DNA of 64,000 bases from Lachnospiraceae bacterium. GTDB lineage: Bacteria; Bacillota; Clostridia; Lachnospirales; Lachnospiraceae. A model generated the notes under the pieces. It saw nothing but the letters and a program-made list of their open reading frames with translations, ran no database searches and was not told where the DNA came from. The stretch lies in contig JAFUKH010000010.1 in the NCBI GenBank assembly GCA_017467845.1, forward strand, positions 20,635-84,634. Direction: 5' to 3'. Positions within the stretch are counted from its first letter, which is position 1. The number at the start of each line of letters is the position of its first letter. Position numbers and translations under genes: made by a program. Shown here piece after piece: positions 1 to 64,000 of this stretch.

Positions 1-230
1 TTGATGAGGTTGTTTCCTAAGATACTAATCTAAAGTGTTATCTTAGAATTAGATGCGCTAAAAGTATCTACATGATATGATTATGCTATAAGATACCAAT
101 TTTTGCTCAAACGAGTATCCCATAGATGGATTTTTACGGATGGGATACTATTATCAGGAAAAAGGGTTTACATAACAACTAATAGAGTATCTGAGGGATA
201 AGACACACTGCTTAGATACTCTATGCTAGT
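1..230. repeat. GTATC/GATAC hairpin array, copy I
   Basis: No gene is seen in positions 1-339. Seven or so GTATC or GATAC pentamers recur here and they pair into successive hairpins. The clearest are AGTATCCCAT (114-123) with ATGGGATACT (140-149), and AGAGTATCT (184-192) with AGATACTCT (214-222). Between these two hairpins lies GTTTACATAACA (166-177), whose reverse complement occurs in the related array at 47405-47416. The function is unknown. The recurrence in three intergenic regions of the window argues for a repeat or RNA family rather than chance. Confidence 0.6.
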
Positions 231-339
231 GGATTTTATGAAAGTAGTAGTTTAAGTCGGCAGTAAGCGAAGTTTCTGGATGTTGTGATATACATGAGGG
301 AGAATTTGAGATTATGCGGACTAAGAAGTTGAGGTAAAT

Positions 340-1182
340 ATGGTTTTAGCAGTAGTAAGTGACATTCATGCAAATTTCAAGGCATTTGAGGCCTTTTTAG
401 AATATGTTAAGGAGCATCCGGTGGACGGTATTATCGGGCTGGGAGACTATATTACGGATAGTCCTTATCCGCAGAGGACCATGGGGATGTTGTATCAGAT
501 GATGGAGGATTATCCTTGTTATATTCTCAGGGGCAATCGGGAGGAATATATGCTTTCTAACAGAGAGAAGGATCAGGGGTGGAAGCCTTATACTTCGGAT
601 GGAGCGTTATTCTACACCTATGAGAATCTGACGGAGAAGGATTTGGACTTCTTCGAGAGTTTATCGAATACGATGGAGCTGGCACTGCCGGGAGTACCGC
701 CCTTGACACTTGTCCACGGAGCACCGAACGAAAGTCGAGGGAATTTCCATTTAAATCCGGAGCGTAGGGATCCGGTATTGGAGGAGATTTCTACGGATTA
801 TTTGATTGGTGGACATAGTCATCACCAGCAGATTTACGATAATGGCAAGAAAATGTATGTGAATGTGGGAGCGCTGGGAATGCCCATCGACCGCAAAGGA
901 CGTCATGCAGAATTTGCCTACCTGTATGGGGATGAAAAGGGCTGGAGAGCTGAGCTGAAATCCATTCCTTATGATGTGGAGGCGCAGATCAAAGCATTTG
1001 AGGAAAGTGGCCTTGATGAGATATCGTTGGTACTTAGTAAGGGTATCAAGAAATCGCTTTTGACGGGAAAGAATTATTTTATTGATGCGGTAAATATGGC
1101 CTTTGAAATCAGCGGTGGAGCTCCTATTGCGGAGCTGGACCGCAGCATTTGGGAAGAAATCGAAAGGAAGCTGGAGCTGTAA
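340..1182 (+). CDS. Calcineurin-like metallophosphoesterase
   Basis: Probable cytoplasmic metal-dependent phosphoesterase of 280 residues. The family signatures are all present: SDIH with Asp8 and His10, GD at 35-36, GN at 65-66 (Asn66), a LVHG histidine near 126 and GGHSHH near 158-162. These make up the dinuclear metal site. The arrangement resembles YfcE/DUF-type phosphodiesterases, but the substrate cannot be read from the sequence. GAGGT precedes the ATG. The stop codon is followed directly by the ATG of the next gene, so the two are surely co-transcribed and probably translationally coupled. Confidence 0.85.
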   Translation: MVLAVVSDIHANFKAFEAFLEYVKEHPVDGIIGLGDYITDSPYPQRTMGMLYQMMEDYPCYILRGNREEYMLSNREKDQGWKPYTSDGALFYTYENLTEKDLDFFESLSNTMELALPGVPPLTLVHGAPNESRGNFHLNPERRDPVLEEISTDYLIGGHSHHQQIYDNGKKMYVNVGALGMPIDRKGRHAEFAYLYGDEKGWRAELKSIPYDVEAQIKAFEESGLDEISLVLSKGIKKSLLTGKNYFIDAVNMAFEISGGAPIAELDRSIWEEIERKLEL

Positions 1183-2913
1183 ATGAAGTTTTTACTGGCA
1201 GCATTAAATACGAAATATATACATTCCAATCCCGCAATCTATAGCTTGCGGGCTTATGTGTCTGCGGAGAAACGAGGGCATGTAGAACTGGCGGAGTATA
1301 CCATCAACAATTCGGTCAGTGAGATTCTGGCGGATATCTATACCCGGAAGCCGGATGTCATCGGATTCTCCTGTTATATCTGGAACATTACCATGATTCT
1401 GGAGCTGGTGCGGGAGCTGCCCAAGCTTTTACCGCAGACTCCTATCTGGTTGGGAGGTCCGGAGGTAACATACCGGGGAAATGAGCTTTTTGCAGACTAT
1501 CCGGGATTGACCGGTATCATGGTGGGAGAAGGGGAAGAAACCTTTTCTGACCTTTTGGATTATTATTTAGATGGTGGCGAGAGTCTTGAGCAAATCCCCG
1601 GGCTTTGTCTGCCCGATGGCTTCACATCGCCAAGAGAGTTGACGGATATTAGTAGTCTGCCGTTTTTATATGATGATTTGCAGGCCTTTGAGAATAAAAT
1701 TATCTATTATGAGTCCAGTAGAGGATGTCCTTTCCGATGTAGCTATTGTCTTTCATCCATTGATAAGAAGGTGCGACTCAGAGATATTGAGATTGTGAAG
1801 AAAGAGCTACAGTTCTTTTTGGATAACAAGGTGAAGCAGGTCAAGTTTGTAGATAGAACCTTTAATTGTAATCATGACCATGCAATCTCTATTTGGAAAT
1901 ACATTCTGGAACATGACAATGGTGTCACCAACTTCCATTTCGAGGTGTCGGCGGATATTTTGAATGAAGAAGAGCTGGAACTTCTTGCCGGAATGCGTCC
2001 GGGACTGGCACAGCTGGAAATCGGCGTGCAATCCACTAATCCGGAGACCATAGGTGCGATTAATCGTACTATGAATGTGGAGAAATTGGAGCGGATTGTA
2101 GCACGAATTAATGCGGGGAAGAATGTTCATCAGCATTTGGATTTGATAGCAGGGCTGCCTTACGAGGATTATGACACTTTTGTCAAGTCCTTTAATCGGG
2201 TGTATGCAATGGAGCCGGAGCAATTGCAGCTGGGTTTTTTAAAGCTTCTGCGAGGCTCGAAGATGTGGGACAGGGCCGGAGAGTTTGGAATCTGCTGCAT
2301 GGACAAGCCACCTTATGAGGTTTTATACACCAAATGGCTTTCCTATGAAGATGTACTCCGTTTAAAGCGAATTGAAGAGATGGTGGAAATGTATTACAAC
2401 AGCAATCAGTTTGTACATACGATCCATTTTTTGGAGAAAACTTTTATACATCCATTCGCTATGTATGAAGCTTTAGCAGAATTTTATGAAAAGAATGGCT
2501 ACTTTATTCATAGTCCTGCCAGAGGATATCGGTATCATGTGCTTCTGCATTTTGCTGTGGAGCATGATGGAGAACATGAAGCGGTTTATAAGGAGCTTCT
2601 GACCTACGATATGTATCTGCGGGAGAATCTGAAGAGTCGCCCGGACTTTGCAACGGACCTTGGATGTTTCAAAGACCAAAGTCGCACTTTCTACGAGAAG
2701 GAAGCGCAGGAGAGGATTCTGTTGCCGGATTATGAAGGTTATGATTCGAAGCAGCTCAGTAAGATGACCCATCTGGAGGCGTTTCACTATCCGGTGTGGG
2801 AGGCAATGCAAGGCGAAGGGGCGGAGTATTCTGAAGAGCCGACATTTGTTTTGTTTGATTATAAGCACCGCAATCCGCTGAACGGGGATGCTAGGACAGT
2901 GGTAATTGAATAG
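1183..2913 (+). CDS. B12-binding/radical SAM protein (DUF4080 type)
   Basis: A 576-residue protein with an N-terminal Rossmann-like B12-binding region (about 1-140, containing IGFSCYIWN and GGPEV) followed by a radical SAM core. The CxxxCxxC cluster motif lies near residues 182-189 (GCPFRCSYC) and is expected to bind a 4Fe-4S cluster with S-adenosylmethionine. The C-terminal 200 residues match the DUF4080 style of extension. Such proteins are anaerobic methyl- or group-transfer enzymes of unknown substrate. There is no SD other than what overlaps the end of the preceding gene, which supports coupling. A hairpin terminator follows. Confidence 0.85.
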   Translation: MKFLLAALNTKYIHSNPAIYSLRAYVSAEKRGHVELAEYTINNSVSEILADIYTRKPDVIGFSCYIWNITMILELVRELPKLLPQTPIWLGGPEVTYRGNELFADYPGLTGIMVGEGEETFSDLLDYYLDGGESLEQIPGLCLPDGFTSPRELTDISSLPFLYDDLQAFENKIIYYESSRGCPFRCSYCLSSIDKKVRLRDIEIVKKELQFFLDNKVKQVKFVDRTFNCNHDHAISIWKYILEHDNGVTNFHFEVSADILNEEELELLAGMRPGLAQLEIGVQSTNPETIGAINRTMNVEKLERIVARINAGKNVHQHLDLIAGLPYEDYDTFVKSFNRVYAMEPEQLQLGFLKLLRGSKMWDRAGEFGICCMDKPPYEVLYTKWLSYEDVLRLKRIEEMVEMYYNSNQFVHTIHFLEKTFIHPFAMYEALAEFYEKNGYFIHSPARGYRYHVLLHFAVEHDGEHEAVYKELLTYDMYLRENLKSRPDFATDLGCFKDQSRTFYEKEAQERILLPDYEGYDSKQLSKMTHLEAFHYPVWEAMQGEGAEYSEEPTFVLFDYKHRNPLNGDARTVVIE

Positions 2914-2925
2914 AGGCTATATATG

Positions 2926-2960
2926 CTGCACATGGATAAACGTCTGTGTGCAGTTTTATT
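2926..2960 (+). terminator. Rho-independent terminator after the radical SAM gene
   Basis: CTGCACA pairs with TGTGCAG and is followed by TTTTATTTAT. It sits 12 nt past the stop of the radical SAM gene and closes that two-gene unit. Confidence 0.7.
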
Positions 2961-2968
2961 TATAAGTA

Positions 2969-3139
2969 TTGACTAAAAGATGATACATGTAATAAACTGA
3001 TATATGTAAGCGGTTCTCGCTTACAATCATTGGGCGTTCGCCCGTTTTTCTCAAAAATACCAACTGAATACGGTCAGATAATACATTGCGCGTATTGCAA
3101 AATGTATTACAAAAAGTTATACTTAAGGAGGATAGATTT
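2969..3139 (+). promoter_or_regulatory. brnTA leader: promoter, hairpins and possible operator
   Basis: A promoter-like pair TTGACT (2969-2974) and TAAACT (2993-2998) has an 18-nt spacer. It is followed by a hairpin GTAAGCGGTTCTCGCTTAC and then GGGCG-TT-CGCCC with GTTTTT (3032-3049), which looks like a small terminator. Closer to brnT, AATACATT (3080-3087) and AATGTATT (3101-3108) form an inverted repeat. BrnA antitoxins repress their own promoter, so this is a plausible operator. A second promoter-like pair, TTGCAA/TATACT (to 3123), lies very close to the start codon. The true start of transcription is uncertain. Confidence 0.45.
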
Positions 3140-3415
3140 TTGAAATTTGAATGGGATGAGGAGAAAGCAGCAATTAATTTTAGAAAGCACGGAATTCGGT
3201 TTGAGACGGCTATACGAGTTTTTCAAGATGAAAGAAGAATAGAAAGGTATGATTACAAGCATAGTCTAACAGAAGATAGGTATATTACTATTGGAAAAGT
3301 TGGTAAGGTTTTGTTTGTAGTGTTTGTGGAACGAGGACGGAATGTACGTATCATTTCGGCAAGATTAGCAACCAGAAAAGAGGAGGCGAAGTATTATGGG
3401 AACAGTGTATTATGA
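3140..3415 (+). CDS. brnT: BrnT family ribonuclease toxin
   Basis: Toxin half of a type II toxin-antitoxin module; BrnT proteins are RelE-fold ribonucleases that stop translation. The protein is 91 residues from a TTG start at 3140, which is preceded at ideal spacing by AAGGAGG (3125-3131). A longer in-frame reading from 3086 has no ribosome binding site. The family hallmarks are visible: FEWDEEKAAINFRKHGI near the N-terminus, the middle DYKHSLTEDRYITIG and the C-terminal VRIISARLATRKEEAKYY, holding the conserved Arg and His/Tyr positions. It overlaps brnA by 20 nt, in the usual toxin-first order. Confidence 0.9.
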   Translation: MKFEWDEEKAAINFRKHGIRFETAIRVFQDERRIERYDYKHSLTEDRYITIGKVGKVLFVVFVERGRNVRIISARLATRKEEAKYYGNSVL

Positions 3416-3710
3416 ACTGGATGGAAAGCGTAAATTGACATGGAAAGAAAAGAAAGAGATTAAGGAAGCCGCAAAGCGTCCCATCGTGTTCGATGAGGAT
3501 TGTCCGGAGCTTACAGACGAACAGCTGGAGGAATTTCAAAGAGTTGCTCAGGAACGTCGCAAGGCGAGGCAGAAGCAGGTGCTAACCTTACGTGTTTCCG
3601 CATCCACAATGAAAAAGGCCAAGGCTCTGGGCAAGGGATATACAGGAATTCTCAGCCGCCTTTTGGAGATGGCGTTGGATGATCCAGAAATGATTAAAAA
3701 GTGTTTATAA
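3396..3710 (+). CDS. brnA: BrnA family antitoxin
   Basis: Antitoxin of 104 residues that should bind and neutralise BrnT and repress the operon. The C-terminal third (LTLRVSASTMKKAKALGKGY and on) looks like the ribbon-helix-helix type DNA-binding region of BrnA, and the acidic middle (DEDCPELTDEQLEEF) is the likely toxin-wrapping segment. AGAGGAGG precedes the ATG inside the 3' end of brnT. The next gene follows after 15 nt, so read-through into the HAD gene is possible. Confidence 0.85.
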   Translation: MGTVYYELDGKRKLTWKEKKEIKEAAKRPIVFDEDCPELTDEQLEEFQRVAQERRKARQKQVLTLRVSASTMKKAKALGKGYTGILSRLLEMALDDPEMIKKCL

Positions 3711-3725
3711 AGAGAGGAAATACAA

Positions 3726-4379
3726 ATGTACAAAGCAGTCGTTTTTGATATGGATGGAGTAATCTTTGACTCCGAAAAGTTAATCTTGGATATCTGGGTA
3801 GAGTTGGGAAAAGAGCATAACATTCCTGACATTGAGGAAACCATGTATAAGTGTCTGGGAGTGAATGCGGCGGAGACCAAGCAGATTTTTCTTAGGGCGT
3901 ATGGAGAGGATTTTCCTTACGATATGTATGTTAAGGAGGCTTCGCGCAGATTTCACGCCAAGGCGGACGGTGGAGAACTGCCTATGAAGCCGGGAATAGT
4001 GGAACTGCTCTCATTTTTGAAGGAAAATGGCTATATCATCGGGCTGGCATCCTCTACCAGAGAAGCGTCCGTTCGCCAGGAACTTACCGATGCAGGAATT
4101 ATTTGTTACTTTAAAGAGCTTACCTGTGGTGATATGCTGAAAAAGAGCAAACCCGAGCCGGATATTTACCTTATGGCTTGTGAGAAGCTGGGGGTGAAGC
4201 CGGAGGAGGCTATTGCCATCGAGGATTCCTATAATGGTATCCGCTCTGCGTATGCGGCAGGGATGACTCCCATTATGGTGCCGGATATTATCGGCCCGGA
4301 TGAGGAAATGAAGGAAAAGAGTTACAGGATATTTGCCAATCTTTTGGAAGTGAAGGAGTGGCTGAAAGGAACGTTATGA
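3726..4379 (+). CDS. HAD-superfamily hydrolase (beta-phosphoglucomutase-like)
   Basis: A 217-residue HAD subfamily IA phosphatase or phosphomutase. Motif I is FDMDGV (Asp8 nucleophile, Asp10 acid/base), motif II is the LASSTR threonine/serine region near 107, motif III is the lysine in KKSKPEPD near 140, and motif IV is EDSYNG near 166-171. The cap domain lies between motifs I and II. KPEPDIYL and EDSYNGIRSAYAAGM are typical of beta-phosphoglucomutase-like phosphatases, often acting on sugar phosphates; the exact substrate is not determinable. AGAGAGGAA lies before the ATG. The stop overlaps the ATG of nth (ATGA), so they form one operon. Confidence 0.85.
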   Translation: MYKAVVFDMDGVIFDSEKLILDIWVELGKEHNIPDIEETMYKCLGVNAAETKQIFLRAYGEDFPYDMYVKEASRRFHAKADGGELPMKPGIVELLSFLKENGYIIGLASSTREASVRQELTDAGIICYFKELTCGDMLKKSKPEPDIYLMACEKLGVKPEEAIAIEDSYNGIRSAYAAGMTPIMVPDIIGPDEEMKEKSYRIFANLLEVKEWLKGTL

Positions 4380-5038
4380 AGAAGCGAACCTTAGAGATTT
4401 TAGCTGCGCTGGACGCAGAGTACGGAACAGAATATAAGTGTTATCTGAATCATGAAAATGCGTGGCAGCTTTTAATCGCCACCATGCTCAGTGCCCAGTG
4501 TACCGATGCAAGAGTGAATATTGTAACGGAGGACTTGTTCAAGAAATACACCAGTATTCAGGCTTTTGCGGAGGCTGATCTGAAGGAACTGGAGCAGGAT
4601 ATCAAGCCCACCGGATTCTATCATAATAAGGCGAAAAACATTATCTCCTGTTGCAAGGATTTACACAACATCTACCATGATGAAGTTCCAAGCACGATAG
4701 AGGAACTAACCGGGCTTGCGGGAGTGGGACGTAAGACTGCAAACGTCATTCGAGGCAATATTTTCCACGAGCCCAGTGTGGTGGTAGATACCCATGTAAA
4801 GCGTATCTCTAAAAAGCTGGGACTTACCAAGGAAGATGATCCGGTGAAGATTGAGTTTGAATTGATGAAGGAGCTGCCTAAGGATCATTGGATATTATAC
4901 AATATCCATATCATTCGTCTGGGAAGAACCATCTGCAAGGCACCTACCCCCAAATGTGAGGAGTGCTTCCTGCAGCATCTGTGTCCGGAATATACCAGAC
5001 TTCAGAAATCGGCAGCTAAGAAAGCGAAAAAGAAATGA
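4376..5038 (+). CDS. nth: Endonuclease III
   Basis: Base-excision-repair DNA glycosylase/AP lyase for oxidised pyrimidines. The start is the ATG at 4376, overlapping the HAD stop; an upstream in-frame start at 4358 would add six residues inside that gene and is less likely. The protein has 220 residues. The helix-hairpin-helix LTGLAGVGRKTANVI carries the catalytic lysine, and VVVDTHVKR carries the catalytic aspartate. The C-terminal 4Fe-4S cluster motif is complete, C-x6-C-x2-C-x5-C (CKAPTPKCEECFLQHLC). The tail ends in a short lysine-rich stretch. It overlaps the next gene by ATGA. Confidence 0.95.
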   Translation: MKKRTLEILAALDAEYGTEYKCYLNHENAWQLLIATMLSAQCTDARVNIVTEDLFKKYTSIQAFAEADLKELEQDIKPTGFYHNKAKNIISCCKDLHNIYHDEVPSTIEELTGLAGVGRKTANVIRGNIFHEPSVVVDTHVKRISKKLGLTKEDDPVKIEFELMKELPKDHWILYNIHIIRLGRTICKAPTPKCEECFLQHLCPEYTRLQKSAAKKAKKK

Positions 5039-5736
5039 TAACATCTTATGTTTGTGTGGATTTGGAGACCACAGGTCTGAATCCAAAATATGAGAAAATA
5101 ATAGAAATCGGTGCAATTAAGGTGGTGGAAGGTCAGGTTACAGAGACCTTTTCTTCCTTTGTGAATCCCGGTAGGAAGCTGGAGCCACGGATTACAGAAC
5201 TGACCGGAATCTGCCAGGAGCAGGTGGACACAGCACCTTACATTGAGGAGATTTTACCGGATTTTTTAGAATTCTGCGGTGACTATGCACTGTTGGGGCA
5301 CCGAATTCTGTTTGATTACTCTTTCTTGAAGAAAGCAGCGGTAAACCAGAAGCTGGGTTTTGAGCGCAAAGGAATAGACACTCTGCGGATTGCCAGAAGA
5401 TTTCTGCCGGAGCTGGAGCACCGTACACTGCCTTTTTTGTGTGAGTTTTACGGAATTCCCCATAAAGCGCATCGAGCACTGAATGATGCGGAAGCCACCG
5501 GCAAACTCTATCATATTTTGTTGGAGAAGTATTATATAGAAGGAGAAGGGTGTTTCACACCGGAACCTTTGAATTATCAGGTAAAAAAAGAGACTCCCAT
5601 CACGAAGTCTCAAAAAGAACGGTTATTAAGAATCTTAGACCAGCATAAACTGACTATAGATGTGGATATTGACAAGCTCACAAGGAGCGAGGCCAGTCGT
5701 ATTACAGATAAGATTCTCGCAAAGTACGGGCGATAG
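5035..5736 (+). CDS. DEDDh 3'-5' exonuclease (DnaQ/PolC-epsilon type)
   Basis: A 233-residue exonuclease of the DNA polymerase III epsilon fold. The DEDDh residues are visible: Asp8 and Glu10 in VDLETTG, an aspartate in LGHRILFDYSFL near 95, and the histidine/aspartate pair in HRALNDAEAT near 156-161. It contains only the exonuclease domain plus about 50 extra C-terminal residues, so it is a stand-alone DnaQ-like nuclease, probably in repair, as suggested by its overlap with nth. It converges with and overlaps by 35 nt the gene on the other strand ending at 5702. Confidence 0.85.
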   Translation: MITSYVCVDLETTGLNPKYEKIIEIGAIKVVEGQVTETFSSFVNPGRKLEPRITELTGICQEQVDTAPYIEEILPDFLEFCGDYALLGHRILFDYSFLKKAAVNQKLGFERKGIDTLRIARRFLPELEHRTLPFLCEFYGIPHKAHRALNDAEATGKLYHILLEKYYIEGEGCFTPEPLNYQVKKETPITKSQKERLLRILDQHKLTIDVDIDKLTRSEASRITDKILAKYGR

Positions 5737-6310
5737 TTTTGCCGTTTTTACTATTTAAAGAGGATGCGGAATCAATAAGTTCAAAGACTTTGTCGGAAAG
5801 TCCTCTGCTTTGATAGATTTCTGCGAGAAGATAGTAACTGGCACTTACGTCACTTCCGATGGAAACTGCGTATTCTAAAAGAGTACAGGTATCTTCAATG
5901 AAGCCACCTTCATATAATAGCTTTGCCCATCTTTGAAGTGTGGTAATGAGGGTGGAGTAGTTTTCATCATACTCTGATAGTACTGTAATGTTGGCAGTAC
6001 CATAGGTTAGCTTTAAGTCCGTATTGGTGATACCGGTAAAGTTTACAATTTTGCTGTCAGATAATACCTGAATAGTGGAAATATATTCCTGCACTCTTTC
6101 ATTGTCAGTCATTACCTGCAGAGGGAGTTTTTCCATGGGAATCGTCACGTAATCCAGATTATCTAAGGATTTCTTACGGACATTGTTCGCTGCCATCTCC
6201 TTATCCCAGAAGGCTTGTTCTGTTTTTTTTACATTTTTTGTATGTTTTCTTGAAAGTCCACCAATCAGGGAAATGAAGATGATAGTGCTTGCCAAAAGAA
6301 ATAGATTCAT
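5702..6310 (-). CDS. Membrane-anchored TPR-like protein of unknown function
   Basis: I do not recognise a named family. The 202-residue product begins with one hydrophobic segment (about 2-19, LFLLASTIIFISLIGGL) followed by a basic stretch, so it is probably anchored with its bulk in the cytoplasm. The C-terminal half (LLEYAVSIGSDVSASYYLL, then a second helical pair ending in NGKTIARTL) looks like one or two tetratricopeptide units. AAAGG precedes the ATG. It is transcribed divergently from the 35-residue membrane peptide at 6359 and overlaps the exonuclease gene tail to tail. Confidence 0.65.
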   Translation of the reverse strand: MNLFLLASTIIFISLIGGLSRKHTKNVKKTEQAFWDKEMAANNVRKKSLDNLDYVTIPMEKLPLQVMTDNERVQEYISTIQVLSDSKIVNFTGITNTDLKLTYGTANITVLSEYDENYSTLITTLQRWAKLLYEGGFIEDTCTLLEYAVSIGSDVSASYYLLAEIYQSRGLSDKVFELIDSASSLNSKNGKTIARTLRESYL

Positions 6311-6358
6311 TTATAATATCCTTTCAGTATAAACAAAATAAGAGTTGGAGGAATGCAT

Positions 6359-6466
6359 ATGTTTAATTTTCATAATCGCAAAACCAAGAAGATAATATCT
6401 TCTATCATTATAGCTTTTTTAGTACTTGCTATGGTAATTCCAACCTTAGCATATTTAATTGTGTAA
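6359..6466 (+). CDS. 35-residue single-pass membrane peptide
   Basis: A small gene supported by GGAGG at good spacing before its ATG and by a sensible product: a basic N-terminus (MFNFHNRKTKK) and then one membrane helix (IISSIIIAFLVLAMVIPTLA). The size and layout resemble the Prli42 group of tiny Firmicutes membrane proteins that tether stress-signalling complexes, but I cannot assign it to that family from sequence alone. It lies 35 nt before the VanW gene and could share its transcript. Confidence 0.6.
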   Translation: MFNFHNRKTKKIISSIIIAFLVLAMVIPTLAYLIV

Positions 6467-6501
6467 TTCAAGGCATGGGTTAGTTTAACGAGGAAAATTT
6501 T

Positions 6502-7983
6502 ATGAAGAATGCTTTTAAAAAAGGTATGCCTGCATTGGTTGCATTGGGCATATTTCTGTTCTTGAATATTCCGGTACAGGCTCAGACAGAGGGCGTAGTA
6601 TATATCAAAGATGGTATTTATGTTTCTGACATGCATGTCGGTGGTATGACTGTAGAGGAAGCCACTATTATGGTAGAAGAGTATGTAGAGTCTCTCTTAC
6701 CTTTAGAACTTACCTTACAGGTGGCGCAGGCCGGAGAGAGAGTAGTAACCGCAGAGGAGCTGGGGCTAAGCTGGCAGAATCCCGATGTAATTCGAGAAGC
6801 AGCGGCTGTAGGTCAGGAGGGAACCATCATCCAGCGTTACAAGATGATGAAGGATCTTCAGCAGGACAATCTGCATTTTGAATTAGAGCTTGGTGTAGAT
6901 GTTGAGGCGACCAGTCTACAGGTGGAGGCATGTGCAGAATATGACAGAGATGCCATAAACACGTCTCTTAAGAGAGAAGACGGCGAATTCATTGTTATCG
7001 AAGGTCAGGCCGGATATAAGCTTGATGTGGAGAAATCCATCGACCAGGTAATTACATATATTACCGAAGACTGGAATCATCAGCCGGGAATTATTTCTTT
7101 GGTGGTGGAGGAGGAGCTTCCGAAGGGAAGTGCGGAAGAACTTGCTATGGTGCAGGATGAACTGTCGTCCTATACAACCTCCTTTAAATCTTCAGGACAA
7201 TCCAGAAGTGCAAATGTCATCAATGGTTGTAATCTGATTGACGGAACTGTTCTTTATCCGGGAGAAGAGTTCTCAACTTATGAGAGTGTGTCTCCTTTCA
7301 CAGAGAAAAATGGCTATTATATGGCAGGTTCTTATGTGAGTGGTAAGGTAGTAGATAGTCTTGGCGGCGGTATTTGCCAGGTTTCTACTACTCTTTACAA
7401 TGCGGCATTATATGCGGAGCTGGAGATTACGGAGCGTTATAATCATTCCATGATTGTAAGCTATGTGGAGCCATCTGCGGATGCAGCAATTGCAGAGTCC
7501 TCAGGCAAGGATTTCAAGTTTGTAAATAACACAGAGTACCCTATATATATTGAAGGAAAGGTAAAGGATAAAAAGCTTACCTTTACCATTTACGGTAAGG
7601 AGACCAGACCGTCTAATCGAACCGTAAGTTATGAAAGTGTGATTTTAGAGACCATTCCCGCAGGTCCGGAAGAGATTTATACAGATGCGGGACAGCCCAT
7701 CGGTTATGTTGCAAAGCAGAGTGCTCATATTGGTTATAAGGCGCAGCTTTGGAAGGTTGTAACGGTGGATGGGGAGGAAGTTTCCAGAGAACAGGTGAAC
7801 AAGAGCTCGTATAAAATGACACCCAGGCAGGCAACTTTTGGTGTTGCCACTGCGGACCCGAATGCATATAATGAGATTATGGCAGCAATCGGAACCGGCA
7901 GCATTGACCATACCGTCAATGTTATGAATTATTTGATTACAGCTCCCGCACAGCCACAGGGCTCTGAGGATGCATCCCAGTAA
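6502..7983 (+). CDS. VanW family cell-envelope protein
   Basis: An exported or membrane-anchored protein of 493 residues. It starts with a positively charged stretch and a hydrophobic signal segment (about 9-27, ending near QAQ). A putative peptidoglycan-binding region (YoeB/Y-domain like, about 35-215) precedes the VanW domain (about 235-360), recognised by VINGCNLIDGTVLYPGEEFS and by LGGGICQVSTTLYNAALYA. A shorter C-terminal region resembles G5-like beta structure. VanW proteins are linked to vancomycin clusters but are also common as housekeeping envelope proteins; there are no van genes here. GAGG precedes the start codon. Confidence 0.85.
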   Translation: MKNAFKKGMPALVALGIFLFLNIPVQAQTEGVVYIKDGIYVSDMHVGGMTVEEATIMVEEYVESLLPLELTLQVAQAGERVVTAEELGLSWQNPDVIREAAAVGQEGTIIQRYKMMKDLQQDNLHFELELGVDVEATSLQVEACAEYDRDAINTSLKREDGEFIVIEGQAGYKLDVEKSIDQVITYITEDWNHQPGIISLVVEEELPKGSAEELAMVQDELSSYTTSFKSSGQSRSANVINGCNLIDGTVLYPGEEFSTYESVSPFTEKNGYYMAGSYVSGKVVDSLGGGICQVSTTLYNAALYAELEITERYNHSMIVSYVEPSADAAIAESSGKDFKFVNNTEYPIYIEGKVKDKKLTFTIYGKETRPSNRTVSYESVILETIPAGPEEIYTDAGQPIGYVAKQSAHIGYKAQLWKVVTVDGEEVSREQVNKSSYKMTPRQATFGVATADPNAYNEIMAAIGTGSIDHTVNVMNYLITAPAQPQGSEDASQ

Positions 7984-8003
7984 AGAAAAAGGACCGTATA
8001 TTT

Positions 8004-8984
8004 ATGAGATTAGGCAAGGTGTCCGACAGCGTTTTAAAGCGTTCGGTCTTAAAAAATATTAAAAAGAGAAGAAATGAAATGGTAATTGGCGCAGGATTAG
8101 GGGAAGACTGCGCCATTTTTTCATTATCTCAGGACGCTAAGGTGTCCACCTGCGTATCTCAGGCAGTAGTGTGCGGTGAAGAAGATGCCGCAAGATTAGT
8201 GCAGAAGGTCATGAACAATCTCGCCTGTTCCGGCAGTACTCCGCTGGCGGTGATGCTTAGCGTCACTTTACCGGAGAATGCCAGAGAGATTCGTATTAAA
8301 GAGATTATGGCAGGAGCAGAGAAGACTGCCGCTGTCGCAAATGTACAGATTATTGGGGGACACACGGCGGTAAGTCCTTATGTAAGCAAGACCATCGTAT
8401 CCGCAGTAGGCTATGGAAAGACAGCCGGTACGGCCTTAACAACCAAGGGCATTAAACCGGGGATGGATATCGTAGTCAGTAAGTGGATTGGACTGGAGGG
8501 AACCGCTCTTCTTGCAAAGCAGGCCGAAAGTGAGCTTAAGAAGCGTTACCCTGCATATATGATTGATGAAGCCATCTGCTTTGAGCAGTGCTTATCCATT
8601 TTACCGGAGGCTGCAGTCGCCATATCGTCCGGCACGAGACACATGCATGATGCTTCCGAGGGCGGTATTTTTGCAGCTCTTTGGGAACTTGCAGAAAGCT
8701 CTGGTGTTGGACTGGAAATAGAGCTTCGTCGTCTGCCTATCAGACAGGAAACGGTGGAGGTGTGTGAATTCCTTGGAGGAAATCCCTACGAGCTTCTTTC
8801 CGGTGGGGCACTTATAATGGTGTGTGAGGATGGAAATGGTTTGGTGGAAAAACTCCTTGATCAGGGAATTAATGCCGTGGTAGTGGGCAGAACTACCGAC
8901 AATAACGATAAAATCATCTATAATGGGGAAGAGAAGCGATTCATGGATAAGCCCGCAATGGATGAGATTCATAAATTTATTTAA
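8004..8984 (+). CDS. AIR synthase-related ATP-binding protein
   Basis: A 326-residue member of the PurM/ThiL/HypE ATP-binding superfamily. The N-terminal MRLGKVSDSVLKRSVLKNI and GLGEDCAIF are typical of the AIR-synthase-related subgroup; the ATP-binding N domain runs to about 150 and the C domain holds DASEGGIFAALWELAE near 215. No hydrogenase maturation or thiamine genes are nearby, so the substrate is unknown. It lies 20 nt after the VanW gene and directly before the Lrp-type regulator, consistent with one transcript through trmL. Confidence 0.75.
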   Translation: MRLGKVSDSVLKRSVLKNIKKRRNEMVIGAGLGEDCAIFSLSQDAKVSTCVSQAVVCGEEDAARLVQKVMNNLACSGSTPLAVMLSVTLPENAREIRIKEIMAGAEKTAAVANVQIIGGHTAVSPYVSKTIVSAVGYGKTAGTALTTKGIKPGMDIVVSKWIGLEGTALLAKQAESELKKRYPAYMIDEAICFEQCLSILPEAAVAISSGTRHMHDASEGGIFAALWELAESSGVGLEIELRRLPIRQETVEVCEFLGGNPYELLSGGALIMVCEDGNGLVEKLLDQGINAVVVGRTTDNNDKIIYNGEEKRFMDKPAMDEIHKFI

Positions 8985-9003
8985 AGAGAAAGGAATATTG
9001 GTT

Positions 9004-9486
9004 ATGGAAGAACAATTATTGAAAATCATAGAGAAAAACAGCCGCATCGATTTAAAAGAGTTATCAGTAATTCTTGGTGTGGAAGAAATTGATGTGGTAA
9101 ACAAGCTGGCTGAATTAGAGGCAAAGGGAACCATCTGTGGTTATCATACTTTGATTAATTGGGAGAATACTGATTTAGAAAGTATTTCTGCTTTAATTGA
9201 AGTGCGCGTAACTCCTCAGAGCGGTCAGGGCTTTGACAATATCGCAGAGAGAATCTACAAGTATCCGGAGGTTCATGCAGTATACCTGATTTCCGGTGGT
9301 TATGATTTACTCGTTTCTATCGAGGGTAAGAGCTTAAAGGAGGTTGCAGCATTTGTATCCGAGAAGCTTTCTGCAATCGATTCCGTACTCAGCACCGCTA
9401 CCCATTTTGTATTGAAGAAATATAAGGATCACGGTACTGTCCTCAGTAAGAGAAACTCTGACAAGAGGGAGGTTATCACACCATGA
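9004..9486 (+). CDS. Lrp/AsnC family transcriptional regulator
   Basis: A 160-residue regulator that binds DNA through an N-terminal winged HTH (about 5-60, LKIIEKNSRIDLKELSVILGV) and probably senses an amino acid through the C-terminal RAM domain (about 68-145, YPEVHAVYLISGGYDLLVSIEG). The start chosen is the ATG at 9004, preceded by AAAGGA; an upstream in-frame ATG at 8923 lies inside the preceding gene. Its stop overlaps the aminotransferase start (ATGA), so it likely controls that gene. Confidence 0.9.
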   Translation: MEEQLLKIIEKNSRIDLKELSVILGVEEIDVVNKLAELEAKGTICGYHTLINWENTDLESISALIEVRVTPQSGQGFDNIAERIYKYPEVHAVYLISGGYDLLVSIEGKSLKEVAAFVSEKLSAIDSVLSTATHFVLKKYKDHGTVLSKRNSDKREVITP

Positions 9487-10655
9487 GAACCCCGTTAGCT
9501 GATAAAGTAGTAGAAATCAAGCCATCGGGTATCAGAAAGTTCTTTGACATCGTTAGTGAGATGCCGGACGCTATTTCGCTTGGTGTAGGCGAGCCGGACT
9601 TTGATACACCGTGGCATATTCGTAATGAAGGTATTCGTGCGTTAGAAGCCGGCAAGACCTTCTATACTTCTAATTCCGGTTTAAAGGAGCTGAAAATAGA
9701 GGTTTGTAATTATATTGAAAGAAAGCAGGGAGTTCGTTACAATCCTGCAAATGAAGTATTGGTTACTGTAGGTGGCTCAGAGGCAATCGATATGGGTCTT
9801 CGTGCCATGATTAATCCCGGGGATGAAGTTTTGATTCCTCAGCCAAGCTACGTATCCTACGAGCCCTGTGCAGTGCTTGCAGGCGCAACTCCGGTAGTTA
9901 TCAATTTGAAGGCGGAGAATGAGTTTCGCTTAACTGCGGCAGAACTTAGAGAGGCGATTACCGATAAAACCAAGGTTCTTATTTTACCTTTCCCCAATAA
10001 TCCTACGGGAGCTATTATGGAGAAAAAGGATTTAGAGGAAATCGCAGAGGTGATTATCGAAAAAGACATTTTTGTAATGTCAGATGAGATTTATTCCGAG
10101 CTTACATACAAGGATGAGCATGTATCCATTATTGCGATTCCTGGAATGCGAGAGAGAACTATTATGATTAATGGTTTCTCCAAGGCCTACGCTATGACCG
10201 GTTGGAGACTTGGCTATGCCTGCGGTCCTGCTGATATCATCGCCCAGATGACCAAGATTCATCAGTTTGCCATTATGTGTGCACCTACCACCAGCCAGTA
10301 TGCTGCAGTAGAAGCGCTGAAAAACGGGGATGATGACGTGAAAGAAATGAAGGAGTCCTATAATCAGAGAAGACGCTTTTTAATGCATTCTTTCAAGAAG
10401 ATGGGCTTGGAGTGCTTTGAGCCCTTTGGTGCCTTCTACGTATTTCCTTGCATCAAGGAATTTGGTATGACCAGTGATGAATTTGCTACCAAGTTCTTAG
10501 AGACAGAGAAGGTGGCTGCGGTACCGGGTACTGCATTCGGTGACAGTGGAGAAGGCTTCCTTCGTATATCTTACGCTTATTCCATGGATACCCTGCGTAC
10601 CGCTATGGAACGTTTAGAGCGTTTTGTGACAAAGCTTCGTAACGGAGAGATTTAA
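9483..10655 (+). CDS. PLP-dependent aminotransferase (class I/II)
   Basis: A 390-residue fold-type I aminotransferase, most like aspartate/aromatic aminotransferases of the Iγ group. It shows the N-terminal GVGEPDFDTP, the PLP-contacting PFPNNPTGA, the SDEIY aspartate, and the Schiff-base lysine in SFSKAYAMTGWRLG near residue 234. The C-terminal arginine that binds the substrate carboxylate is in FLRISYA. Translation is probably coupled to the Lrp regulator upstream through a 4-nt overlap, suggesting amino-acid-responsive expression. The exact substrate is unknown. Confidence 0.9.
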   Translation: MRTPLADKVVEIKPSGIRKFFDIVSEMPDAISLGVGEPDFDTPWHIRNEGIRALEAGKTFYTSNSGLKELKIEVCNYIERKQGVRYNPANEVLVTVGGSEAIDMGLRAMINPGDEVLIPQPSYVSYEPCAVLAGATPVVINLKAENEFRLTAAELREAITDKTKVLILPFPNNPTGAIMEKKDLEEIAEVIIEKDIFVMSDEIYSELTYKDEHVSIIAIPGMRERTIMINGFSKAYAMTGWRLGYACGPADIIAQMTKIHQFAIMCAPTTSQYAAVEALKNGDDDVKEMKESYNQRRRFLMHSFKKMGLECFEPFGAFYVFPCIKEFGMTSDEFATKFLETEKVAAVPGTAFGDSGEGFLRISYAYSMDTLRTAMERLERFVTKLRNGEI

Positions 10656-10658
10656 GAT

Positions 10659-11153
10659 ATGAATATTATTTTACATCAGCCGGAGATTCCTCAAAATACC
10701 GGCAATATCGGGAGAACCTGTGTGGCTACGGGCTCTTCACTTCATCTAATTGAGCCATTGGGATTTCGGTTGGATGAAAAGGCAATCAAAAGATCCGGAA
10801 TGGACTATTGGCAGCATCTGGATGTGCATCGTTATGTAAACTTTGCAGAGTTTAAAGAGAAGAACCCGGATGCGAAAATCTGGATGGCAACCACTAAGGC
10901 AAAGCATACCTATACCGAGGTGGAATTTGGTCCCAATGATTTTATCATGTTTGGTAAGGAAAGTGCCGGAATACCGGAGGAGATACTGGTGGATTATGAA
11001 GATACCTGTATCCGTATCCCTATGCTTCCGGAGATTCGTTCCTTAAATCTGTCCAATTCTGTAGCGATTGTGCTCTATGAGGCGCTTCGTCAGACCGGAT
11101 TTGAAAGCATGCAGTTGGAGGGAGAGCTTCATCGCTTGCATTGGAAGGAATAA
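10659..11153 (+). CDS. trmL: tRNA (cytidine(34)-2'-O)-methyltransferase
   Basis: SPOUT-class methyltransferase of 164 residues that 2'-O-methylates the wobble base of tRNA-Leu isoacceptors. The three SPOUT signatures are clear: HQPEIPQNTGNIGRTC at the N-terminus, FGKESAGIPEEIL near 100-115 and IPMLPEIRSLNLSNSVAIV near 124-142, which forms the knot. The start lies 3 nt after the aminotransferase stop, and the gene ends the operon before a hairpin at 11174. Confidence 0.93.
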   Translation: MNIILHQPEIPQNTGNIGRTCVATGSSLHLIEPLGFRLDEKAIKRSGMDYWQHLDVHRYVNFAEFKEKNPDAKIWMATTKAKHTYTEVEFGPNDFIMFGKESAGIPEEILVDYEDTCIRIPMLPEIRSLNLSNSVAIVLYEALRQTGFESMQLEGELHRLHWKE

Positions 11154-11173
11154 ATATAATATGATGCATTAAA

Positions 11174-11208
11174 ATACCCCACCGGAGAAATCCGATGGGG
11201 TATCATAA
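11174..11208. terminator. Convergent terminator between trmL and the PilZ gene
   Basis: ATACCCCACCGGA (from 11174) pairs with TCCGATGGGGTAT (to 11203) across a GAAA loop. The minus-strand copy is followed by TTTTAA, so it is stronger for the PilZ gene, but it may serve both strands. Confidence 0.75.
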
Positions 11209-11217
11209 TGTCCGATA

Positions 11218-11880
11218 TTATTTTTTACTTCCTTTGGTATTTTTCAGTCGCATTCTTTCCTTGGTTACAATATACTTGTCAATGCCGGGAACATCCTTGT
11301 TGAAGCGGCATCCTATTTTGATACGATTCTTCTCCATAGGAACAATATTCATTACAATGCCTGAAAGACGGAAAGAGAAGGACTCGTCCAATCGCTCGAT
11401 ATAGTCTTCCAGATTAGCATACACAATCTGCCCCGTTTCAATAGGAACAGTCTCGTCGCAAATAAAACCAAAACCGGTGTTACTTACATCCTTCATAATA
11501 CCTTCATAGTGCGCATTTAAAAACTGAATATTTGTAGTAGTACCTACCGCGCAACGGAAGGATGCACGCCGATTAAAGGTTTTACTTCCCGCAATGGTAC
11601 GGAGAGTATACCAGATGGAACCGTCCGGTTTCTTTACAAGACTGATTTCTACATTGGTGAAAACCTGTGGATTTGCATCCTCCATAGGAACCATAACATC
11701 AGTGATAACGTTGTGTCCCTTGAAGGTGAGAAGCTTTTCATCCTGCATGATAAGCTCTGCTAAAATCATGTTCTTGTCCTGAATAACATCCCCGGTAACC
11801 GTCTTAAATTCCAACTGATTGTCTAGGGTACGCGCAATAATAACAATGTTTGAACCTGGTTGAACTTCTGTGATTAACAT
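11218..11880 (-). CDS. PilZ domain protein (YcgR-like flagellar brake type)
   Basis: A 220-residue protein with an N-terminal YcgR-like beta domain and a C-terminal PilZ domain that would bind cyclic di-GMP. The PilZ arginine motif is present as RRASFRCAVG (about 98-107 from this start) and the second loop as DVSNTGFGF. The start chosen is the ATG at 11880 after AGAGG. An ATG 51 nt upstream falls inside the predicted -10 box (AGCATA on the plus strand, 11927-11932), so it cannot be on the transcript. The likely role is control of motility or secretion by c-di-GMP. Confidence 0.85.
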   Translation of the reverse strand: MLITEVQPGSNIVIIARTLDNQLEFKTVTGDVIQDKNMILAELIMQDEKLLTFKGHNVITDVMVPMEDANPQVFTNVEISLVKKPDGSIWYTLRTIAGSKTFNRRASFRCAVGTTTNIQFLNAHYEGIMKDVSNTGFGFICDETVPIETGQIVYANLEDYIERLDESFSFRLSGIVMNIVPMEKNRIKIGCRFNKDVPGIDKYIVTKERMRLKNTKGSKK

Positions 11881-11926
11881 AAGACCTCTATAGAATACAA
11901 AAACTAGTAATTTCTTCCTATATACT

Positions 11927-12002
11927 AGCATACTTGAAAAAAGTCACTCCGTCAATCCGACAATTTCTGAAAGTTGTAAAAAAGTACTATTCATGATAGA
12001 AT
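11927..12002. promoter_or_regulatory. Divergent promoters of the PilZ gene and mecA
   Basis: On the minus strand TTGACG (11950-11955) and TATGCT (11927-11932) are 17 nt apart and drive the PilZ gene. On the plus strand TTGTAA (11974-11979) and TAGAAT (11997-12002) are 17 nt apart and drive mecA. The two sites are close but do not overlap. Confidence 0.7.
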
Positions 12003-12027
12003 ATTACCAGAAATGTGAGGACTACCT

Positions 12028-12711
12028 ATGAGAATTGAACGTGTGGATGATAAAACAGTAAAGTGCTACATCTCCATTGAAGAGATGCAGGAATATGATA
12101 TTACGTATAAAGACTTTGTAGCCCGTACCGATAAGGCAAAGGAAATCGTAGAGGATATTATCGCTCAGGCAACGGAAGAAGTGGGATACAAGCCACCCCA
12201 GTTTGCTTTGGATTTACAGATTATGATGCTGCCGGAGAAGGGCATGGTACTGACCTTTTCAGAGAAGTCTCCCATTGATATTGAGGGGAATCCTATGGTG
12301 TTGGAATACCTGAAGGAGATGAAGAAGGCCTTAGAAGCTCAGATGAATAAGTCAGAATCACAGGAAATAGTGACAGAGCCGGCGACACCTTTAGATAAGG
12401 AGGAACCGTCTGAGAATACTCCGGACTTTGCACTGTTTACCTTTGGGGCTCTCCGTGATGTATGCGATTATGTGAAAATCCTGCCCGCCACCCTCCGGGT
12501 TATCAGCTGCCTCTATGAGATGGAGGGAACCTACTATTTATACATGGAAAAGGGTGCCGCTGCATATAAGAGATATTCCAGAGCTTGTGTGAAAGCCTTA
12601 GAATTCGGTTCCTTATATGGTGCAACATTGGATAAACTTACCTTTATCGACGAGCATGCAAGATGCCTTATTCCGGAGAAGGCGATTACGAAAATACGCC
12701 AGATGGGGTAA
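12028..12711 (+). CDS. mecA: Adaptor protein MecA
   Basis: Adaptor that delivers substrates to the ClpC/ClpP protease. The 227-residue length fits the family. The N-terminal domain (MRIERVDDKTVKCYISIEEM) recognises substrates. A low-complexity acidic linker (about 108-135) connects to the C-terminal ClpC-binding domain, which starts at FALFTFGALRDVCDYVK and ends near CLIPEKAI. GTGAGGA precedes the ATG and a consensus-like promoter lies 25 nt upstream. No clp gene is in the window. Confidence 0.88.
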   Translation: MRIERVDDKTVKCYISIEEMQEYDITYKDFVARTDKAKEIVEDIIAQATEEVGYKPPQFALDLQIMMLPEKGMVLTFSEKSPIDIEGNPMVLEYLKEMKKALEAQMNKSESQEIVTEPATPLDKEEPSENTPDFALFTFGALRDVCDYVKILPATLRVISCLYEMEGTYYLYMEKGAAAYKRYSRACVKALEFGSLYGATLDKLTFIDEHARCLIPEKAITKIRQMG

Positions 12712-12728
12712 AAGCCTACAAAAACTGC

Positions 12729-12793
12729 TTGACAATATTGTGAAAAATGATTATAGTTCTAAATGCAAATGCAACTCATTCGCATTTAGAACT
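12729..12793 (+). promoter_or_regulatory. Promoter with Fur-type palindromic operator
   Basis: TTGACA (12729-12734) and TATAGT (12752-12757) have a 17-nt spacer. A 12-bp perfect inverted repeat, AGTTCTAAATGC (12755-12766) with GCATTTAGAACT (12782-12793), overlaps the -10 and start point. The core AATGCAAATGCAACTCATT has the spacing and A/T-G/C pattern of Fur-superfamily boxes. A Fur-family gene follows the permease, so metal-dependent repression of this transcript is likely. The hairpin followed by ATTTTTA could alternatively act as an early terminator. Confidence 0.6.
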
Positions 12794-12813
12794 ATTTTTA
12801 TTTGGAGAAATAT

Positions 12814-13668
12814 ATGTTACACGAGCTTTTACACATTTTTATGCACACTATTGAAGATAATATATTCTTAATCCTGTTTCTATTTCTTACCTATCTGATA
12901 ATGGAATATCTGGAGCACAAGGCGGGAGGTCACGCCAATGAGCTGATAAAGAAGGCGGGAAGTGCGGGTCCCATCATTGGTGCAGTTGTGGGCATTGTGC
13001 CACAGTGCGGCTTTGCAGCGGCAGCAGCTAACCTTTATGCGGGACGCGTAATCAGCATGGGTACGTTAATTGCCATTTTCCTGGCTACCTCTGATGAGGT
13101 ATTACCTATATTGCTTGCCCATCCAGGGTCGATTTCCTTAATCTTTGTCATTTTTGGATTAAAGGTAGTAGTGGGTGCTGTCTGTGGTCTGGTAATTGAC
13201 AAGGTATTGCCTGCTAAGGAAGAGCATGACCACATTCACGAGCTGTGCGAGAATGAGCATTGTCACTGCGAGAAGGGGGTGTTTCGCTCTGCACTTACCC
13301 ATACACTCCATATCGCAGTCTTTATCCTGCTGATATCCTTTGTGCTGAATCTGGTAATGCATACCGTCGGGGAAGAGGCCCTAGGTAATCTTGTGCTGAA
13401 TCGTCCAATCATCGGACAGATTGCAGCAGCAATTATCGGACTGATTCCTAACTGCGCATCCTCCGTTGTGCTAACCCAGCTTTATGTAAAGGGGGCAATG
13501 ACCTTTGGCGCATTAATGTCAGGACTTTTTGTGAATGCAGGTATTGGACTTTTAATTCTCTTCCGTGTGAACCATGATAAGAAGGAGAATCTTCGCATTT
13601 TAGGATTACTTTTAGGAATTGGTATTGTAGCGGGTATCATTATCGGATTTTTTCCGATTTTTAGTTAG
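12814..13668 (+). CDS. Polytopic metal permease (ArsP_2/putative manganese transporter family)
   Basis: A 284-residue membrane protein with about eight helices. The two halves each carry a related signature, GIVPQCGFAAAAANLY near 68-83 and GLIPNCASSVVLTQLYV near 208-225, which is typical of the ArsP_2 family often annotated as arsenic efflux protein or putative manganese transporter. Between the halves is a histidine- and cysteine-rich cytoplasmic loop (EEHDHIHELCENEHCHCEKG) that should bind metal. The start is the ATG at 12814 after GGAG. The Fur-like operator upstream and the Fur gene downstream support a role in divalent metal homeostasis. Confidence 0.8.
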   Translation: MLHELLHIFMHTIEDNIFLILFLFLTYLIMEYLEHKAGGHANELIKKAGSAGPIIGAVVGIVPQCGFAAAAANLYAGRVISMGTLIAIFLATSDEVLPILLAHPGSISLIFVIFGLKVVVGAVCGLVIDKVLPAKEEHDHIHELCENEHCHCEKGVFRSALTHTLHIAVFILLISFVLNLVMHTVGEEALGNLVLNRPIIGQIAAAIIGLIPNCASSVVLTQLYVKGAMTFGALMSGLFVNAGIGLLILFRVNHDKKENLRILGLLLGIGIVAGIIIGFFPIFS

Positions 13669-13689
13669 TGTTTTAGATATAGTGGAGGT

Positions 13690-13745
13690 TGAGCGAATCT
13701 TGGTAGAGCACCTGACTCTTAATCAGGGTGTTCGGGGTTTGCCAA
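13690..13745 (+). pseudogene. Partial tRNA-Lys(CTT) copy
   Basis: Positions 13700-13731 are identical over 32 nt to 14301-14332 of the intact tRNA-Lys, covering the end of the D loop, the anticodon arm with CTT and the variable region. The acceptor stem, D-stem partner and T arm do not match or pair, so this cannot be a working tRNA. It lies directly upstream of the Fur gene, whose ATG is 24 nt further on. Its origin is presumably duplication or recombination at the tRNA. Confidence 0.8.
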
Positions 13746-13754
13746 AGTGAGATT

Positions 13755-14171
13755 ATGAACCATGAATATCCCCAAGGAATAAAATGGACAAAGCAGCGCA
13801 AGGATGTATACAATATTCTGCATGATGCTGCAGAGCCGCTTAGTGCCCAGCAAATCTATAATCAGATTGCAAAGGCTGATGAGGATGGCAGCTATGCACC
13901 ATCTACCATATATAGAATTTTAGGTGCCTTTGAGGAAAAGGGACTGGTGCGTAAGACAACCTGGATGGATGACAGTACGGTAGTGTATGAATTGAAACGT
14001 GGTGGACATACCCATTATGCAGTGTGCCTGACCTGCCATAAACGTGTCCCATTGCGGTCATGTCCTTTTGCACATATTCATTTTCCGGAAACCGGAGATG
14101 ACTTCCAGATCACCGAGCACAAGCTGGAATTATATGGATATTGTAAAGAGTGTAAAAATGCTAAAAAGTAG
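13755..14171 (+). CDS. Fur-family metal-responsive repressor (Zur/Fur type)
   Basis: A 138-residue Fur-superfamily repressor. The winged helix lies at about 8-75 (KWTKQRKDVYNILHDAAEPLSAQQIYNQI, APSTIYRILGAFEEKGLV). The dimerisation domain has HTHYAVCLTCHKRVPL and the C-terminal CKECK, giving the structural zinc CxxC pairs. The start is the ATG at 13755; the in-frame GTG at 13728 lies inside the tRNA-like relic and is rejected. The SD is weak. It probably controls the permease upstream. The metal cannot be fixed from sequence; Zn or Mn are the best guesses. Confidence 0.85.
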   Translation: MNHEYPQGIKWTKQRKDVYNILHDAAEPLSAQQIYNQIAKADEDGSYAPSTIYRILGAFEEKGLVRKTTWMDDSTVVYELKRGGHTHYAVCLTCHKRVPLRSCPFAHIHFPETGDDFQITEHKLELYGYCKECKNAKK

Positions 14172-14285
14172 TGAAAAAACAAATAATAAAATTTTTTTAA
14201 AAAAATTGAAAAAAGGTGTTGACATTTATCGGTGACTTTGATATTATAATCAAGTCGCTGGTGAACAGCACAAAACAAAATAAAC

Positions 14286-14358
14286 GGACCGCTAGCTCAG
14301 TTGGTAGAGCACCTGACTCTTAATCAGGGTGTCCAGGGTTCGAGCCCCTGGCGGTCCA
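14286..14358 (+). tRNA. tRNA-Lys (CTT)
   Basis: A 73-nt cloverleaf. The acceptor stem GGACCGC pairs with GCGGTCC, the D arm is GCTC/GAGC, the anticodon stem CCTGA/TCAGG has loop CTCTTAA with anticodon CTT, and the T arm is CCAGG/CCTGG with GTTCGAG. The discriminator is A; CCA is not encoded in full. A T-rich tract follows after a short G/C-rich stretch. Confidence 0.97.
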
Positions 14359-14433
14359 CTGGAAGTCGAAGGCTTGGCAGAATGCGGGTTTTCGGCTTTT
14401 TTTGTTACTCGAGAGAGGCGTGCGGATAAAAAT

Positions 14434-14540
14434 GCAGAGACATTTCGAGAGAGCTTGCTCACAGAGAAATGTCTCTGCTTTTTTATACATAGGGCGAACG
14501 CCCTACATGAGCGAAACGTAGTGTAGCAAATGACGTACGT
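14434..14540 (+). repeat. Structured intergenic element, diverged third copy
   Basis: After the tRNA comes a strong hairpin, GCAGAGACATTTC (14434-14446) with GAAATGTCTCTGC and a T tract, whose loop holds GAGCTTGCTC. Then comes hairpin TAGGGCG-AA-CGCCCTA (14490-14505), followed by CATGAGCGAAACG and GCAAATG. This order (stem with AGCTTGCT, hairpin, ATGAGCRAAA, GCRAATG) matches the elements at 30142 and 49151. A further CAAGCTTGCTTG lies at 14566-14577. The first hairpin also works as a terminator. Positions 14600-14750 hold nothing I recognise. Confidence 0.45.
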
Positions 14541-14757
14541 CGGATGCGAAGCCTGCGACAACGAGCAAGCTTGCTTGCGAGTCTGTCGGTCGGGGAAATA
14601 GAGGCACGCGTTTATTTGAAGTTGTGTGGCTGATTTTTGGGGACTTTGGAACGCAATCAGAGGACGTGATTATTTGGTTAAGCACTAGTAACTTTCAGTT
14701 TGTTGGAGGGATAACTACCAATTTCGAAATCTTAAAGGTAGCAGTATGCTACAGCCA

Positions 14758-14808
14758 CTGACCGCCAAAACAATTCTTCTTACTTTCGGCGGTCGGTTTG
14801 GCGGTCAG
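14758..14808 (+). promoter_or_regulatory. Leader hairpin with two alternative pairings before a GNAT gene
   Basis: CTGACCGCCAAA (14758-14769) pairs perfectly with TTTGGCGGTCAG (14797-14808), ending 8 nt before the AGGAGG of the next gene. A second GGCGGTC (14788-14794) can compete for the same GACCGCC strand. Two mutually exclusive stems next to the ribosome binding site suggest a regulatory leader, but no ligand class is recognisable. Confidence 0.4.
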
Positions 14809-14829
14809 AGAATGTAGGAGGTATAAGTG

Positions 14830-15351
14830 ATGGAAGTTAGAAAAGGAACCGTTCAGGATATCGATAATGTAGCCGCATTGTACGATGAGTTAAATGATTA
14901 TTTAGAAAGTCATATCAACTACCCAGGCTGGATTAAGGATATTTATCCGATTCGGGAAGATGCTGAGAGTGGTATTCATGAAGAAAGTCTCTTTGTTGCA
15001 ATAGAAGAGGGGAAAATCGTTGGTACTGTAATTCTCAGACATGAACCGGAGGACGGGTATAGTTTAGCTGATTGGCATAATAATCTGGAATATAACGAAA
15101 TATTTGTCGTGTACACGTTTGCAGTCCATCCGCAGTTTTTACATCAAGGGATTGGAAAAAAGTTGATGGAATTCGTAATCGAATATGCAATACAAATGAA
15201 CATGAAAGCTGTGCGTCTGGATGTATATGAGAAGAATATTCCGGCAATTCGCTTGTATGAAAAACTGGGATTTCAATACATTGATACAGTTGATTTGGGA
15301 TATGGCAAGTATGGACTTGATTGGTTTAAGTTATATCAACGATTATTGTAG
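14830..15351 (+). CDS. GNAT N-acetyltransferase
   Basis: A 173-residue GCN5-related acetyltransferase. The acetyl-CoA site is the VHPQFLHQGIGKKLMEF motif (R/QxxGxG/A) near 100-115, followed by the typical LDVYEKNIPAIRLYEKLGF near 135-153. The start is the ATG at 14830, 8 nt after AGGAGG; a GTG one codon upstream is possible. The substrate is unknown. A 55-nt piece of a related gene is found at 22285-22340, hinting at past duplication or transfer. Confidence 0.88.
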   Translation: MEVRKGTVQDIDNVAALYDELNDYLESHINYPGWIKDIYPIREDAESGIHEESLFVAIEEGKIVGTVILRHEPEDGYSLADWHNNLEYNEIFVVYTFAVHPQFLHQGIGKKLMEFVIEYAIQMNMKAVRLDVYEKNIPAIRLYEKLGFQYIDTVDLGYGKYGLDWFKLYQRLL

Positions 15352-15430
15352 TAAAGTATTCTCTTTAAACTAGTTTGTTTTTTACCATCTCGAATTCGAC
15401 ACAGTTAGATAGAAAAAATATTAAAAAGTA

Positions 15431-15560
15431 TTGCATAAATAACTCAAAATACATATAATATAGTTGTAGATAGAGATATCTACTGCAAATTGCAGATGTT
15501 TGGGCTGGTTGTAAAACCCAGGTCCAACCTATTCGGCGGGGAGACTCCCCGCCATTTTAC
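15431..15560 (+). ncRNA. Structured leader RNA upstream of DUF3800 (DUF3800 RNA motif type)
   Basis: A strong promoter, TTGCAT (15431-15436) and TATAAT (15454-15459) at 17 nt, should start transcription near 15466. The roughly 95-nt leader holds CTGCA-AAT-TGCAG (15483-15495), a GGTT-GTAA-AACC stem with flanking pairs, and a perfect 8-bp stem GGCGGGGA-GAC-TCCCCGCC (15535-15553), followed by ATTTTA. AAGGGG and the ATG of a DUF3800 gene come next. Several structured RNA families named DUF3800 motifs are known from upstream of such genes; assignment to a particular one needs a covariance-model search. Confidence 0.6.
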
Positions 15561-15575
15561 ATATAAGGGGATTTG

Positions 15576-16245
15576 ATGAAGGCGTTAAGTATTTTTGTAG
15601 ATGAATCAGGAGATTTTGGAGAATATGAAGCACATGCAACATACTATATAGTAGCGATGGTGTTTCATGACCAGAGCGCAGATATTGCAGAAAATCTTTT
15701 AAAGCTAGATAATTCATTGAAACAAATGGGTTATGGTGATGGACAGGCAATACATACAGAACCGTTGATTAAAGCCTTATCAATATTTTCAGCCTAATGA
15801 GCGTCGTGCCATTTTTTCTAAGTTATACTATTTTACCTTGAACTGTGATATTAAATATAAGAGTTTTATTTTTTATAAAAGTGAGTACGAAAATAATTTT
15901 AAGTTAGAAGCAAGAATGACTAGGGACATTTCGGTATTTATTCGTGAGAACCTATCATATTTTCAAGGTTATGAAAAGGTAATATTGTACTATGACAACG
16001 GGCAGCATGAGCTAAGTAGAATATTGAATACGGTATTGGCAACGCAACTAACGGATTATGACGTGAGGAAAGTTCTCCCCAGCGACTATCGATTGTTTCA
16101 GGTGGCGGATTTGATACGTACGTTGGAACTGCTGAAGATAAAAGCAGAAAGAGGGATATTATCAAAATCAGAGGAAAGAATGTTCCATTCTAAAAGGGAC
16201 TTGAAGAAGGATTTCTTAAAAGGAATTAAGAAAAAAGAGTTTTAA
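15576..16245 (+). pseudogene. DUF3800 protein gene, frameshifted
   Basis: The first 74 codons encode FVDESGDFG and continue to AIHTEPLIK, then run into a stop at 15795. In another frame the reading resumes at about 15780 as PYQYFQPNERRAIFSKLYYF and continues to CDIKYKSFIF and the rest of the protein, ending at 16245. Joined, they give a typical DUF3800 protein of about 220 residues with the RNase H-like DES motif and a late aspartate (QVADLIRTLEL). One indel near 15778 explains the break. The gene is probably inactive unless frameshifting occurs. DUF3800 proteins are of unknown function and are often mobile. Confidence 0.8.
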
Positions 16246-16296
16246 TTATTAGGTTTAAAAATAAACAAAGAGACTGTGATAGGAGCCTGTTAATAA

Positions 16297-18462
16297 GTGA
16301 AGAAAAGCAAAACATCTAAATTTAATGTACGTAGAGAATTAGTCAAGCTGGAATGTCAGGATTGTGGTGCTGACTTGGAAATGCAGGACGAAGTCTATGC
16401 TCGCTGTAAATTTTGCGGACAAAAGTATATTGTGAACGTACTTTTGGAGCGGATTCCGGAGGCGTCTGCTGAAACGAAACCCCAATCTGAAAAAATACAA
16501 GCAGTAAAGCCGCAAACAACACGTCCGCAGCAGAAAAATGCCATTGGGGCGATTGGGTTCGTCATGATGATAGCTGTGATGTTCTGCTGTGTTTTTCTAT
16601 CATTTAGACAAGGGGCAGATGAGCCGGCAGCGGTAAAAGATTTGTCATGGGACAGTGAGGTTGTAGAAAATATTCCGGAAAAGGAAGATTTCGAAGACTA
16701 TTTTTTCGTAGACCACACTTCCACAAAAGAAGAGCCCACGGAAAGATGGGACGGCTTTCGTTCAGAGACTATGAAGCAGGTGGTTTATCTGATGTTTGGA
16801 AAGCCTGCTGACGAAGTGACAAAAGAAGAATTAGAGAGTATAAAGTATTTCAAAGTAGACGGCTTCTGGGAGACTTGTACTTTTTCCTACAGTACAGAGG
16901 ATTATCGTGAGTATGAGCCGGATTACCGGGAAAAACTGCCGGATTATAATGGGTCTATTCTTTTTGGCTATAATCAGGCTTTTGAGGAAACCATACAGAA
17001 GGTTACCCTGCCCTATCCCGAGGAGAGCTTTGCACTTATCTATGGAGATGTCAGGAACTTTACGAATCTTACCTCTATCAGTTTGAGAGACTATACGGAT
17101 ATGGATTTTTCAGATATGCCGCATTTGACCATGGTGGATTGTGGTTGGGATCTTCAAGATTTATTGGAAACCAATTTACCCGTTGAACAGATTGAAGTAT
17201 TAAAAGTTTCTGATTGTGATTTGGCCGGTCTCGAACGGTTTACATCAGTAAAAAAGCTCTTTATTGAGGGAATTGATGCGAATAATATGGATCAGGTTGT
17301 GAAATGTACTACCTTAGATACCTTATTTTGCAATTATTGTTTTGAAACGGCAAGTTATGCCCCGCTTAAGCAGCTGACGGGACTTAAAAGCTTATATATT
17401 GATGGTGGCTATGATGCCATTAAGGATTTGAGCATGATTTCATCTCTTACGGAACTGGAGAATCTGAGCATTACCTGTACGGATATTTTGAACATAGGAT
17501 TTGTAAAGGATTTGAAGAATCTGAAAACACTCAGGCTGTCAGAGAATAGTGAGCTGGATGATTTTGAAGGCTTGGGAACTTTGCAGGAATTAGAGTTTTT
17601 GGAGTTAAACATAAACAGCTTGAATGGAGGGCAACCCGAATATGCAGAAATCGGTAATCTGAAGTCCCTAAAGTCCCTGGCGCTACACACCGTGTATGAT
17701 CTGGACTTTTTATATGAGCTGGAACAGTTGGAAAAGCTGGAAGTGCGTCTGACTTTTTATGATGACGTAATGTTGCCTATTGCGGAAATGAAGAATCTGA
17801 AGGAACTGACTCTTGCCCAGACCAATACATGGACTATGGATATGGAGAATTTTGCCGTATTGCAAGAACTGCCGCAGCTTAAAAAGCTTACAATTGATAT
17901 GATGCAGTTTGAAGAGCCGGTAGATGAATTGTTTGCAGTGGATGGACTGGAGGAGCTTAGCATTACAAGCTGTAGCTTTGAAATACCTCCCACGGAAATA
18001 ACGGTGAGTGATGAACTTAAGGTGTTGAATCTGTTCGGTACACATTTCGGGGATAACTATAATGGAGGTCTGGAGGATGACCAAGAGGTGCTGAATCGTT
18101 ACTGTGAAGCAACTACCCTGAAGAAGCTGGACTTAACATACTTTGATATGATCGATTTGTCTGCTTTGAATCAGCTGACAAACTTAAGGGAATTATCACT
18201 GTATAGCTGTGAGCTCTCAGAGATACCGGAGACTACCTTTCAGGGCTGTGAGTTGTTGGAGAAACTGGATATGTCCTACAATCAGATAGCAGACATTAGC
18301 TTTGTGAAGAATCTTCCCAATCTGAAGGTTTTTGAGATTAGAGAGGGCTATGTGACGGATTTGTCACCACTATTGGCTTGTCCACTGCTGCGGTGTGTGG
18401 ATGTGAGGCAGAATCCTATTGCCGAGAATTTGTTAACAAATGTGGTAGTGATTACGGAATAG
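16297..18462 (+). CDS. Zinc-ribbon, single-membrane-span, leucine-rich-repeat protein
   Basis: A 721-residue protein read from GTG at 16297 with AGGAG 11 nt upstream. Residues 16-40 form a zinc ribbon (CQDCG and CKFCG). A low-complexity linker leads to one transmembrane helix (about 85-107, GAIGFVMMIAVMFCCVFLSF). The remaining 600 residues lie outside the cell and hold roughly fourteen leucine-rich repeats (from about 230, such as LTSISLRDYTDMDFSDMPHL), ending in repeats like LEKLDMSYNQIADISF. The layout suggests a surface receptor or adhesin whose cytoplasmic ribbon contacts something inside. I know of no named family with this exact arrangement. Confidence 0.75.
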   Translation: MKKSKTSKFNVRRELVKLECQDCGADLEMQDEVYARCKFCGQKYIVNVLLERIPEASAETKPQSEKIQAVKPQTTRPQQKNAIGAIGFVMMIAVMFCCVFLSFRQGADEPAAVKDLSWDSEVVENIPEKEDFEDYFFVDHTSTKEEPTERWDGFRSETMKQVVYLMFGKPADEVTKEELESIKYFKVDGFWETCTFSYSTEDYREYEPDYREKLPDYNGSILFGYNQAFEETIQKVTLPYPEESFALIYGDVRNFTNLTSISLRDYTDMDFSDMPHLTMVDCGWDLQDLLETNLPVEQIEVLKVSDCDLAGLERFTSVKKLFIEGIDANNMDQVVKCTTLDTLFCNYCFETASYAPLKQLTGLKSLYIDGGYDAIKDLSMISSLTELENLSITCTDILNIGFVKDLKNLKTLRLSENSELDDFEGLGTLQELEFLELNINSLNGGQPEYAEIGNLKSLKSLALHTVYDLDFLYELEQLEKLEVRLTFYDDVMLPIAEMKNLKELTLAQTNTWTMDMENFAVLQELPQLKKLTIDMMQFEEPVDELFAVDGLEELSITSCSFEIPPTEITVSDELKVLNLFGTHFGDNYNGGLEDDQEVLNRYCEATTLKKLDLTYFDMIDLSALNQLTNLRELSLYSCELSEIPETTFQGCELLEKLDMSYNQIADISFVKNLPNLKVFEIREGYVTDLSPLLACPLLRCVDVRQNPIAENLLTNVVVITE

Positions 18463-18495
18463 GATGTAATGGCTTATACATATGTTTGAAACGTA

Positions 18496-18535
18496 AGCGT
18501 GCAGTTATCTCAAAAAGGATAATTGCACGCTTTTT
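18496..18535 (+). terminator. Strong terminator after the LRR gene
   Basis: AAGCGTGCAGTTATC pairs with GATAATTGCACGCTT across a short A-rich loop and is followed by a T run. It ends the LRR transcript; the KilA-N relic converges from the other side. Confidence 0.85.
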
Positions 18536-18578
18536 AGGATCAATGCCTACGAGCAGATGTTTTTGTTGGATCCCTTTT

Positions 18579-19176
18579 TTAGTCAGTGATATCTTGAATT
18601 TTAGGATATATTCGAACCTTTTCGGCTTCGTTCAATATGGTCAACTGATATTGGGCTATTTCCATTAATCGTTGGAATCGCTCTTCTTTTCCCAATTTTT
18701 GAGAGGAATCTTTTGACATCCCATTCCGTTTTAGTACGGTCATTTTCTTCAGCCTTTAATCGTTCAAATTCTTTGATGAGATACAGCTTAAAAACCGGAT
18801 TAATAGCAGATGCAAACTCAAACGCTATATCTTTATGGGCGTAGGTGCCACCATAGCGCCCTCTTTTTACAAATAGTCCGATAGCATTGGTTTGTTCAAC
18901 CCATTCAGATACGCTAGGAGTAAAAGTTAAAAGACCTGCTTGTTTTTTAAAGTGTTCAGATTCGAACACTTTAAAATTAGGGTTATATATTTGTTCCCAT
19001 GTAGATAAAAATTCCAAAGTACTTCTATTTCTAAGCCAATTTCTAACCACATCAGCGGCTCTAGAATTAGGAGCCTTTGCAGCTGCCATATCTGTAATAC
19101 ATATATAATCATCTAATTCGGCTTTTGAAATTGTGATGGGAATATCCTGTACGGTAATGATTCGATTATTTTTCAT
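18579..19176 (-). pseudogene. KilA-N domain protein gene, truncated and frameshifted
   Basis: The reading frame from 19176 gives 191 residues. It opens with a KilA-N DNA-binding domain (about 20-125, DYICITDMAAAKAPNSRAADVVRNWLRN and SEWVEQTNAIGLFVKRGRYGGTYAHKDIAFEFA). After KRFLSKI the frame breaks. A sister frame continues as EERFQRLMEIAQYQL and on to QDITD, ending at 18579. Intact relatives usually run to about 270-280 residues, so a middle part has been lost as well. KilA-N proteins are typical of phages and other mobile DNA. The XRE gene 26 nt upstream is its partner. Confidence 0.7.
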
Positions 19177-19202
19177 TTGATGCTCCTAACTTAATAGCAT
19201 TT

Positions 19203-19469
19203 CTATTTTTCTACAAAGTGTATCTCCAATTTCATGCCCAGTGCTAAAGCAAGTTTTGTTAGAATCTCTAGTGTCGGGTCATATTTGCCGCTTTCGATTC
19301 TAGATATATTAGGTCTGGCAATTCCTGTGAGAGTGGCTATATCTTCTTGAGATAGTTTTTTTTCCTTACGAAGGGATACATACTCCGATAAGATTTTTTC
19401 TTTTATTATGTTTTTTTCGGTTTCTATAAGAGTTAAATTGCCATGTCTATCTTCAATAATGTAATCCAT
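19203..19469 (-). CDS. XRE-type HTH regulator or antitoxin
   Basis: An 88-residue protein with a helix-turn-helix at about 30-82 (LRKEKKLSQEDIATLTGIARPNISRIESGKYDPTLEILTKLALALG) and a short N-terminal arm (MDYIIEDRHGNLTLIETEKNII) typical of HigA-like antitoxins. No HigB-type toxin is adjacent; the next gene in the same direction is the KilA-N relic. It probably represses its own promoter at the palindrome described next. Confidence 0.8.
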   Translation of the reverse strand: MDYIIEDRHGNLTLIETEKNIIKEKILSEYVSLRKEKKLSQEDIATLTGIARPNISRIESGKYDPTLEILTKLALALGMKLEIHFVEK

Positions 19470-19487
19470 ATTTTTACCTTTTTGAAA

Positions 19488-19536
19488 TGTATCGGTTTTG
19501 ATACATATATTATATCACGTAGATTTTACATGTAAA
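19488..19536 (-). promoter_or_regulatory. Promoter and palindromic operator of the XRE gene
   Basis: On the minus strand TTTACA (19531-19536) and TATAAT (19509-19514) are 16 nt apart. The palindrome TGTATC-GGTTTT-GATACA (19488-19505) covers the start of transcription and fits autorepression by the XRE protein. Its GTATC half-sites are the same pentamer that recurs in the intergenic arrays elsewhere, though with much shorter spacing. Confidence 0.65.
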
Positions 19537-19588
19537 TATGAAAAGTAAATAAATCTTGATATTTATGCAAAACAAATTTTATTTCCCA

Positions 19589-19720
19589 TTGCGTTTTGTT
19601 TGGAATTATAGTATATTTTCCTTATTGGGAATGAGGTTCTCCCATGGGTTTAATCCCTAAACCGCATTTAATGCTGATGACTTCTGCGAAATTATTACGC
19701 AGAAATTGTCAGTTTTTTTA
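19589..19720 (+). promoter_or_regulatory. Fluoride riboswitch (crcB motif) with terminator
   Basis: A promoter TTGCGT (19589-19594) and TATATT (19612-19617), 17 nt apart, starts just before an aptamer that fits the fluoride class: GGGAATGAGGTTCTCCC (19627-19643), AAACCGC and GCTGATGACTTCTGC. The 3' part of the aptamer can pair with CGCAGAAATTGTCAG, which is followed by seven T residues (to about 19719), forming a terminator that competes with ligand binding. Fluoride should therefore turn on the antiporter gene downstream. Fluoride riboswitches are known before CrcB, CLC-F and also Na+/H+ antiporter genes. Confidence 0.85.
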
Positions 19721-19742
19721 TTTCTGCGATTTGGAGGTTTGT

Positions 19743-20921
19743 ATGTTAACAAGTATTGCAATGATTTTATTATTAGGTTTGCTGATTGGTTGGATTTTTT
19801 CAAAGCTCAAATTGCCTAGTCTGCTGGGCATGGTTATTGTGGGAATTATACTAAGTCCTCATGCAATGAATTTGATTGATGAGTCCATACTTATGATTTC
19901 GGCAGACTTAAGACAAATAGCCTTAGTAATTATTCTTACAAGAGCAGGACTATCACTTGATATTTCGGATTTAAAGAAAGTTGGCAGACCGGCGGTTCTT
20001 ATGTGCTTCGTTCCTGCCTGTGTGGAAATATTGGGTACAGTGCTTCTGGCTCCGATGTTGCTTAGAGTATCAATATTAGAGGCGGCTATTGTAGGAAGTG
20101 TAATTGCAGCAGTATCACCGGCAGTGGTTGTGCCTAGAATGATTCGGTTAATAGAAGAAGGGTATGGGAGAAACAAAAGCATTCCACAACTTATTTTGGC
20201 CGGTGCTTCGGTAGATGATGTGTTTGTTATAGTGGTGTTCACTGCATTTACGGCGTTAGCATCAACAGGAGAGATGTCTGCAACAAGCTTTCTCCAAATT
20301 CCGATATCTATAGTACTGGGAATCATACTAGGAGGATGTGTAGGAATTATATTGGTTGCATTTTTTAAGAAGTGTCATATGAGGGATTCTATAAAAATAC
20401 TGATAATTCTTAGCATTTCATTCTTGCTTTTGGAGACAGAAAACAGACTACAAGGTTATATTCCCATTTCGGGTTTGCTTGCTATTATGAGCATGGGAAT
20501 TATAATAAAACAAAAGTATGGTGTGTTGGCGTTGCGTCTATCTGCAAAATATAACAAATTATGGTTAGGTGCAGAAGTCTTCCTTTTTGTTTTAGTGGGT
20601 GCTACTGTGGATTTAAGATATGTCATGTCAGCAGGAATGTGGGCAGTATTGCTAATTCTTGGTGCATTATTATTTAGAATGACAGGTGTGGCTATATCGC
20701 TGCTTAAAACAGATTTATCCCCAAAAGAAAGATTGTTCTGTATGGTAGCATATACACCAAAGGCAACTGTGCAGGCAGCTATTGGTGCGATACCATTATC
20801 GATGGGATTAGAATGTGGAAATATAGTCCTGACAGTTGCAGTGTTGTCAATTTTGATTACCGCACCATTTGGAGCCATATGTGTTGACAATTTATATAAG
20901 AGATTATTAGAGAATAGGTAA
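19743..20921 (+). CDS. CPA-type cation/proton antiporter under fluoride control
   Basis: A 392-residue membrane protein with 11-13 hydrophobic segments and the CPA (Na+/H+ exchanger) fold: GLLIGWIFSKLKLPSLLGMVIVGIILSP at the N-terminus and AVSPAVVVPRMIRLIEEGYG in the middle. GASVDDVFVIVVFTAFTAL (about residues 157-175) carries the paired aspartates expected in the ion site. A longer in-frame start at 19644 lies inside the riboswitch and is rejected; the ATG at 19743 has GGAGG. The riboswitch predicts a role in fluoride stress, either exporting fluoride-linked ions or restoring pH/cation balance. Confidence 0.85.
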   Translation: MLTSIAMILLLGLLIGWIFSKLKLPSLLGMVIVGIILSPHAMNLIDESILMISADLRQIALVIILTRAGLSLDISDLKKVGRPAVLMCFVPACVEILGTVLLAPMLLRVSILEAAIVGSVIAAVSPAVVVPRMIRLIEEGYGRNKSIPQLILAGASVDDVFVIVVFTAFTALASTGEMSATSFLQIPISIVLGIILGGCVGIILVAFFKKCHMRDSIKILIILSISFLLLETENRLQGYIPISGLLAIMSMGIIIKQKYGVLALRLSAKYNKLWLGAEVFLFVLVGATVDLRYVMSAGMWAVLLILGALLFRMTGVAISLLKTDLSPKERLFCMVAYTPKATVQAAIGAIPLSMGLECGNIVLTVAVLSILITAPFGAICVDNLYKRLLENR

Positions 20922-21040
20922 TATGTTACCTATTGGGGGAAAAGATGAATATTGGGGTGTTAAGTGCCTTTGAAAACCGATTATAAACAGTTGCGGATAA
21001 TGCCATGAAAGAGATTAGCAATAACAAGGAGGAATTACTC

Positions 21041-22039
21041 ATGGAAATCAGTAAAACAATTTATTCTTGTAAACACACCGAGTATGATGCTGTTTATACT
21101 CCGGACATTGTATTTGCACACCGTGATTGCGGTGATTTAACATTACAGATAGTATCGCCTATTCCATCGTCGCTTCCGCCCAAGGAAGAAAATTTTTACA
21201 ATCCCATTCGGGAAAAATTCATCAGATGGCACAAGGAACAAAAAGAGGAAGAAAGGCCGGTTATGCAGCCGGAGGTGCGTCGTTTTCCTCTAATCGTAGA
21301 TTGTCCGGGTTCCGGTTGGTCCGGCGCGGATGGACATGCACATGTGCCATATATGGTTTATCTTGCAAAGAAGGGATTTGTAGCCGCAAGTATTTCTTAC
21401 CGCGGCACTTATCGTAATAATGTTATTTTTCCTGCAGCGGTACAGGATTTAAAGGAAGCGGTGCGATATCTTCGGGCAAATGCAGAGATGTTTCATATTG
21501 ATCATAATCGTGTAGGTTTACTGGGTGATTCGTCCGGTGGAAACACAGCTGCATTAGCTGCACTGACCTCGGATACAGATGAAGAATTCAATATTGGAGA
21601 AAATCTGGACAAATCTTCTGCAGTGAAAGCCTGCTGTTGTGTCTATGGTCCCGTTGACCTTATCAATCTTGTGCAGGATAGAGTGAATGAACATAAACGT
21701 CTCCGGCCGGAAGAAGGAATTTTCCCCGAGGGAATGCCTTTTGAAGCGATGGAAATCTGGCAGGATACTTATAAAAGTGACCCGGAAGGTTGCCTCAAAG
21801 CCGCAAGTCCTTATTATTATATTGATAGTGATAAGAAGCTTCCGCCATTCCTCTTTGTACAGGGAGACGAGGACCCCATTATTCCCATGGCTCAGGGACT
21901 TCGATTCTGTGACCGCTTGCGTGAATGCGGTGGAAGAGCGGAATTTCTTAAGATTGCCGGTGGTGAGCATGGCGGGGGAGTGTGGTCTGAGGAGATGCTG
22001 GATTATGTTACAAGCTTTTTTAAAACGTATATAGGATGA
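21041..22039 (+). CDS. Alpha/beta hydrolase (esterase/BD-FAE-like)
   Basis: A 332-residue alpha/beta hydrolase. The nucleophile serine lies in LLGDSSGGNTAAL, near residue 170. The oxyanion segment precedes it (VDCPGSGWSGADG), the acid is probably the aspartate in QGDEDPIIPM, and the histidine is in GGEHGGGVW. The layout suits carbohydrate or small-ester hydrolases similar to hormone-sensitive-lipase and BD-FAE groups. The start is the ATG at 21041 after AAGGAGG; the earlier in-frame ATG at 21005 lacks a comparable site. There is no signal peptide, so it should be cytoplasmic. A 9-bp inverted repeat AATAGGTAA/TTACCTATT straddles the end of the antiporter gene upstream. Confidence 0.8.
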   Translation: MEISKTIYSCKHTEYDAVYTPDIVFAHRDCGDLTLQIVSPIPSSLPPKEENFYNPIREKFIRWHKEQKEEERPVMQPEVRRFPLIVDCPGSGWSGADGHAHVPYMVYLAKKGFVAASISYRGTYRNNVIFPAAVQDLKEAVRYLRANAEMFHIDHNRVGLLGDSSGGNTAALAALTSDTDEEFNIGENLDKSSAVKACCCVYGPVDLINLVQDRVNEHKRLRPEEGIFPEGMPFEAMEIWQDTYKSDPEGCLKAASPYYYIDSDKKLPPFLFVQGDEDPIIPMAQGLRFCDRLRECGGRAEFLKIAGGEHGGGVWSEEMLDYVTSFFKTYIG

Positions 22040-22070
22040 TCTGGGGTATAGGAGAAATTGTTGTTGTGTG

Positions 22071-22184
22071 CTGCCCTGGCAAGGCGAAAACCAATAGTTT
22101 TATTAGGGGCATTTGTTAGCTGGAGGGCAGAAAGAACATTATGTCAGAAGCCCACCCCGTTTTTGGAGAAAAATGGGGTAGGCT
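22071..22184. terminator. Two hairpins downstream of the esterase
   Basis: CTGCCCT (22071-22077) pairs with AGGGCAG (22124-22130). A longer hairpin, AGCC-ACCCC-TTTTT against AAAAA-GGGGT-GGCT with two small mismatches (22149-22184), is followed closely by CTTTTTC. The second is a likely terminator. No gene is seen in 22040-22284. Confidence 0.55.
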
Positions 22185-22284
22185 AATATGCTTTTTCTGT
22201 GGTTGCCCTGATGAAAGAAAATCATCAATTAAATTGCCCGGTTACAGGGCATGACATGTGGAAAAATTCATGTATGCCCCTGAC

Positions 22285-22340
22285 ACGGTAATTCTCAGAC
22301 ATCAGCTGCAAGAAAGCTATAAATTAGCTGCTTGGCATTG
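22285..22340 (+). pseudogene. Fragment of a GNAT acetyltransferase gene
   Basis: Read on the plus strand this encodes TVILRHQLQESYKLAAWHW before a stop. It matches GTVILRHEPEDGYSLADWH of the GNAT gene at 14830-15351, also at nucleotide level (GTAATTCTCAGACAT identical). Nothing else of the gene remains, so it is a relic of a related copy. Confidence 0.65.
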
Positions 22341-22345
22341 GGTTT

Positions 22346-22435
22346 TCATTTAGAAAATGCATTTTTGCCACAAAGGGGACATTTCTTTGTGGTCTCAGGG
22401 TATTCTTTGTTGCATTTCGGACATACATAAATCAT
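22346..22435 (-). CDS. 29-residue zinc-ribbon microprotein
   Basis: A very short gene with an ideal AAGGAGG before its ATG at 22435. The product has two CxxC knuckles, CPKC at 5-8 and CPLC at 20-23 (MIYVCPKCNKEYPETTKKC...), enough to bind one zinc ion. It begins 14 nt after the XRE gene stop, so it is the third gene of that operon. The function is unknown; similar mini zinc ribbons may be nucleic-acid or protein adaptors. Confidence 0.7.
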   Translation of the reverse strand: MIYVCPKCNKEYPETTKKCPLCGKNAFSK

Positions 22436-22449
22436 AATTCCAGACCTCC

Positions 22450-22641
22450 TTATTCTAAAAAGAACAGATTTTCCACAGGGGTTTTCAGCACCTGGGCCAA
22501 GCGCATGGCCAGCTCCAAAGAGGGGTTGTATTTATCGTTTTCGATGGCAATAATCGTTTGTCTGGTGGCACCCACCAGATTTGCCAAATCCTCCTGGCGG
22601 ATGCCCAATTCTTTTCGTATTTTTTTTATATCATTTCTCAT
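22450..22641 (-). CDS. XRE-type HTH regulator (YozG-like, 63 residues)
   Basis: Minimal Cro/CI-type repressor made of little more than the helix-turn-helix (MRNDIKKIRKELGIRQEDLANLVGATRQTIIAIENDKYNPSLELAMRLA), followed by the VENLFFLE tail typical of the YozG group. These small regulators usually sit next to a membrane protein and control their shared operon. Here it overlaps the membrane-protein gene upstream by 4 nt and is followed by a zinc-ribbon microprotein. Confidence 0.85.
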   Translation of the reverse strand: MRNDIKKIRKELGIRQEDLANLVGATRQTIIAIENDKYNPSLELAMRLAQVLKTPVENLFFLE

Positions 22642-23036
22642 TTAAGTATTCCTGCCTGAAAGAAGAGATAGCGAAATGCGCTCGCAAGAAACACCGAAAC
22701 AGCAGCAGTGAGAACAATCAGTACAATCCCAGCAATCAGTTGTTCAGGTCGCTTTGCCTTTTGTTCAGCTACATATTCTTCATCATCTGCGGTAGCACGC
22801 TTGGTCAAGATGTGCTTACTGATGTCTTCGATACAGATACTTCCCAGAATAATCAGCCAAGGAAGAAAGTTTCCTTCGTAATCATAGCTCATGGCGGCCT
22901 GAATCAAGTCGTAAAGCACCCAGATAATAAGTGCAGCCATTGTAAAGAGCTGCGCATAGCTTTTGGACCTTAAGGAGATGTGCGTCTCCATTTCATCCAT
23001 AGGTTTGCAACTTAGAATTTTTAAAAATTTTCCCAT
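22638..23036 (-). CDS. Three-helix membrane protein paired with an XRE regulator
   Basis: A 132-residue integral membrane protein. Three hydrophobic helices are visible (about 32-50, 58-75 and 103-125), separated by a charged loop (KHILTKRATADDEEYVAEQKAKRPEQL). Such DUF-type membrane partners of YozG-like regulators are common in Firmicutes, and their function is unknown. GGAGG precedes the ATG. Twin operator-like palindromes lie just upstream, so the operon is likely autorepressed. Confidence 0.75.
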   Translation of the reverse strand: MGKFLKILSCKPMDEMETHISLRSKSYAQLFTMAALIIWVLYDLIQAAMSYDYEGNFLPWLIILGSICIEDISKHILTKRATADDEEYVAEQKAKRPEQLIAGIVLIVLTAAVSVFLASAFRYLFFQAGILK

Positions 23037-23052
23037 AAATCATTACCTCCAA

Positions 23053-23121
23053 AATGTAAAGAATGTTTTACATTTTTAAAATATCACATCGAGGAGAAAA
23101 TGTAAAGAACTTTTTACATTT
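23053..23121 (-). promoter_or_regulatory. Twin palindromic operators before the XRE/membrane operon
   Basis: Two near-identical palindromes of the form ATGTAAAGAAN(n)TTTTACAT lie at 23053-23074 and 23098-23121, about 45 nt apart centre to centre. Their position upstream of the three-gene operon suggests cooperative binding by the XRE protein. They lie well before the divergent solute-binding protein gene. Confidence 0.7.
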
Positions 23122-23221
23122 AAGTGGTCGAATATCACTACTTTAAAATTGGGAGCTTTTTTTCTTCCGGAATATAATGTAGTATGGATATAGAGATTGT
23201 CTTGAAGCAAAGGAGGCTGTA

Positions 23222-24979
23222 ATGTCTAAGAAAAAACTCTATGGAGTCATCTTTTTATTTCTTACATGCCTGTGTACTGCCTGCGGTAAATCCGAGAGCG
23301 ATAATGTAGAAGTTCTCGGAGTATCGGTTGAATCTTCTGCCATAGCAGAAGCGTCTGAGGAAATGACAGGGGAAGAGGTAACTCCTGCCGAGGAGGAGCC
23401 CGTGCAGTTGGTGGTGTATACCCAGATGTCCGGCTATGATGGTATTCAGCAGGGCTGGTTTGCGCAGGTGATGTTGGAGAAATTCAATGTGATATTAGAT
23501 ATTGATTCCTGTTCGGATATTGGCGAAGGCTTGGAACAGGGTTTTCTGGGAGATATCATATTATTTGGAATGACCGGTGATAAATATCATGAGGCTATAG
23601 AAAAGGGCTTGCTACTGGACTGGGAAGCGAATGACCTGTTGGAAGAGCATGGCTCTTATATCCTAGAGCACATGCCCGAGGCGTTGGAGCACAATCGTAA
23701 TCTTACCCCGGAAGAGGGCAAGGTGTTTGGCTTTGGCAGTTCTGTAGTTACCCGCAGTGATGCCTTTGAAGAAGTTCTCTATTCCTGGGATATTCGCTGG
23801 GATTTGTACAAGCAGCTGGGTTATCCTGAGGTAAAGGATTTGGATGACCTGACGGTGTTGTTCGAAGCTATGAAGGAAATCTGTCCCGTGGATGATAATG
23901 GAGAAGAGACTTATGCGCTGTCCTTATGGTCTGACTGGGATAAGAACATGGCCATGACTGTCAGGTTTTTGGCAGGTGCATACTATGGTTGCGATGAGTT
24001 TCATCTTGGGCTGTATGATTCCGAATCGGGTACCTTCCATGGTGTATTGGAGGAAGGTGGCCCCTATCTGGAGATGCTGGAATATCTGAATACATTGTAC
24101 CGCAAGGGCTTATTGGACCCGGATTCCCGTACCCAGACCTATGATGAAATGCTGGAAAAGCTGAAGAGTAGCGGATTATTCTTTTCTCCGCTGGGATACT
24201 GTGGCAGTTTGGCATATAATACCCGGGAGCATCTTGCAGAGAATAAGTATATGGCAAGCCTGCTTCCCCGGGAGGCTACGCCCGCTGCTTATGGAATGAG
24301 CGTTACCGGAGGAAACAGAGTCTGGACAATTGGTGCGGGAACGCAGCATCCGGAGCTGTGTATGGAAATCATTAATTGGTTGTGTACGCCGGAGGGAAGA
24401 CTGACCTATGCCTACGGTCCCAAGGGGACATTCTGGGACTATGATGCAGAGGGCAATACTTACTTTACGGAACTTGGAAAGACTTGCTACTATGACAGAG
24501 CAACCATTCTAACAGGTGAGTATACAGGCTATTTCGGCGATGGAAGTCCTCAATTTAATAACGTCACGTGGGCTTATAATGCGGAGAATCCAGAGTCCAA
24601 TGGAGAGACCTACAATGCAGAAAATTGGAAGAGTAATATTCCTGCCGCATCCTGTGAGATGGAGCAGGATTGGCGTGATTATACAGGGACACTGACCACT
24701 CTCGATTATATGAAAGCAAGGGATTGTGTGGTAGTTCCGGCGATTGCCTACGAAGAACCGGAGAAAAGTGAAGCCTTACAAAAAGTGTGGGAACAGGTAG
24801 CAAACTGTATCGTGACTGAATCCTGGAATGCCATTTATGCTCCGTCGGAGGAGGAATTTGCAAAGATTGTGGATAAGATGACTGCCGGTGCAAATGCTTG
24901 TGGATATGATGAGTGTATGACGTGGTGTAGGCAGGAGGCAGAGAGACGGTTTATGCTAGAAGTGGCGGTCAGCGAGTAA
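23222..24979 (+). CDS. Extracellular solute-binding lipoprotein, ABC type (orphan)
   Basis: A 585-residue lipoprotein. The signal peptide MSKKKLYGVIFLFLTCLCTAC ends in a lipobox cysteine at about 21, followed by an acidic, low-complexity linker (to about 60). The rest resembles family 1 sugar-binding proteins with two lobes (LVVYTQMSGYDGIQQGWFAQVMLEKF; MEIINWLCTPEGRLTYAYGPKG). No permease or ATPase gene is adjacent, so it is either an orphan binding protein serving a distant transporter or a sensor partner. GGAGG precedes the ATG. The many acidic and aromatic residues suit oligosaccharide binding. Confidence 0.8.
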   Translation: MSKKKLYGVIFLFLTCLCTACGKSESDNVEVLGVSVESSAIAEASEEMTGEEVTPAEEEPVQLVVYTQMSGYDGIQQGWFAQVMLEKFNVILDIDSCSDIGEGLEQGFLGDIILFGMTGDKYHEAIEKGLLLDWEANDLLEEHGSYILEHMPEALEHNRNLTPEEGKVFGFGSSVVTRSDAFEEVLYSWDIRWDLYKQLGYPEVKDLDDLTVLFEAMKEICPVDDNGEETYALSLWSDWDKNMAMTVRFLAGAYYGCDEFHLGLYDSESGTFHGVLEEGGPYLEMLEYLNTLYRKGLLDPDSRTQTYDEMLEKLKSSGLFFSPLGYCGSLAYNTREHLAENKYMASLLPREATPAAYGMSVTGGNRVWTIGAGTQHPELCMEIINWLCTPEGRLTYAYGPKGTFWDYDAEGNTYFTELGKTCYYDRATILTGEYTGYFGDGSPQFNNVTWAYNAENPESNGETYNAENWKSNIPAASCEMEQDWRDYTGTLTTLDYMKARDCVVVPAIAYEEPEKSEALQKVWEQVANCIVTESWNAIYAPSEEEFAKIVDKMTAGANACGYDECMTWCRQEAERRFMLEVAVSE

Positions 24980-25073
24980 GGCAGGGAAAGTAAGGGAATA
25001 TGAGAACGTTTTTGATGCATGTCATGCACTGAGAAAGTATTTGTCTTAAGTTAGCTTGAGGTGAAATAAAAGA

Positions 25074-25415
25074 ATGGTTAAGCAACAAGAGAAATCAACC
25101 TTTGAATTAATATACGAAGTAGTAAAGCAGATTCCCGAAGGCTACGTGGCCACCTATGGACAGGTGGCAGCACTGGCGGGTTCCAGGCGTTGGAGCAGAG
25201 TGGTAGGATATGCACTCCATGCCAATCCTGATCCGGAGCATATTCCCTGCCATCGAGTGGTGAACCGCTTCGGTGAGGTATCCAAGGCTTTTGCTTTTGG
25301 CGGCGAGAATCAACAGATACAGCTCCTAGAGGCGGAAGGCGTGGAGTTTGTAGATGGAAAAGTAGATTTAAAGCGATTTCAGTGGAATCGTGTGACTCTA
25401 GAGATGATGGAATAA
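25074..25415 (+). CDS. Short MGMT/alkyltransferase-like DNA-binding protein
   Basis: A 113-residue protein covering only the DNA-binding and active-site domain of O6-alkylguanine alkyltransferase. The VATYGQVAALAG helix and the recognition region RRWSRVVGYALHANPDPEHIPCHRVV are clear. The active-site motif is PCHR, so the acceptor cysteine is kept, unlike classical alkyltransferase-like proteins, which usually have W in its place. It could repair alkylated bases or flag lesions for excision repair. GAGGT precedes the start. It lies close before rsmH. Confidence 0.85.
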   Translation: MVKQQEKSTFELIYEVVKQIPEGYVATYGQVAALAGSRRWSRVVGYALHANPDPEHIPCHRVVNRFGEVSKAFAFGGENQQIQLLEAEGVEFVDGKVDLKRFQWNRVTLEMME

Positions 25416-25438
25416 AAAAGAAAGTAGGTATGTTAATC

Positions 25439-26491
25439 ATGGAAAATCAGCCCAAAGAGCACAAGCGTCGTGTGCGATACTCCGGTACGCACCCCAAGAA
25501 ATACAGTGAAAAATATAAGGAGCACAATCCGGAAAAGTATGGTGATACCATTTCAAAGGTTATCAGCAAGGGAAGCACCCCTGCGGGAATGCATATTTCC
25601 ATTATGGTGCAGGAGATTTTGGACTTCTTACAGATTCAGCCGGGACAGGTTGGCTTAGATGCTACACTGGGATACGGTGGACACACCAAGGAAATGTTGA
25701 AGTGTCTGCAGGGTAGAGGGCATATTTATGGCTTGGATGTGGACCCTATTGAATCGGTGAAGACCAAGGAGCGTCTGGCAAATCAAGGCTTTGGAGAAGA
25801 TATTTTGACAGTACGTTTGCAGAATTTTGCAGATATTGACCAAGTGGTGAAGGATACCGGCAAGAAACTGGATTTTGTACTGGCGGATTTGGGTGTGTCT
25901 TCCATGCAGATAGATAACCCGGAGAGAGGCTTTACCTATAAGTTCGAGGGGCCTCTGGATTTACGTCTGAATCCGCAGAAGGGAATCAGCGCGGCAGAGC
26001 GGTTAAAAGGCATTTCCCGGGAGGAACTCAGAGGTATGTTGGAGGAAAATGCAGACGAACCCTATGCTGAGAAAATAGCCGATAAAATTGTGTCCAATGA
26101 AAGGCGTGGTAAAAAGATTGAAACTACCACACAGCTTAAGGAGGCCATTGAGGAAGCTCTTGCCTTTATTCCGGAAAAGGAGAGAAAGGAAGCCGTGAAA
26201 AAGTCCTGTCAGAGAGTATTCCAGGCACTGAGAATTGATGTAAACAATGAGTATGAGGTGCTGTATACATTTTTGGAAAAGCTCCCGGATGTGCTTGCGC
26301 CCGGTGGCAGAGTGGCAATTCTCACTTTCCATTCCGGCGAGGACAGATTGGTAAAGAAATTCTTTAAAGAACAGAAAAAGGCAGGGGTGTACAGTGATGT
26401 GGCTGCAGATGTGGTTCGCCCTTCTGCGGAGGAGTGCAATCGTAATCCTCGTGCCCGCTCCACAAAGATGCGTTGGGCGGTGAGGGCATAA
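25439..26491 (+). CDS. rsmH: 16S rRNA (cytosine(1402)-N4)-methyltransferase RsmH
   Basis: SAM-dependent methyltransferase acting on C1402 in the ribosomal P site. The 350 residues include the SAM-binding GLDATLGYGGHTKEML and LADLGVSSMQID. The C-terminal SGEDRLVKKFF and NPRARSTKMR are family hallmarks. Compared with usual RsmH (about 310 residues) it has an extra basic N-terminus of about 45 residues (RRVRYSGTHPKKYSEKYKEHN). It is not next to mraZ or ftsL, so it may be a second, diverged copy. The start chosen is the ATG at 25439; upstream in-frame ATGs at 25382 and 25430 are weaker. Confidence 0.9.
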   Translation: MENQPKEHKRRVRYSGTHPKKYSEKYKEHNPEKYGDTISKVISKGSTPAGMHISIMVQEILDFLQIQPGQVGLDATLGYGGHTKEMLKCLQGRGHIYGLDVDPIESVKTKERLANQGFGEDILTVRLQNFADIDQVVKDTGKKLDFVLADLGVSSMQIDNPERGFTYKFEGPLDLRLNPQKGISAAERLKGISREELRGMLEENADEPYAEKIADKIVSNERRGKKIETTTQLKEAIEEALAFIPEKERKEAVKKSCQRVFQALRIDVNNEYEVLYTFLEKLPDVLAPGGRVAILTFHSGEDRLVKKFFKEQKKAGVYSDVAADVVRPSAEECNRNPRARSTKMRWAVRA

Positions 26492-26508
26492 CAGATATGC
26501 TATGTACC

Positions 26509-26541
26509 AAGTAGTCGGACACCCATCCGGCTACTTTTCTT
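26509..26541. terminator. Convergent terminator between rsmH and asnB
   Basis: AAGTAGTCGGA pairs with TCCGGCTACTT across a CACCCA loop and is followed by TTCTTTT on the plus strand. It ends the rsmH transcript and may also act for asnB. Confidence 0.75.
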
Positions 26542-26551
26542 TTGCCCAATA

Positions 26552-28405
26552 TTATAAGTCTATAATTACCTTATATTTCTCCATCCAGTAGTTAATCTGA
26601 AGCAGGTATGCAAGGAGCTGGGGGCCTGCCATGAGCTGACCGTAGAATGGTCTGCCGTAGTCGGATGGGCATTGCATAAAGGCGTTTACTTTCTGTGCAT
26701 CCACCAGATGATTCAAAGGTGCGGAAGGATTTGCCAGAACACGCAGAAGTTCTTTTCGAAGAAGCTCTTCGTAAGCCGGGTCGTAGGTCTTGGGGTAAGG
26801 ACTCTTTTTACGGAAGAGTACTTCGTCAGGAAGATATCCTTTGGAGGCTTCCCGGAGAAGTCCTTTTACCATGCCGTCCTTACATTTCATATTCCATGGA
26901 ACGTTCCAGAGATACTCTACGATACGGTGGTCCGCAAATGGTACGCGGGCTTCCAATCCCACATGCATGCTGGTTCGGTCCATACGGTCTAAAAGGGTCT
27001 GCATAAACCATTTCAGATTCAGGTAGGAGATTTCACGTCGTCGTTTTTCCTCAGGATTCTCGCCTATTAATACCGGTGTCTCTGCAATGGTCTGGTGATA
27101 TGCAGCCCTTGCATACTCTTCTAATGGAAGCTTTGCTAACACATCGTCTTTCAGAAGCATGGTTCTGGGAGAAAAGTCCATGGACCAGGGGAAGCAGTCT
27201 GCTTCGAAGCATTCCTTCTTATGAAACCAAGGGTAACCGCCGAAGATTTCGTCCGCACATTCTCCGGTCAGGGTTACCTTGTTGTGATGGGCTACTTTTT
27301 CACAGAAATAGAGCATGGAGGCTTCTACATCTGCCATGCAGGGCAAGTCTCTGGCATCCACAGCCTTAAATAAATACTCATATAGATCCGTATTACAACA
27401 TTCCAGATAATGGTGGCTTGAACCGGTGTATTCTACCATTTTATCTACCCAAGGACGATCCTGAGAGGGCTGGAAAGCGTTACTCTTAAAGTTGATATCA
27501 TTGTCCTTGAAATCAAAGGAGTAGGTATCCAATTGTTTTCCCTGCTTCCGAAGTTCGCTGCTGCACACACTTGTTACCAGACTGCTGTCTACGCCGCCGG
27601 ACAGAAAGGTACAGATAGGCACATCGGAAAGCATCTGAAGCTTAATGGCGTCGGTAACCAGATAGCGGGTTTTCTCTACCGTCTGTTCCCAAGAATCCTG
27701 GTGGGGAGTGCTTTCCAGCTTCCAGTAGGTTCTGGTTTGAAGAATGCCGTCGTGGAACTCTAAGAATTGTCCCGGCAGTACCTCACGGATATTCTTAAAT
27801 ACGCCTTTGCCGTAAGTCTTCGCCGGCCCTAAGCCCAGAATTTCACAGAAGCCTTCCCTATCTACAGTGGGTTTCACCCCCGGAAATGAAAGAATTCCCT
27901 TCAGCTCGGAAGAGAAAATTAAGGTACCATGCTGCATGGTATAAAACAGAGGCTTTACCCCCAAGCGGTCTCTGATAAGGTAGAGTTTATCCAAAGTCTC
28001 ATCCCAGATACCGATGGAGAAGATACCATTCAGTTCTTGTACATAGTCGATACCATGAATCAGATAACCAAGTAGGATAACCTCCGTATCACAGGTAGTT
28101 TCAAAGTGAGCTCCTTGGGCTTCCAGGGCTTTTCGTAAAGTGGGCATGTTATAGATTTCACCGTTGAAGACGATGGTGGCACGGTGATTGCCCAAGTGTC
28201 TTGTCATGGGCTGCTGTCCCAGTGCAAGGTCAAGAATGGATAGTCGCACATGAGCCAGACCACAGTGTCTGGTCAGATACACATTTTCTTCATCAGGACC
28301 CCGGTGCTTTTGCACTTCATTCATCTGTTGCAGGACGGGATACCATTTGCCGGCATCCTCTGTATAATTCATCGAAAAGGTACTAAAACCTGCAATTCCA
28401 CACAT
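26552..28405 (-). CDS. asnB: Glutamine-hydrolysing asparagine synthase
   Basis: Converts aspartate, glutamine and ATP to asparagine and glutamate. The 617 residues start with the processed nucleophile Cys2 in MCGIAGFS, followed by the Ntn-type glutaminase domain (to about 200; RHRGPDEE-like HRGPDEENVYL near 40). The C-terminal synthetase domain holds the ATP pyrophosphatase loop SGGVDSS near 262 and GECADEIFGGY near 375. It is the last gene of a dpaA-dpaB-asnB run, 28 nt after dpaB, so it may be co-expressed during sporulation. GGAGG precedes the ATG. Confidence 0.93.
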   Translation of the reverse strand: MCGIAGFSTFSMNYTEDAGKWYPVLQQMNEVQKHRGPDEENVYLTRHCGLAHVRLSILDLALGQQPMTRHLGNHRATIVFNGEIYNMPTLRKALEAQGAHFETTCDTEVILLGYLIHGIDYVQELNGIFSIGIWDETLDKLYLIRDRLGVKPLFYTMQHGTLIFSSELKGILSFPGVKPTVDREGFCEILGLGPAKTYGKGVFKNIREVLPGQFLEFHDGILQTRTYWKLESTPHQDSWEQTVEKTRYLVTDAIKLQMLSDVPICTFLSGGVDSSLVTSVCSSELRKQGKQLDTYSFDFKDNDINFKSNAFQPSQDRPWVDKMVEYTGSSHHYLECCNTDLYEYLFKAVDARDLPCMADVEASMLYFCEKVAHHNKVTLTGECADEIFGGYPWFHKKECFEADCFPWSMDFSPRTMLLKDDVLAKLPLEEYARAAYHQTIAETPVLIGENPEEKRRREISYLNLKWFMQTLLDRMDRTSMHVGLEARVPFADHRIVEYLWNVPWNMKCKDGMVKGLLREASKGYLPDEVLFRKKSPYPKTYDPAYEELLRKELLRVLANPSAPLNHLVDAQKVNAFMQCPSDYGRPFYGQLMAGPQLLAYLLQINYWMEKYKVIIDL

Positions 28406-28433
28406 ATTTTATTCCTTTCCTCCTTTCATAGAT

Positions 28434-29030
28434 TTAGTCCTTACTTTGGTAGGATTGTAGAACGGGCTGGATCTGCTTATTTTCCAGCGCATGCTCTAAG
28501 GTTGGCTGTAGCCGGTCTACGTGAGCTACCAGAGAATTGGGCTTTTTCACATAATCATCTTGCCCAAAAGGAACAAAATATATATTCTTAGCATTCAGTA
28601 AAAGCCCGATATTTTTCATATTCATACCTAATCCATCGTTGGTAGAAATAGAGATGACCAATGGTTTATTATTGCGAAGATGTGCTTTGGCGGCCATCAG
28701 CACGGGGGTGTCCGTGATACCGCCTGCCAGCTTGGCGGCAGTATTGCCGGTGCAGGGCAGGATTACCAGAATATCCAGATAACCACTGGGACCGATGGGC
28801 TCAGCACCTTCGATGCAGAGGATAGGCTTTCGTCCGGTAATGGCTTCGATTTTCTCCAGATACATTTCCGGGGTGCCGAAGCGGCAGCTGATGGTCTGGG
28901 AGGCATTTGAGAGGATGGGGTAGAGGTCTGCGCCCATATCTTTTAACTTTTGGAGTTCCTGAAATGTTTTCTCAAAGGTACAGAAGGAGCCTGTCAGGGC
29001 AACGCCAATCTTTTTACCTTTTAATTCCAT
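28434..29030 (-). CDS. dpaB: Dipicolinate synthase subunit B
   Basis: Flavoprotein subunit of the enzyme making dipicolinic acid, the calcium-chelated core compound of endospores. The 198 residues show the flavoprotein-like GVALTGSFCTFEKTF start and CTGNTAAKLAGGITDTPVLMAAKAHLRN, with ISTNDGLGMNMKNIG typical of SpoVFB. AAAGGA precedes the ATG. It follows dpaA by 13 nt. Together they indicate that the host belongs to a spore-forming lineage. Confidence 0.93.
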   Translation of the reverse strand: MELKGKKIGVALTGSFCTFEKTFQELQKLKDMGADLYPILSNASQTISCRFGTPEMYLEKIEAITGRKPILCIEGAEPIGPSGYLDILVILPCTGNTAAKLAGGITDTPVLMAAKAHLRNNKPLVISISTNDGLGMNMKNIGLLLNAKNIYFVPFGQDDYVKKPNSLVAHVDRLQPTLEHALENKQIQPVLQSYQSKD

Positions 29031-29043
29031 GTCGGATTCCTTT

Positions 29044-29898
29044 CTAAATCTTATTCAAAACATAATCTGCCAGATTTTCAGCGCAGCTTAAGGGGGCGTA
29101 TTTACCGGGCAGGCCGGGACAGAACAGAACCTTCCGATGCAGGGAATCTGCGGCTTCGTAGTCTGCGCCTATCCGGTTAGAAGCAATGTCAATGGTGAGA
29201 GCGTCTTCTCTCATGTTTCGCAGGACATTTTCAGTAAGTACGGTGGCAGGGATGGTATTAAAAATATACTCAAAATGCTTCACACCCTTGGTCAGCCTGC
29301 TAAGGGGCATCACCTGGAAACCGAGGGCGGCAGCTGTTGCCAATTCCTGAGCCTGCCCAGAGCAGATTGTTACCTGAGCGGAAAGTCCTTTCAATTTATC
29401 TGCAAGTACTTTGCCGCATCGTCCGTAGCCAAGTACCAACGTTTTGCTTTGATGAAGATGTGTATTTTTATGCATCAGGGCTTCCAGGACAGCACCTTCT
29501 GCGGTAGCGATAGCATTATAAATTGCCAACGGTTCATCCAGCATAAAGTCATAGCAAGGGATTCCTCGTTTCTCACAGCCTCTTCGGAAATCGTCGGAGA
29601 TTACACCACCGAATATCTTGTGCATTTTGCGCAGCATTCGCTGTAACTCAGTAAGAGGTGTCTTTAAAGTATCGTCTTCAAAATATAATGTGCCATTTTT
29701 CTCAAAAGGAATACCGCATACAATGACGGGGGCCTTGGAAATGGCCTCCTGGAGTGTCTCTGCATAGTAGACTTTTTCATTCGTAGGGCATCCTGTGGTA
29801 CCATAGCAGATTACATCATATCCTCTTTTGGCAAATACATGTGCCATACCGGCTGTACGCTTATCCCCTCCAACAATGGCAAAATCGAATTTTTTCAT
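29044..29898 (-). CDS. dpaA: Dipicolinate synthase subunit A
   Basis: NAD(P)-binding subunit of dipicolinate synthase, 284 residues. The N-terminal IVGGDKRTAGMAHVFAKRGYDV and the second Rossmann motif TLVLGYGRCGKVLADKLKG near 153-171 are typical of SpoVFA. The C-terminal half ends in YAPLSCAENLADYVLN. Expression in the mother cell under sigma-K is known for the Bacillus subtilis spoVF operon, and a matching promoter lies just upstream here. The SD is weak, with AAAGG 14 nt before the ATG. Confidence 0.93.
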   Translation of the reverse strand: MKKFDFAIVGGDKRTAGMAHVFAKRGYDVICYGTTGCPTNEKVYYAETLQEAISKAPVIVCGIPFEKNGTLYFEDDTLKTPLTELQRMLRKMHKIFGGVISDDFRRGCEKRGIPCYDFMLDEPLAIYNAIATAEGAVLEALMHKNTHLHQSKTLVLGYGRCGKVLADKLKGLSAQVTICSGQAQELATAAALGFQVMPLSRLTKGVKHFEYIFNTIPATVLTENVLRNMREDALTIDIASNRIGADYEAADSLHRKVLFCPGLPGKYAPLSCAENLADYVLNKI

Positions 29899-29949
29899 AA
29901 TATCAAACCGAGCCTTTCTGAAATTGCGAGTGGGTTATTCATTACTTTT

Positions 29950-29977
29950 TAAGGTATGTGGGAAATGGGAAAAGAGT
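29950..29977 (-). promoter_or_regulatory. Sigma-K-like promoter for dpaA-dpaB
   Basis: On the minus strand AC (29976-29977) is followed after 17 nt by CATACCTTA (29950-29958), fitting the sigma-K pattern AC-N16/17-CATAnnnTA. The start of transcription would fall about 45 nt before dpaA. This is a good match to the known mother-cell control of spoVF genes. Confidence 0.6.
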
Positions 29978-30022
29978 GCATATTTATAAATAATAAAATG
30001 CTTTGCTATGCTAATTCGCTAC

Positions 30023-30132
30023 TTGACAAAAGTGAAATGCCTTGTTATACTGAAGTTGATAGTAAGCAGAACGCTTGATCCACGTTTGTTAGGGAAAATT
30101 TCCCGGATAAACGTGGGTCAGGCGTTTTTTTA
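30023..30132 (+). ncRNA. Short RNA or leader with a strong promoter and large terminator
   Basis: TTGACA (30023-30028) and TATACT (30046-30051), 17 nt apart, form one of the best promoters in the window. Transcription from about 30058 meets within a dozen nt a long hairpin: ACGCTTGATCCACGTTTGTTAGGGAAA (from 30071) with its partner TTTCCCGGATAAACGTGGGTCAGGCGT (to 30125), followed by TTTTTTT. The product would be a roughly 75-nt RNA. It could be an independent small RNA or a terminated leader of hisD. Confidence 0.6.
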
Positions 30133-30141
30133 TTTATTAAT

Positions 30142-30286
30142 CTTTCAGAAGCAAGCGATTTCAAGGGAAGTGCAGACCGCAAGCTTGCTTGCAAGGTCGG
30201 CAGTTTACTTGAAATTATTTGGCGAGAAGCCAAATATGAGCAAAAGGAAAGCCTCGAAGAGGCAATTTTGCGAATTCTTCTGAAGG
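30142..30286 (+). repeat. Multibranched structured element, copy 1
   Basis: The outer stem TTCAGAAG (30144-30151) pairs with CTTCTGAA (30277-30284). Inside are ATTTCAAG/CTTGAAAT (30158-30165 with 30208-30215), GACC/GGTC around GCAAGCTTGCTTGC, hairpin ATTTGGC/GCCAAAT (30217-30235), and GCAAAA/TTTTGC enclosing GCCTC-GAA-GAGGC. Conserved single-strand words shared with copy 2 are ATGAGCAAAAGGAAAGC and TTTTGCGAAT. It lies 31 nt before the hisD start codon. Confidence 0.75.
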
Positions 30287-30316
30287 ATGGTGATTCAATT
30301 AATAAGGAGGAAAAAT

Positions 30317-31603
30317 ATGGTTACAATCAGCAAATTCAGTTACGACAATCCAAGGTATCTCAATCTTTTGAAACGTAAGAGCAGTATTCCGGAGAAGGTA
30401 GAGGCCACCGTAAAAGAGGTACTCAAAAATGTGAAGGAGCGGGGAGATGAGGCGCTGTATGACTATATGAAGATGTTTGATGGTGTCGATATCCCGGAAA
30501 TTGGCTTGTTTGTCTCAGAAGAGGAGTTCGCAAAGGCAAGAGAAATGGTATCGGAGGAATTCAAGGAAGCAGTGAAAAGAGCCTGTGACAATTTATTCCG
30601 ATTTCACAGAAAGCAGTTGCCTAAGGGCTTCTGTGAGACCTATGAGAATGGTGCAGTATTGGAAAGGCGTTACACTCCTTTAAACAGTGTGGCGGTTACC
30701 GTGCCGGGAAATATGGCACCCCTTATTTCCACATTGTGCATGAACCTGGTTCCGGCTTTGGTGGCGGGAGTTCCCAATATTTACATACTGACAAAGCCAA
30801 GGGCAGACGGTACTATTGATGAACACCTTCTTTATGTGGCAGACTATCTGGGTGTGAAGAATTATTATAAGTTGTCCGGCTCTCAGGGACTGGCAGCAGT
30901 AGCTTATGGAACGGAGACTGTAAAGAAAGTGGATGCTATCACCGGCCCGGGGAATAATTACACCCAGATGGCGAAGAAGCTTTTGTTTGGTGAGGTGAAG
31001 ATTGATTCCATTGCCGGACCTTCGGAGATTGTCGTTATTGCAGATGGGAAAGCAAATCCCACCTTTATCGCTGCGGATATGATGTCTCAGGCAGAGCACG
31101 GAACGGGCTTTGAGGCCAGTACCACCTTCTGCTTATCAGAGGCCCAGGCAAGGCAGATTAAAGAAGAGGTAAACCGCTTGTGTCAGGAGAATGATCTTGT
31201 GAACGCCACTAAGAAAACTTTTGAAAATTATGGAGATATCTTTGTGGTGGATTCTGTTCGGGAAGCGATAGCGGCGGTAAATGAGATTGCACCGGAGCAT
31301 GCGGAATTATTATTAGAAGACTGTGCCGAAGCGTTGGAGAAATTGACCAATGCGGGAGCTGTGTTTGTAGGGGAATATAGTACAGAGCCGGTGGGAGACT
31401 ATTTCTGTGGAACCAACCACATCCTTCCCACCTGTGGTACTGCAAGGTTTTCTTCCGGTATGTCCGTGCAGGAATTCATGCGTGGTTATAGTGTGATTCA
31501 GTATCCGGAGAAGGCACTTAAGGAAAATGCAGATTATATTGTAGAACTGGCGGAAGCAGAGGGCATGAGAGCTCATGCCCTGGCTGTGAAGGTGAGAGTG
31601 TAA
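30317..31603 (+). CDS. hisD: Histidinol dehydrogenase
   Basis: Last enzyme of histidine biosynthesis, oxidising L-histidinol to histidine with NAD+ and a bound zinc. The 428 residues include the VPGNMAPLISTLCMN region, ITGPGNNYTQMAKKLL, the GPSEIVVIADG motif, MSQAEHGTG (zinc ligand His) and EPVGDYFCGTNHILPT, which contains active-site and zinc residues. The start is the ATG at 30317 after AAGGAGG; the in-frame ATG at 30287 lacks a site. It stands alone without other his genes, so it may be a diverged paralogue with a different alcohol substrate. Confidence 0.9.
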   Translation: MVTISKFSYDNPRYLNLLKRKSSIPEKVEATVKEVLKNVKERGDEALYDYMKMFDGVDIPEIGLFVSEEEFAKAREMVSEEFKEAVKRACDNLFRFHRKQLPKGFCETYENGAVLERRYTPLNSVAVTVPGNMAPLISTLCMNLVPALVAGVPNIYILTKPRADGTIDEHLLYVADYLGVKNYYKLSGSQGLAAVAYGTETVKKVDAITGPGNNYTQMAKKLLFGEVKIDSIAGPSEIVVIADGKANPTFIAADMMSQAEHGTGFEASTTFCLSEAQARQIKEEVNRLCQENDLVNATKKTFENYGDIFVVDSVREAIAAVNEIAPEHAELLLEDCAEALEKLTNAGAVFVGEYSTEPVGDYFCGTNHILPTCGTARFSSGMSVQEFMRGYSVIQYPEKALKENADYIVELAEAEGMRAHALAVKVRV

Positions 31604-31619
31604 TATTACGAGCCATAAA

Positions 31620-31690
31620 GGGGCTGAATAGTATCTGCAATATTGAAATATTTATTAGGATACTTTTCAAAGAAAAAAACAGCCCTTTTT
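31620..31690 (+). terminator. Terminator of hisD containing a GTATC/GATAC stem
   Basis: GGGCTG (31621-31626) pairs with CAGCCC (31680-31685), followed by TTTTT. Nested inside is AGTATC (31630-31635) with GATACT (31659-31664). The nested pair links this terminator to the intergenic hairpin arrays. Confidence 0.65.
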
Positions 31691-31860
31691 GTAGAAAATA
31701 GTATCTGGTAGCAGGAAATAAAGCATTAGATACCGGAAAGTACATTTGTGGGTATCTATGCGAAATTTTATATGCTGTAGAGAAAATTTGGAAGTTTATA
31801 GGGCAAAGTAGTATCATTTGATGTATCTATAGAATAAAAAATGCTTAGTAGATACCCTGT
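31620..31860. repeat. GTATC/GATAC hairpin array, copy II
   Basis: After the terminator come AGTATCT (31700-31706) with AGATACC (31728-31734), GGTATCTATGCGAAATT (from 31751), and GTATCTA (31823-31829) with TAGATAC (31849-31855). GTATCTATG(C/T)GAAATT recurs on the reverse strand at 47585-47600. Nothing coding is seen between 31604 and 31951. Confidence 0.6.
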
Positions 31861-31890
31861 AGGGTATAAAATAGGTGAAAAGTAAGAGTA

Positions 31891-31921
31891 AAAGCCCAAC
31901 AAGATTTTTTGTTGGGCTTTT
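31891..31921. terminator. Bidirectional terminator between hisD and the GH31 gene
   Basis: AAAGCCCAACAA pairs with TTGTTGGGCTTT across a T-rich loop, with T-rich flanks for both strands. It probably ends the GH31 transcript. Confidence 0.85.
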
Positions 31922-31951
31922 GCGGCACATATGGTGATGACGGATTTTATA

Positions 31952-33898
31952 TTAAAATATATTTAGCACATCCGCTCCCGCTCTGATAAAAGCAACAAAT
32001 TCGTCAATTTCTGCAGAGATTTCATATTCTCCCTTTGTATAGAAGCTCATGTCCTTGGTAAGAATCCACTCGCCCTCAGGGAGGTATACTTTCTTGGAGG
32101 TCTGACCCTGTACGGTGATAGGAGCGAAGATAATATCATCGCCGAACATATATTGACCGTTTAAGGTATAGCAGATTTCGTCCTCCGGATATTCGAAGAA
32201 CATGGGGCGCATTACCGGGTAGCCTTTTTCAGAAGCAGTCTTCATCTGGGCACTGATGTATGGGCGCAGACGCTCACGGAGAAGAACTAAATCCTTTAGA
32301 ATTTCCAGATTTCTTTCACCGAAGCTCCAGAGCTCGTTGGGGTCACCGCTTGGCTCGATGATATTGCTCTTTTCGCCATGCTTAAGGCGGGAACCATGGA
32401 GACGCATCACCGGGCTGAATACGCCGAACTGGAACCAGCGCACTATCAATTCTCTAAAGTAGTCGCTTTCAATATCGGCACCGAAGAAGCCCCCGATATC
32501 GGTGTTCCACCAGGGGATACCACACATGGCCATGTTCAGTCCTGCATGTACCTGATGCTGTAAACTTTCAAAGGTGGAAGGGATATCGCCGGACCATACC
32601 AGAGAGCCGAATTTCTGGCTTCCAAGGTAAGCACATCTGGTTAGGGTAATGATATCGTCTCTGCCCATGGATTTGAAACCGTCATAGGCCAGCTTGGAGT
32701 AGTAGTAGGGGTAAAGGAGCCCTACCATGTCCGCACGGCCCTTGTGCCAGATAAGATTGTCGAACTGTTCCGGATGAATCTCCGGCTCGGCTTCGTCAAA
32801 CCAAAGGGCATCCACACCGTTATCGATGTAGTTTTCCTTCAGTTTGCTCCATACGTATTCTCTGGTGGCAGGGTTGGTTACATCAATTTCTGCCTGCCAT
32901 CCATAGAAATTAAATACTCTGTCGGAACCACGGGTAGTACGCATCAGCATATTGTTTTCGGACATATGCCGGTAGTTTTCACTCTTCTCGTTGATGGTGG
33001 GCCACATGGAGACAATCAGCTTGGTGCCCATTTCATGAAGCTCATCCGTCATTGCCTTGACATCCGGCCAATACTTTGGATCAAATTTGTAGTCACCCTG
33101 CTCTGTCCAATGGAAGTAATCGGCGATAATTGCAGAAAGAGGAATTCCAAGTTCTTTATATCGTCTGGCAACACTAAGAAGCTCTTCCTGGGTTTCGTAG
33201 CGAAGGCGGCTTTGCCAAAAGCCCATGCCCCAGTCCGGCATCTTGGGAGCGTGCCCTGTTAAGTCTGCAAGGATGGAGCAAGCCTCTTTGGGAGTACCGC
33301 CGATGATTACATAATCAATTGCCTGACAGCAATCACTGCTAAAGCGGGTTCTGTTATGACTCAGCTCTGCAAGCCCCGTAGAAGGTACATTCCACAAAAA
33401 TCCGTAGCCCAGAGAGGAATATACATATGGAATGGTGCACTTTGCATTCAGATTCACGATATCAATAGAGGAGCCTTTCAGGTCGAATGGATTGTCCCAG
33501 CTATGTCCCATTCCGAAGAAGTGCTCACCTTCATTGGGCTCGAAGGTGACTCTGGCATTCCACAGACCGCTACCCTTATTGGTGTAATGGTGAAAGCCAT
33601 AGCCAAAGTTTTGTTCCGGCTTTTCTTCCAAAATCTTCTTATCATCGTAATAGTAGGCGGTTTTTCCGTCTTCTTCCAGAATTACACGTAATTTGCCGCT
33701 TTGCAGGGAAATACTCTTTTCTGATTCTTCAATCTGTACTTCGCATTGTCCCGGGATAAGGGAATAATTCTCTTCTATAAATTGGCAGCCGGGAAATCCC
33801 TGAAAGCGAATGGTATTTTCACCGCAGGAGGAGATACGGATTAATTCACCGTTCATGGAGTAGAAAATGGAGTTATTTTCGATTCTTGTATTTTTCAT
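31952..33898 (-). CDS. GH31 alpha-glucosidase/alpha-xylosidase
   Basis: Retaining glycoside hydrolase of 648 residues acting on alpha-linked glucosides or xylosides. The N-terminal beta domain (to about 215) leads into the (beta/alpha)8 barrel beginning at MPDWGMGFWQSRLRY. The nucleophile aspartate lies in ALWFDEAEPE (about residue 366) and the acid/base in VWSGDIPSTFE (near 435). The DIGGFFG segment follows. There is no signal peptide, so it is cytoplasmic and should act on imported oligosaccharides. It is divergent from an AraC regulator, its probable controller. AAAGGAG precedes the ATG. Confidence 0.92.
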   Translation of the reverse strand: MKNTRIENNSIFYSMNGELIRISSCGENTIRFQGFPGCQFIEENYSLIPGQCEVQIEESEKSISLQSGKLRVILEEDGKTAYYYDDKKILEEKPEQNFGYGFHHYTNKGSGLWNARVTFEPNEGEHFFGMGHSWDNPFDLKGSSIDIVNLNAKCTIPYVYSSLGYGFLWNVPSTGLAELSHNRTRFSSDCCQAIDYVIIGGTPKEACSILADLTGHAPKMPDWGMGFWQSRLRYETQEELLSVARRYKELGIPLSAIIADYFHWTEQGDYKFDPKYWPDVKAMTDELHEMGTKLIVSMWPTINEKSENYRHMSENNMLMRTTRGSDRVFNFYGWQAEIDVTNPATREYVWSKLKENYIDNGVDALWFDEAEPEIHPEQFDNLIWHKGRADMVGLLYPYYYSKLAYDGFKSMGRDDIITLTRCAYLGSQKFGSLVWSGDIPSTFESLQHQVHAGLNMAMCGIPWWNTDIGGFFGADIESDYFRELIVRWFQFGVFSPVMRLHGSRLKHGEKSNIIEPSGDPNELWSFGERNLEILKDLVLLRERLRPYISAQMKTASEKGYPVMRPMFFEYPEDEICYTLNGQYMFGDDIIFAPITVQGQTSKKVYLPEGEWILTKDMSFYTKGEYEISAEIDEFVAFIRAGADVLNIF

Positions 33899-34029
33899 AA
33901 AGGGCTCCTTTCATGTGATTGTGGCTTTACGCCGGAATTGACTGTTGATATAATTATATTGTCCTGTGAAAAGATAATCTATAAAATTTTTGATACACAA
34001 TATAACAATATTGACCTAGTAGGAGTAAA

Positions 34030-34878
34030 ATGGAAAGAGAGAATTTTAGGGAAGCCTTGCAGCGTGGAACCACGGCTTTTCCGGTGGCAATTTATAATAT
34101 TACATTCAGCAGGCATCAGCAGCTTTTGGCGCATCTGCATTATCACAATGAGTTTGAGTTGTTGGTTGCTACCAAGGGAAGTCTTTGCATTCAGATGGAG
34201 GAGAATTGTTTTACCATTGCGCCCGGAGAGGGGATATTTATCAATTCCGGAAGGCTACATACCATTACTGCCGGTGGAGAAGGTGAGCATGGGTTTATCG
34301 CCGTGGTGTTTGATTATACGCTGATTTGCAATGAGTATGAGGTAATATTTGCGAAGTATGTTCAGCCATTACTAACCGGAAGTTTGAAGGTTGAAGAGAA
34401 GCTGCCGCCGGAGATATGTGAGAGGATTCATTCTATTTGCAGGGCTTACGAGGCAGAGGAATTTGACAACGAGTTATATATTAAGCAGTGCGTTCTTAAT
34501 ATTTTTTATCTTCTGATGAAGGATGCGGAGAATACTAAGCCTATGGTACACAGCAGCAAAAGTCTGCTGGTGAAGGAGGTTTTGGATTATATCAGAAGAA
34601 ATTACGGAGAGCCCATTTCATTACAGCTTCTGGCAGACCAGGTACATGTGAGCAAGGAGTATTTGTGCAGGACTTTTCGGGTACTTTCGGGGTCTGCACC
34701 GATAGAGTTCTTAAATCGTTACCGAATCCGGCAGAGTACCTTTCTGCTGGCACAGACCGACAAAAGTGTTTCAGACATTGCCCAGGCTTGTGGCTTTAAT
34801 CACAGCAGCTATTATGGTAAATTATTTTATGAATACATGGGGTGTACTCCCACAGAGTATCGGAAAAGAAATACATAA
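34030..34878 (+). CDS. AraC family transcriptional regulator
   Basis: A 282-residue activator with an N-terminal cupin (AHLHYHNEFELLVATKGSLCIQMEENCFTIAPGEGIFINSGRLH) that should bind a sugar. The C-terminal pair of helix-turn-helices runs from about 180 (VLDYIRRNYGEPISLQLLADQVHVSKEYLCRTFRVLSG) to the end (VSDIAQACGFNHSSYYGKLF). AGGAG precedes the ATG. It is divergent from the GH31 gene with a 131-nt, A/T-rich shared promoter region that holds CAATATAACAATATTG. Confidence 0.9.
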   Translation: MERENFREALQRGTTAFPVAIYNITFSRHQQLLAHLHYHNEFELLVATKGSLCIQMEENCFTIAPGEGIFINSGRLHTITAGGEGEHGFIAVVFDYTLICNEYEVIFAKYVQPLLTGSLKVEEKLPPEICERIHSICRAYEAEEFDNELYIKQCVLNIFYLLMKDAENTKPMVHSSKSLLVKEVLDYIRRNYGEPISLQLLADQVHVSKEYLCRTFRVLSGSAPIEFLNRYRIRQSTFLLAQTDKSVSDIAQACGFNHSSYYGKLFYEYMGCTPTEYRKRNT

Positions 34879-34900
34879 ATTTCCAAAGATGGGAGAGACT

Positions 34901-34939
34901 ATGAATAAAAGATTTTTAAACAGGAGTTTGGGACATTGA
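34901..34939 (+). CDS. 12-codon upstream ORF overlapping a TTG start
   Basis: GGGAG precedes ATG, which begins MNKRFLNRSLGH and then stops. Its TGA overlaps the TTG start of the hydrolase gene (TTGA). Termination here could deliver ribosomes to that rare start codon, so it may be a coupling device rather than a functional peptide. Confidence 0.35.
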   Translation: MNKRFLNRSLGH

Positions 34940-35886
34940 TTTATTTATTCGTAATTTTGCTGTTGGTGGCGTATGCCCTGACCATTTCTTACACCAGCTA
35001 TCGCATTGCGTTTCTGGCACCTAAAAGGCAACCGGGAGATGCACCGTCCATGCCCAGCGGAGCGCAGTATTTGGATTATAAGGAAACTATAGACGGCTGT
35101 ATAAAGGAGATTATGGACAGACCCTTTGAAGGGATTGCAATTACTTCCTTTGATGGGCTTAAGCTGTTTGGAAGATATTATCATGTGAAAGAAGGAGCCC
35201 CGTTACAGATTCAGTTCCATGGGTATAAAAGCAGCGGTTTTGTGGATTTCTGCGGAGGGACTAAGCTTGCCATAGAGCTGGGATACAATGTGTTGGTGGT
35301 GGATCAGCGTTCTCATGGAAGAAGCGAGGGTTCTACCATTACCTTTGGCGTGCAGGAGCGTAAGGATTGCCTCAGCTGGATTGACTATGCCCTGAAACGT
35401 TTTGGGGAGGATACAAAGATTGTTCTGGCAGGAATTTCCATGGGAGCAGCAACGGTTCTGATGGCAAGTGATCAGGAGCTGCCCGCCAATGTAAAAGGAA
35501 TCATGGCGGATTGTCCTTACTCTTCTCCAAAAGAAATTATCTGCAAGGTGGGGAGGGAAATGCATTTCCCATTGATACTGTTGTATCCTTTTATTAAGCT
35601 GGGGGCGCTGGTGTTTGGCAGGTTTCATCTGGAGGAGAGCAGTGCTGTGGAAGCAGTGCCCAAGGCTAAGGTTCCCATTTTGCTGATTCATGGGGAAGCA
35701 GATAAATTCGTACCCTGCGATATGAGCCGGGCGATCAAGGTGGCAGGTGGTGACAACATAGAGCTTCATACTTTTCCGGGAGCTACCCATGGTATGAGCT
35801 ACATGGTAGATGCTGAGCGGTATGAGGAGATAACCATAGCGTTTTTAGAGAGAATAATGGATGATAAAGATGATATAACGAAATAG
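34936..35886 (+). CDS. Membrane-anchored alpha/beta hydrolase
   Basis: A 316-residue alpha/beta hydrolase with an N-terminal membrane segment (IYLFVILLLVAYALTISYT). The nucleophile serine is in LAGISMGAATVLM, near residue 170. The acid is probably in HGEADKFVP, and the histidine is in FPGATHGMSY. FHGYKSSGFVD supplies the oxyanion region. It resembles the YqkD/FrsA-like peptidase S9-type hydrolases. It is read from TTG at 34936; GGAG lies 10 nt upstream. There is no clear functional link to the neighbours. Confidence 0.82.
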   Translation: MIYLFVILLLVAYALTISYTSYRIAFLAPKRQPGDAPSMPSGAQYLDYKETIDGCIKEIMDRPFEGIAITSFDGLKLFGRYYHVKEGAPLQIQFHGYKSSGFVDFCGGTKLAIELGYNVLVVDQRSHGRSEGSTITFGVQERKDCLSWIDYALKRFGEDTKIVLAGISMGAATVLMASDQELPANVKGIMADCPYSSPKEIICKVGREMHFPLILLYPFIKLGALVFGRFHLEESSAVEAVPKAKVPILLIHGEADKFVPCDMSRAIKVAGGDNIELHTFPGATHGMSYMVDAERYEEITIAFLERIMDDKDDITK

Positions 35887-35965
35887 ATGAAGAAGTATAT
35901 ATAATTATCTTGACAATATAGGATATATACTATATTCTGTAAATAGAAAAATATACAGGAGTATT

Positions 35966-36220
35966 ATGCCAGTTATTTCAAGGTTTTATGGTATTACAAT
36001 AAAGATGTATTTAAGACAGAAAGAACATAATCCACATCATCTTCATGCAGTATATGGAGAGAATGTAGGGTTATTTGATATTCAGACAGGCGAGATGTTT
36101 GAAGGAGATATATCTGTAAAGCAGCGTCAGATGGTAGAGGCATTCATTCAAGAGAATAGAGAGCATTTATTGGAAATGTGGGAAAGCCAGAAGTATGAAT
36201 TGATTCCTTGGGCATCGTAG
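35966..36220 (+). CDS. DUF4160 protein
   Basis: An 84-residue protein with the DUF4160 pattern: MPVISRFYGITIKMY, then HHLHAVYGENVGLFDIQTGEMFEG and VEAFIQENREHLLEMWE. DUF4160 genes typically come immediately before a DUF2442 gene, as here, where 14 nt separate them. The pair behaves like a toxin-antitoxin module in gene layout, but the activity is not established from the sequence. ACAGGAGT precedes the ATG. Confidence 0.85.
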   Translation: MPVISRFYGITIKMYLRQKEHNPHHLHAVYGENVGLFDIQTGEMFEGDISVKQRQMVEAFIQENREHLLEMWESQKYELIPWAS

Positions 36221-36234
36221 GAAGGAGGGAGACT

Positions 36235-36708
36235 GTGCATCATAAGATTGAAGAGGTAAAGGTACTACCGGATTATTATATTGAGACCCGTTTTTTGGGG
36301 GGAGCAGTAAAGAAGTATGATGTAAAGAAGCTTTTTATTGAATTCCCTCAGTTTAAAAGATTTGAGAATAATATGGAGCTGTTTACGGATATACAGGTAG
36401 ATATGGGCGGTTACGGCGTATCGTGGAATGATGAGCTGGATTTGGATGCAGAGACGATATGGGAAGACGGCATTTTGATTGAGCAGACTCCGGAATCTAA
36501 TATCAACAAGCTATTGGCATATCAGCTTTTGATGGCAAGAAAGAGTGCGAATGTTACGCAAAAGCAGCTGGCTGAAATCACCGGGATTTATCAAGGGGAT
36601 ATCAGTAAGATTGAAAGAGGAATAGGGAATCCATCATTAATGACACTAAGCAGATTGGCAGAAGGCTTAGAGATGCAATTGGATATTAAGTTTGTGTCGA
36701 GAGGTTGA
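36235..36708 (+). CDS. DUF2442 fused to an XRE helix-turn-helix
   Basis: A 157-residue protein starting with GTG at 36235 after AAGGAGG (36220-36226). The N-terminal DUF2442 domain (about 1-80, VKVLPDYYIETRFLGGAVKKYDV to WNDELDLDAETIWEDG) is joined to an XRE HTH (about 95-155, LLMARKSANVTQKQLAEITGIYQGDISKIERGIGNPSLMTLSRLAEGL). It is the probable DNA-binding partner (antitoxin-like) of the DUF4160 protein. An upstream in-frame start overlapping the DUF4160 gene is rejected. Confidence 0.85.
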   Translation: MHHKIEEVKVLPDYYIETRFLGGAVKKYDVKKLFIEFPQFKRFENNMELFTDIQVDMGGYGVSWNDELDLDAETIWEDGILIEQTPESNINKLLAYQLLMARKSANVTQKQLAEITGIYQGDISKIERGIGNPSLMTLSRLAEGLEMQLDIKFVSRG

Positions 36709-36727
36709 GCGAGGAATAATTAACATA

Positions 36728-36756
36728 TTGAAATCGAACAAATGTTCTGATATAAT
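36728..36756 (+). promoter_or_regulatory. SOS promoter: LexA box between -35 and -10
   Basis: TTGAAA (36728-36733) and TATAAT (36751-36756) are 17 nt apart. The spacer holds CGAAC-AAAT-GTTC (36735-36747), which fits the Gram-positive LexA (Cheo) box CGAAC-N4-GTTCG except for the last base. LexA bound here would block RNA polymerase, so the next gene should respond to DNA damage. Confidence 0.75.
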
Positions 36757-36784
36757 GAAGTTCCGGAGATAAAGGAGGTAAGAC

Positions 36785-37060
36785 ATGTCAGAGCATGAAG
36801 CAATAATGATTCTAGCCAATAATCCCAATATTGTACCGGTGCCGGTGATTGCATCCTTTAATAATAAGGGCGAAGTAGTTCCTCTTTATTTCAGTGTGGA
36901 AGGCCTGCGGCTGAAAGTGGACCATCTGCTTTTTGCGGATAAGAAGATGAGTGACGTGACAACCTATCGGTGTGAAGTCACATTCTCGGATAGAGTACAG
37001 CAGATAACCTTGAACTACCATAAACGTGCAGGGATTTGGACATTGAATAAGATAAAGTAA
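36785..37060 (+). CDS. Small SOS-controlled protein of unknown function
   Basis: A 91-residue protein, not recognised by me. It begins MSEHEAIMILANNPNIVPVPVIASFNN and has beta-rich segments (PLYFSVEGLRLKVDHLLFA, YRCEVTFSDRVQQITLNYHKRAGIW), suggesting a small single-domain beta fold. AAGGAGG gives a strong ribosome site. The LexA-box promoter implies induction by DNA damage, and the size and placement recall the small accessory genes (YolD-like) upstream of translesion polymerases, but no polymerase follows here. A 16-codon ORF at about 37125 is probably noise. Confidence 0.7.
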   Translation: MSEHEAIMILANNPNIVPVPVIASFNNKGEVVPLYFSVEGLRLKVDHLLFADKKMSDVTTYRCEVTFSDRVQQITLNYHKRAGIWTLNKIK

Positions 37061-37184
37061 GCATAAAACAGGCGTCGGCAGAATATCATATTACTATAAA
37101 TAGGGATAGTATAAGGGGGATATTATGCTGGCATTTATCTTATATTTGTGGAATTTGGTACAGACTGCGGAGTGATGAAGAAAA

Positions 37185-37210
37185 CCCCCACGAGTATTGC
37201 TCGTGGGGGT
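37185..37210. terminator. Bidirectional terminator before rbr
   Basis: CCCCCACGAG (37185-37194) pairs with CTCGTGGGGG (37200-37209), with A-rich and T-rich flanks serving both strands. It ends the perR-rbr transcript. Confidence 0.85.
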
Positions 37211-37216
37211 AGTATT

Positions 37217-37759
37217 TTAGCTGAAGTAACGTTTAAGAAGTCCTTCAAACGCCTTGCCATGTCTTGCTTCATCGCGGGCCATTTCATGCACGGTATCGTG
37301 GATAGCGTCAAGATTTAACTCTTTTGCTCTCTTAGCGAGGTCGAACTTACCTGCGGTTGCACCGTTCTCAGCGTCAACTCTCATCTCAAGATTCTTCTTG
37401 GTAGAAGCGGTAACTACTTCACCGAGGAGCACAGCGAATTTTGCAGCATGTTCAGCCTCTTCCCAAGCTGCCTTTTCCCAGTATAAACCGATTTCAGGAT
37501 AACCTTCTCTGTGAGCTACACGAGCCATAGCAAGGTACATACCTACTTCTGAGCACTCGCCTTCAAAGTTAGCTCTAAGATCCATCATAATATCTTCCGG
37601 TGCACCCTGTGCAACACCTACAACGTGTTCAGCTGCCCAAGTCTTCTCACCTGACATCTCATTGAACTTCTCTGCAGGAACTCCACAAACAGGGCACTTG
37701 TCAGGAGCTGCATCTCCCTCATGAACATAACCACATACGCTACATACATACTTCTTCAT
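37217..37759 (-). CDS. rbr: Reverse-type rubrerythrin
   Basis: Oxygen/peroxide-detoxifying non-haem iron protein. From the ATG at 37759 it has 180 residues; a Met two codons upstream is also possible since AAAGGAG lies close to both. The rubredoxin centre comes first (CSVCGY and CPVCGVP, residues 6-25), unlike classical rubrerythrin, so it is the reverse arrangement common in clostridia. The diiron four-helix domain follows with [18 protein letters not shown] and [11 protein letters not shown] providing carboxylate ligands. It is co-transcribed with perR, 43 nt downstream of it. Confidence 0.93.
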
Positions 37760-37802
37760 AATCATTTTCTCCTTTTCTTAAATAAATTATTGTGTTTAGT
37801 GT

Positions 37803-38204
37803 TTACAAATTTTTTTCGCTGCATACATTACAGCAGTTTTTACATCTTCCGTAGAAATAGGTGACACATCCGGTAATCTCTCCATCGAAATTCTTGCCGG
37901 CGATACTACATGTATCCGGTAAGGTTTCAACGTCCAGATCGATTACGCTACCACAGTCGTTACAGATAAAATGGTAGTGTTCAGAGGTGTCTGCATCGAA
38001 ATGATCTACACCGTCACCCATTCGAATTCTTTGAATCTCACCGATTTCAGCAAGTAAGGTAAGGTTACGATACACTGTACCCAAGCTGATATTAGGATTC
38101 TCCCGGCGGACATTCGTATATACCACGTCTGCGGTAGGATGATCCTTGCGAGTCATAAGAAATTGTTTAATTTGCTCTCGCTGTTTACTTCTCTTCAGTG
38201 CCAT
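37803..38204 (-). CDS. perR: Peroxide-responsive repressor PerR
   Basis: Fur-superfamily repressor of 133 residues. The winged helix (KRSKQREQIKQFLMTRKDHPTADVVY; NISLGTVYRNLTLLAEIGEI) is followed by the metal region DHFDADTSEHYHFIC, with the Asp/His pattern of PerR iron/manganese sites. The zinc cysteines are CNDC and CKNC plus a late VC. Oxidation of the iron-site histidines is the known sensing mode. Its operon partner is rubrerythrin, and a PerR-like box overlaps its own promoter. Confidence 0.88.
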   Translation of the reverse strand: MALKRSKQREQIKQFLMTRKDHPTADVVYTNVRRENPNISLGTVYRNLTLLAEIGEIQRIRMGDGVDHFDADTSEHYHFICNDCGSVIDLDVETLPDTCSIAGKNFDGEITGCVTYFYGRCKNCCNVCSEKNL

Positions 38205-38225
38205 CAGGTTTTCCTTTCTTGAAAT

Positions 38226-38273
38226 CAGTAATGATTACTAATATTAATATAGCACAACTTTTTAAAATGTCAA
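38226..38273 (-). promoter_or_regulatory. perR promoter and Per-type operator
   Basis: On the minus strand TTGACA (38268-38273) and TATATT (38246-38251) are 16 nt apart. Downstream, AGTAAT-C-ATTACT (38227-38239), with flanking pairs, forms a 7-1-7-like palindrome resembling the Per box TTATAATnATTATAA, placed to block early transcription. This fits autoregulation by PerR. Confidence 0.7.
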
Positions 38274-38392
38274 TACATTTTTCGAGAAAAATTTTCATAT
38301 TTTTTTTATAAGATTATTCTTTCTTATTTATACATATTGGGGAAGGATGTGTTAAGATATAATACAGAGATATTCGGAGGGAGGGGGCATTT

Positions 38393-39532
38393 ATGAAGTT
38401 CAAGACCAGACTGGTTGTAACGTTTGTAACGATTATTGCGATTCCACTGGTGTTGTGTGCAATTGCGTTCCTGGTTATCAGTATATATTTAATGAATGTG
38501 CGAAATGGTTATCCGCTGAAGGAATTGGACTATTCATTGATTACCAAGGTTCATATGCTGGTGTCTCATCAGCTTTTGGTGGATATGATTATTGCAATGA
38601 TTCTGATTCTGATATTTACCGGATGGCTTTTGACCCGTTGGATTCAGAAAAGTGTATTTAATCCATTGAGAGAGCTGAATGTGGCCATGACCAAGATAAA
38701 AGAAGGAGATTTTGATTACACCTTGCAGACAGATGCAAAGGGTGAAATCGGAGATTTATATCGAAACTATGAGGATATGCGACTCCGGCTGAAGGAATCT
38801 ACGGAAGAAAATGCCCAGCATGAGAAGCAGAATCGGGAGCTGATAAGTAATATTTCTCATGATTTGAAGACGCCGATTACAGCTATCAAGGGATATGTGG
38901 AAGGAATTTTGGACGGCGTAGCAGATACACCGGAGAAGAAGGACAAGTATCTCAGAGCCATCTATAATAAGGCTACGGATATGCAGAAGCTGATTAGTGA
39001 GCTTACGGTTTATTCCAATGTAGAGAATAATCGAATTCCGTACAACTTCCACCAGATTAATGTGGCGGACTACTTTAAGGATTGTGTGGAAGAGGTCGGT
39101 ATGGATCTGGAGAATCGCAATATAAGATTGGATTATTCTAATCTGGTAAGTAGTGATACCGTCATTATCGCTGACCCGGAGCAAATGAAGAAGGTCATAA
39201 ATAATATTATCAGCAACAGTGTAAAATATATGGATAAGAAAAACGGAGAGATTGATATTCGTATTTTGGACGAGCTGGATTCCGTGCGAATTGAGATTGA
39301 GGACAATGGTAAGGGCATTGCCCAGAAGGATCTGTCCAAGATATTCGACCGCTTCTATCGTACCGATGCATCTCGCAATTCTATGCAGGGCGGCAGTGGT
39401 ATAGGCTTATCCATTGTAAAGAAAATTATCGAAGACCATGGTGGATACATATGGGCGACCAGCAAAGAGGGCGAAGGAACCTGTATCCATTTTGTAATAA
39501 GAAAATATAAAGAGTTAACACCGAATTCGTAG
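38393..39532 (+). CDS. Membrane sensor histidine kinase
   Basis: A 379-residue sensor. There are two membrane helices (about 8-30 and 62-83) with a very short extracellular loop of about 30 residues between them, then a HAMP domain. HisKA carries SHDLKTPITAIKGYVEGILDG (His near 155) and the ATPase domain carries IISNSVKYMDKK, DNGKGIAQKDLSKIFDRFYR and GGSGIGLSIVKKII. The short sensor loop suggests an intramembrane-sensing kinase of envelope stress or antimicrobial peptides. It is 15 nt before its response regulator. Confidence 0.92.
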   Translation: MKFKTRLVVTFVTIIAIPLVLCAIAFLVISIYLMNVRNGYPLKELDYSLITKVHMLVSHQLLVDMIIAMILILIFTGWLLTRWIQKSVFNPLRELNVAMTKIKEGDFDYTLQTDAKGEIGDLYRNYEDMRLRLKESTEENAQHEKQNRELISNISHDLKTPITAIKGYVEGILDGVADTPEKKDKYLRAIYNKATDMQKLISELTVYSNVENNRIPYNFHQINVADYFKDCVEEVGMDLENRNIRLDYSNLVSSDTVIIADPEQMKKVINNIISNSVKYMDKKNGEIDIRILDELDSVRIEIEDNGKGIAQKDLSKIFDRFYRTDASRNSMQGGSGIGLSIVKKIIEDHGGYIWATSKEGEGTCIHFVIRKYKELTPNS

Positions 39533-39547
39533 TGGAGGTTGTAGAAT

Positions 39548-40240
39548 ATGAGTAAGATCTTGATTATTGAAGATGAAGTTGCAATTGCAGAGTTAGAGAA
39601 AGATTATTTAGAACTTAGTGATTTTGAGGTAGAAGCAAAGCATACCGGTGATGAGGGACTGCAAGCAGCCCTTGAAGGAGATTTTGATTTGGTGATTTTG
39701 GATTTGATGCTTCCGGGTATGGACGGTTTTGAAGTATGCAAGAAGATTCGTCAGGAGAAGAATATTCCTATTTTGATGGTGTCTGCCAAAAAGGATGACA
39801 TCGACAAAATCAGAGGCCTTGGCCTTGGTGCAGACGATTATATGACCAAGCCTTTCAGCCCCAGCGAGCTGGTAGCCCGTGTGAAGGCACATATGGCCCG
39901 TTATGAGAGATTGGTTGGTGCCGGTCAAAAAGCCCAGAATGATATCGTGGAAATCCGCGGAATTCGCATTGACAAGACCGCACGTCGTGTATATATCGAT
40001 GGAGAGGAGAGAAACTTCACTACCAAGGAGTTTGATTTACTCACTTTCCTTGCAGAGAACCCTAACCATGTATATACGAAGGAAGAGTTGTTCCGGGAAA
40101 TCTGGGATATGGACTCCATTGGTGATATTGCAACCGTAACCGTTCATATTAAGAAGATTCGTGAAAAAATCGAGCCGGATACTGCAAAGCCTCAGTATAT
40201 CGAAACTATCTGGGGTGTGGGATACAGGTTTAAAATATAA
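39548..40240 (+). CDS. OmpR/PhoB family response regulator
   Basis: A 230-residue regulator: receiver domain (about 1-120) with the acidic pocket EDE near 8-9, phospho-acceptor Asp in DLVILDLMLPG near 54 and Lys in YMTKPF, then a winged helix from about 130 (IRIDKTARRVYIDGEERNFTTKEFDLLTFLAENPNHVYTKEEL) to the end (VHIKKIREKIEPD). It is the partner of the kinase upstream. GGAGG precedes the ATG. Its stop lies 6 nt before the promoter of the antisense RNA. Confidence 0.95.
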   Translation: MSKILIIEDEVAIAELEKDYLELSDFEVEAKHTGDEGLQAALEGDFDLVILDLMLPGMDGFEVCKKIRQEKNIPILMVSAKKDDIDKIRGLGLGADDYMTKPFSPSELVARVKAHMARYERLVGAGQKAQNDIVEIRGIRIDKTARRVYIDGEERNFTTKEFDLLTFLAENPNHVYTKEELFREIWDMDSIGDIATVTVHIKKIREKIEPDTAKPQYIETIWGVGYRFKI

Positions 40241-40245
40241 TGGCG

Positions 40246-40367
40246 TTGACAAAATGAAGTAGAGATTTTAGAATGTAAATAGAAAAGGTGTTGCCGATAG
40301 ACGGCTAGTCCTTAGTAAATAGTGTACAAAAAGTAACCGTTACCTTGGCTGGGGCGGTTACTTTTTT
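40246..40367 (+). ncRNA. Antisense RNA antitoxin (type I), with promoter
   Basis: A near-consensus promoter, TTGACA (40246-40251) and TAGAAT (40269-40274) at 17 nt, should start an RNA near 40281. It would run about 87 nt to the hairpin AAAAAGTAACCG/CGGTTACTTTTT (40328-40367), which ends in T residues. This RNA is fully complementary to the 3' end of the toxin mRNA on the other strand. Its 5' end, GGTGTTGCC with CTAGTCCTT (40287-40314), also mimics the 5' end of the toxin mRNA. Confidence 0.75.
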
Positions 40368-40450
40368 GTGCTTTCGATATACGCTATCAAAATCGTTACA
40401 ATTATGGTAAGAACCATAAATACGATGGAAAGGATTTCAAAATCACTCAT
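40358..40450 (-). CDS. Small hydrophobic holin-like toxin (type I)
   Basis: A 30-residue peptide read from the ATG at 40450 after GAGAGG: MSDFEILSIVFMVLTIIV then TILIAYIESTKK. An acidic start, one membrane helix and a basic end match the Hol-Tox/TxpA/Fst-like peptide toxins of Firmicutes, which permeabilise the membrane when expressed from single chromosomal copies. The stop codon lies inside the terminator stem shared with the antisense RNA. Confidence 0.75.
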   Translation of the reverse strand: MSDFEILSIVFMVLTIIVTILIAYIESTKK

Positions 40451-40530
40451 AAGTCAGCCCTCTCTTTCGTAAGATTTCCCGACATACTCAGGATCTCTAT
40501 GTAAACAGAGGGTCACAGTCCCTCTGGAAG

Positions 40531-40599
40531 AAGGACTAACCGCTACCGTTATGGCAACACCCATGGGTATAGTTTAGCAAAAGGAAGCATGATTTGCAA
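40531..40599 (-). promoter_or_regulatory. Toxin promoter and 5' fold-back segment
   Basis: On the minus strand TTGCAA (40594-40599) and TAAACT (40571-40576), 17 nt apart, start the toxin mRNA near 40564. Its first bases, GGTGTTGCC to TTAGTCCTT (40531-40562), can pair with the 3' end of the same mRNA (complement of 40287-40314), giving a closed, probably untranslated form. Confidence 0.6.
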
Positions 40600-40717
40600 T
40601 AGAATAAAACTATAACATTAGTTGCAACGTTGTTTGTTTATGATTCTGTCATAATATAGACAACGCTTTTATTTTATTAGATGATATAATAAAGAGGTGA
40701 TGGGAGGTGTTCATGTT

Positions 40718-40858
40718 TTGAAGTATAAGAGTGCAACTAAATTGCCAATTGAATTGATAGAGCAGATACAGCAATATGTTCAAGGAGAGTACATTTATAT
40801 TCCTATTAAAGAGAAAGCGGCAGATGGTAATATGACAGATTATGCCATTGAAATATAA
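40718..40858 (+). pseudogene. N-terminal part of an HTH (CD3324-like) domain, interrupted
   Basis: From TTG at 40718 (GGGAGG 10 nt upstream) the reading MKYKSATKLPIELIEQIQQY VQGEYIYIPIKE continues to a TAA at 40856. In the same frame after the stop follow KRDEHIYTKHLEGVKNARLA and LDYSLSESSIRRIIIHQRGRYGEM, completing a typical CD3324-family HTH. The stop therefore splits a fusion of this HTH with the kinase-like protein downstream. Confidence 0.7.
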
Positions 40859-40987
40859 AAAAGGGATGAACATATATATACGAAACATTTGGAAGGTGTG
40901 AAAAATGCTAGGCTAGCCCTGGACTATTCCTTATCAGAGTCGAGTATAAGGCGGATTATTATTCATCAACGAGGGAGGTATGGCGAA

Positions 40988-41893
40988 ATGAGGGATTATA
41001 TTAATGCAATTTTGTATGATTGGGATATGGAAGATGAGGAAGTAAAGCAAATATATGATTCAGTGTGGCAAGTGGGAGATAAGTATGTCCTGAAGGTATA
41101 TGATAATGTGACTATGCTGGAAAGAAACATAAGAATTATATCGATATTATCTGATTTGGAGATTCCGGTAGGACGTTTGATTCCGAATAGAAATAATTTG
41201 ACATATTCAAAAGATGAACATAACTACTATATTTTAACAGAAAGATTAAAAGGAAGTAATATCGTCGGTCTAGAGGAGTTAGACAAATTAAGTTACAAGA
41301 TGGGAAAAATAATTGCTGATTTACATAATGCATTTTTGCAATGTGAAAAGCAGGATGATTTTTGGGAGAATAACTTGTTGCTGGAAATGAAAGGCTGGAT
41401 TGCAGATACCTTTATTAGAAAGGGCTGGGGCGATGTCAATAAAAATCGTTATGATGATACATTACTAAATTTGGAGAGCTTGTATGGTACATTGCCAGTC
41501 CAGTTAATACATAGAGATGTACATTTTGGCAATTTTCTATTTGATAATGGCAATTTTTCGGGCTACATAGATTTTGATTTAAGTCAGAAAAATATTAGAA
41601 TATTTGATATATGTTATTTTGTTCTTGGCTTATTGTCTGAGGAAGAAAAAGTTGATATTACCCAGGAAAAATGGTTTGAGATTTTAAAAGACGTATTTCG
41701 GGGCTATAATGAGGTGAATAAGTTGTCGCTACAAGAAATAAAGGCTGTTCCGTATGTAATGAAGTCAATAGAACTGTTATTTGCAGCGTGGTTTTTGAAT
41801 CAAAATGATAAGAAATGTAGTGAAAACGCTGTTGCAATATTGAATTTTATAGATGATAATATGGAAAGGATAATGGATGCATTAAAAATGTAA
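40988..41893 (+). CDS. Aminoglycoside/homoserine kinase-like phosphotransferase
   Basis: A 301-residue protein of the APH/choline kinase fold: catalytic LIHRDVHFGNFLFD near 206-219 and the metal-binding YIDFDLS near 227-233. The ATP region is KYVLKVYDN near 31. The start chosen is the ATG at 40988 after AGGGAGG; the same frame is open back to 40859 and encodes the second half of an HTH domain. The substrate is unknown: it could be an antibiotic, a sugar or an amino alcohol. The low GC of this gene compared with its neighbours hints at transfer. Confidence 0.8.
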   Translation: MRDYINAILYDWDMEDEEVKQIYDSVWQVGDKYVLKVYDNVTMLERNIRIISILSDLEIPVGRLIPNRNNLTYSKDEHNYYILTERLKGSNIVGLEELDKLSYKMGKIIADLHNAFLQCEKQDDFWENNLLLEMKGWIADTFIRKGWGDVNKNRYDDTLLNLESLYGTLPVQLIHRDVHFGNFLFDNGNFSGYIDFDLSQKNIRIFDICYFVLGLLSEEEKVDITQEKWFEILKDVFRGYNEVNKLSLQEIKAVPYVMKSIELLFAAWFLNQNDKKCSENAVAILNFIDDNMERIMDALKM

Positions 41894-41909
41894 TGATTGG
41901 AAGGACGTT

Positions 41910-42575
41910 ATGAAAACCGAAATACTCTACGAAGATGAAACCATATTGGTAATAAAGAAGCCGGCCGGCCTCGCTACCCAGACCTCGAAAATCGGGGAGC
42001 CGGATGTGGTTAGTGAATTGAAAAAGTACCTTGCGGAGTGCGGCAAGAAGAATCCGTATATTGGAGTAGTGCATCGTCTGGATCAACCAGTAGAGGGGCT
42101 GCTGGTATTTGCAAAGAATAAGGATGCTGCGGCGGGATTGACGAAGCAGTTTTCCGGCGGGACATTGAATAAGCGGTATTATGCTCTTGTCTGTGGAAAA
42201 CCTTTCGCTCAGGAAGGTGAGCTCGTGGATTATCTTGTGAAGGAAGGTAATCTGGCAAGGGTGGTACCGGAGGGAACCACGGAAGCAAAAAAAGCGATTC
42301 TTCAATATAAAGTAGTGAAAACTATGCCGGAAGGGCTTGCTCTTTTGGACATACATATCGACACCGGAAGATTTCATCAAATTCGCGTGCAGATGTCCCA
42401 TGCAGGAATGCCCCTTTTGGGAGATACCAAGTACGGCAGTGATGCATCTATTTCTTTTAGCAGAGAAGTGGGAGTCCGTCAGGTGGCATTGTATGCCTAT
42501 GAGTTGGAGTTTAAGCATCCCATTACGAAAAAGGCTATGCACTATGAACTGAAACCGGAGAGTTTTCGGCAGTAA
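41910..42575 (+). CDS. RluA family pseudouridine synthase
   Basis: A 221-residue pseudouridine synthase. The catalytic motif is IGVVHRLDQPVEGLLVFAKN with the active aspartate near 54, followed by KRYYALVCGKP and GRFHQIRVQMSHAGMPLLGD, which are typical of RluA/RluD. It lacks an S4 domain, so it is the short form. The target uridine in rRNA or tRNA cannot be told. GGAAGG precedes the start. A 16-bp inverted repeat follows at 42587-42629. Confidence 0.9.
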   Translation: MKTEILYEDETILVIKKPAGLATQTSKIGEPDVVSELKKYLAECGKKNPYIGVVHRLDQPVEGLLVFAKNKDAAAGLTKQFSGGTLNKRYYALVCGKPFAQEGELVDYLVKEGNLARVVPEGTTEAKKAILQYKVVKTMPEGLALLDIHIDTGRFHQIRVQMSHAGMPLLGDTKYGSDASISFSREVGVRQVALYAYELEFKHPITKKAMHYELKPESFRQ

Positions 42576-42586
42576 GGGATTCTGCT

Positions 42587-42629
42587 TGTAACTATTCAGA
42601 GCATATTCGCATGGCTCTGAATAGTTACA
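42587..42629. repeat. Perfect 16-bp inverted repeat after the RluA gene
   Basis: TGTAACTATTCAGAGC (42587-42602) pairs exactly with GCTCTGAATAGTTACA (42614-42629) over an 11-nt loop. No T tract follows, so it may be an imperfect terminator or an mRNA-stabilising hairpin. The rest of the gap to purC is A/T-rich and holds a likely purC promoter, TTGTCA with TAATGT 17 nt on (before 42750). Confidence 0.6.
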
Positions 42630-42799
42630 CATCGTTAATAAATTTTCGGTGTATCGTAAGAAGCGACAGATTTACCATAAAAAACGTAAAAACGAAGAAA
42701 AATTTAGCGAAAATTGAATTGTCAACAAAAAAAATTTATGATAATGTTTTACTGTTAAGAATGTTAACACAAACCCAAGGTACGGAGGAATGATTCAAA

Positions 42800-43483
42800 A
42801 TGGAAAAGATTTATTCAGGTAAAACAAAAGATGTTTACAAACTTGAAAACGGCAATGTAATGTTAAAGTTTAAGGATGATTGTACCGGTAAAGACGGTGT
42901 ATTCGATCCGGGCGAGAACTCTGTCGGATTAACTATCGAAGGTATCGGTAAGGCTAATTTACAGACCTCTATTCATTATTTTGAATTACTTAAGGAAGCT
43001 GGCATCAAGACTCACTATGTAAGTGCTAATCTTGAAGATGCTACTATGGAAGTTCTTCCTGCAACCGTATTTGGTCATGGTTTAGAGGTAATCTGCCGTC
43101 TCGTTGCAACCGGAAGCTTCATCCGCAGATATGGCGAGTATATCGCAGATGGTACTGTATTAGAGGGTGGCTATGTTGAGTGTACTTTCAAGAACGACGC
43201 TTTAGGTGATCCTCTTGTTACCGGTGAAGGTCTTGCAGCACTTGGCGTTATGACTCCTGCAATGTTCGAAAGCATGAAGGAGCAGACCTTAAAGATTACC
43301 AAGATTGTAGCTGATGATTTAAAGACTCTTGGTCTTGACCTTTGGGATATCAAGTTTGAGTTTGGTTATAACAACGACGAAGTAATCCTTATCGACGAAA
43401 TCGCTTCTGGTAACATGCGTGTTTACAAAGATGGCAAGATCGTTGATCCTGTTGAATTAACCAAGATTATTAATAACAGATAA
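42800..43483 (+). CDS. purC: SAICAR synthetase
   Basis: Purine biosynthesis enzyme joining aspartate to CAIR with ATP. The 227 residues include the N-terminal [17 protein letters not shown], the [16 protein letters not shown] loop and [33 protein letters not shown], all diagnostic. It stands alone without other pur genes. Codon use looks highly adapted (few rare codons), consistent with strong expression. GGAGG lies before the ATG. A strong terminator follows. Confidence 0.95.
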
Positions 43484-43496
43484 TTTATGATACATA

Positions 43497-43530
43497 AAAG
43501 TCGCATCCTACTCGGATGCGACTTTTTTTA
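43497..43530 (+). terminator. purC terminator
   Basis: AAAAGTCGCATCC pairs with GGATGCGACTTTT across a TACTC loop and runs into a T tract. It also works for the opposite strand. Confidence 0.88.
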
Positions 43531-43549
43531 TATATGGGGGAAGAGTCGA

Positions 43550-43888
43550 TTATTTCGGTCTTACAGTAAGGTTAGTAATTAATCCGTTTTCATCAACATT
43601 ACGAACAGTGGCAATAGCCATGATATTGTAACCACCGAAGTTAGCGATAAACTCAGCCTGAGTATCATTTACAACCTCTGCTTCTGAGATAGAGTACTGA
43701 CGGAAGCCGAACTTATTACGGAAGAACATATTGATGGCTTCTTTTCCGTAAATGTGATATTCTCTTTGAGAAGCTGAATTGGTACAGTAATCACAGATAA
43801 TGCCATCACTGGAGAATAACTCGGCAAGGCCTGCGAAGTCTTTGTTTTCCATTTTTTCTACATATTTTTCAATCGGTCTCATATCCAT
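43550..43888 (-). CDS. NTF2/SnoaL-like small protein
   Basis: A 112-residue protein with the cone-shaped NTF2-like fold pattern: N-terminal helices (IEKYVEKMENKDFAGLAELFSSDGIICD), then a sheet (YHIYGKEAINMFFRNKF; AEFIANFGGYNIMAIATVRN). Such proteins act as small-molecule isomerases, dehydratases or binding subunits. It lies 8 nt after an SDR gene in the same direction, so the two probably act on the same substrate. AGGAGG precedes the ATG. No signal peptide. Confidence 0.7.
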   Translation of the reverse strand: MDMRPIEKYVEKMENKDFAGLAELFSSDGIICDYCTNSASQREYHIYGKEAINMFFRNKFGFRQYSISEAEVVNDTQAEFIANFGGYNIMAIATVRNVDENGLITNLTVRPK

Positions 43889-43896
43889 ACTCCTCC

Positions 43897-44685
43897 TTAA
43901 TATACCTTCTCTGAATTTAAAAGTGCATCAGTTCCGCCGTCTACGAACATGATGTTACCGTTTACACCGCGTGCTGCTTTCGAGGAAAGGAATACCATAA
44001 CCTCGGCGATTTCCTCCGGGTCCATCAGACATTCCTGCCCGTACTTAGTAGGGATGGGAAGTGCATTTAACGCCATCTTAGCAGAAGTACTCATGGTTGC
44101 GGTCATTGCGGTATGAACATTACCGGGAGCTACTGCATTGATGCGGACACCGTTTGCTGCCCAAGAAGAAGCTACACGTCTTACCCATCTTGCAAGAGCG
44201 TACTTGGTGGAAACGTAAAGGCTGTTGCCTACGGATAGATTGGTCTCATCCATTGCAGAAACAAGGCTTAAAACTCTCTTCTCGTCGCCGATGTTATTAA
44301 GTAAATCTACGATATCCTTACGACCGGCACCCTGTGAAATGGTGTTGGATACGGTTACCACACAGCTGCCGCCCTTTTTCTTAAGAAGGTCGTATACTCC
44401 TTTTGCAACGGCTACTGTTCCGAAATAGTTTAAAGAAATAATCAGGGGAAGGTTGCCGCAAGCACCGGATACGCCTGCATTACAAATCATGCCGTCCAGA
44501 CCTTCGGGATGAAGCTCGTGAAGCTTATCGATAGCTTCCTGTCTGCCTTCCGGAGTAGCTAAGTTTACACAGATATCGCCACCCTTTAAGTCGATATTGA
44601 TTACCTCATGACCCTGCTCTAATAAAAGTTCTTTTGTCTTTGCTCCGATACCGCTGGAAGCACCTGTAATTGCATATACACCCAT
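43897..44685 (-). CDS. Short-chain dehydrogenase (3-alpha-HSD/carbonyl reductase type)
   Basis: A 262-residue NAD(P)-dependent dehydrogenase. TGASSGIG is the cofactor motif at the N-terminus ([20 protein letters not shown]) and YVSTK holds the catalytic tyrosine and lysine. The [21 protein letters not shown] region and the long insert before the active site are like those of 3-alpha-hydroxysteroid dehydrogenase/carbonyl reductase. The start is the ATG at 44685 after GAGGAGG; the open frame upstream runs on for 145 codons but belongs to the opposite-strand MocR gene region. The substrate is unproven; steroid or xenobiotic ketones are plausible. Confidence 0.85.
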
Positions 44686-44793
44686 TTTTCTTTCCTCCTC
44701 GATACAATGCTTGTGTTTTGCTGTTAAGTTCAGTATAATCAAAACTGATATCTTATAAATAACCAAAATAGATAAAAATGAGGATACCAGATT

Positions 44794-46191
44794 ATGCTGA
44801 CTTATGATTTGGCAGAGCGTGGAAAGCGTACCATGTATGAGTTTCTCTATGAGAAAATGAAAGAAGATATTATGCAAGGCGTATTGAAAGCTGGGGAAAA
44901 GCTGCCTTCCAAGCGTGCCATGGCAGAGCATATGGACGTCAGTATCAAGACCGTAGAGAATGCCTACAACCAGCTCTTGTTGGAAGGATACATCACTTCG
45001 GAAGAGAAGAAGGGGTATTTTGTAAGTAAGCTTGCCAAGGGAAGTGCTGCGGTGGCGGGATACACTGCTTTTTCCACCAGGTATAAGGAAGAAGAGGTTC
45101 TGGCGGACTTCACTGCCCACAATATTGACTATGAGAAATTCCCTTTCGCCAGCTGGGCCAAGGTGATGCGTGAGACCTTGACGGATTATGATACCACACT
45201 ACTTAAGATGGTTCCCTTTAATGGGGTAGAGGAACTGCGCATTCAGATTGCGGAGCACTTGTACCGATATCGTGGCATGCAGGTATCTCCCGATCGTATC
45301 ATCGTGGGAGCCGGTACGGAGTATCTGTATGGACGATTACTTCAGCTTCTGGGTAAGGATGCTTTCTACGCCGTGGAGAATCCCGGATACAAGAAAATCT
45401 CCCGACTGTACGATGCAAATGGGGTAAAGTGGACCTACATTGATATTGATAAAAGCGGAATGAACGTAAAGGCATTGGAGGCTTCGGGAGCTAATGTGGC
45501 ACATGTCTCTCCGGAGCATCATTATCCGGTGGGAATTGTGACACCTATTGGACGCAGGCAGGAACTTCTCGCCTGGGCGGCAGAGGAGCCGGGACGTTAT
45601 ATCATTGAGGATGACTACGATTGTGAATTCCGTTTGGTGGGAAGGTCCATTCCCTCCTTGCAGTCCATGGATACCAACCATCGCGTGATTTATATGAATA
45701 ATTTTTCCAAGACTATGGTGCCGTCCCTGCGTGTCAGTTATATGGTGCTGCCGGAGAAACTGATGGAGCGGTATATGGCCACCATGAGTTTTTATTCCTG
45801 TAGTGTGTCGGGATTTGAGCAGTACGCTCTTGCTCGCTTCATGGAAAGAGGATACTTTGAGAGACACATCCGTAGAAGTATCAATTACTACAGACAACAA
45901 CGGGATAAAATCAGGGGAATGTTCCGTGCATCCTCGTTACATAAGATTAGTAGAATCATTGAAACCGGTGCAGGAACTCATTTTCTTCTGAGAGTGGATA
46001 CGGATTTAAGTGATGTAGAAATAAAATGGGCGGCCAAGGAACGGGGCATTCTGATTCAGTGCTTGTCAGAGTATTGTTTTGAGAATCAGCAGCTTTATAG
46101 GGGCTTTTTGATTATCAATTATTCCGATATGGAAGAGGAAAGATTGAAAAAAGCAATCCGGGAGTTGGAGGAGCTTTTTGGCGTAGAATAG
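44794..46191 (+). CDS. MocR/GntR-family PLP-binding regulator
   Basis: A 465-residue MocR-type regulator: a GntR winged helix (about 10-75, [53 protein letters not shown]) joined to a fold-type I aminotransferase-like domain (from about 110). The PLP lysine is in [24 protein letters not shown] precedes the ATG. It is divergent from the SDR gene, with a shared 108-nt region holding TTCAGT and ACTGA half-sites, and so probably controls that SDR/NTF2 pair. Confidence 0.9.
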
Positions 46192-46314
46192 CGGTTTTCC
46201 GCATGTTGACAGGGCGTCAACATGGTCAAATCAAGGAGTTGCTTTCTTATTTTCGGGTAGGAAGCTATACTGAATTTGTCCTGCAGGAGACAAAACGTGA
46301 AAGGAATATTGGTT

Positions 46315-47139
46315 ATGGCAGAATTTGGAGAAAATTTAAAACGAATCAGAGAAGAAAAAGGAATGACCCAGCAGACGCTGGCGGACTACTTATATGTAAC
46401 AAGACAGGCGGTGTCACGCTGGGAGGGAGGCTCTAGGTATCCGGATTTGATGACCGCCAAGAAGATGGCAGAGTTTTTGGAAACATCAGTAGATGAACTG
46501 CTGGCAGAGGATGATATGAAGGCATATGTGGAGAAGAGTGCAATCTTTGAGAGTGGTAGGGCAAAGAATGCGCAGGTGGTGATTACGGCGCTGGCATTTA
46601 TGTGCTCGATAGTAATGAGCGTGCTTTACCTTGCAAACTATTTTATAGTGGATGCATTTATCATTTCCTCATGGAGCGAGACGGCCAAGTGTCTTTTGCT
46701 TACTATCGTACTGGGATATGCTACTTACATGGCGTTGATGGTCAAAATCAATCAGAAGGTTGCTGCAATTATTGCTTGTTTATATTTTGGAACAGCAATT
46801 ATTACCGGACTTGCGTGCTTTGTCGGGGAAACGGGCTTTACCAAGGCGGCACTAATCAGTGCAACTGCATTAAATGTCGGATTCTTGGTAATCTGTATAC
46901 GGTTCTTCTACAGTAAGCTGATTACAAGTCCGGTAGCGATATATGTGGCAGCAGGAGTGTATGCAATTATTGGATTTATAAACTATTTTACCGGATTTAT
47001 GGCCGAGATTCCCATGGAGATTTTCCGGGATGTGTTTATCCTCCATACCTTTGCTTTGTTGGAAAATCTGTTGGTGCTGGGACTTCTGGTGGTTATGGCT
47101 CATGTACTGCATAAGAAGAGAAAGAGAGCTGCAAGATAG
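46315..47139 (+). CDS. XRE regulator with a polytopic membrane domain
   Basis: A 274-residue protein. Residues 1-65 form a helix-turn-helix (MAEFGENLKRIREEKGMTQQTLADYLYVTRQAVSRWEGGSRYPDLMTAKKMAEFLE). The rest has six or so hydrophobic helices (from about 90). Membrane-bound XRE regulators of this type may sense the envelope directly. The start is the ATG at 46315 after AAAGGAA; an upstream in-frame ATG at 46276 is not supported. A CATGTTGAC/GTCAACATG inverted repeat (46202-46224) lies between this gene and the MocR gene. The same AAAGGAATATTGGTTATGG leader is found before the Lrp gene. Confidence 0.85.
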   Translation: MAEFGENLKRIREEKGMTQQTLADYLYVTRQAVSRWEGGSRYPDLMTAKKMAEFLETSVDELLAEDDMKAYVEKSAIFESGRAKNAQVVITALAFMCSIVMSVLYLANYFIVDAFIISSWSETAKCLLLTIVLGYATYMALMVKINQKVAAIIACLYFGTAIITGLACFVGETGFTKAALISATALNVGFLVICIRFFYSKLITSPVAIYVAAGVYAIIGFINYFTGFMAEIPMEIFRDVFILHTFALLENLLVLGLLVVMAHVLHKKRKRAAR

Positions 47140-47164
47140 TGTGGGTGTCAATGAAAACAAACTA

Positions 47165-47288
47165 TTGATAATTTGATGATAGTAGATTAATCTAAAGATA
47201 TAAAAAGGTACTACCGATAGACGGTTAGTCCAAAGTAAATAAGTTTGACAAAAATGCCGCTTAGTTTACCAGACGTGGGCGGCTATTT
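47165..47288 (+). ncRNA. Orphan antisense RNA, second copy of the type I antitoxin
   Basis: TTGATA (47165-47170) and TAATCT (47188-47193), 17 nt apart, start an RNA near 47200 that begins like the RNA at 40281 (ACCGATAGACGGTTAGTCC here, GCCGATAGACGGCTAGTCC there). It ends at a hairpin GCCGC/GCGGC with TATTTTT. The toxin reading frame that should lie on the other strand is gone; only a decayed STK-like end is readable, and no toxin promoter is present. Confidence 0.65.
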
Positions 47289-47309
47289 TTGTGCTTTGTT
47301 GTAACTCGT

Positions 47310-47600
47310 CGAGTATCCAGCTTCGTAGATGGTGGCGAGAAGTTGAATTTCGGTTGAAGAAAGTATCTATATAATTTTTCTTGCTTCTAAGACACCAAAC
47401 AATGTGTTATGTAAACTGTTTTCTGCTTATTACCCCCCTTTAAAGTACCCCCCACGGAAAAATATTTTGTAGGATACCTTTTTTATGGAAAATCGGTATC
47501 CCACACTCTAATTTTTAAGGAGGAGATACTTTCAAACTGAATTTGGTTAACATAACATGACCTTGAGTGTCTTTCGAAGGCGTAATTTCACATAGATACT
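47310..47600. repeat. GTATC/GATAC hairpin array, copy III, with inverted arms
   Basis: Arm L (47362-47416) runs AGTATCTATATAA to TGTTATGTAAAC. Arm R (47545-47600) runs GGTTAACATAACA to AGATACT and is its imperfect reverse complement over 55 nt. Between them GGATACC (47472-47478) pairs with GGTATCC (47495-47501), with CCCCCC runs nearby. GTTTACATAACA also occurs at 166-177. There is no coding sequence in 47289-47620. Confidence 0.65.
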
Positions 47601-47632
47601 CATGGGTGGAATGGTTCCTCGATTTGCAATAC

Positions 47633-47706
47633 AGGACACTTTTTTTACAATGAGTGTCCTTTTTTCTTGCCCACTCATGTGTTATGATATAAGCACATGA
47701 GTGGGC
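47633..47706 (+). promoter_or_regulatory. rhaB leader: terminator and 13-bp palindrome over the -10 region
   Basis: AGGACACT/AGTGTCCT with five T residues (47633-47665) is a terminator-like hairpin. Then GCCCACTCATGTG (47669-47681) pairs perfectly with CACATGAGTGGGC (47694-47706), enclosing the -10-like TATGAT (47683-47688). A repressor bound to this palindrome would cover the promoter of the rhamnose genes. No regulator gene is adjacent. Confidence 0.6.
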
Positions 47707-47745
47707 GTAGCCTGCGTTTTTTGGGACGAAAGCAAGGAGGTCAAT

Positions 47746-49179
47746 ATGGGGGCATATTATTTAGCAATTGATATAGGTGCATCCAGTGGGCGTCATATTC
47801 TTTCTCATATGGAGAACGGGAAACTGATTTTGGAAGAGGTTCATCGTTTTCCAAATGGGCTTCATGAGAAGGATGGCGAGAAGTGCTGGGACTATGAAGC
47901 ACTGTTTAACGAAATTAAGACAGGACTAAAAAAATGTAAGGAAATCGGCAAGGTTCCTGCCAGCGTAGGTATTGATACCTGGGGTGTTGACTTTGTGTTA
48001 TTGGATGAGAATGACAAGGTATTAGGTAATACTGTAGGTTATCGTGACGACAGAACCCAGGGCATGGATGAGGAAGTGTACAAAATCATCCCTCACGAGC
48101 AGCTTTACCTGCGTACTGGTATCCAGAAGGCTATCTTCAACACCATCTATCAGTTGATGGCTGTGAAGAAGGGACATCCGGAGTACTTAGAGCAGGCGAA
48201 GACATTTTTAATGGTGCCTGATTATTTCCACTACTTATTAAGTGGTAAGAAGTCTAACGAATATACCGAGGCTTCTACCTCTCAGTTATTAAATCCCGAG
48301 ACCAAGGAATGGGATAAGGAGTTAATCGAAATGCTTGGAATTCCTTCCGAGATGTTTTTACCAATCTCTGTTCCCGGTACCGTACTTGGAGATTTAACCG
48401 CAGAGCTTCAGGAGGAGCTGGGCTTCAACTGTAAGGTAGTGCTTCCTGCAACTCACGACACCGGCTCTGCAGTACTTGCTGTTCCGTCCAACAATCCGGA
48501 TACCGTATACATCAGTTCCGGTACTTGGTCTCTGATGGGTGTGGAGCGTATGGAAGCAGATTGCAGCTTAGAGAGTATGGCTCATAACTTCACCAACGAG
48601 GGCGGTTATCAGTATCGTTTCCGTTATCTGAAGAATATCATGGGTCTTTGGATGATTCAGAGTGTAAAGAAGGAGTTGAAGGAAGAGCAGGGTATTGATA
48701 TTTCCTTCGGTGAGCTTTGCGCAGAGGCTGCAAAGCAGAGCATTACCAGCTTAGTGGATTGTAACGACGGCAGATTCCTTGCACCGAAGAATATGACCAA
48801 GGAGGTGCAGGCAGCTTGCGCGGAGAGCGGTCAGCAGGTTCCTCAGACTCCGGCAGAGATTGCATCTGTTATTTATAATAGTTTAGCTAAGTGCTATGCA
48901 GAGACCATCGAGGAGATTCAGGAGATTACCGGCAAGACCTACGACAGTATCAGTGTAGTGGGTGGTGGTGCCAACGCAGAGTACTTAAATGTACTTACCG
49001 CAAAGTACACCGGCAGAACCGTATTTGCGGGTCCTACCGAAGCAACCGCAATCGGTAACCTGATGGTTCAGATGATGGTAGGCGGTGAGTTAACCGATCT
49101 TAATAGTGCGAGAGATTGCGTATTTGCATCTTTCGACGTAAAAACATATAACAATTCAGAACCTAGCGAATTGAATTAA
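47746..49179 (+). CDS. rhaB: L-rhamnulokinase
   Basis: FGGY-family sugar kinase phosphorylating L-rhamnulose. The 477 residues include YYLAIDIGASSGRHI, VGIDTWGVDFVLLDENDKVLGNTVGYRD (active aspartate region), CKVVLPATHDTGSAVLAVP and ISSGTWSLMGVE, with ISVVGGGANAEYLN in the C-terminal ATP domain. The start is the ATG at 47746 after AAGGAGG. The last residues (NNSEPSELN) and the stop codon lie within the left arm of the structured element at 49151, suggesting insertion at the gene's end. rhaA follows. Confidence 0.93.
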   Translation: MGAYYLAIDIGASSGRHILSHMENGKLILEEVHRFPNGLHEKDGEKCWDYEALFNEIKTGLKKCKEIGKVPASVGIDTWGVDFVLLDENDKVLGNTVGYRDDRTQGMDEEVYKIIPHEQLYLRTGIQKAIFNTIYQLMAVKKGHPEYLEQAKTFLMVPDYFHYLLSGKKSNEYTEASTSQLLNPETKEWDKELIEMLGIPSEMFLPISVPGTVLGDLTAELQEELGFNCKVVLPATHDTGSAVLAVPSNNPDTVYISSGTWSLMGVERMEADCSLESMAHNFTNEGGYQYRFRYLKNIMGLWMIQSVKKELKEEQGIDISFGELCAEAAKQSITSLVDCNDGRFLAPKNMTKEVQAACAESGQQVPQTPAEIASVIYNSLAKCYAETIEEIQEITGKTYDSISVVGGGANAEYLNVLTAKYTGRTVFAGPTEATAIGNLMVQMMVGGELTDLNSARDCVFASFDVKTYNNSEPSELN

Positions 49180-49298
49180 ATTTTGAACGTCAAGCTTGCT
49201 TGTAAGGGCAAAATTTGAATTCAATTCATTTGGTGAGAACCAAATATGAGCAAAAGGAAAGCTGTGAAACAGCGATTTTGCGAATGGTTCTGAATTGT
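49151..49298 (+). repeat. Multibranched structured element, copy 2
   Basis: The outer stem is a perfect 13-bp pair, ACAATTCAGAACC (49151-49163) with GGTTCTGAATTGT (49286-49298). Inside are GAATTGAATT/AATTCAATTC (49168-49177 with 49218-49227), AAATTTTG/CAAAATTT (49178-49185 with 49209-49216), CAAGCTTGCTTG (49191-49202), ATTTGG/CCAAAT (49228-49245), and GCAAAA...ATTTTGC around GCTGT-GAA-ACAGC. Loops and single strands match copy 1 at 30142; stems differ but stay paired. It covers the rhaB stop and ends 39 nt before rhaA. Confidence 0.78.
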
Positions 49299-49336
49299 AA
49301 AAGATACATTATATTTAATCTTAGGAGGATTATAAA

Positions 49337-50590
49337 ATGAGCGTTAAATCAAGATACGAAGAAGCGAAAGCTATGTACGCTGCATATGGCGTAGACACTG
49401 ACAAGGCAATTGAAATCTTAAAGAATGTACCTGTTTCCGTTCACTGCTGGCAGGGTGATGATGTTAAGGGATTTGATCAGGATGGTCCTTTAACAGGTGG
49501 TATCCAGACTACCGGTAACTATCCGGGTAAGGCTAGAACTCCGGAAGAGTTAATGGCAGATATGGACAAGGCTATGAGCCTTTGCCCGGGTAAGAAGAAA
49601 ATCAATGTTCACGCATGCTATGCTATTTTCGAGGATGGCGAGTGGGTTGACAGAGATAAATTAGAGCCTAAGCACTTTGCTAAGTGGGTAGAGTTTGCAA
49701 AAGAGAGAAACATGGGTATCGACTTCAACCCTACCTTCTTCTCCAGCCCTAAGGTAAAGGATGGTTTAACCTTATCCAGCCCTGACAAAGAGACCAGAGA
49801 TTTCTGGATTGAGCACGGTAAAGCTTGTATCCGTATTTCTGAGTACTTTGCAAAGGAGACCGGTATTCCTTGTGTAATGAACATCTGGACCGGTGATGGT
49901 TACAAGGATGTTCCTGCAGATCGTATGGGACCTAGAATGAGATATAAAGAGTCTATTGAAGCAATCTTAGCTGAGCCTTTTGATAAGAACTTAGTTAAGC
50001 CTTGTGTAGAGTCAAAGGTATTCGGTATTGGTGTAGAGTCCTTTACCGCAGGTAGTGCAGAGTTCACTTTAACCTTCGCTGCAACTCACGAAGGTTGCTT
50101 ACCTCTTATGGACAATGGTCACTATCATCCTACAGAGGTGGTATCTGACAAGATTCCTGCACTCCTTTGCTTCTTCCCTGAGCTTGCTCTTCATGTTACC
50201 CGTGGTATCCGTTGGGATTCCGACCATGTAGTGGTATTTGATGATGAGACCAAGGAAATCGCAAAAGAAATCGTTCGTAACGATGCACTTGATAGAGTAT
50301 ATATCGCTCTTGACTTCTTTGATGCAAGTATCAACCGTGTATCTGCATGGGCAAACGGTATCCGTTCTATGGAGAAGGCATTATTGAATGCATTGGTTAC
50401 ACCAAATGCTATGTTAAAAGATCTTCAGGATAACAATGAGTTTACCAAGCTTATGAGCATGCAGGAAGAAATGAAGACCATGCCTTTCGGTGATGTATGG
50501 AATTACTACTGTGAAGAGTGCGGTGTTCCTTCTAACTGGATTGAGGAAATTGAAGTTTACGAAAAAGAAGTTTTATCTAAGAGAGTTTAG
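49337..50590 (+). CDS. rhaA: L-rhamnose isomerase
   Basis: Converts L-rhamnose to L-rhamnulose with a divalent metal. The 417 residues show the family pattern: VPVSVHCWQGDDVKGF near 28-43, ITTGNYPGKARTPEEL-like GGIQTTGNYPGKA, MGIDFNPTFFSS, the metal-binding CLPLMDNGHYHPTEVVSDKI and HVTRGIRWDSDHVV. AGGAGG precedes the ATG. It should be expressed with rhaB, although the structured element lies between them. There is no rhamnulose-phosphate aldolase or transporter in the window. Confidence 0.95.
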   Translation: MSVKSRYEEAKAMYAAYGVDTDKAIEILKNVPVSVHCWQGDDVKGFDQDGPLTGGIQTTGNYPGKARTPEELMADMDKAMSLCPGKKKINVHACYAIFEDGEWVDRDKLEPKHFAKWVEFAKERNMGIDFNPTFFSSPKVKDGLTLSSPDKETRDFWIEHGKACIRISEYFAKETGIPCVMNIWTGDGYKDVPADRMGPRMRYKESIEAILAEPFDKNLVKPCVESKVFGIGVESFTAGSAEFTLTFAATHEGCLPLMDNGHYHPTEVVSDKIPALLCFFPELALHVTRGIRWDSDHVVVFDDETKEIAKEIVRNDALDRVYIALDFFDASINRVSAWANGIRSMEKALLNALVTPNAMLKDLQDNNEFTKLMSMQEEMKTMPFGDVWNYYCEECGVPSNWIEEIEVYEKEVLSKRV

Positions 50591-50601
50591 TTGTATAATG
50601 T

Positions 50602-50632
50602 TAGGGCTACCCGGTATGGGTAGCCCTATTGT
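50602..50632 (+). terminator. rhaA terminator
   Basis: TAGGGCTACCC (50602-50612) pairs with GGGTAGCCCTA (50618-50628), followed by TTGTTT. The spacer to the MATE gene also holds a hairpin near 50687-50717 that could influence its translation. Confidence 0.8.
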
Positions 50633-50732
50633 TTGCGCGAATAATGAGTCGGACGGACATGTTTACATGGATACCCGACGAATATCGCGACATCTAGTAG
50701 AGAATCTACGAGATATGTTTTGAGGTGTACTC

Positions 50733-52079
50733 ATGAAAAGAGAAAAAATAGATATGTGCAACGGTTCTATACCTAAGCAGATGTTTCTTCTTAGCCTGCC
50801 ATTGATGTTGTCCAATGTATTGCAGGTATTTTTCAATATGGCAGATGTGGCAGTGGTGGGACGGTTTGCAGGCGCAATTGCACTGGGAAGCGTAGGCTCT
50901 ACCAGTACCTTGGTGAACCTTTTTACCGGTATTTTAATTGGTACCAGTGGAGGCGTGAATGTGCTTGTAGCACTTTATGCCGGAGCTAAGAATAAAAAAG
51001 ACCTGAGAGAAATGGTGCATACATCTGCCATTATCTGTGCCATCATAGGCATATTGATGCTATTAGTTGGTTTTGGCTTTGCCAGAATTATTCTCGCAGC
51101 TATGAATACAAAGCCGGAGCTGATAGATGGTGCAGTATTGTACTTCCGCATTTATATGTTGGGAATGCCGGCACTGGCTATTTTTAATTTTGGTAATGCG
51201 GTTTTTAGTGCTAACGGAAATACTAAGAAACCGCTGTATTTCCTTAGCTTGGCCGGAGTTTGCAATGTAGTATTGAACCTGTTTTTTGTTATTGTATGTC
51301 ATATGAGTGTGGCGGGTGTGGCACTGGCTAGTATTATTTCTCAGTACCTTTCCGCAATTTTAATTATCCGGGAATTGTGCAAGAGCAAAGAGGATTATGG
51401 ACTGCGCTTTTCAGAGCTACGGCTTACCGGCTCTAAGGTAGCTCCTCTTCTAAAGATAGGAATTCCTTCGGGATTGCAGAATGGGATTTTTATGTTTGCC
51501 AACCTGTTTATCCAGATTGGTATCAATTCCTTTGACGCCACTATGGTAGCGGGGAATTCCGCAGCTGCCAATGCAGATGCACTGGTATATGATGTGATGG
51601 CGGCGTTCTATACCGCAGCGGCAAGCTTTATTGGTCAGAATCTGGGAGCACGAAATAAAAAGCGTATCATGCAAAGTTACTTTATTGGCATGGGCTACGC
51701 TTTGGTGGTAGGTCTCATTATGGGGCTGGGACTAGTGGTGCTTGGACATCCTTTCCTTGGACTTTTTGCTACAGAGGCAGCAGTTATTGAAGCCGGTATG
51801 CAAAGACTTATTGTTATGGGGTGTTCCTATTGGATATCCGCTTTTATGGACTGCTCGATTGCAGCGTCCAGAGGTCTTGGAAGAAGCGGCGTACCCACAT
51901 TTATCGTAATCATGGGCTCCTGTGTGTTTAGAATTATTTGGATTTACACAATTTTTGCACACTTCGGAACCATTATGTCACTGTATCTGCTGTACGCATT
52001 CTCTTGGACAATCACAGCTACTGCGGAGATGATTTATTTCTTCCATGCATACAGGCAGGAGACAAGAAATTGGTTATAA
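50733..52079 (+). CDS. MATE family efflux transporter
   Basis: A 448-residue inner-membrane drug/sodium or proton antiporter with twelve predicted helices in two related halves. Typical elements are MCNGSIPKQMFLLSLPLMLSNVLQVFFNMADVAVVGRFAG at the N-terminus (the MATE helix 1 pattern) and the mid-protein GIPSGLQNGIFMFANLFIQ. It is in the DinF/NorM-like branch of Firmicutes. GAGGTG precedes the ATG. The drug or metabolite is unknown. Confidence 0.92.
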   Translation: MKREKIDMCNGSIPKQMFLLSLPLMLSNVLQVFFNMADVAVVGRFAGAIALGSVGSTSTLVNLFTGILIGTSGGVNVLVALYAGAKNKKDLREMVHTSAIICAIIGILMLLVGFGFARIILAAMNTKPELIDGAVLYFRIYMLGMPALAIFNFGNAVFSANGNTKKPLYFLSLAGVCNVVLNLFFVIVCHMSVAGVALASIISQYLSAILIIRELCKSKEDYGLRFSELRLTGSKVAPLLKIGIPSGLQNGIFMFANLFIQIGINSFDATMVAGNSAAANADALVYDVMAAFYTAAASFIGQNLGARNKKRIMQSYFIGMGYALVVGLIMGLGLVVLGHPFLGLFATEAAVIEAGMQRLIVMGCSYWISAFMDCSIAASRGLGRSGVPTFIVIMGSCVFRIIWIYTIFAHFGTIMSLYLLYAFSWTITATAEMIYFFHAYRQETRNWL

Positions 52080-52083
52080 TGTA

Positions 52084-52338
52084 AAGAGGGCTGTTGCAAA
52101 GTACAAAAGTTGATTACGAGAGAATGTTGTGCGGGAATACCTCCCCTACGTTTGCATGGCTTAGAAAAAATGTGTAATAATTTCCAAAGCTGCTTTTTGC
52201 GTTCGAGTTGTGTTATTTCCACGTGTTAGACACTCTGCGCATCTGTCCCGCATAGTGTCTAACCTTGGAAAAACACAACAAATCAAGGAACGCAATGGCA
52301 GCTTTGTGAAATTCCAGCATTTTTGCAACAGCCCTTTT
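52084..52338. mobile_element. MITE-like long-hairpin element
   Basis: About 255 bp that folds almost end to end on itself. The ends are AGGGCTGTTGCAAA (52087-52100) and TTTGCAACAGCCCT (52322-52335). Inner matches include AAAGCTGC/GCAGCTTT, TTGCGTTC/GAACGCAA, TTGTGTT/AACACAA and GTGTTAGACACT/AGTGTCTAAC. The tip sequence TGTTGCAAA resembles IS6-type ends. No reading frame fits inside, so it is a non-autonomous element. It also forms a strong transcription barrier between MATE and truA. Confidence 0.7.
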
Positions 52339-52356
52339 GTGCATAGAAAGTTCTAT

Positions 52357-53103
52357 TTAGTGATAATCCACCTGCATCATACAGAGACCACAAGCCGGGG
52401 CAGTTGCTCCGGCTAATTTTCTGTCCTTGGCATCCCGAAGCTCTGCGATACTGTCGGGAGTACGCTTACCCATACCTACTTCTAAAAGGGTACCGGTGAG
52501 AATACGCACCATATGCTGCAGGAATCCGTTGCCATGATAGGTAAAAGTGATGTAAGGACCATCTTGTTGAATATCAATCTTGTCCACTGTTCGCACGGTA
52601 GACTTCTTCATACGAGGGTTGGAGCAGAAGCTTGCATAATCGTAGGTACCGATTAAATGCTGTGCAGCTCTACGCATGGCATCTATATCGGGAATCTGAT
52701 CTAAGGTATACACATACTTTCTGTCAAATACCGGTTTTAGTGCGCCGGCATAACAGGTGTAGCAGTAGGTCTTTCCTCGTGCATTATAGCGGGAATGGAA
52801 TCGGTCACCTGCTTCTACTACATTAGTGATGCAGATATCATCCGGTAGATAACGGTTCATATAGTCCCGGATTTCCTCACAAGTCATAGGGGTATCCAGA
52901 AAGGCATTGGCTATCATGGCTTTGGCATGTACCCCGGCATCCGTTCGGCCGCAACCGATGACCTCCACTAGGGATGCGCCAACCATTTTGGCAAGTACAT
53001 TCTCAATCTTCCCTTGAATAGTCATATCTGTAGTAGGTTGATGCTCCCAACCGTAAAATCTTGTTCCATCGAAACAGATGGTGAATCTATAGTTCTTCTT
53101 CAT
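52357..53103 (-). CDS. truA: tRNA pseudouridine synthase A
   Basis: Isomerises uridines 38-40 in the tRNA anticodon arm. The 248 residues begin NYRFTICFDGTRFYGWEHQP, with the catalytic aspartate in GCGRTDAGVHAKAM near 52. YASFCSNPRMKKSTVRTV and the FTYHGNGFLQHMVRILTGTLLEVGMG segment are family marks. AAAGGAAC precedes the ATG. It may be the last gene of the minus-strand run, after a 285-nt spacer full of hairpins. Confidence 0.94.
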   Translation of the reverse strand: MKKNYRFTICFDGTRFYGWEHQPTTDMTIQGKIENVLAKMVGASLVEVIGCGRTDAGVHAKAMIANAFLDTPMTCEEIRDYMNRYLPDDICITNVVEAGDRFHSRYNARGKTYCYTCYAGALKPVFDRKYVYTLDQIPDIDAMRRAAQHLIGTYDYASFCSNPRMKKSTVRTVDKIDIQQDGPYITFTYHGNGFLQHMVRILTGTLLEVGMGKRTPDSIAELRDAKDRKLAGATAPACGLCMMQVDYH

Positions 53104-53139
53104 GTAGGTTCCTTTCTGTGTGTAGTGTGAATTGGTCTA

Positions 53140-53386
53140 TCCTGACTCGAAAAATGGGCAGGATTCTTTGTTCTTGGGCCCGAGGTATCTGAGCTTGGAC
53201 ATATAGAGCGTGAGCTGTATTCCAGTGTCCAAGAAAAAGGACTATTTAAGACAATCTGTCTTTGCGGTGCGGATTACCATGCCAAAATGTCCGCGACACA
53301 AAGAAAAGACGATTTTGCGTCAATGCAAGCATGCTTGAATGATAATTCTTGGACATCCTTGACTGAATAAACTTATATATGTCCAA
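53140..53386. repeat. Nested inverted-repeat region between truA and a GNAT gene
   Basis: TTGGACATATA (53205-53215) pairs perfectly with TATATGTCCAA (53376-53386). Inside that, TGTCCAAGAA (53226-53235) pairs with TTCTTGGACA (53346-53355), with CAAGC-AT-GCTTG and a GACG...CGTC pair within. ATCCTG/CAGGAT lies further left. The design recalls the multibranched elements at 30142 and 49151, including the CAAGC-NN-GCTTG knot, but primary-sequence similarity is weak. Confidence 0.45.
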
Positions 53387-53388
53387 AA

Positions 53389-53826
53389 TCATATAGCATA
53401 CATATACCAATTGCCATCAGATTTCAAAAATCCCAGTGCCAGAAACATTTTCTGACTCTGTGTGTTGAAGGGATATATTTCTGCTTTTACTGCACTTAGC
53501 CCTTTTTCTCTGGCCAGTTCAATAATGTTTTGTACACATCGCCTACCAATATGTCTATTCTGATATTCCCTGCAAATGACAATGCTGATTTCGTCATCCT
53601 TTAGGGTAATATCCCCCACCAGCTGAGATTGATACTCTATGTAGTAGCAATCACCATGGGTGGAAAGATAAGTGTACATTCTTTGGAGACGTTCCAGTGT
53701 ATAGGGATAATCGATATTATCCACTTGCTTACATAAATCTAAGTCCTGATACCATTTTAACGCCACATCGTAATTTACATAATAAGGAATTAATGCCAAT
53801 TCGTCGTCGATGCGTCTGGGTTCCAT
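53389..53826 (-). CDS. GNAT N-acetyltransferase
   Basis: A 145-residue acetyltransferase. The acetyl-CoA binding loop is EYQNRHIGRRCVQNIIELA near 100-118 and the later segment is VKAEIYPFNTQSQKMFLALGF. It starts 3 nt after the stop of the Nudix gene, so it is the next gene in the same operon. It is related in fold but not in sequence to the other GNAT genes here. The substrate is unknown. Confidence 0.82.
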   Translation of the reverse strand: MEPRRIDDELALIPYYVNYDVALKWYQDLDLCKQVDNIDYPYTLERLQRMYTYLSTHGDCYYIEYQSQLVGDITLKDDEISIVICREYQNRHIGRRCVQNIIELAREKGLSAVKAEIYPFNTQSQKMFLALGFLKSDGNWYMYAI

Positions 53827-53829
53827 ACT

Positions 53830-54282
53830 CTACTTCAGAGCCTCCATCCATTCTCCATTTTCCTTGTAAAAGAAATATTCGCTGATATCTTCATTTAAGA
53901 AAACTTCCAACATTTTCTCCATTCCATCAGCGAGGCGAAGATTCTTCAATTCCTCAAAATCTACCCAATAAACCGTACCTTCCTCTGAGGAAGAAAGAGT
54001 TCCTTCAAATTTATCGGTTTTGTAGAAGAGCACCATGTACCTGGAACCATCATCATTGGTCCAGTCTTTGATTCCGCACAACTGTGGTGAGGAGATTTTA
54101 AGCCCGGTTTCTTCTAATACTTCGCGAATCACAGCATCAGTGAAGGATTCGCCTCGTTCCACATGCCCGCCCGGAAATGTGATACCGCGGTAATCATCGT
54201 CTATTTTCTCTTGAACAAGGACGTTGCGGCCATTATAAATCATGCACATATTTGTCAAGGTTACAATCTCTGTTCTTGCCAT
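53830..54282 (-). CDS. Nudix hydrolase (MutT/8-oxo-dGTPase-like)
   Basis: A 150-residue Nudix protein. The box GGHVERGESFTDAVIREVLEETGLKI fits GX5EX7REUXEEXGU and gives the metal-binding glutamates. The N-terminal ARTEIVTLTNMCMIY is typical of the MutT/8-oxo-dGTP diphosphatase group. It would clean damaged nucleotides or other nucleoside diphosphate derivatives. It lies between MazG- and GNAT-type genes in a small-molecule repair operon. GGAGAAAAG precedes the ATG. Confidence 0.88.
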   Translation of the reverse strand: MARTEIVTLTNMCMIYNGRNVLVQEKIDDDYRGITFPGGHVERGESFTDAVIREVLEETGLKISSPQLCGIKDWTNDDGSRYMVLFYKTDKFEGTLSSSEEGTVYWVDFEELKNLRLADGMEKMLEVFLNEDISEYFFYKENGEWMEALK

Positions 54283-54360
54283 TTCTTTTCTCCGAATATC
54301 TTATTTCTACGGTAAAGCTTGTCCATTCAATGCGATTGTACATCATCACATTGTCCGGAG

Positions 54361-54687
54361 TTACCACCGCTTCATATTCCTCTCAAATTTCTGTGTATAA
54401 GCTTGTTTCAGTTCCTCGGCAGTAATGCCGTAGCAAAGCATGACATCATTGTAATACATGAGTACATCGGCTAGTTCCTCCACTAAATCCTTGCGGAGGT
54501 TTTCTTCCTGGCAAGCTTTCTGTTCGCCGTGCTTCTTGACAATATCGATAACCTCGCCCACTTCACCAATCATCCACAGGAGCTTGTTCTTACCGGCTTC
54601 TGGGCAGATGGGCTCCCATTTGTCCTTGTATTTATCCTGTAGTGTTTTCTGCATTTCCAGCATTTCATTTATTGAAAAGTCTGCCAT
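54361..54687 (-). CDS. MazG-like nucleotide pyrophosphohydrolase
   Basis: A 108-residue all-alpha NTP pyrophosphohydrolase. LWMIGEVGEVIDIVKKHG and DLVEELADVLMYYNDVMLCYGIT supply the EExxE and ExxD metal-binding motifs. It is the short, single-domain kind that removes non-canonical nucleoside triphosphates. AAAGGAG lies before the ATG. It is 14 nt downstream of panE in the same direction and 78 nt before the Nudix gene. Confidence 0.87.
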   Translation of the reverse strand: MADFSINEMLEMQKTLQDKYKDKWEPICPEAGKNKLLWMIGEVGEVIDIVKKHGEQKACQEENLRKDLVEELADVLMYYNDVMLCYGITAEELKQAYTQKFERNMKRW

Positions 54688-54701
54688 GAAAGGAATCTCC
54701 T

Positions 54702-55619
54702 TTAGTAATCAAATTTGTTATCGTTCTTCTCCTCTAGTGCCTTAATTAAGTGATATGTGTACTCGCAGTAAGGAACGGGAATATTCAGCTCGGCTGCCAT
54801 GCGCATCATCTCTCCGGTGAACATGTCGATTTCGGTATGGCGTCCTGCATCAATATCCTGCAAGGTGGAGAAGCGGGCTTTGAAATTTGAGCCGCGGAAG
54901 AGCAAAAGCTCATGGTCGAAAGGGATACCCTTTGCATTTGCTACCTGCGCAACCTCTCTCCAAAGACAGGCTGCGATGTGATTTACATGGACGCTGTCTA
55001 TATAGGCACCAAATCCTACACCGAGGATGGCCTGGGGAAGGTTCTGCGAGATGTTGCTGGCATATTTGGTCCACATGTCCAGAACGATATCCTCCACGAA
55101 ATGAAAGCGGATATCCGTATTTTCAAAAAAGGCTTTAAGGGCAAGAATACGCTCCGTAGGAGCGGAGATTCCTTTTTCACCTACAAAAACGCCCGCCGTA
55201 CTTTCCGGGGAAAAGGTGATATGATTGCCTTCTCGGATGGAAGCGATACGCATCACGGAATACAGCACATGCTCCATACCGATGGCGTTTCCAATGATTT
55301 CTTCGGAAGTTACACCATTAAGGAGGCTGATAACAATGGTATTTGCATCTACAATAGTCTTGATATCCTCCAGGGCCTCTACCAAACCATCCTGCTTGCT
55401 GGAGACGAGAAGTAAATCCACGCCGTCTACTTGAGTGGGTTCTTTTACGGAGAATGTATATGGTTGTCCGTTGATAATCAGTCCTTCTCTTTCTAAACGT
55501 TCCTTGCGCTCGCCTTTAGCAATCACGCAGAAGTTGTCGCCAAGCTTCTCGGCAAGCCCCCATATAAAATATGCGCCAACTGCTCCGGCGCCAAGTAATG
55601 CTACTTTTTGAATTTGCAT
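54702..55619 (-). CDS. panE: 2-dehydropantoate 2-reductase family protein
   Basis: NADPH-dependent ketopantoate reductase, 305 residues. GAGAVGAYF at the N-terminus is the cofactor loop. WTKYASNISQNLPQAILGVGFG holds the catalytic lysine, and FSTLQDIDAGRHTEIDMFTGEMMRMAAELNIPVPY is the typical C-terminal helical signature. It likely makes pantoate for coenzyme A. No panB/panC genes are nearby, and some family members reduce other keto acids, so the symbol is a family-level call. Confidence 0.8.
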   Translation of the reverse strand: MQIQKVALLGAGAVGAYFIWGLAEKLGDNFCVIAKGERKERLEREGLIINGQPYTFSVKEPTQVDGVDLLLVSSKQDGLVEALEDIKTIVDANTIVISLLNGVTSEEIIGNAIGMEHVLYSVMRIASIREGNHITFSPESTAGVFVGEKGISAPTERILALKAFFENTDIRFHFVEDIVLDMWTKYASNISQNLPQAILGVGFGAYIDSVHVNHIAACLWREVAQVANAKGIPFDHELLLFRGSNFKARFSTLQDIDAGRHTEIDMFTGEMMRMAAELNIPVPYCEYTYHLIKALEEKNDNKFDY

Positions 55620-55641
55620 GATGTTACTCCTTTATATTTTA

Positions 55642-56106
55642 TTACTTTGGCAACTCCATCTCAGCATCCATTTTTACAAATCCGTATTTTTCATATAATG
55701 GTCGCCCCATCTCCGTGGCTTCCAGTGAAATGGAGGATATTCCTCTGGCGTGTGCATCACGAACTAACAAATCCAGAGTTTTAAATGCAATCCCTTTTCT
55801 TCTGTATGCTGGTTTTGTGTACATATTCATGATGTATGCTTTGTGGCCGCTCGGATTATGATATGTGGGCATTATTTTAAAATAGCTGATGCCACCGGCC
55901 CCCACAAATATGTCTTCGTCAAAGACTAAATAAGCAGTATGCGTGCTGCTTCTCAAGGCTTCCTGATAATACTGATATGATTGCTTTTTTACTTGGGACA
56001 TATCCACATCGTCACTTAATCGGTTGGCAGCCCGTAACACCTCTATCCTTGTTTCTACCAACATTTCTAAGTCTTCGAGAGTGGCTTTTTTATAATTCAA
56101 TGACAT
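55642..56106 (-). CDS. GNAT N-acetyltransferase
   Basis: A 154-residue acetyltransferase with the acetyl-CoA loop YTKPAYRRKGIAFKTLDLLV near 98-117 and the C-terminal ISLEATEMGRPLYEKYGFVKM. It is the first gene of the minus-strand run that continues with panE, 22 nt away. Its ligand is unknown; small amine or amino-acid acetylation is likely. Confidence 0.87.
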   Translation of the reverse strand: MSLNYKKATLEDLEMLVETRIEVLRAANRLSDDVDMSQVKKQSYQYYQEALRSSTHTAYLVFDEDIFVGAGGISYFKIMPTYHNPSGHKAYIMNMYTKPAYRRKGIAFKTLDLLVRDAHARGISSISLEATEMGRPLYEKYGFVKMDAEMELPK

Positions 56107-56219
56107 AGCTTGCTACCTCTGCGTAGTTATCTTCGTACATACCTTGTTTATTTCCTCCACCTTTTACAATCCGGGAGATTTTAAAAATATTGTACTATGT
56201 ATTTCCGGAAAAAACAATT

Positions 56220-56602
56220 ATGTCAAAAGAACGGAAGATGGACTTGACGGAGAAAACACAAAAACCAGCCAATCCGTGCGGCATGGGACGAAGAGAAGGA
56301 AGAGTGGTATTTCTCCATAGTGGATGTTGTAGGAGTATTGACGGAACAAGCCACGCCACGTGGAGCAAGTAATTATTGGGCTAAGTTAAAGGAAAGGTTG
56401 AAAAATGAAGGGGCAGATGAACTGCTGACAAAATGTCAGCAGTTGAAAATGGTGGCAACTGATGGAAAGAGACGCTTAACCGACGTGGCTGACACAGGTA
56501 GGGCGTGAGCGTTTGGAGGGAACTATTGATCCGGAACAGGCCATAGACAGAGCATTAGCTACATATTTGAAAAAGGGATATTCCAGAGAATCTAAAAAGT
56601 AA
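56220..56602 (+). pseudogene. Bro-N/phage antirepressor-like gene, decayed
   Basis: Three frames carry consecutive pieces of one protein. MSKERKMDLTEKTQKPAN is followed, after a shift, by IRAAWDEEKEEWYFSIVDVV and on through WAKLKERLKNEGADELLTKCQQLKMVATDG to DVADT. After a loss of about 23 codons and a further shift come GRERLEGTIDPEQAIDRALA and TYLKKGYSRE, then a stop. This is the Bro-N phage-antirepressor type common in Lachnospiraceae mobile DNA. It marks an old insertion site between the sanitation operon and GH43. Confidence 0.75.
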
Positions 56603-56696
56603 GGTAAAAACTCTGCATATCCTCCTGTGGATTGCTGTTCATTAAGCAATTATAATGGGAGCAAAGTGTTAATGTAACTAAGCGAGGAGGAATTGC

Positions 56697-58196
56697 ATGA
56701 AATTTCAGAATCCCATAATTCCGGGCTTTTATCCGGATCCAAGTATTTGTAAGGCGAATGGTAAGTATTATATGGTGTGCAGTAGCTTCCAGTATTTTCC
56801 GGGAGTTCCCCTTTTTGAGAGTGAGGATTTGATTAATTGGACCCAGATTGGGCATGTGCTCACCAGAGAGAGCCAGCTTCCGTTAGATGGAGCGGGTAAT
56901 GCGGGTGGTATTTATGCACCAACCATTCGTTACAACAATGGAAGATTCTATATGGTTACCACTAATGTGACCGGCGGTGGCAATTTCTATGTATATACTG
57001 ATGATATCTATGGAGAGTGGTCAGAAAGAATCTTCGTGGAGCAGGGCGGCATCGATCCATCTCTTTATTTTGAAGATGGCAAGACTTATTTTATGAGTAA
57101 TGGAGAAGCGGACAATGGCGAGCAGGGGATTACCCAGTGCGAGATTGATATTGAAACCGGTAAGAAGCTGATGCCTTCTGTATGTGTGTATAAGGGTGCC
57201 GGTGGAAGATATATTGAGTCTCCCCATCTTTATAAATTTGGTGATACCTATTACATTATGGTAGCTGAGGGTGGTACCGAGTACGGTCATATGGTAGTGT
57301 ATGCGAAAGGTGATTCTCCATATGGACCATTTACTAACTATCCCCAGAATCCGGTGTTGACCAATCGAAACTTAGGCGGTTATGTAATCCAGGGCTGTGG
57401 TCATGCGGATATCGTGCAGGATGACAATGATAACTATTGGATGGTACATTTGGGATTCCGCCAGATTGATCGCTGGATGCCCTTTCATATCACCGGTCGT
57501 GAGGTATATCTGGTGCCTATGACTTTTGATGAAAAGGGTTGGTTTACCGCAGGTGTGAAGGGGATTACTCCTGTGGAAATTGAAACGAATCGAATTTCGG
57601 ATTCTGTGATACAGAAGAGAAAACTGACAGAGACCTTTGAGAATACGAAGGTAGGTACAGATTGGGTATTTATCCGCAATCCTCATATGGAAAACTATGA
57701 TTGCAAGGAAGATTCGTTTGTACTGACACAGACGTCATATGGTCTTGGAGAGGAAAAGGAGTCTCCTACCGCCATCAGTATTCGCCAGAGAGAGATGCGT
57801 GGGGATGTGAGCTGCCGTGTAGAATGTGCAGATGGTGAGGCCGGTATTTCCTTGTATATGAACGAGTCCCACCACTATGATTTGTGCCTTCGTAAGAAGG
57901 GAGAGGCATATCAGGTAGTAAAGCGCAGCTGCATCGGCTGGGTAGAGTGTGAGCAAAATGTGGTAACTTTGGAAGGTGACGGAGATGTCATGTTGAAGAT
58001 TCGCTTGGAAAACAAGGATTACTTTTTCAGCGCAAAGCAGGGTGCGAGAGAATATGAATTGGGCAAGCTTGAGACCAGGTATTTGTCTTCTGAGGTGGCT
58101 TGTGGATTTACAGGAGTTATGATTTCGTTGTATACCTATGGTACAGAAGGTGAGCAGGCGAAGTTTACTGACTTTAATATCGTATATGAGGAATGA
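56697..58196 (+). CDS. GH43 beta-xylosidase/alpha-arabinofuranosidase
   Basis: Inverting glycoside hydrolase of 499 residues with a five-bladed beta-propeller followed by a beta-sandwich from about 320. The catalytic residues are visible: Asp14 general base in FYPDPS, the pKa-modulating aspartate in GGIDPSLYF (near 122) and the acid glutamate in RYIESPHLYK (near 181). It lacks a signal peptide, so it cleaves imported xylo- or arabino-oligosaccharides. GCGAGGAGG precedes the ATG. Confidence 0.93.
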   Translation: MKFQNPIIPGFYPDPSICKANGKYYMVCSSFQYFPGVPLFESEDLINWTQIGHVLTRESQLPLDGAGNAGGIYAPTIRYNNGRFYMVTTNVTGGGNFYVYTDDIYGEWSERIFVEQGGIDPSLYFEDGKTYFMSNGEADNGEQGITQCEIDIETGKKLMPSVCVYKGAGGRYIESPHLYKFGDTYYIMVAEGGTEYGHMVVYAKGDSPYGPFTNYPQNPVLTNRNLGGYVIQGCGHADIVQDDNDNYWMVHLGFRQIDRWMPFHITGREVYLVPMTFDEKGWFTAGVKGITPVEIETNRISDSVIQKRKLTETFENTKVGTDWVFIRNPHMENYDCKEDSFVLTQTSYGLGEEKESPTAISIRQREMRGDVSCRVECADGEAGISLYMNESHHYDLCLRKKGEAYQVVKRSCIGWVECEQNVVTLEGDGDVMLKIRLENKDYFFSAKQGAREYELGKLETRYLSSEVACGFTGVMISLYTYGTEGEQAKFTDFNIVYEE

Positions 58197-58215
58197 CAAG
58201 ACGGTCATTTGTAAA

Positions 58216-58244
58216 GGAACAGAGGAATACCCCTGTTCTTTTTT
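58216..58244 (+). terminator. GH43 terminator
   Basis: GGAACAG (58216-58222) pairs with CTGTTC, followed by six T residues. AGACA/TGTCT forms another small hairpin just after it. Confidence 0.75.
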
Positions 58245-58365
58245 AGACATTGGAAGTGTCTGACAAAATATGTCGGCATTCCTATTTAAACATTCACATT
58301 TTCAGCCAAATATGATAAAATATTCAAATAATCTGATAATAATTAATTTGGGGGTAACGATATAT

Positions 58366-59202
58366 ATGAAACATAAAGTTTTATTGGCGGGAAAAAACGG
58401 AACAATAGTAGATGATTTTTTCTATGCACTGAATGCTGAGTATGAATGTATGACTACATCTAATCGAAGTGAAGATATCGCTAATCACATTCATTACTTC
58501 CAACCGGAAGTATTTGTATATTGCTTTGCTTCAGAGACAAAGGAAGATATTGTTAAGCTCACCAAGGCACTGGAAGAAGTAGGAAGAAGTCTGAAGATGA
58601 TTCTGATTGGTGATTCTACAGCTTGTAATGAATTCCTGCATCTTAAGCCGGAGCCGGTAAAATTGGTTCTCCATCGTCCGATTACAGCCCATACAATTAA
58701 TGAAAAACTGCAGAAGTATTTTGAAAGACAGAGTACTCCCGGCGATATGGAGGAGCCGGATGAATTACGGGATTTGTATAATTATGTAAAAAACATGCAG
58801 ATGGATGTGGAATCCTTACCCGCCATTTCCTTAGAAGAAGAGCAGAAGCATGTGTTGGTCATTGATGATGATCCAATGATGCTTCGTTTGATTAAAGCCG
58901 AGCTTAAGGACAGATATAATGTAGCTACAGCAGTTAATGGCAAGGTGGGATTAAAGTTCTTAGAGCGTAAAAAGACAGATTTGATTCTTTTGGATTATGA
59001 GATGCCTGAAGAGGATGGTCCGACAGTTTTAAGAAAGCTTCGTGAGAATGAGAATACGAAAGACATTCCGGTAGTATTTCTCACGGGTATCAATGATAAA
59101 GAAAAGATCCAGAAGGTGTTGGCGATGAAACCTCAAGGATATTTATTAAAGCCCATTGAGTGTGAACAGTTGGTTGAGGTAATCAGTCGGGTGATTGGAT
59201 AA
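58366..59202 (+). CDS. Response regulator with N-terminal pseudo-receiver
   Basis: A 278-residue protein. The C-terminal receiver (about 155-278) is complete: VLVIDDDPM, DLILLDYEMPE with the phospho-acceptor Asp, FLTG and LLKPIE. The N-terminal 120 residues look like a degenerate receiver (KHKVLLAGKNGTIVDDFFYA), without the acidic pocket. No output domain is present, so it should work in a phosphorelay or by protein contact. The start is the ATG at 58366 after GGGGG. It is 14 nt before the hybrid kinase. Confidence 0.85.
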   Translation: MKHKVLLAGKNGTIVDDFFYALNAEYECMTTSNRSEDIANHIHYFQPEVFVYCFASETKEDIVKLTKALEEVGRSLKMILIGDSTACNEFLHLKPEPVKLVLHRPITAHTINEKLQKYFERQSTPGDMEEPDELRDLYNYVKNMQMDVESLPAISLEEEQKHVLVIDDDPMMLRLIKAELKDRYNVATAVNGKVGLKFLERKKTDLILLDYEMPEEDGPTVLRKLRENENTKDIPVVFLTGINDKEKIQKVLAMKPQGYLLKPIECEQLVEVISRVIG

Positions 59203-59216
59203 AGGGAGATACGCAA

Positions 59217-61943
59217 ATGAGTACGGAAGCGATAAATAAGACATCTGAGTCAGAAGAAAAATTACGACTGACGGATTTGATTGATGTAGATACTTTACAA
59301 TTGATTCAGGATACTTTTGCTGAAATTACGGGAGTTACTATCGGTATTTCTGATTCTAACGGAGTCATTGTAACCAAGGATACTCGATCCACAGAATTTT
59401 GTAAGAACTTTAACAAAATGTCGCCTATCGGAAGAGCCAGATGTGAACATTGTGATATTGAGGGAACCAAGAGGGCACTTCAAATGGGAAAATCTGTGAC
59501 CTATCATTGTCATGCGGGACTTATCGATTTTGCGGCACCCATTATGGCACATGGAGAGTTGATTGGATGTATTACCGGTGGTCAGGTACGAATCGAAGAA
59601 CTGGATGAAACACAGCTTAGGCGTACTGCAGAAGAGATTCAGGTGGATCCGGATGGGTATGTGGAAGCAGCTGCGAAGGTGCCTTATATCAGCGAAGAGC
59701 AATTGAAGCGAAATACAGACTTTTTATATAAGATGTCTACCATCCTCTCAGAGATGGCGTATGATCGATATGATGTGATTGTGTCCAATAAGGAAATTGA
59801 GCACGCAGCACAGATGAAGTCAGACTTTCTGGCGAATATGAGCCATGAAATCAGAACCCCCATGAACGCTGTAATCGGTATGGCGGAAATGGCACTTCGT
59901 GAGGATCTGCCGTCGGCAGCGAGAGGATATATCAGTCAGATTATTTCATCGGGCAAGACTCTCCTTACGATTATTAATGATATTCTGGATTTCTCTAAGG
60001 TTGAGTCCGGTAAGATGACTATTGAGGAAACGGAGTATGAGCCTATGTCTATTGTCAATGACGTGGCTAATATCGTGAATACCAGAATCGGAGAGAAAGA
60101 TTTGGAGTTGATTCTGGATATTGCACCGGGATTACCACGCAGACTTTTAGGGGATAGCGAGCGTATCAAACAGGTAATCATTAATCTTTCCAACAATGCG
60201 ATAAAATTTACCAGACAAGGACAGGTTGTATTAAAAGTAGGATATACTAAAGTTAATGAGGAAGAAATAAGGTTAGAGGTTGCGGTTAAAGATACCGGTA
60301 TTGGTATTAAGAAAGAGGACTTGACCAAGATTTTCCAATCCTTCCAGCAGGTGGACAGTAAACGTAACCGAAATATTGAGGGAACCGGACTGGGTCTCGC
60401 TATCTCCCGCAGCTTTGTTAATCTCATGGGAGGAGAGATTTCGGTAGAGAGTGAATATGAGAAAGGTAGTACCTTCTCTTTCTGGGTTCCTCAGAAAATT
60501 TTTGATGAGAAGCCTTCTATTGTTGTAAATGATGTAAGTAGTATAAAGGCGGCCGGTCTTGTTGCTAATGGCTTTTTGAAAGACCATCTGGAAAAAGATA
60601 TGGCGCATCTGGGTATTAACTATATGTCTTTGAATACAGAGAAGGAACTGGGCACTTTGCTGGATACGGACGTTAAGTATCTGTTTGTGGGACAGGGAAT
60701 GTTTTCTGTAAAAGTAGAAGAATTTGTTAAGAAGCATCCTGAAATTACCGCTGTATTGATGATTGATTTCAGAACGTCAGTGAAGTTTAATATCCCTAAT
60801 TTGATGGTGATGAAGAAACCGGTCTATGTGTTGAATATTGCTTCCATCTTTAACGGTGAAGATATAAATGCCGGTTTCAATTTCGGTGGTTATAACGATT
60901 TTGAATTTATTGCTCCGGAAGCAGAGATTTTGATTGTGGATGATAATGCTATTAATCTGACGGTTGCGGAGGGCTTGCTGAAGCCATTGCAGATGAAGAT
61001 AGAGACTGCGTTAAGCGGTAGCGAAGCGATAGGAAAAATCTCAGACAAAATGTATGATTTGATTTTTATGGATCATATGATGCCGGAATTGGATGGTGTG
61101 GAAACTACCCGTATTATTCGTAGATTTCATGCGGAGTATGCAAATGTGCCAATTATAGCTCTGACAGCTAATGCAGTCAGTGGAACGAAGGAGATGTTCC
61201 TGGCCGAGGGCATGAATGATTTTGTGGCAAAACCCATTGAAATGAGAACGATGCTGTCAAAGCTACGGACCTGGCTCCCTAAGCACAAGATTAAAAAAGT
61301 ATATTCTGTGGCAGGAGGAGAAACGGAAGAGAAGAAAGACATTGTCAGTGTAATGATTGAAGGGTTGGACACGGGAGCAGCACTGAAGCTTCTAGGAACA
61401 GAAAAACTTTTCTGGGCGGTTCTTAAGGATTTCTATCAGGCAATTCCAAGGAAAGCAAAGCTGATTAAGGAATTGGAGACTAAGGAAGATTGGAAGGCAT
61501 ATACTATCGAAGTGCATGCACTGAAAAGTGCAGCTAAGCAGGTGGGTGCGTTAGAGCTTTCCCAGAAGGCACTTAGGATGGAAAAGGCCGGAAATGACGG
61601 AGACGGTAATTTGATTCATAGTTGTACTGACGAATTAGTGCAGCAGTACATAGGCTATATTGACATTTTGAAAGAATATTTCCCGGAAGAGAAGAAGGAG
61701 CCGGACTCCGGTAGGGAGATAACTGTCAAGGAACTGGAAAGTTTCTTTGAGCAAATTCGTACCGCCATGGAAGATTTAGACATGGATACTGTAATGGAGA
61801 TTTTCAATGTTATGGCAGAATTCCACTACAAAGATGAGGAAGAAGCTTTATTTGAAATGCTGGGAGAAGCAGCAACGGATTATGATGTAGAGAGTTGCGA
61901 AGAGATTATCCAAAAGTGGGAAAACTATTATAACATGCATTAA
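59217..61943 (+). CDS. PocR-domain hybrid histidine kinase with HPt
   Basis: A 908-residue cytoplasmic kinase. The N-terminal PocR ligand-binding domain (about 17-170, LIQDTFAEITGVTIGISDSNG, with a cysteine-rich ARCEHCD loop) may bind small molecules or metal. HisKA has DFLANMSHEIRTPMNAVIGM (His near 210), then HATPase with DTGIGIKKEDLTKIF. A degenerate receiver-like segment (about 440-560) is followed by a complete receiver, ILIVDDNAINLTVAEGLL with DLIFMDHMMPELDG. The end carries an HPt helix VHALKSAAKQVGALELS. There are no membrane segments. Together with the preceding regulator it forms a full phosphorelay. Confidence 0.9.
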   Translation: MSTEAINKTSESEEKLRLTDLIDVDTLQLIQDTFAEITGVTIGISDSNGVIVTKDTRSTEFCKNFNKMSPIGRARCEHCDIEGTKRALQMGKSVTYHCHAGLIDFAAPIMAHGELIGCITGGQVRIEELDETQLRRTAEEIQVDPDGYVEAAAKVPYISEEQLKRNTDFLYKMSTILSEMAYDRYDVIVSNKEIEHAAQMKSDFLANMSHEIRTPMNAVIGMAEMALREDLPSAARGYISQIISSGKTLLTIINDILDFSKVESGKMTIEETEYEPMSIVNDVANIVNTRIGEKDLELILDIAPGLPRRLLGDSERIKQVIINLSNNAIKFTRQGQVVLKVGYTKVNEEEIRLEVAVKDTGIGIKKEDLTKIFQSFQQVDSKRNRNIEGTGLGLAISRSFVNLMGGEISVESEYEKGSTFSFWVPQKIFDEKPSIVVNDVSSIKAAGLVANGFLKDHLEKDMAHLGINYMSLNTEKELGTLLDTDVKYLFVGQGMFSVKVEEFVKKHPEITAVLMIDFRTSVKFNIPNLMVMKKPVYVLNIASIFNGEDINAGFNFGGYNDFEFIAPEAEILIVDDNAINLTVAEGLLKPLQMKIETALSGSEAIGKISDKMYDLIFMDHMMPELDGVETTRIIRRFHAEYANVPIIALTANAVSGTKEMFLAEGMNDFVAKPIEMRTMLSKLRTWLPKHKIKKVYSVAGGETEEKKDIVSVMIEGLDTGAALKLLGTEKLFWAVLKDFYQAIPRKAKLIKELETKEDWKAYTIEVHALKSAAKQVGALELSQKALRMEKAGNDGDGNLIHSCTDELVQQYIGYIDILKEYFPEEKKEPDSGREITVKELESFFEQIRTAMEDLDMDTVMEIFNVMAEFHYKDEEEALFEMLGEAATDYDVESCEEIIQKWENYYNMH

Positions 61944-61985
61944 TCAAATGGGTTCCGCGTGGCATCCACCGGCCTGAAGGACTGG

Positions 61986-62768
61986 TTATTTATTATTTTT
62001 ACGAAATTTAGCAGGGGTTACCCCTGCTATTTTTTTGAACTGACGATAAAAGTGCACAGGACTGTTGTAACCACAGATTTCTGCAATCTGCTCCATGGGG
62101 AGATCTGTAGTAAGTAATGTATTCTTGGCATGCTCTATGCGGAAATGAATCACATCCTGCTGATAAGAGGTGCCGAAGAGCTGGGTATAAATGTGTTGAA
62201 AATAGGACTCGCTGATGCCAAGACCTTGAGCACAGGCGGAGATATCGGAAGTATTGGTTAAATCATTTTGGATATCCAGACGAATGGCACGGAGTCTGTC
62301 TGCATAAGGGGTAGCTGGAAGGGCGGTATCTGCGTGAGTCAAGGCAGAGAGCAGATGATTGATGATGACTTCAAACAGGGCATCAATATTTTTCTCCGCA
62401 TAGGGAGCAGGAGTGTAAGACGATTCCCACAGGAGCTGTCGGATAAGAGTGGTATACACTTCCGCAGAACCGGAAGGAATGGGAGTATTCACCGAAGGGA
62501 ACTGGGAGTTAAACATGGCCGGTTCGCTTACAGTAAAATGAAGCCAGTCGTCCATGTAATTACCGGAGGGATTGGTATAAGAGTAGGGGGTTCCCGGAGA
62601 AATAATCAGTGCCGTACCGGGCTGGATTTGATAAATATTTCCTCCTATATGAAACTCGCCCTGAGAGCGTACATTTAAAAGAACATAACAAGGGAGTCCG
62701 TCCGGTCTGGACATTTGAAAGTTTCCAACGTGTTTAGAGCCGCAACCGCCACGTATAATCTGATACAT
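61986..62768 (-). CDS. AraC family transcriptional regulator
   Basis: A 260-residue regulator with a cupin sensor (about 15-105, LLNVRSQGEFHIGGNIYQIQPGTALIISPGTPYSY) and two HTH motifs at the C-terminus (ISACAQGLGISESYFQHIYTQLFG; MEQIAEICGYNSPVHFYRQF). AGGAGG precedes the ATG. It is divergent from the DUF2264 gene, with a 140-nt shared promoter region holding GGATATTATCC, so it is the likely activator of that carbohydrate-related gene. Confidence 0.9.
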   Translation of the reverse strand: MYQIIRGGCGSKHVGNFQMSRPDGLPCYVLLNVRSQGEFHIGGNIYQIQPGTALIISPGTPYSYTNPSGNYMDDWLHFTVSEPAMFNSQFPSVNTPIPSGSAEVYTTLIRQLLWESSYTPAPYAEKNIDALFEVIINHLLSALTHADTALPATPYADRLRAIRLDIQNDLTNTSDISACAQGLGISESYFQHIYTQLFGTSYQQDVIHFRIEHAKNTLLTTDLPMEQIAEICGYNSPVHFYRQFKKIAGVTPAKFRKNNK

Positions 62769-62908
62769 AAAATCCTCCTGATAGCAGAAAAGGTTACTTT
62801 TAAAATAGTATAGGATATTATCCGAAATGCGTCAATCATGTATCATAAGAATAGAAAAGAAAGCTTGCCGGCAAAGTGTATTTTATTTGGTAAAGGAGCG
62901 TAAGAAAA

Positions 62909-64000
62909 ATGATATTTCAGCCGAAAACGTTAGATTATGATTTGAGTCCCTACACTGGACTTACAAGGAAGAGCTGGCTGGAGGCAGCAGAGTATATGCT
63001 CACCGGAATTTTCCGGCATATTAAGGATTTTCAGGATCCGGTAGTGATGCCCAGAAGGGAGACGGAGATTACATACCCCCATTACTATTCAAATCCTGAG
63101 ACTCAGGAAGCGGAGCGTAAGGCAGAGATGTTTGAGGGTTTGACTCGAAGCTTCTTTATCGGTGCACCGCTGATTCACAATAAGCCGGAGATAACTATTT
63201 GTGGCAAGAAGCTGGCAGATTATTATAAGAATCAGATACTTCGTTCCTGTGATGAAAAGGACCCCATTTTCGTGGGCACCTATGAGTCATTGCAGGATAC
63301 GGTAGGTCATGTGGATCCCTTCCGTGCGTTCCAGCAAACGGTGGAGACCTGTGCGCTGGTAATCTGCCTCTGGATAAGTAAAGAAGAAATCTGGGATACC
63401 TATACCAAGGCGGAGAAGGACCAGATTGCAGCATTTCTCACCAGCTTTGCCCATGCAAACACTGTGCCGCAGAACTGGCGACTTTTCAATATGCTGGACA
63501 TGGCGTTTCTACATATGGAGGGATACCCTATTGATGAAGAAATCATGTTGGACCATGCTCAGGCGATATTGAATTATTATGTGGGTGACGGTTGGTATCG
63601 TGATGGTCAGAGCTTTGATTATTATTCCTGTTGGGCATTTAATGTGTATGCACCTCTTTGGAATCTGTGGTATGGCTACGAGAATATGCCGGAGATTGCA
63701 GCCCGCTTTGAGGAGCATTCCAATAAATTGATGGAGACCTACCCGGACTTCTTTGACGAGGACGGCTATACCAACATGTGGGGTAGAAGCAATATCTACC
63801 GTAACGCGGCGACAAGTGCTTTTGACGGTAATCTATTCCTTAGAAACTCTAAGGCAGACCCGGGGCTGGCAAGACGTATTTCTTCCGGTTCCCTGATGCA
63901 GTTCCTGGGAAGAGAGGATTTCCTGTGGAATGGGATTCCGACTCTGGGATTCTATGGACAGTTTTCACCACTGGTGCAGGGATATTCCTGCGCGGAGTCA
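62909..64000 (+). CDS. DUF2264 protein, cut off by the window end
   Basis: 364 codons are present, from the ATG at 62909 (AAAGGAG upstream) to the window end, with no stop. The opening SPYTGLTRKSWLEAAEYML and the aromatic-rich YYVGDGWYRDGQSFDYYSCW, then FDEDGYTNMWGRSNIYRNAA, are DUF2264 hallmarks. This family has an alpha/alpha toroid fold like glycoside hydrolases and unsaturated-uronide hydrolases, and is found in polysaccharide-use loci. No catalytic assignment can be made. The 3' part lies beyond the window. Confidence 0.85.
   Translation, partial: MIFQPKTLDYDLSPYTGLTRKSWLEAAEYMLTGIFRHIKDFQDPVVMPRRETEITYPHYYSNPETQEAERKAEMFEGLTRSFFIGAPLIHNKPEITICGKKLADYYKNQILRSCDEKDPIFVGTYESLQDTVGHVDPFRAFQQTVETCALVICLWISKEEIWDTYTKAEKDQIAAFLTSFAHANTVPQNWRLFNMLDMAFLHMEGYPIDEEIMLDHAQAILNYYVGDGWYRDGQSFDYYSCWAFNVYAPLWNLWYGYENMPEIAARFEEHSNKLMETYPDFFDEDGYTNMWGRSNIYRNAATSAFDGNLFLRNSKADPGLARRISSGSLMQFLGREDFLWNGIPTLGFYGQFSPLVQGYSCAES

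Follow-up and report, generated by a model that had tools for sequence, protein, structure and literature searches.

Introduction

Mobile elements of the IS200/IS605 type are not known to have inverted repeats or a target duplication. The repeat bcr1, from the Bacillus cereus group, has a conserved RNA fold.

The element that we describe here invites comparison with three systems. Like the bcr repeats, it is short, present in many copies and has features of mobile DNA. Unlike in our element, mobility in the bcr repeats is linked with a TTTAT motif; the first of the bcr elements is described as restricted to B. cereus s.l. (excerpted text of PMC6542083). We draw this likeness from descriptions. 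In the ISBst12 group of the IS66 family, ISDge4 has an 8-bp direct repeat and a single ORF, as given in the excerpted text of PMC12898284. Clostridiales-1 (RF01699), an orphan Rfam family, is listed as a likely RNA without a cis-regulatory role in the excerpted text of Weinberg et al. 2010 (PMC2864571), and the excerpts of the literature on this family that were covered do not mention mobility. A literature search that coupled MITEs with structured RNAs, judged by titles and the beginnings of abstracts, returned nothing describing one fold on two transposon chassis.

We put at about 75% the probability that the element is an IS66/ISBst12-type MITE whose interior is a conserved structured RNA.

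Two folded copies in one window

The window is the whole analysed stretch, 64,000 nucleotides of a Lachnospiraceae genome (G000). A sequence-only reading had reported a multibranched element there in two copies, and both are present on the forward strand, at 30142-30286 and 49153-49296 (Table 1). Each copy folds independently into the shape described (z -7.6 and -8.6), with folding energies of -62.9 kcal/mol for copy 1 and -57.0 kcal/mol for copy 2, and 0 of 200 shuffles reached values as low. Homologues were scored with R2, a model with a hand-written structure that superseded R1, whose first consensus structure omitted P3; in copy 2, the stretch 49153-49296 scores 137.5 bits.

Table 1. Coordinates of the element copies, their parts and related features in the window.
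Feature	Position	Strand	Description
Copy 1, structured element	30142..30286	+	Between a divergent gene and hisD; R2 146.8 bits; fold z -7.6
Copy 1, P1 5' strand	30140..30151	+	Pairs with 30277-30288; corresponds to the transposon's left inverted repeat
Copy 1, P2	30157..30216	+	Long variable arm; loop CTTG (30184-30187) on a conserved GCAAGCTTGCTTGC cap
Copy 1, P3	30217..30235	+	Hairpin ATTTGGC-GAGAA-GCCAAAT
Copy 1, P4	30240..30271	+	GCAAAA-GGAAA-hairpin-AA-TTTTGC; best conserved part; antisense strand terminator-like
Copy 1, P1 3' strand	30277..30288	+	
Copy 2, whole miniature transposon	49148..49301	+	154 bp, between rhaB and rhaA
Copy 2, left 8-bp target duplication	49140..49147	+	AAAAACAT; agrees with the right-hand copy at 6 of 8 bases
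Copy 2, right 8-bp target duplication	49302..49309	+	AGATACAT
41-bp remnant (L297)	42588..42628	.	Built from the two inverted repeats GTAACTATTCAGAGC, ten bases apart; TIR pattern matches C75:63222 and 63248
Weak divergent candidate member	14409..14558	+	23.8 bits, E 6e-4; right after a tRNA gene (14286-14358)

Copy 1 stops 30 nt upstream of the script-called start of hisD, a gene identified by TIGR00069. Its transposon ends have decayed, and its flanks as read show no target duplication. In copy 2 the ends can still be recognised, as ATAACAATTCAG on one side and CTGAATTGTAAA on the other; the reading frame of rhaB terminates within this copy. The 41-bp remnant has flanks without a target duplication, and in the weak candidate we recognised by eye a CTTG-capped arm and the ATGAGC..ATGCGAA motif.

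Immediately 5' of copy 1, at 30060-30135, lies a very strong hairpin (z -10.1) with a T run behind it, and a good promoter-like site stands upstream, at 30023-30051; this hairpin is possibly an attenuator, or the terminator of a short transcript, ahead of hisD. The window also holds a DUF3800-XI RNA (15501-15550) and a fluoride riboswitch (19618-19693), both above their Rfam cut-offs.

Copy number and distribution

Further homologues are plentiful, and some gut bacteria have dozens of copies: in the window's genome BLAST finds 40 places, and the covariance-model search with R2 finds not two matches but 69 (E<=0.01), of which 47 reach at least 88 bits. Twelve of 30 relatives have an R2 match at E<=0.001, namely 11 of 18 in the same genus and 1 of 12 others. 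The counts run from 60 in GAM79 (G006) through 2 to 10 in ten other same-genus genomes to none in seven, and some of the weak matches in relatives may belong to other subfamilies. Such unevenness from one sister species to the next is better explained by a mobile element than by a housekeeping RNA.

The exact core pattern occurs in at least 97 stretches of GTDB genomes. Among the 97 matches listed, 92 are titled Lachnospiraceae or its genera, four carry only the title "bacterium" and one is titled Oscillospiraceae; we take the genera named among the 92 to belong to Lachnospiraceae. Named carriers in this list include Roseburia inulinivorans, Butyrivibrio fibrisolvens 16/4, Pseudobutyrivibrio xylanivorans and Eubacterium ramulus, along with many MAGs. 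Three of the listed stretches are GAM79 loci, and one (L250, from isolate RGIG4182) shares sequence with a locus of the window's genome. Exact core matches were absent from viral contigs, the plasmids searched gave no match, and the phages searched gave a single 39-base match, in an unannotated faecal record.

Some copies stand in head-to-tail arrays, with steps of about 124 bp at G006:C1:1317617-1318007 and about 158 bp at G001:C16:25721-26035. In 12 of 194 copies (L012, L014, L023, L035, L036 and L098 in the window's genome, L136 in GAM79, and L171, L183, L191, L197 and L262 in named genomes) the 3' part of the element, including the P1 3' strand, recurs in tandem on the downstream side, and in none does the 5' part do so; these repeats give one P1 strand several alternative partners. 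At L027 (2796-3082) a ZMP/ZTP riboswitch aptamer lies about 46 nt 5' of an element copy and a gene starts 39 nt beyond the copy, so the element seems to sit between the aptamer and its gene.

The gene neighbourhoods bear on two further explanations. A cis-regulatory RNA, that is, a riboswitch-like leader of downstream genes spread by duplication, would account for the many sense copies placed about 40 nt upstream of a start codon. But an all-against-all comparison of the neighbours of 208 records found few shared genes once close relatives and duplicates of one locus were discounted, the genes downstream of the two window copies differ (hisD and rhaA), antisense, divergent and convergent sites all occur, and many sister species are without the element. 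We consider such a leader very improbable. The sequence-only reading had set a fixed link to gene starts, expected of a regulatory RNA, against many covarying copies without conserved flanking genes, expected of a mobile repeat; we find many covarying copies, few shared neighbours and no fixed gene link. The other explanation is an independently expressed, mobile small RNA gene acting in trans. The core is indeed kept regardless of its orientation to the neighbours, and the listing of Clostridiales-1 cited above (PMC2864571) would agree with such a gene, but a promoter scan of the two window copies with a simple consensus gave no promoter-like site inside either, and the placement within operons is strong. 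We judge a small RNA gene of this kind unlikely, if less so than a leader.

Covariation and conservation

For covariation we aligned 26 copies from the window's genome, taken from 29 with ends worked out after omitting L017, L025 and L035 (doubtful ends); L030, L032 and L045 are also absent from this alignment. In it, 35 of 51 pairs are altered on both sides, so that the compensatory change first noticed between two copies is real. Pairing is possible in 86.5% of cells; shuffles give 73.1%, and sliding the partners by 1-3 columns gives no more than 46.7%. In 55 model-fitted copies, an alignment that leans to the model, 42 of 48 pairs change on both sides, 87.9% of cells pair (93% in P1) and the covariation score is 0.400 vs 0.138.

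It had been claimed that the stems vary while the loops and joints are constant. The unpaired loops and joints are indeed among the best conserved columns, and variation does occur in P1 and P2, in a portion of P3 and in the upper hairpin of P4; the base stem of P4 (GCAAAA/TTTTGC) hardly changes. Two pairs of probable orthologues, L245/L248 and L235/L256, have nearly unchanged P3 and P4, and in L245/L248 most of the P2 arm has been replaced at a fixed site, a case of fast P2 turnover. Taken as a whole, the data support the earlier view that the element is constrained to fold.

Transposon ends and target duplications

When the flanks of 55 copies were lined up, the young copies were seen to start with GTAACTATTCAGAGCC and to finish with its reverse complement, just beyond the limits assigned earlier. 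The whole element is about 153 bp, and most end pairs that contain the core span 140-157 bp, which is too short for a transposase. The end pattern GTAACTATTCAGNGC, with at most one mismatch, occurs at 27 sites in the window's genome and 85 in GAM79, compared with 1 and 0 for the reversed pattern.

Ends for the duplication test were set by the first 12 bases with at most 2 mismatches. For 8-bp flanks, mean identity is 0.54 vs 0.34 in the window's genome (2 of 13 end pairs perfect, expected 0.00), 0.46 vs 0.31 in GAM79 (4 of 39, expected 0.00) and 0.65 vs 0.37 in the named genomes (10 of 37, expected 0.06). Overall, 16 of 89 end pairs are perfect vs 0.06 expected, where L111 and L199 are one copy, L191 gives two rows and the GAM79 set includes remnants of 39-92 bp. 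Other lengths (3-12 bp in the window's genome and GAM79, 4-11 bp in the named set) are near the control with two exceptions, 3 bp in GAM79 (5 perfect vs 1.1) and one perfect 7-bp match in the named set (vs 0.03). We are highly confident that the element is mobile and a MITE of the IS66/ISBst12 type.

The original suggestion had left open a structured RNA or a small non-autonomous element mobilised as single-stranded DNA. Both halves of that alternative seem to hold, in that a folded RNA and a non-autonomous mobile element are each supported; the part about single strands is not. An element of the IS200/IS605 or REP/RAYT kind would suit the hairpins near both ends, and the tandem repeats confined to the 3' side in 12 of 194 copies are an asymmetry that our main reading does not account for. 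But the inverted repeats and the fixed 8-bp duplication of the young copies are those of an insertion sequence with a DDE transposase, so mobilisation of the IS200/IS605 type is not supported, and we give single-strand mobilisation hardly any weight. A non-autonomous IS200/IS605-type element was rejected as a candidate on both features.

A likely source of transposase

GAM79 contains two identical 1817-bp insertion sequences of the IS66/ISBst12 type, in opposite orientation, with the same GTAACTATTCAG ends as the young copies. Each encodes one 485-aa IS66-family transposase, and each is flanked by a perfect 8-bp duplication (ATTTTTAT twice and AAAAAAAC twice). The ends of ISDge4, GTAACTGCTCAGCA, are near-identical to the GAM79 ends, GTAACTATTCAGCAC, and the ISBst12 group resembles our element both in the 8-bp direct repeat and in the single transposase ORF of the autonomous form (excerpted text of PMC12898284). 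The miniature element differs in having no transposase gene, and the GAM79 insertion sequence, for its part, lacks the RNA core (best score 10.5 bits, E 0.17). From these sequence comparisons, the 1817-bp insertion sequence is the likely source of transposase for the miniature element.

A 63% identical transposase in G003 lies between related ends, GTAACTGTTCAG and GTATCTGTTCAG, and the best copy of the RNA element in that genome has a perfect duplication, TATAATTT. An enzyme in G017 is 27% identical, and that genome has no R2 match. The window's genome, in an assembly that is 86% complete, has no IS66-family gene. Of the 11 same-genus relatives that have R2 matches, only 2 have a close enzyme, so that the copies may in many cases be fossils, or else the assemblies may lack the transposase gene.

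Relation to Clostridiales-1 and a second transposon type

The sequence-only reading knew of no named family that fits. This stands at the Rfam gathering cut-off of 48 bits, at which the element is unlisted in the window and 0 of 20 other loci pass; it does not stand under a permissive search, which matches RF01699 over the whole model. Searched alone, copy 1 scores 39.2 bits (E 2.1e-6), and 6 of 10 loci match at E<=0.01 (3e-6 to 5e-3) over model positions 1-166, with the inner P3 replaced by a local end. Scores of the copies against RF01699 range from 27 to 42 bits, the best being 42.5. In the end-to-end match, P1, the P2 arm with its GCUUGC loop and the following arms align. The ATGAGCA..TGCGAAT module lies, in our reading, inside P3 in the Clostridiales-1 RNAs of GAM79 and forms the free-standing P4 in our element.

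Clostridiales-1 also occurs in the same genome as the element. The window's genome has at least 17 RF01699 matches at E<=0.001, of which 4 are over the cut-off (92-120 bits), and 11 of the 13 sub-cut-off matches coincide with R2 matches, so this genome holds both subfamilies. The core of the element is very probably related to Clostridiales-1 RNA. The two differ in that the element falls below the 48-bit cut-off and in their transposon ends and target duplications.

In GAM79 at least 38 matches to RF01699 were found (38 of 139 candidates scored), and we inspected 20 copies in 20 fetched regions. Three of the 20 are identical over 168 bases. Eleven are near-identical including the 3' tail, starting with TGATGCCAGGGTCAAAAG and ending, in reverse complement, with TGATGTCGGGGTCAAAAG, with small changes. 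Thirteen such end pairs, two of them short remnants, have 5-bp duplications, 7 perfect vs 0.25 expected; at 6 bp the same pairs give 2 perfect vs 0.00. Clostridiales-1 in GAM79 is thus carried by a miniature transposon with other ends and a 5-bp duplication. We conclude that a single RNA fold is the cargo of at least two transposon types, the second type being known from one genome. Wide pairs of TGATG ends in GAM79 enclose ordinary genes, and we found no autonomous partner for the Clostridiales-1 chassis there. In one GAM79 group (L159-L163) the outer stems are unrelated in sequence between copies, yet complementary each time. The Clostridiales-1 copies L164-L167 have about 49 extra bases in common in the last arm, and this sub-lineage seems to have moved too.

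Orientation and the sense RNA

The hardest question is whether the sense RNA matters, or whether we are looking at an ordinary MITE with no RNA function. In such a MITE the stems would have palindromic origins, hairpin-templated correction between their two arms would keep them paired, and a terminator-like antisense strand would cause any orientation bias.

We compared orientation in 208 records, reduced to 185 by deduplication, with 25 set aside for having no called neighbour or overlapping a gene; neighbours were called by a simple script of our own. At sites between tandem genes, 84 copies are sense and 34 antisense (p 5e-6), and where both gaps are at most 60 nt the counts are 42 vs 8. 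Sense copies lie at a median distance of 37, 37 and 40 nt from the next start codon. Young copies are close to neutral (20 sense v 17 antisense), as an ordinary MITE would be, but sense predominates among old ones (64 v 17). Fisher's test of this contrast gives p 0.008, a value that depends on the definition (0.003-0.10 over six definitions), and "old" may include subfamilies with other ends. The Clostridiales-1 copies of GAM79 are not biased towards sense (4 of 11 at tandem sites).

Several results agree with an ordinary MITE. The antisense strand of P4 is terminator-like in both window copies, which could by itself produce the sense bias; fold z-scores do not differ between the strands (p 0.095 and 0.80), and old antisense copies retain the core as well as old sense copies (p 0.59 and 0.54). 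The lower folding energy is nevertheless that of the sense strand in 47 of 50 and 31 of 32 copies.

Against an ordinary MITE, arm correction predicts equal numbers of G-U and A-C cells, but in the four well-aligning helices, picked after the table had been seen, the counts are 45 v 13 in the window's genome and 63 v 10 in GAM79, in alignments whose model itself also favours G-U. Because G-U pairs form only on the strand read here, this excess favours the sense RNA; the counts over all helices, 102 v 65 and 85 v 82, speak against it. Also at odds with an ordinary MITE are the conserved unpaired loops and joints, which are common to Clostridiales-1 on other transposon ends. At the orthologous loci L186/L234 there is a compensatory A-U to G-C change in P1. 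On balance, these indirect signs let us lean towards selection on the sense RNA, and we think an ordinary MITE rather unlikely, though the most serious competitor to an IS66/ISBst12-type MITE with a conserved RNA interior.

A possible life cycle and its implications

For a MITE with such an interior, we propose the following course of events. An ISBst12-type transposase would act in trans on the GTAACTATTCAG ends and leave 8-bp duplications; we infer that this enzyme moves the element. In the RNA, the same inverted repeats would form the outer stem P1 that encloses the arms P2, P3 and P4. Insertion looks neutral in orientation, and the older copies between same-strand genes are mostly sense, typically about 40 nt before a start codon. 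Because of the fold, transcription of an inserted copy would do the operon no harm, and the fold may perhaps insulate or stabilise it; sense copies would last for this reason. That the fold makes insertion into an operon harmless or insulating is a tentative idea, on which we would not yet rely. The invariant loops suggest a putative bound partner. Equally speculative is the broader notion that the Clostridiales-1 fold is a portable protective module, taken up by unrelated transposons as a "passport" into transcribed DNA.

The ingredients are known in kind, namely MITEs, IS66 elements and an orphan Rfam family; their combination was not found described in the literature searched. An orphan Rfam family receives a first anatomical explanation, as transposon-borne and mobile, and gains a large related subfamily that escapes the Rfam cut-off. 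More generally, an abundance of covarying copies is no proof of a classical riboswitch or small RNA. If our proposal is true, a miniature transposon inside an operon would be transcribed while the neighbouring genes keep working, and once the transposon ends had decayed, hosts would still retain the fold in an intercistronic role. The two transposon types offer a natural system in which an RNA fold, and not a gene, is the constant cargo.
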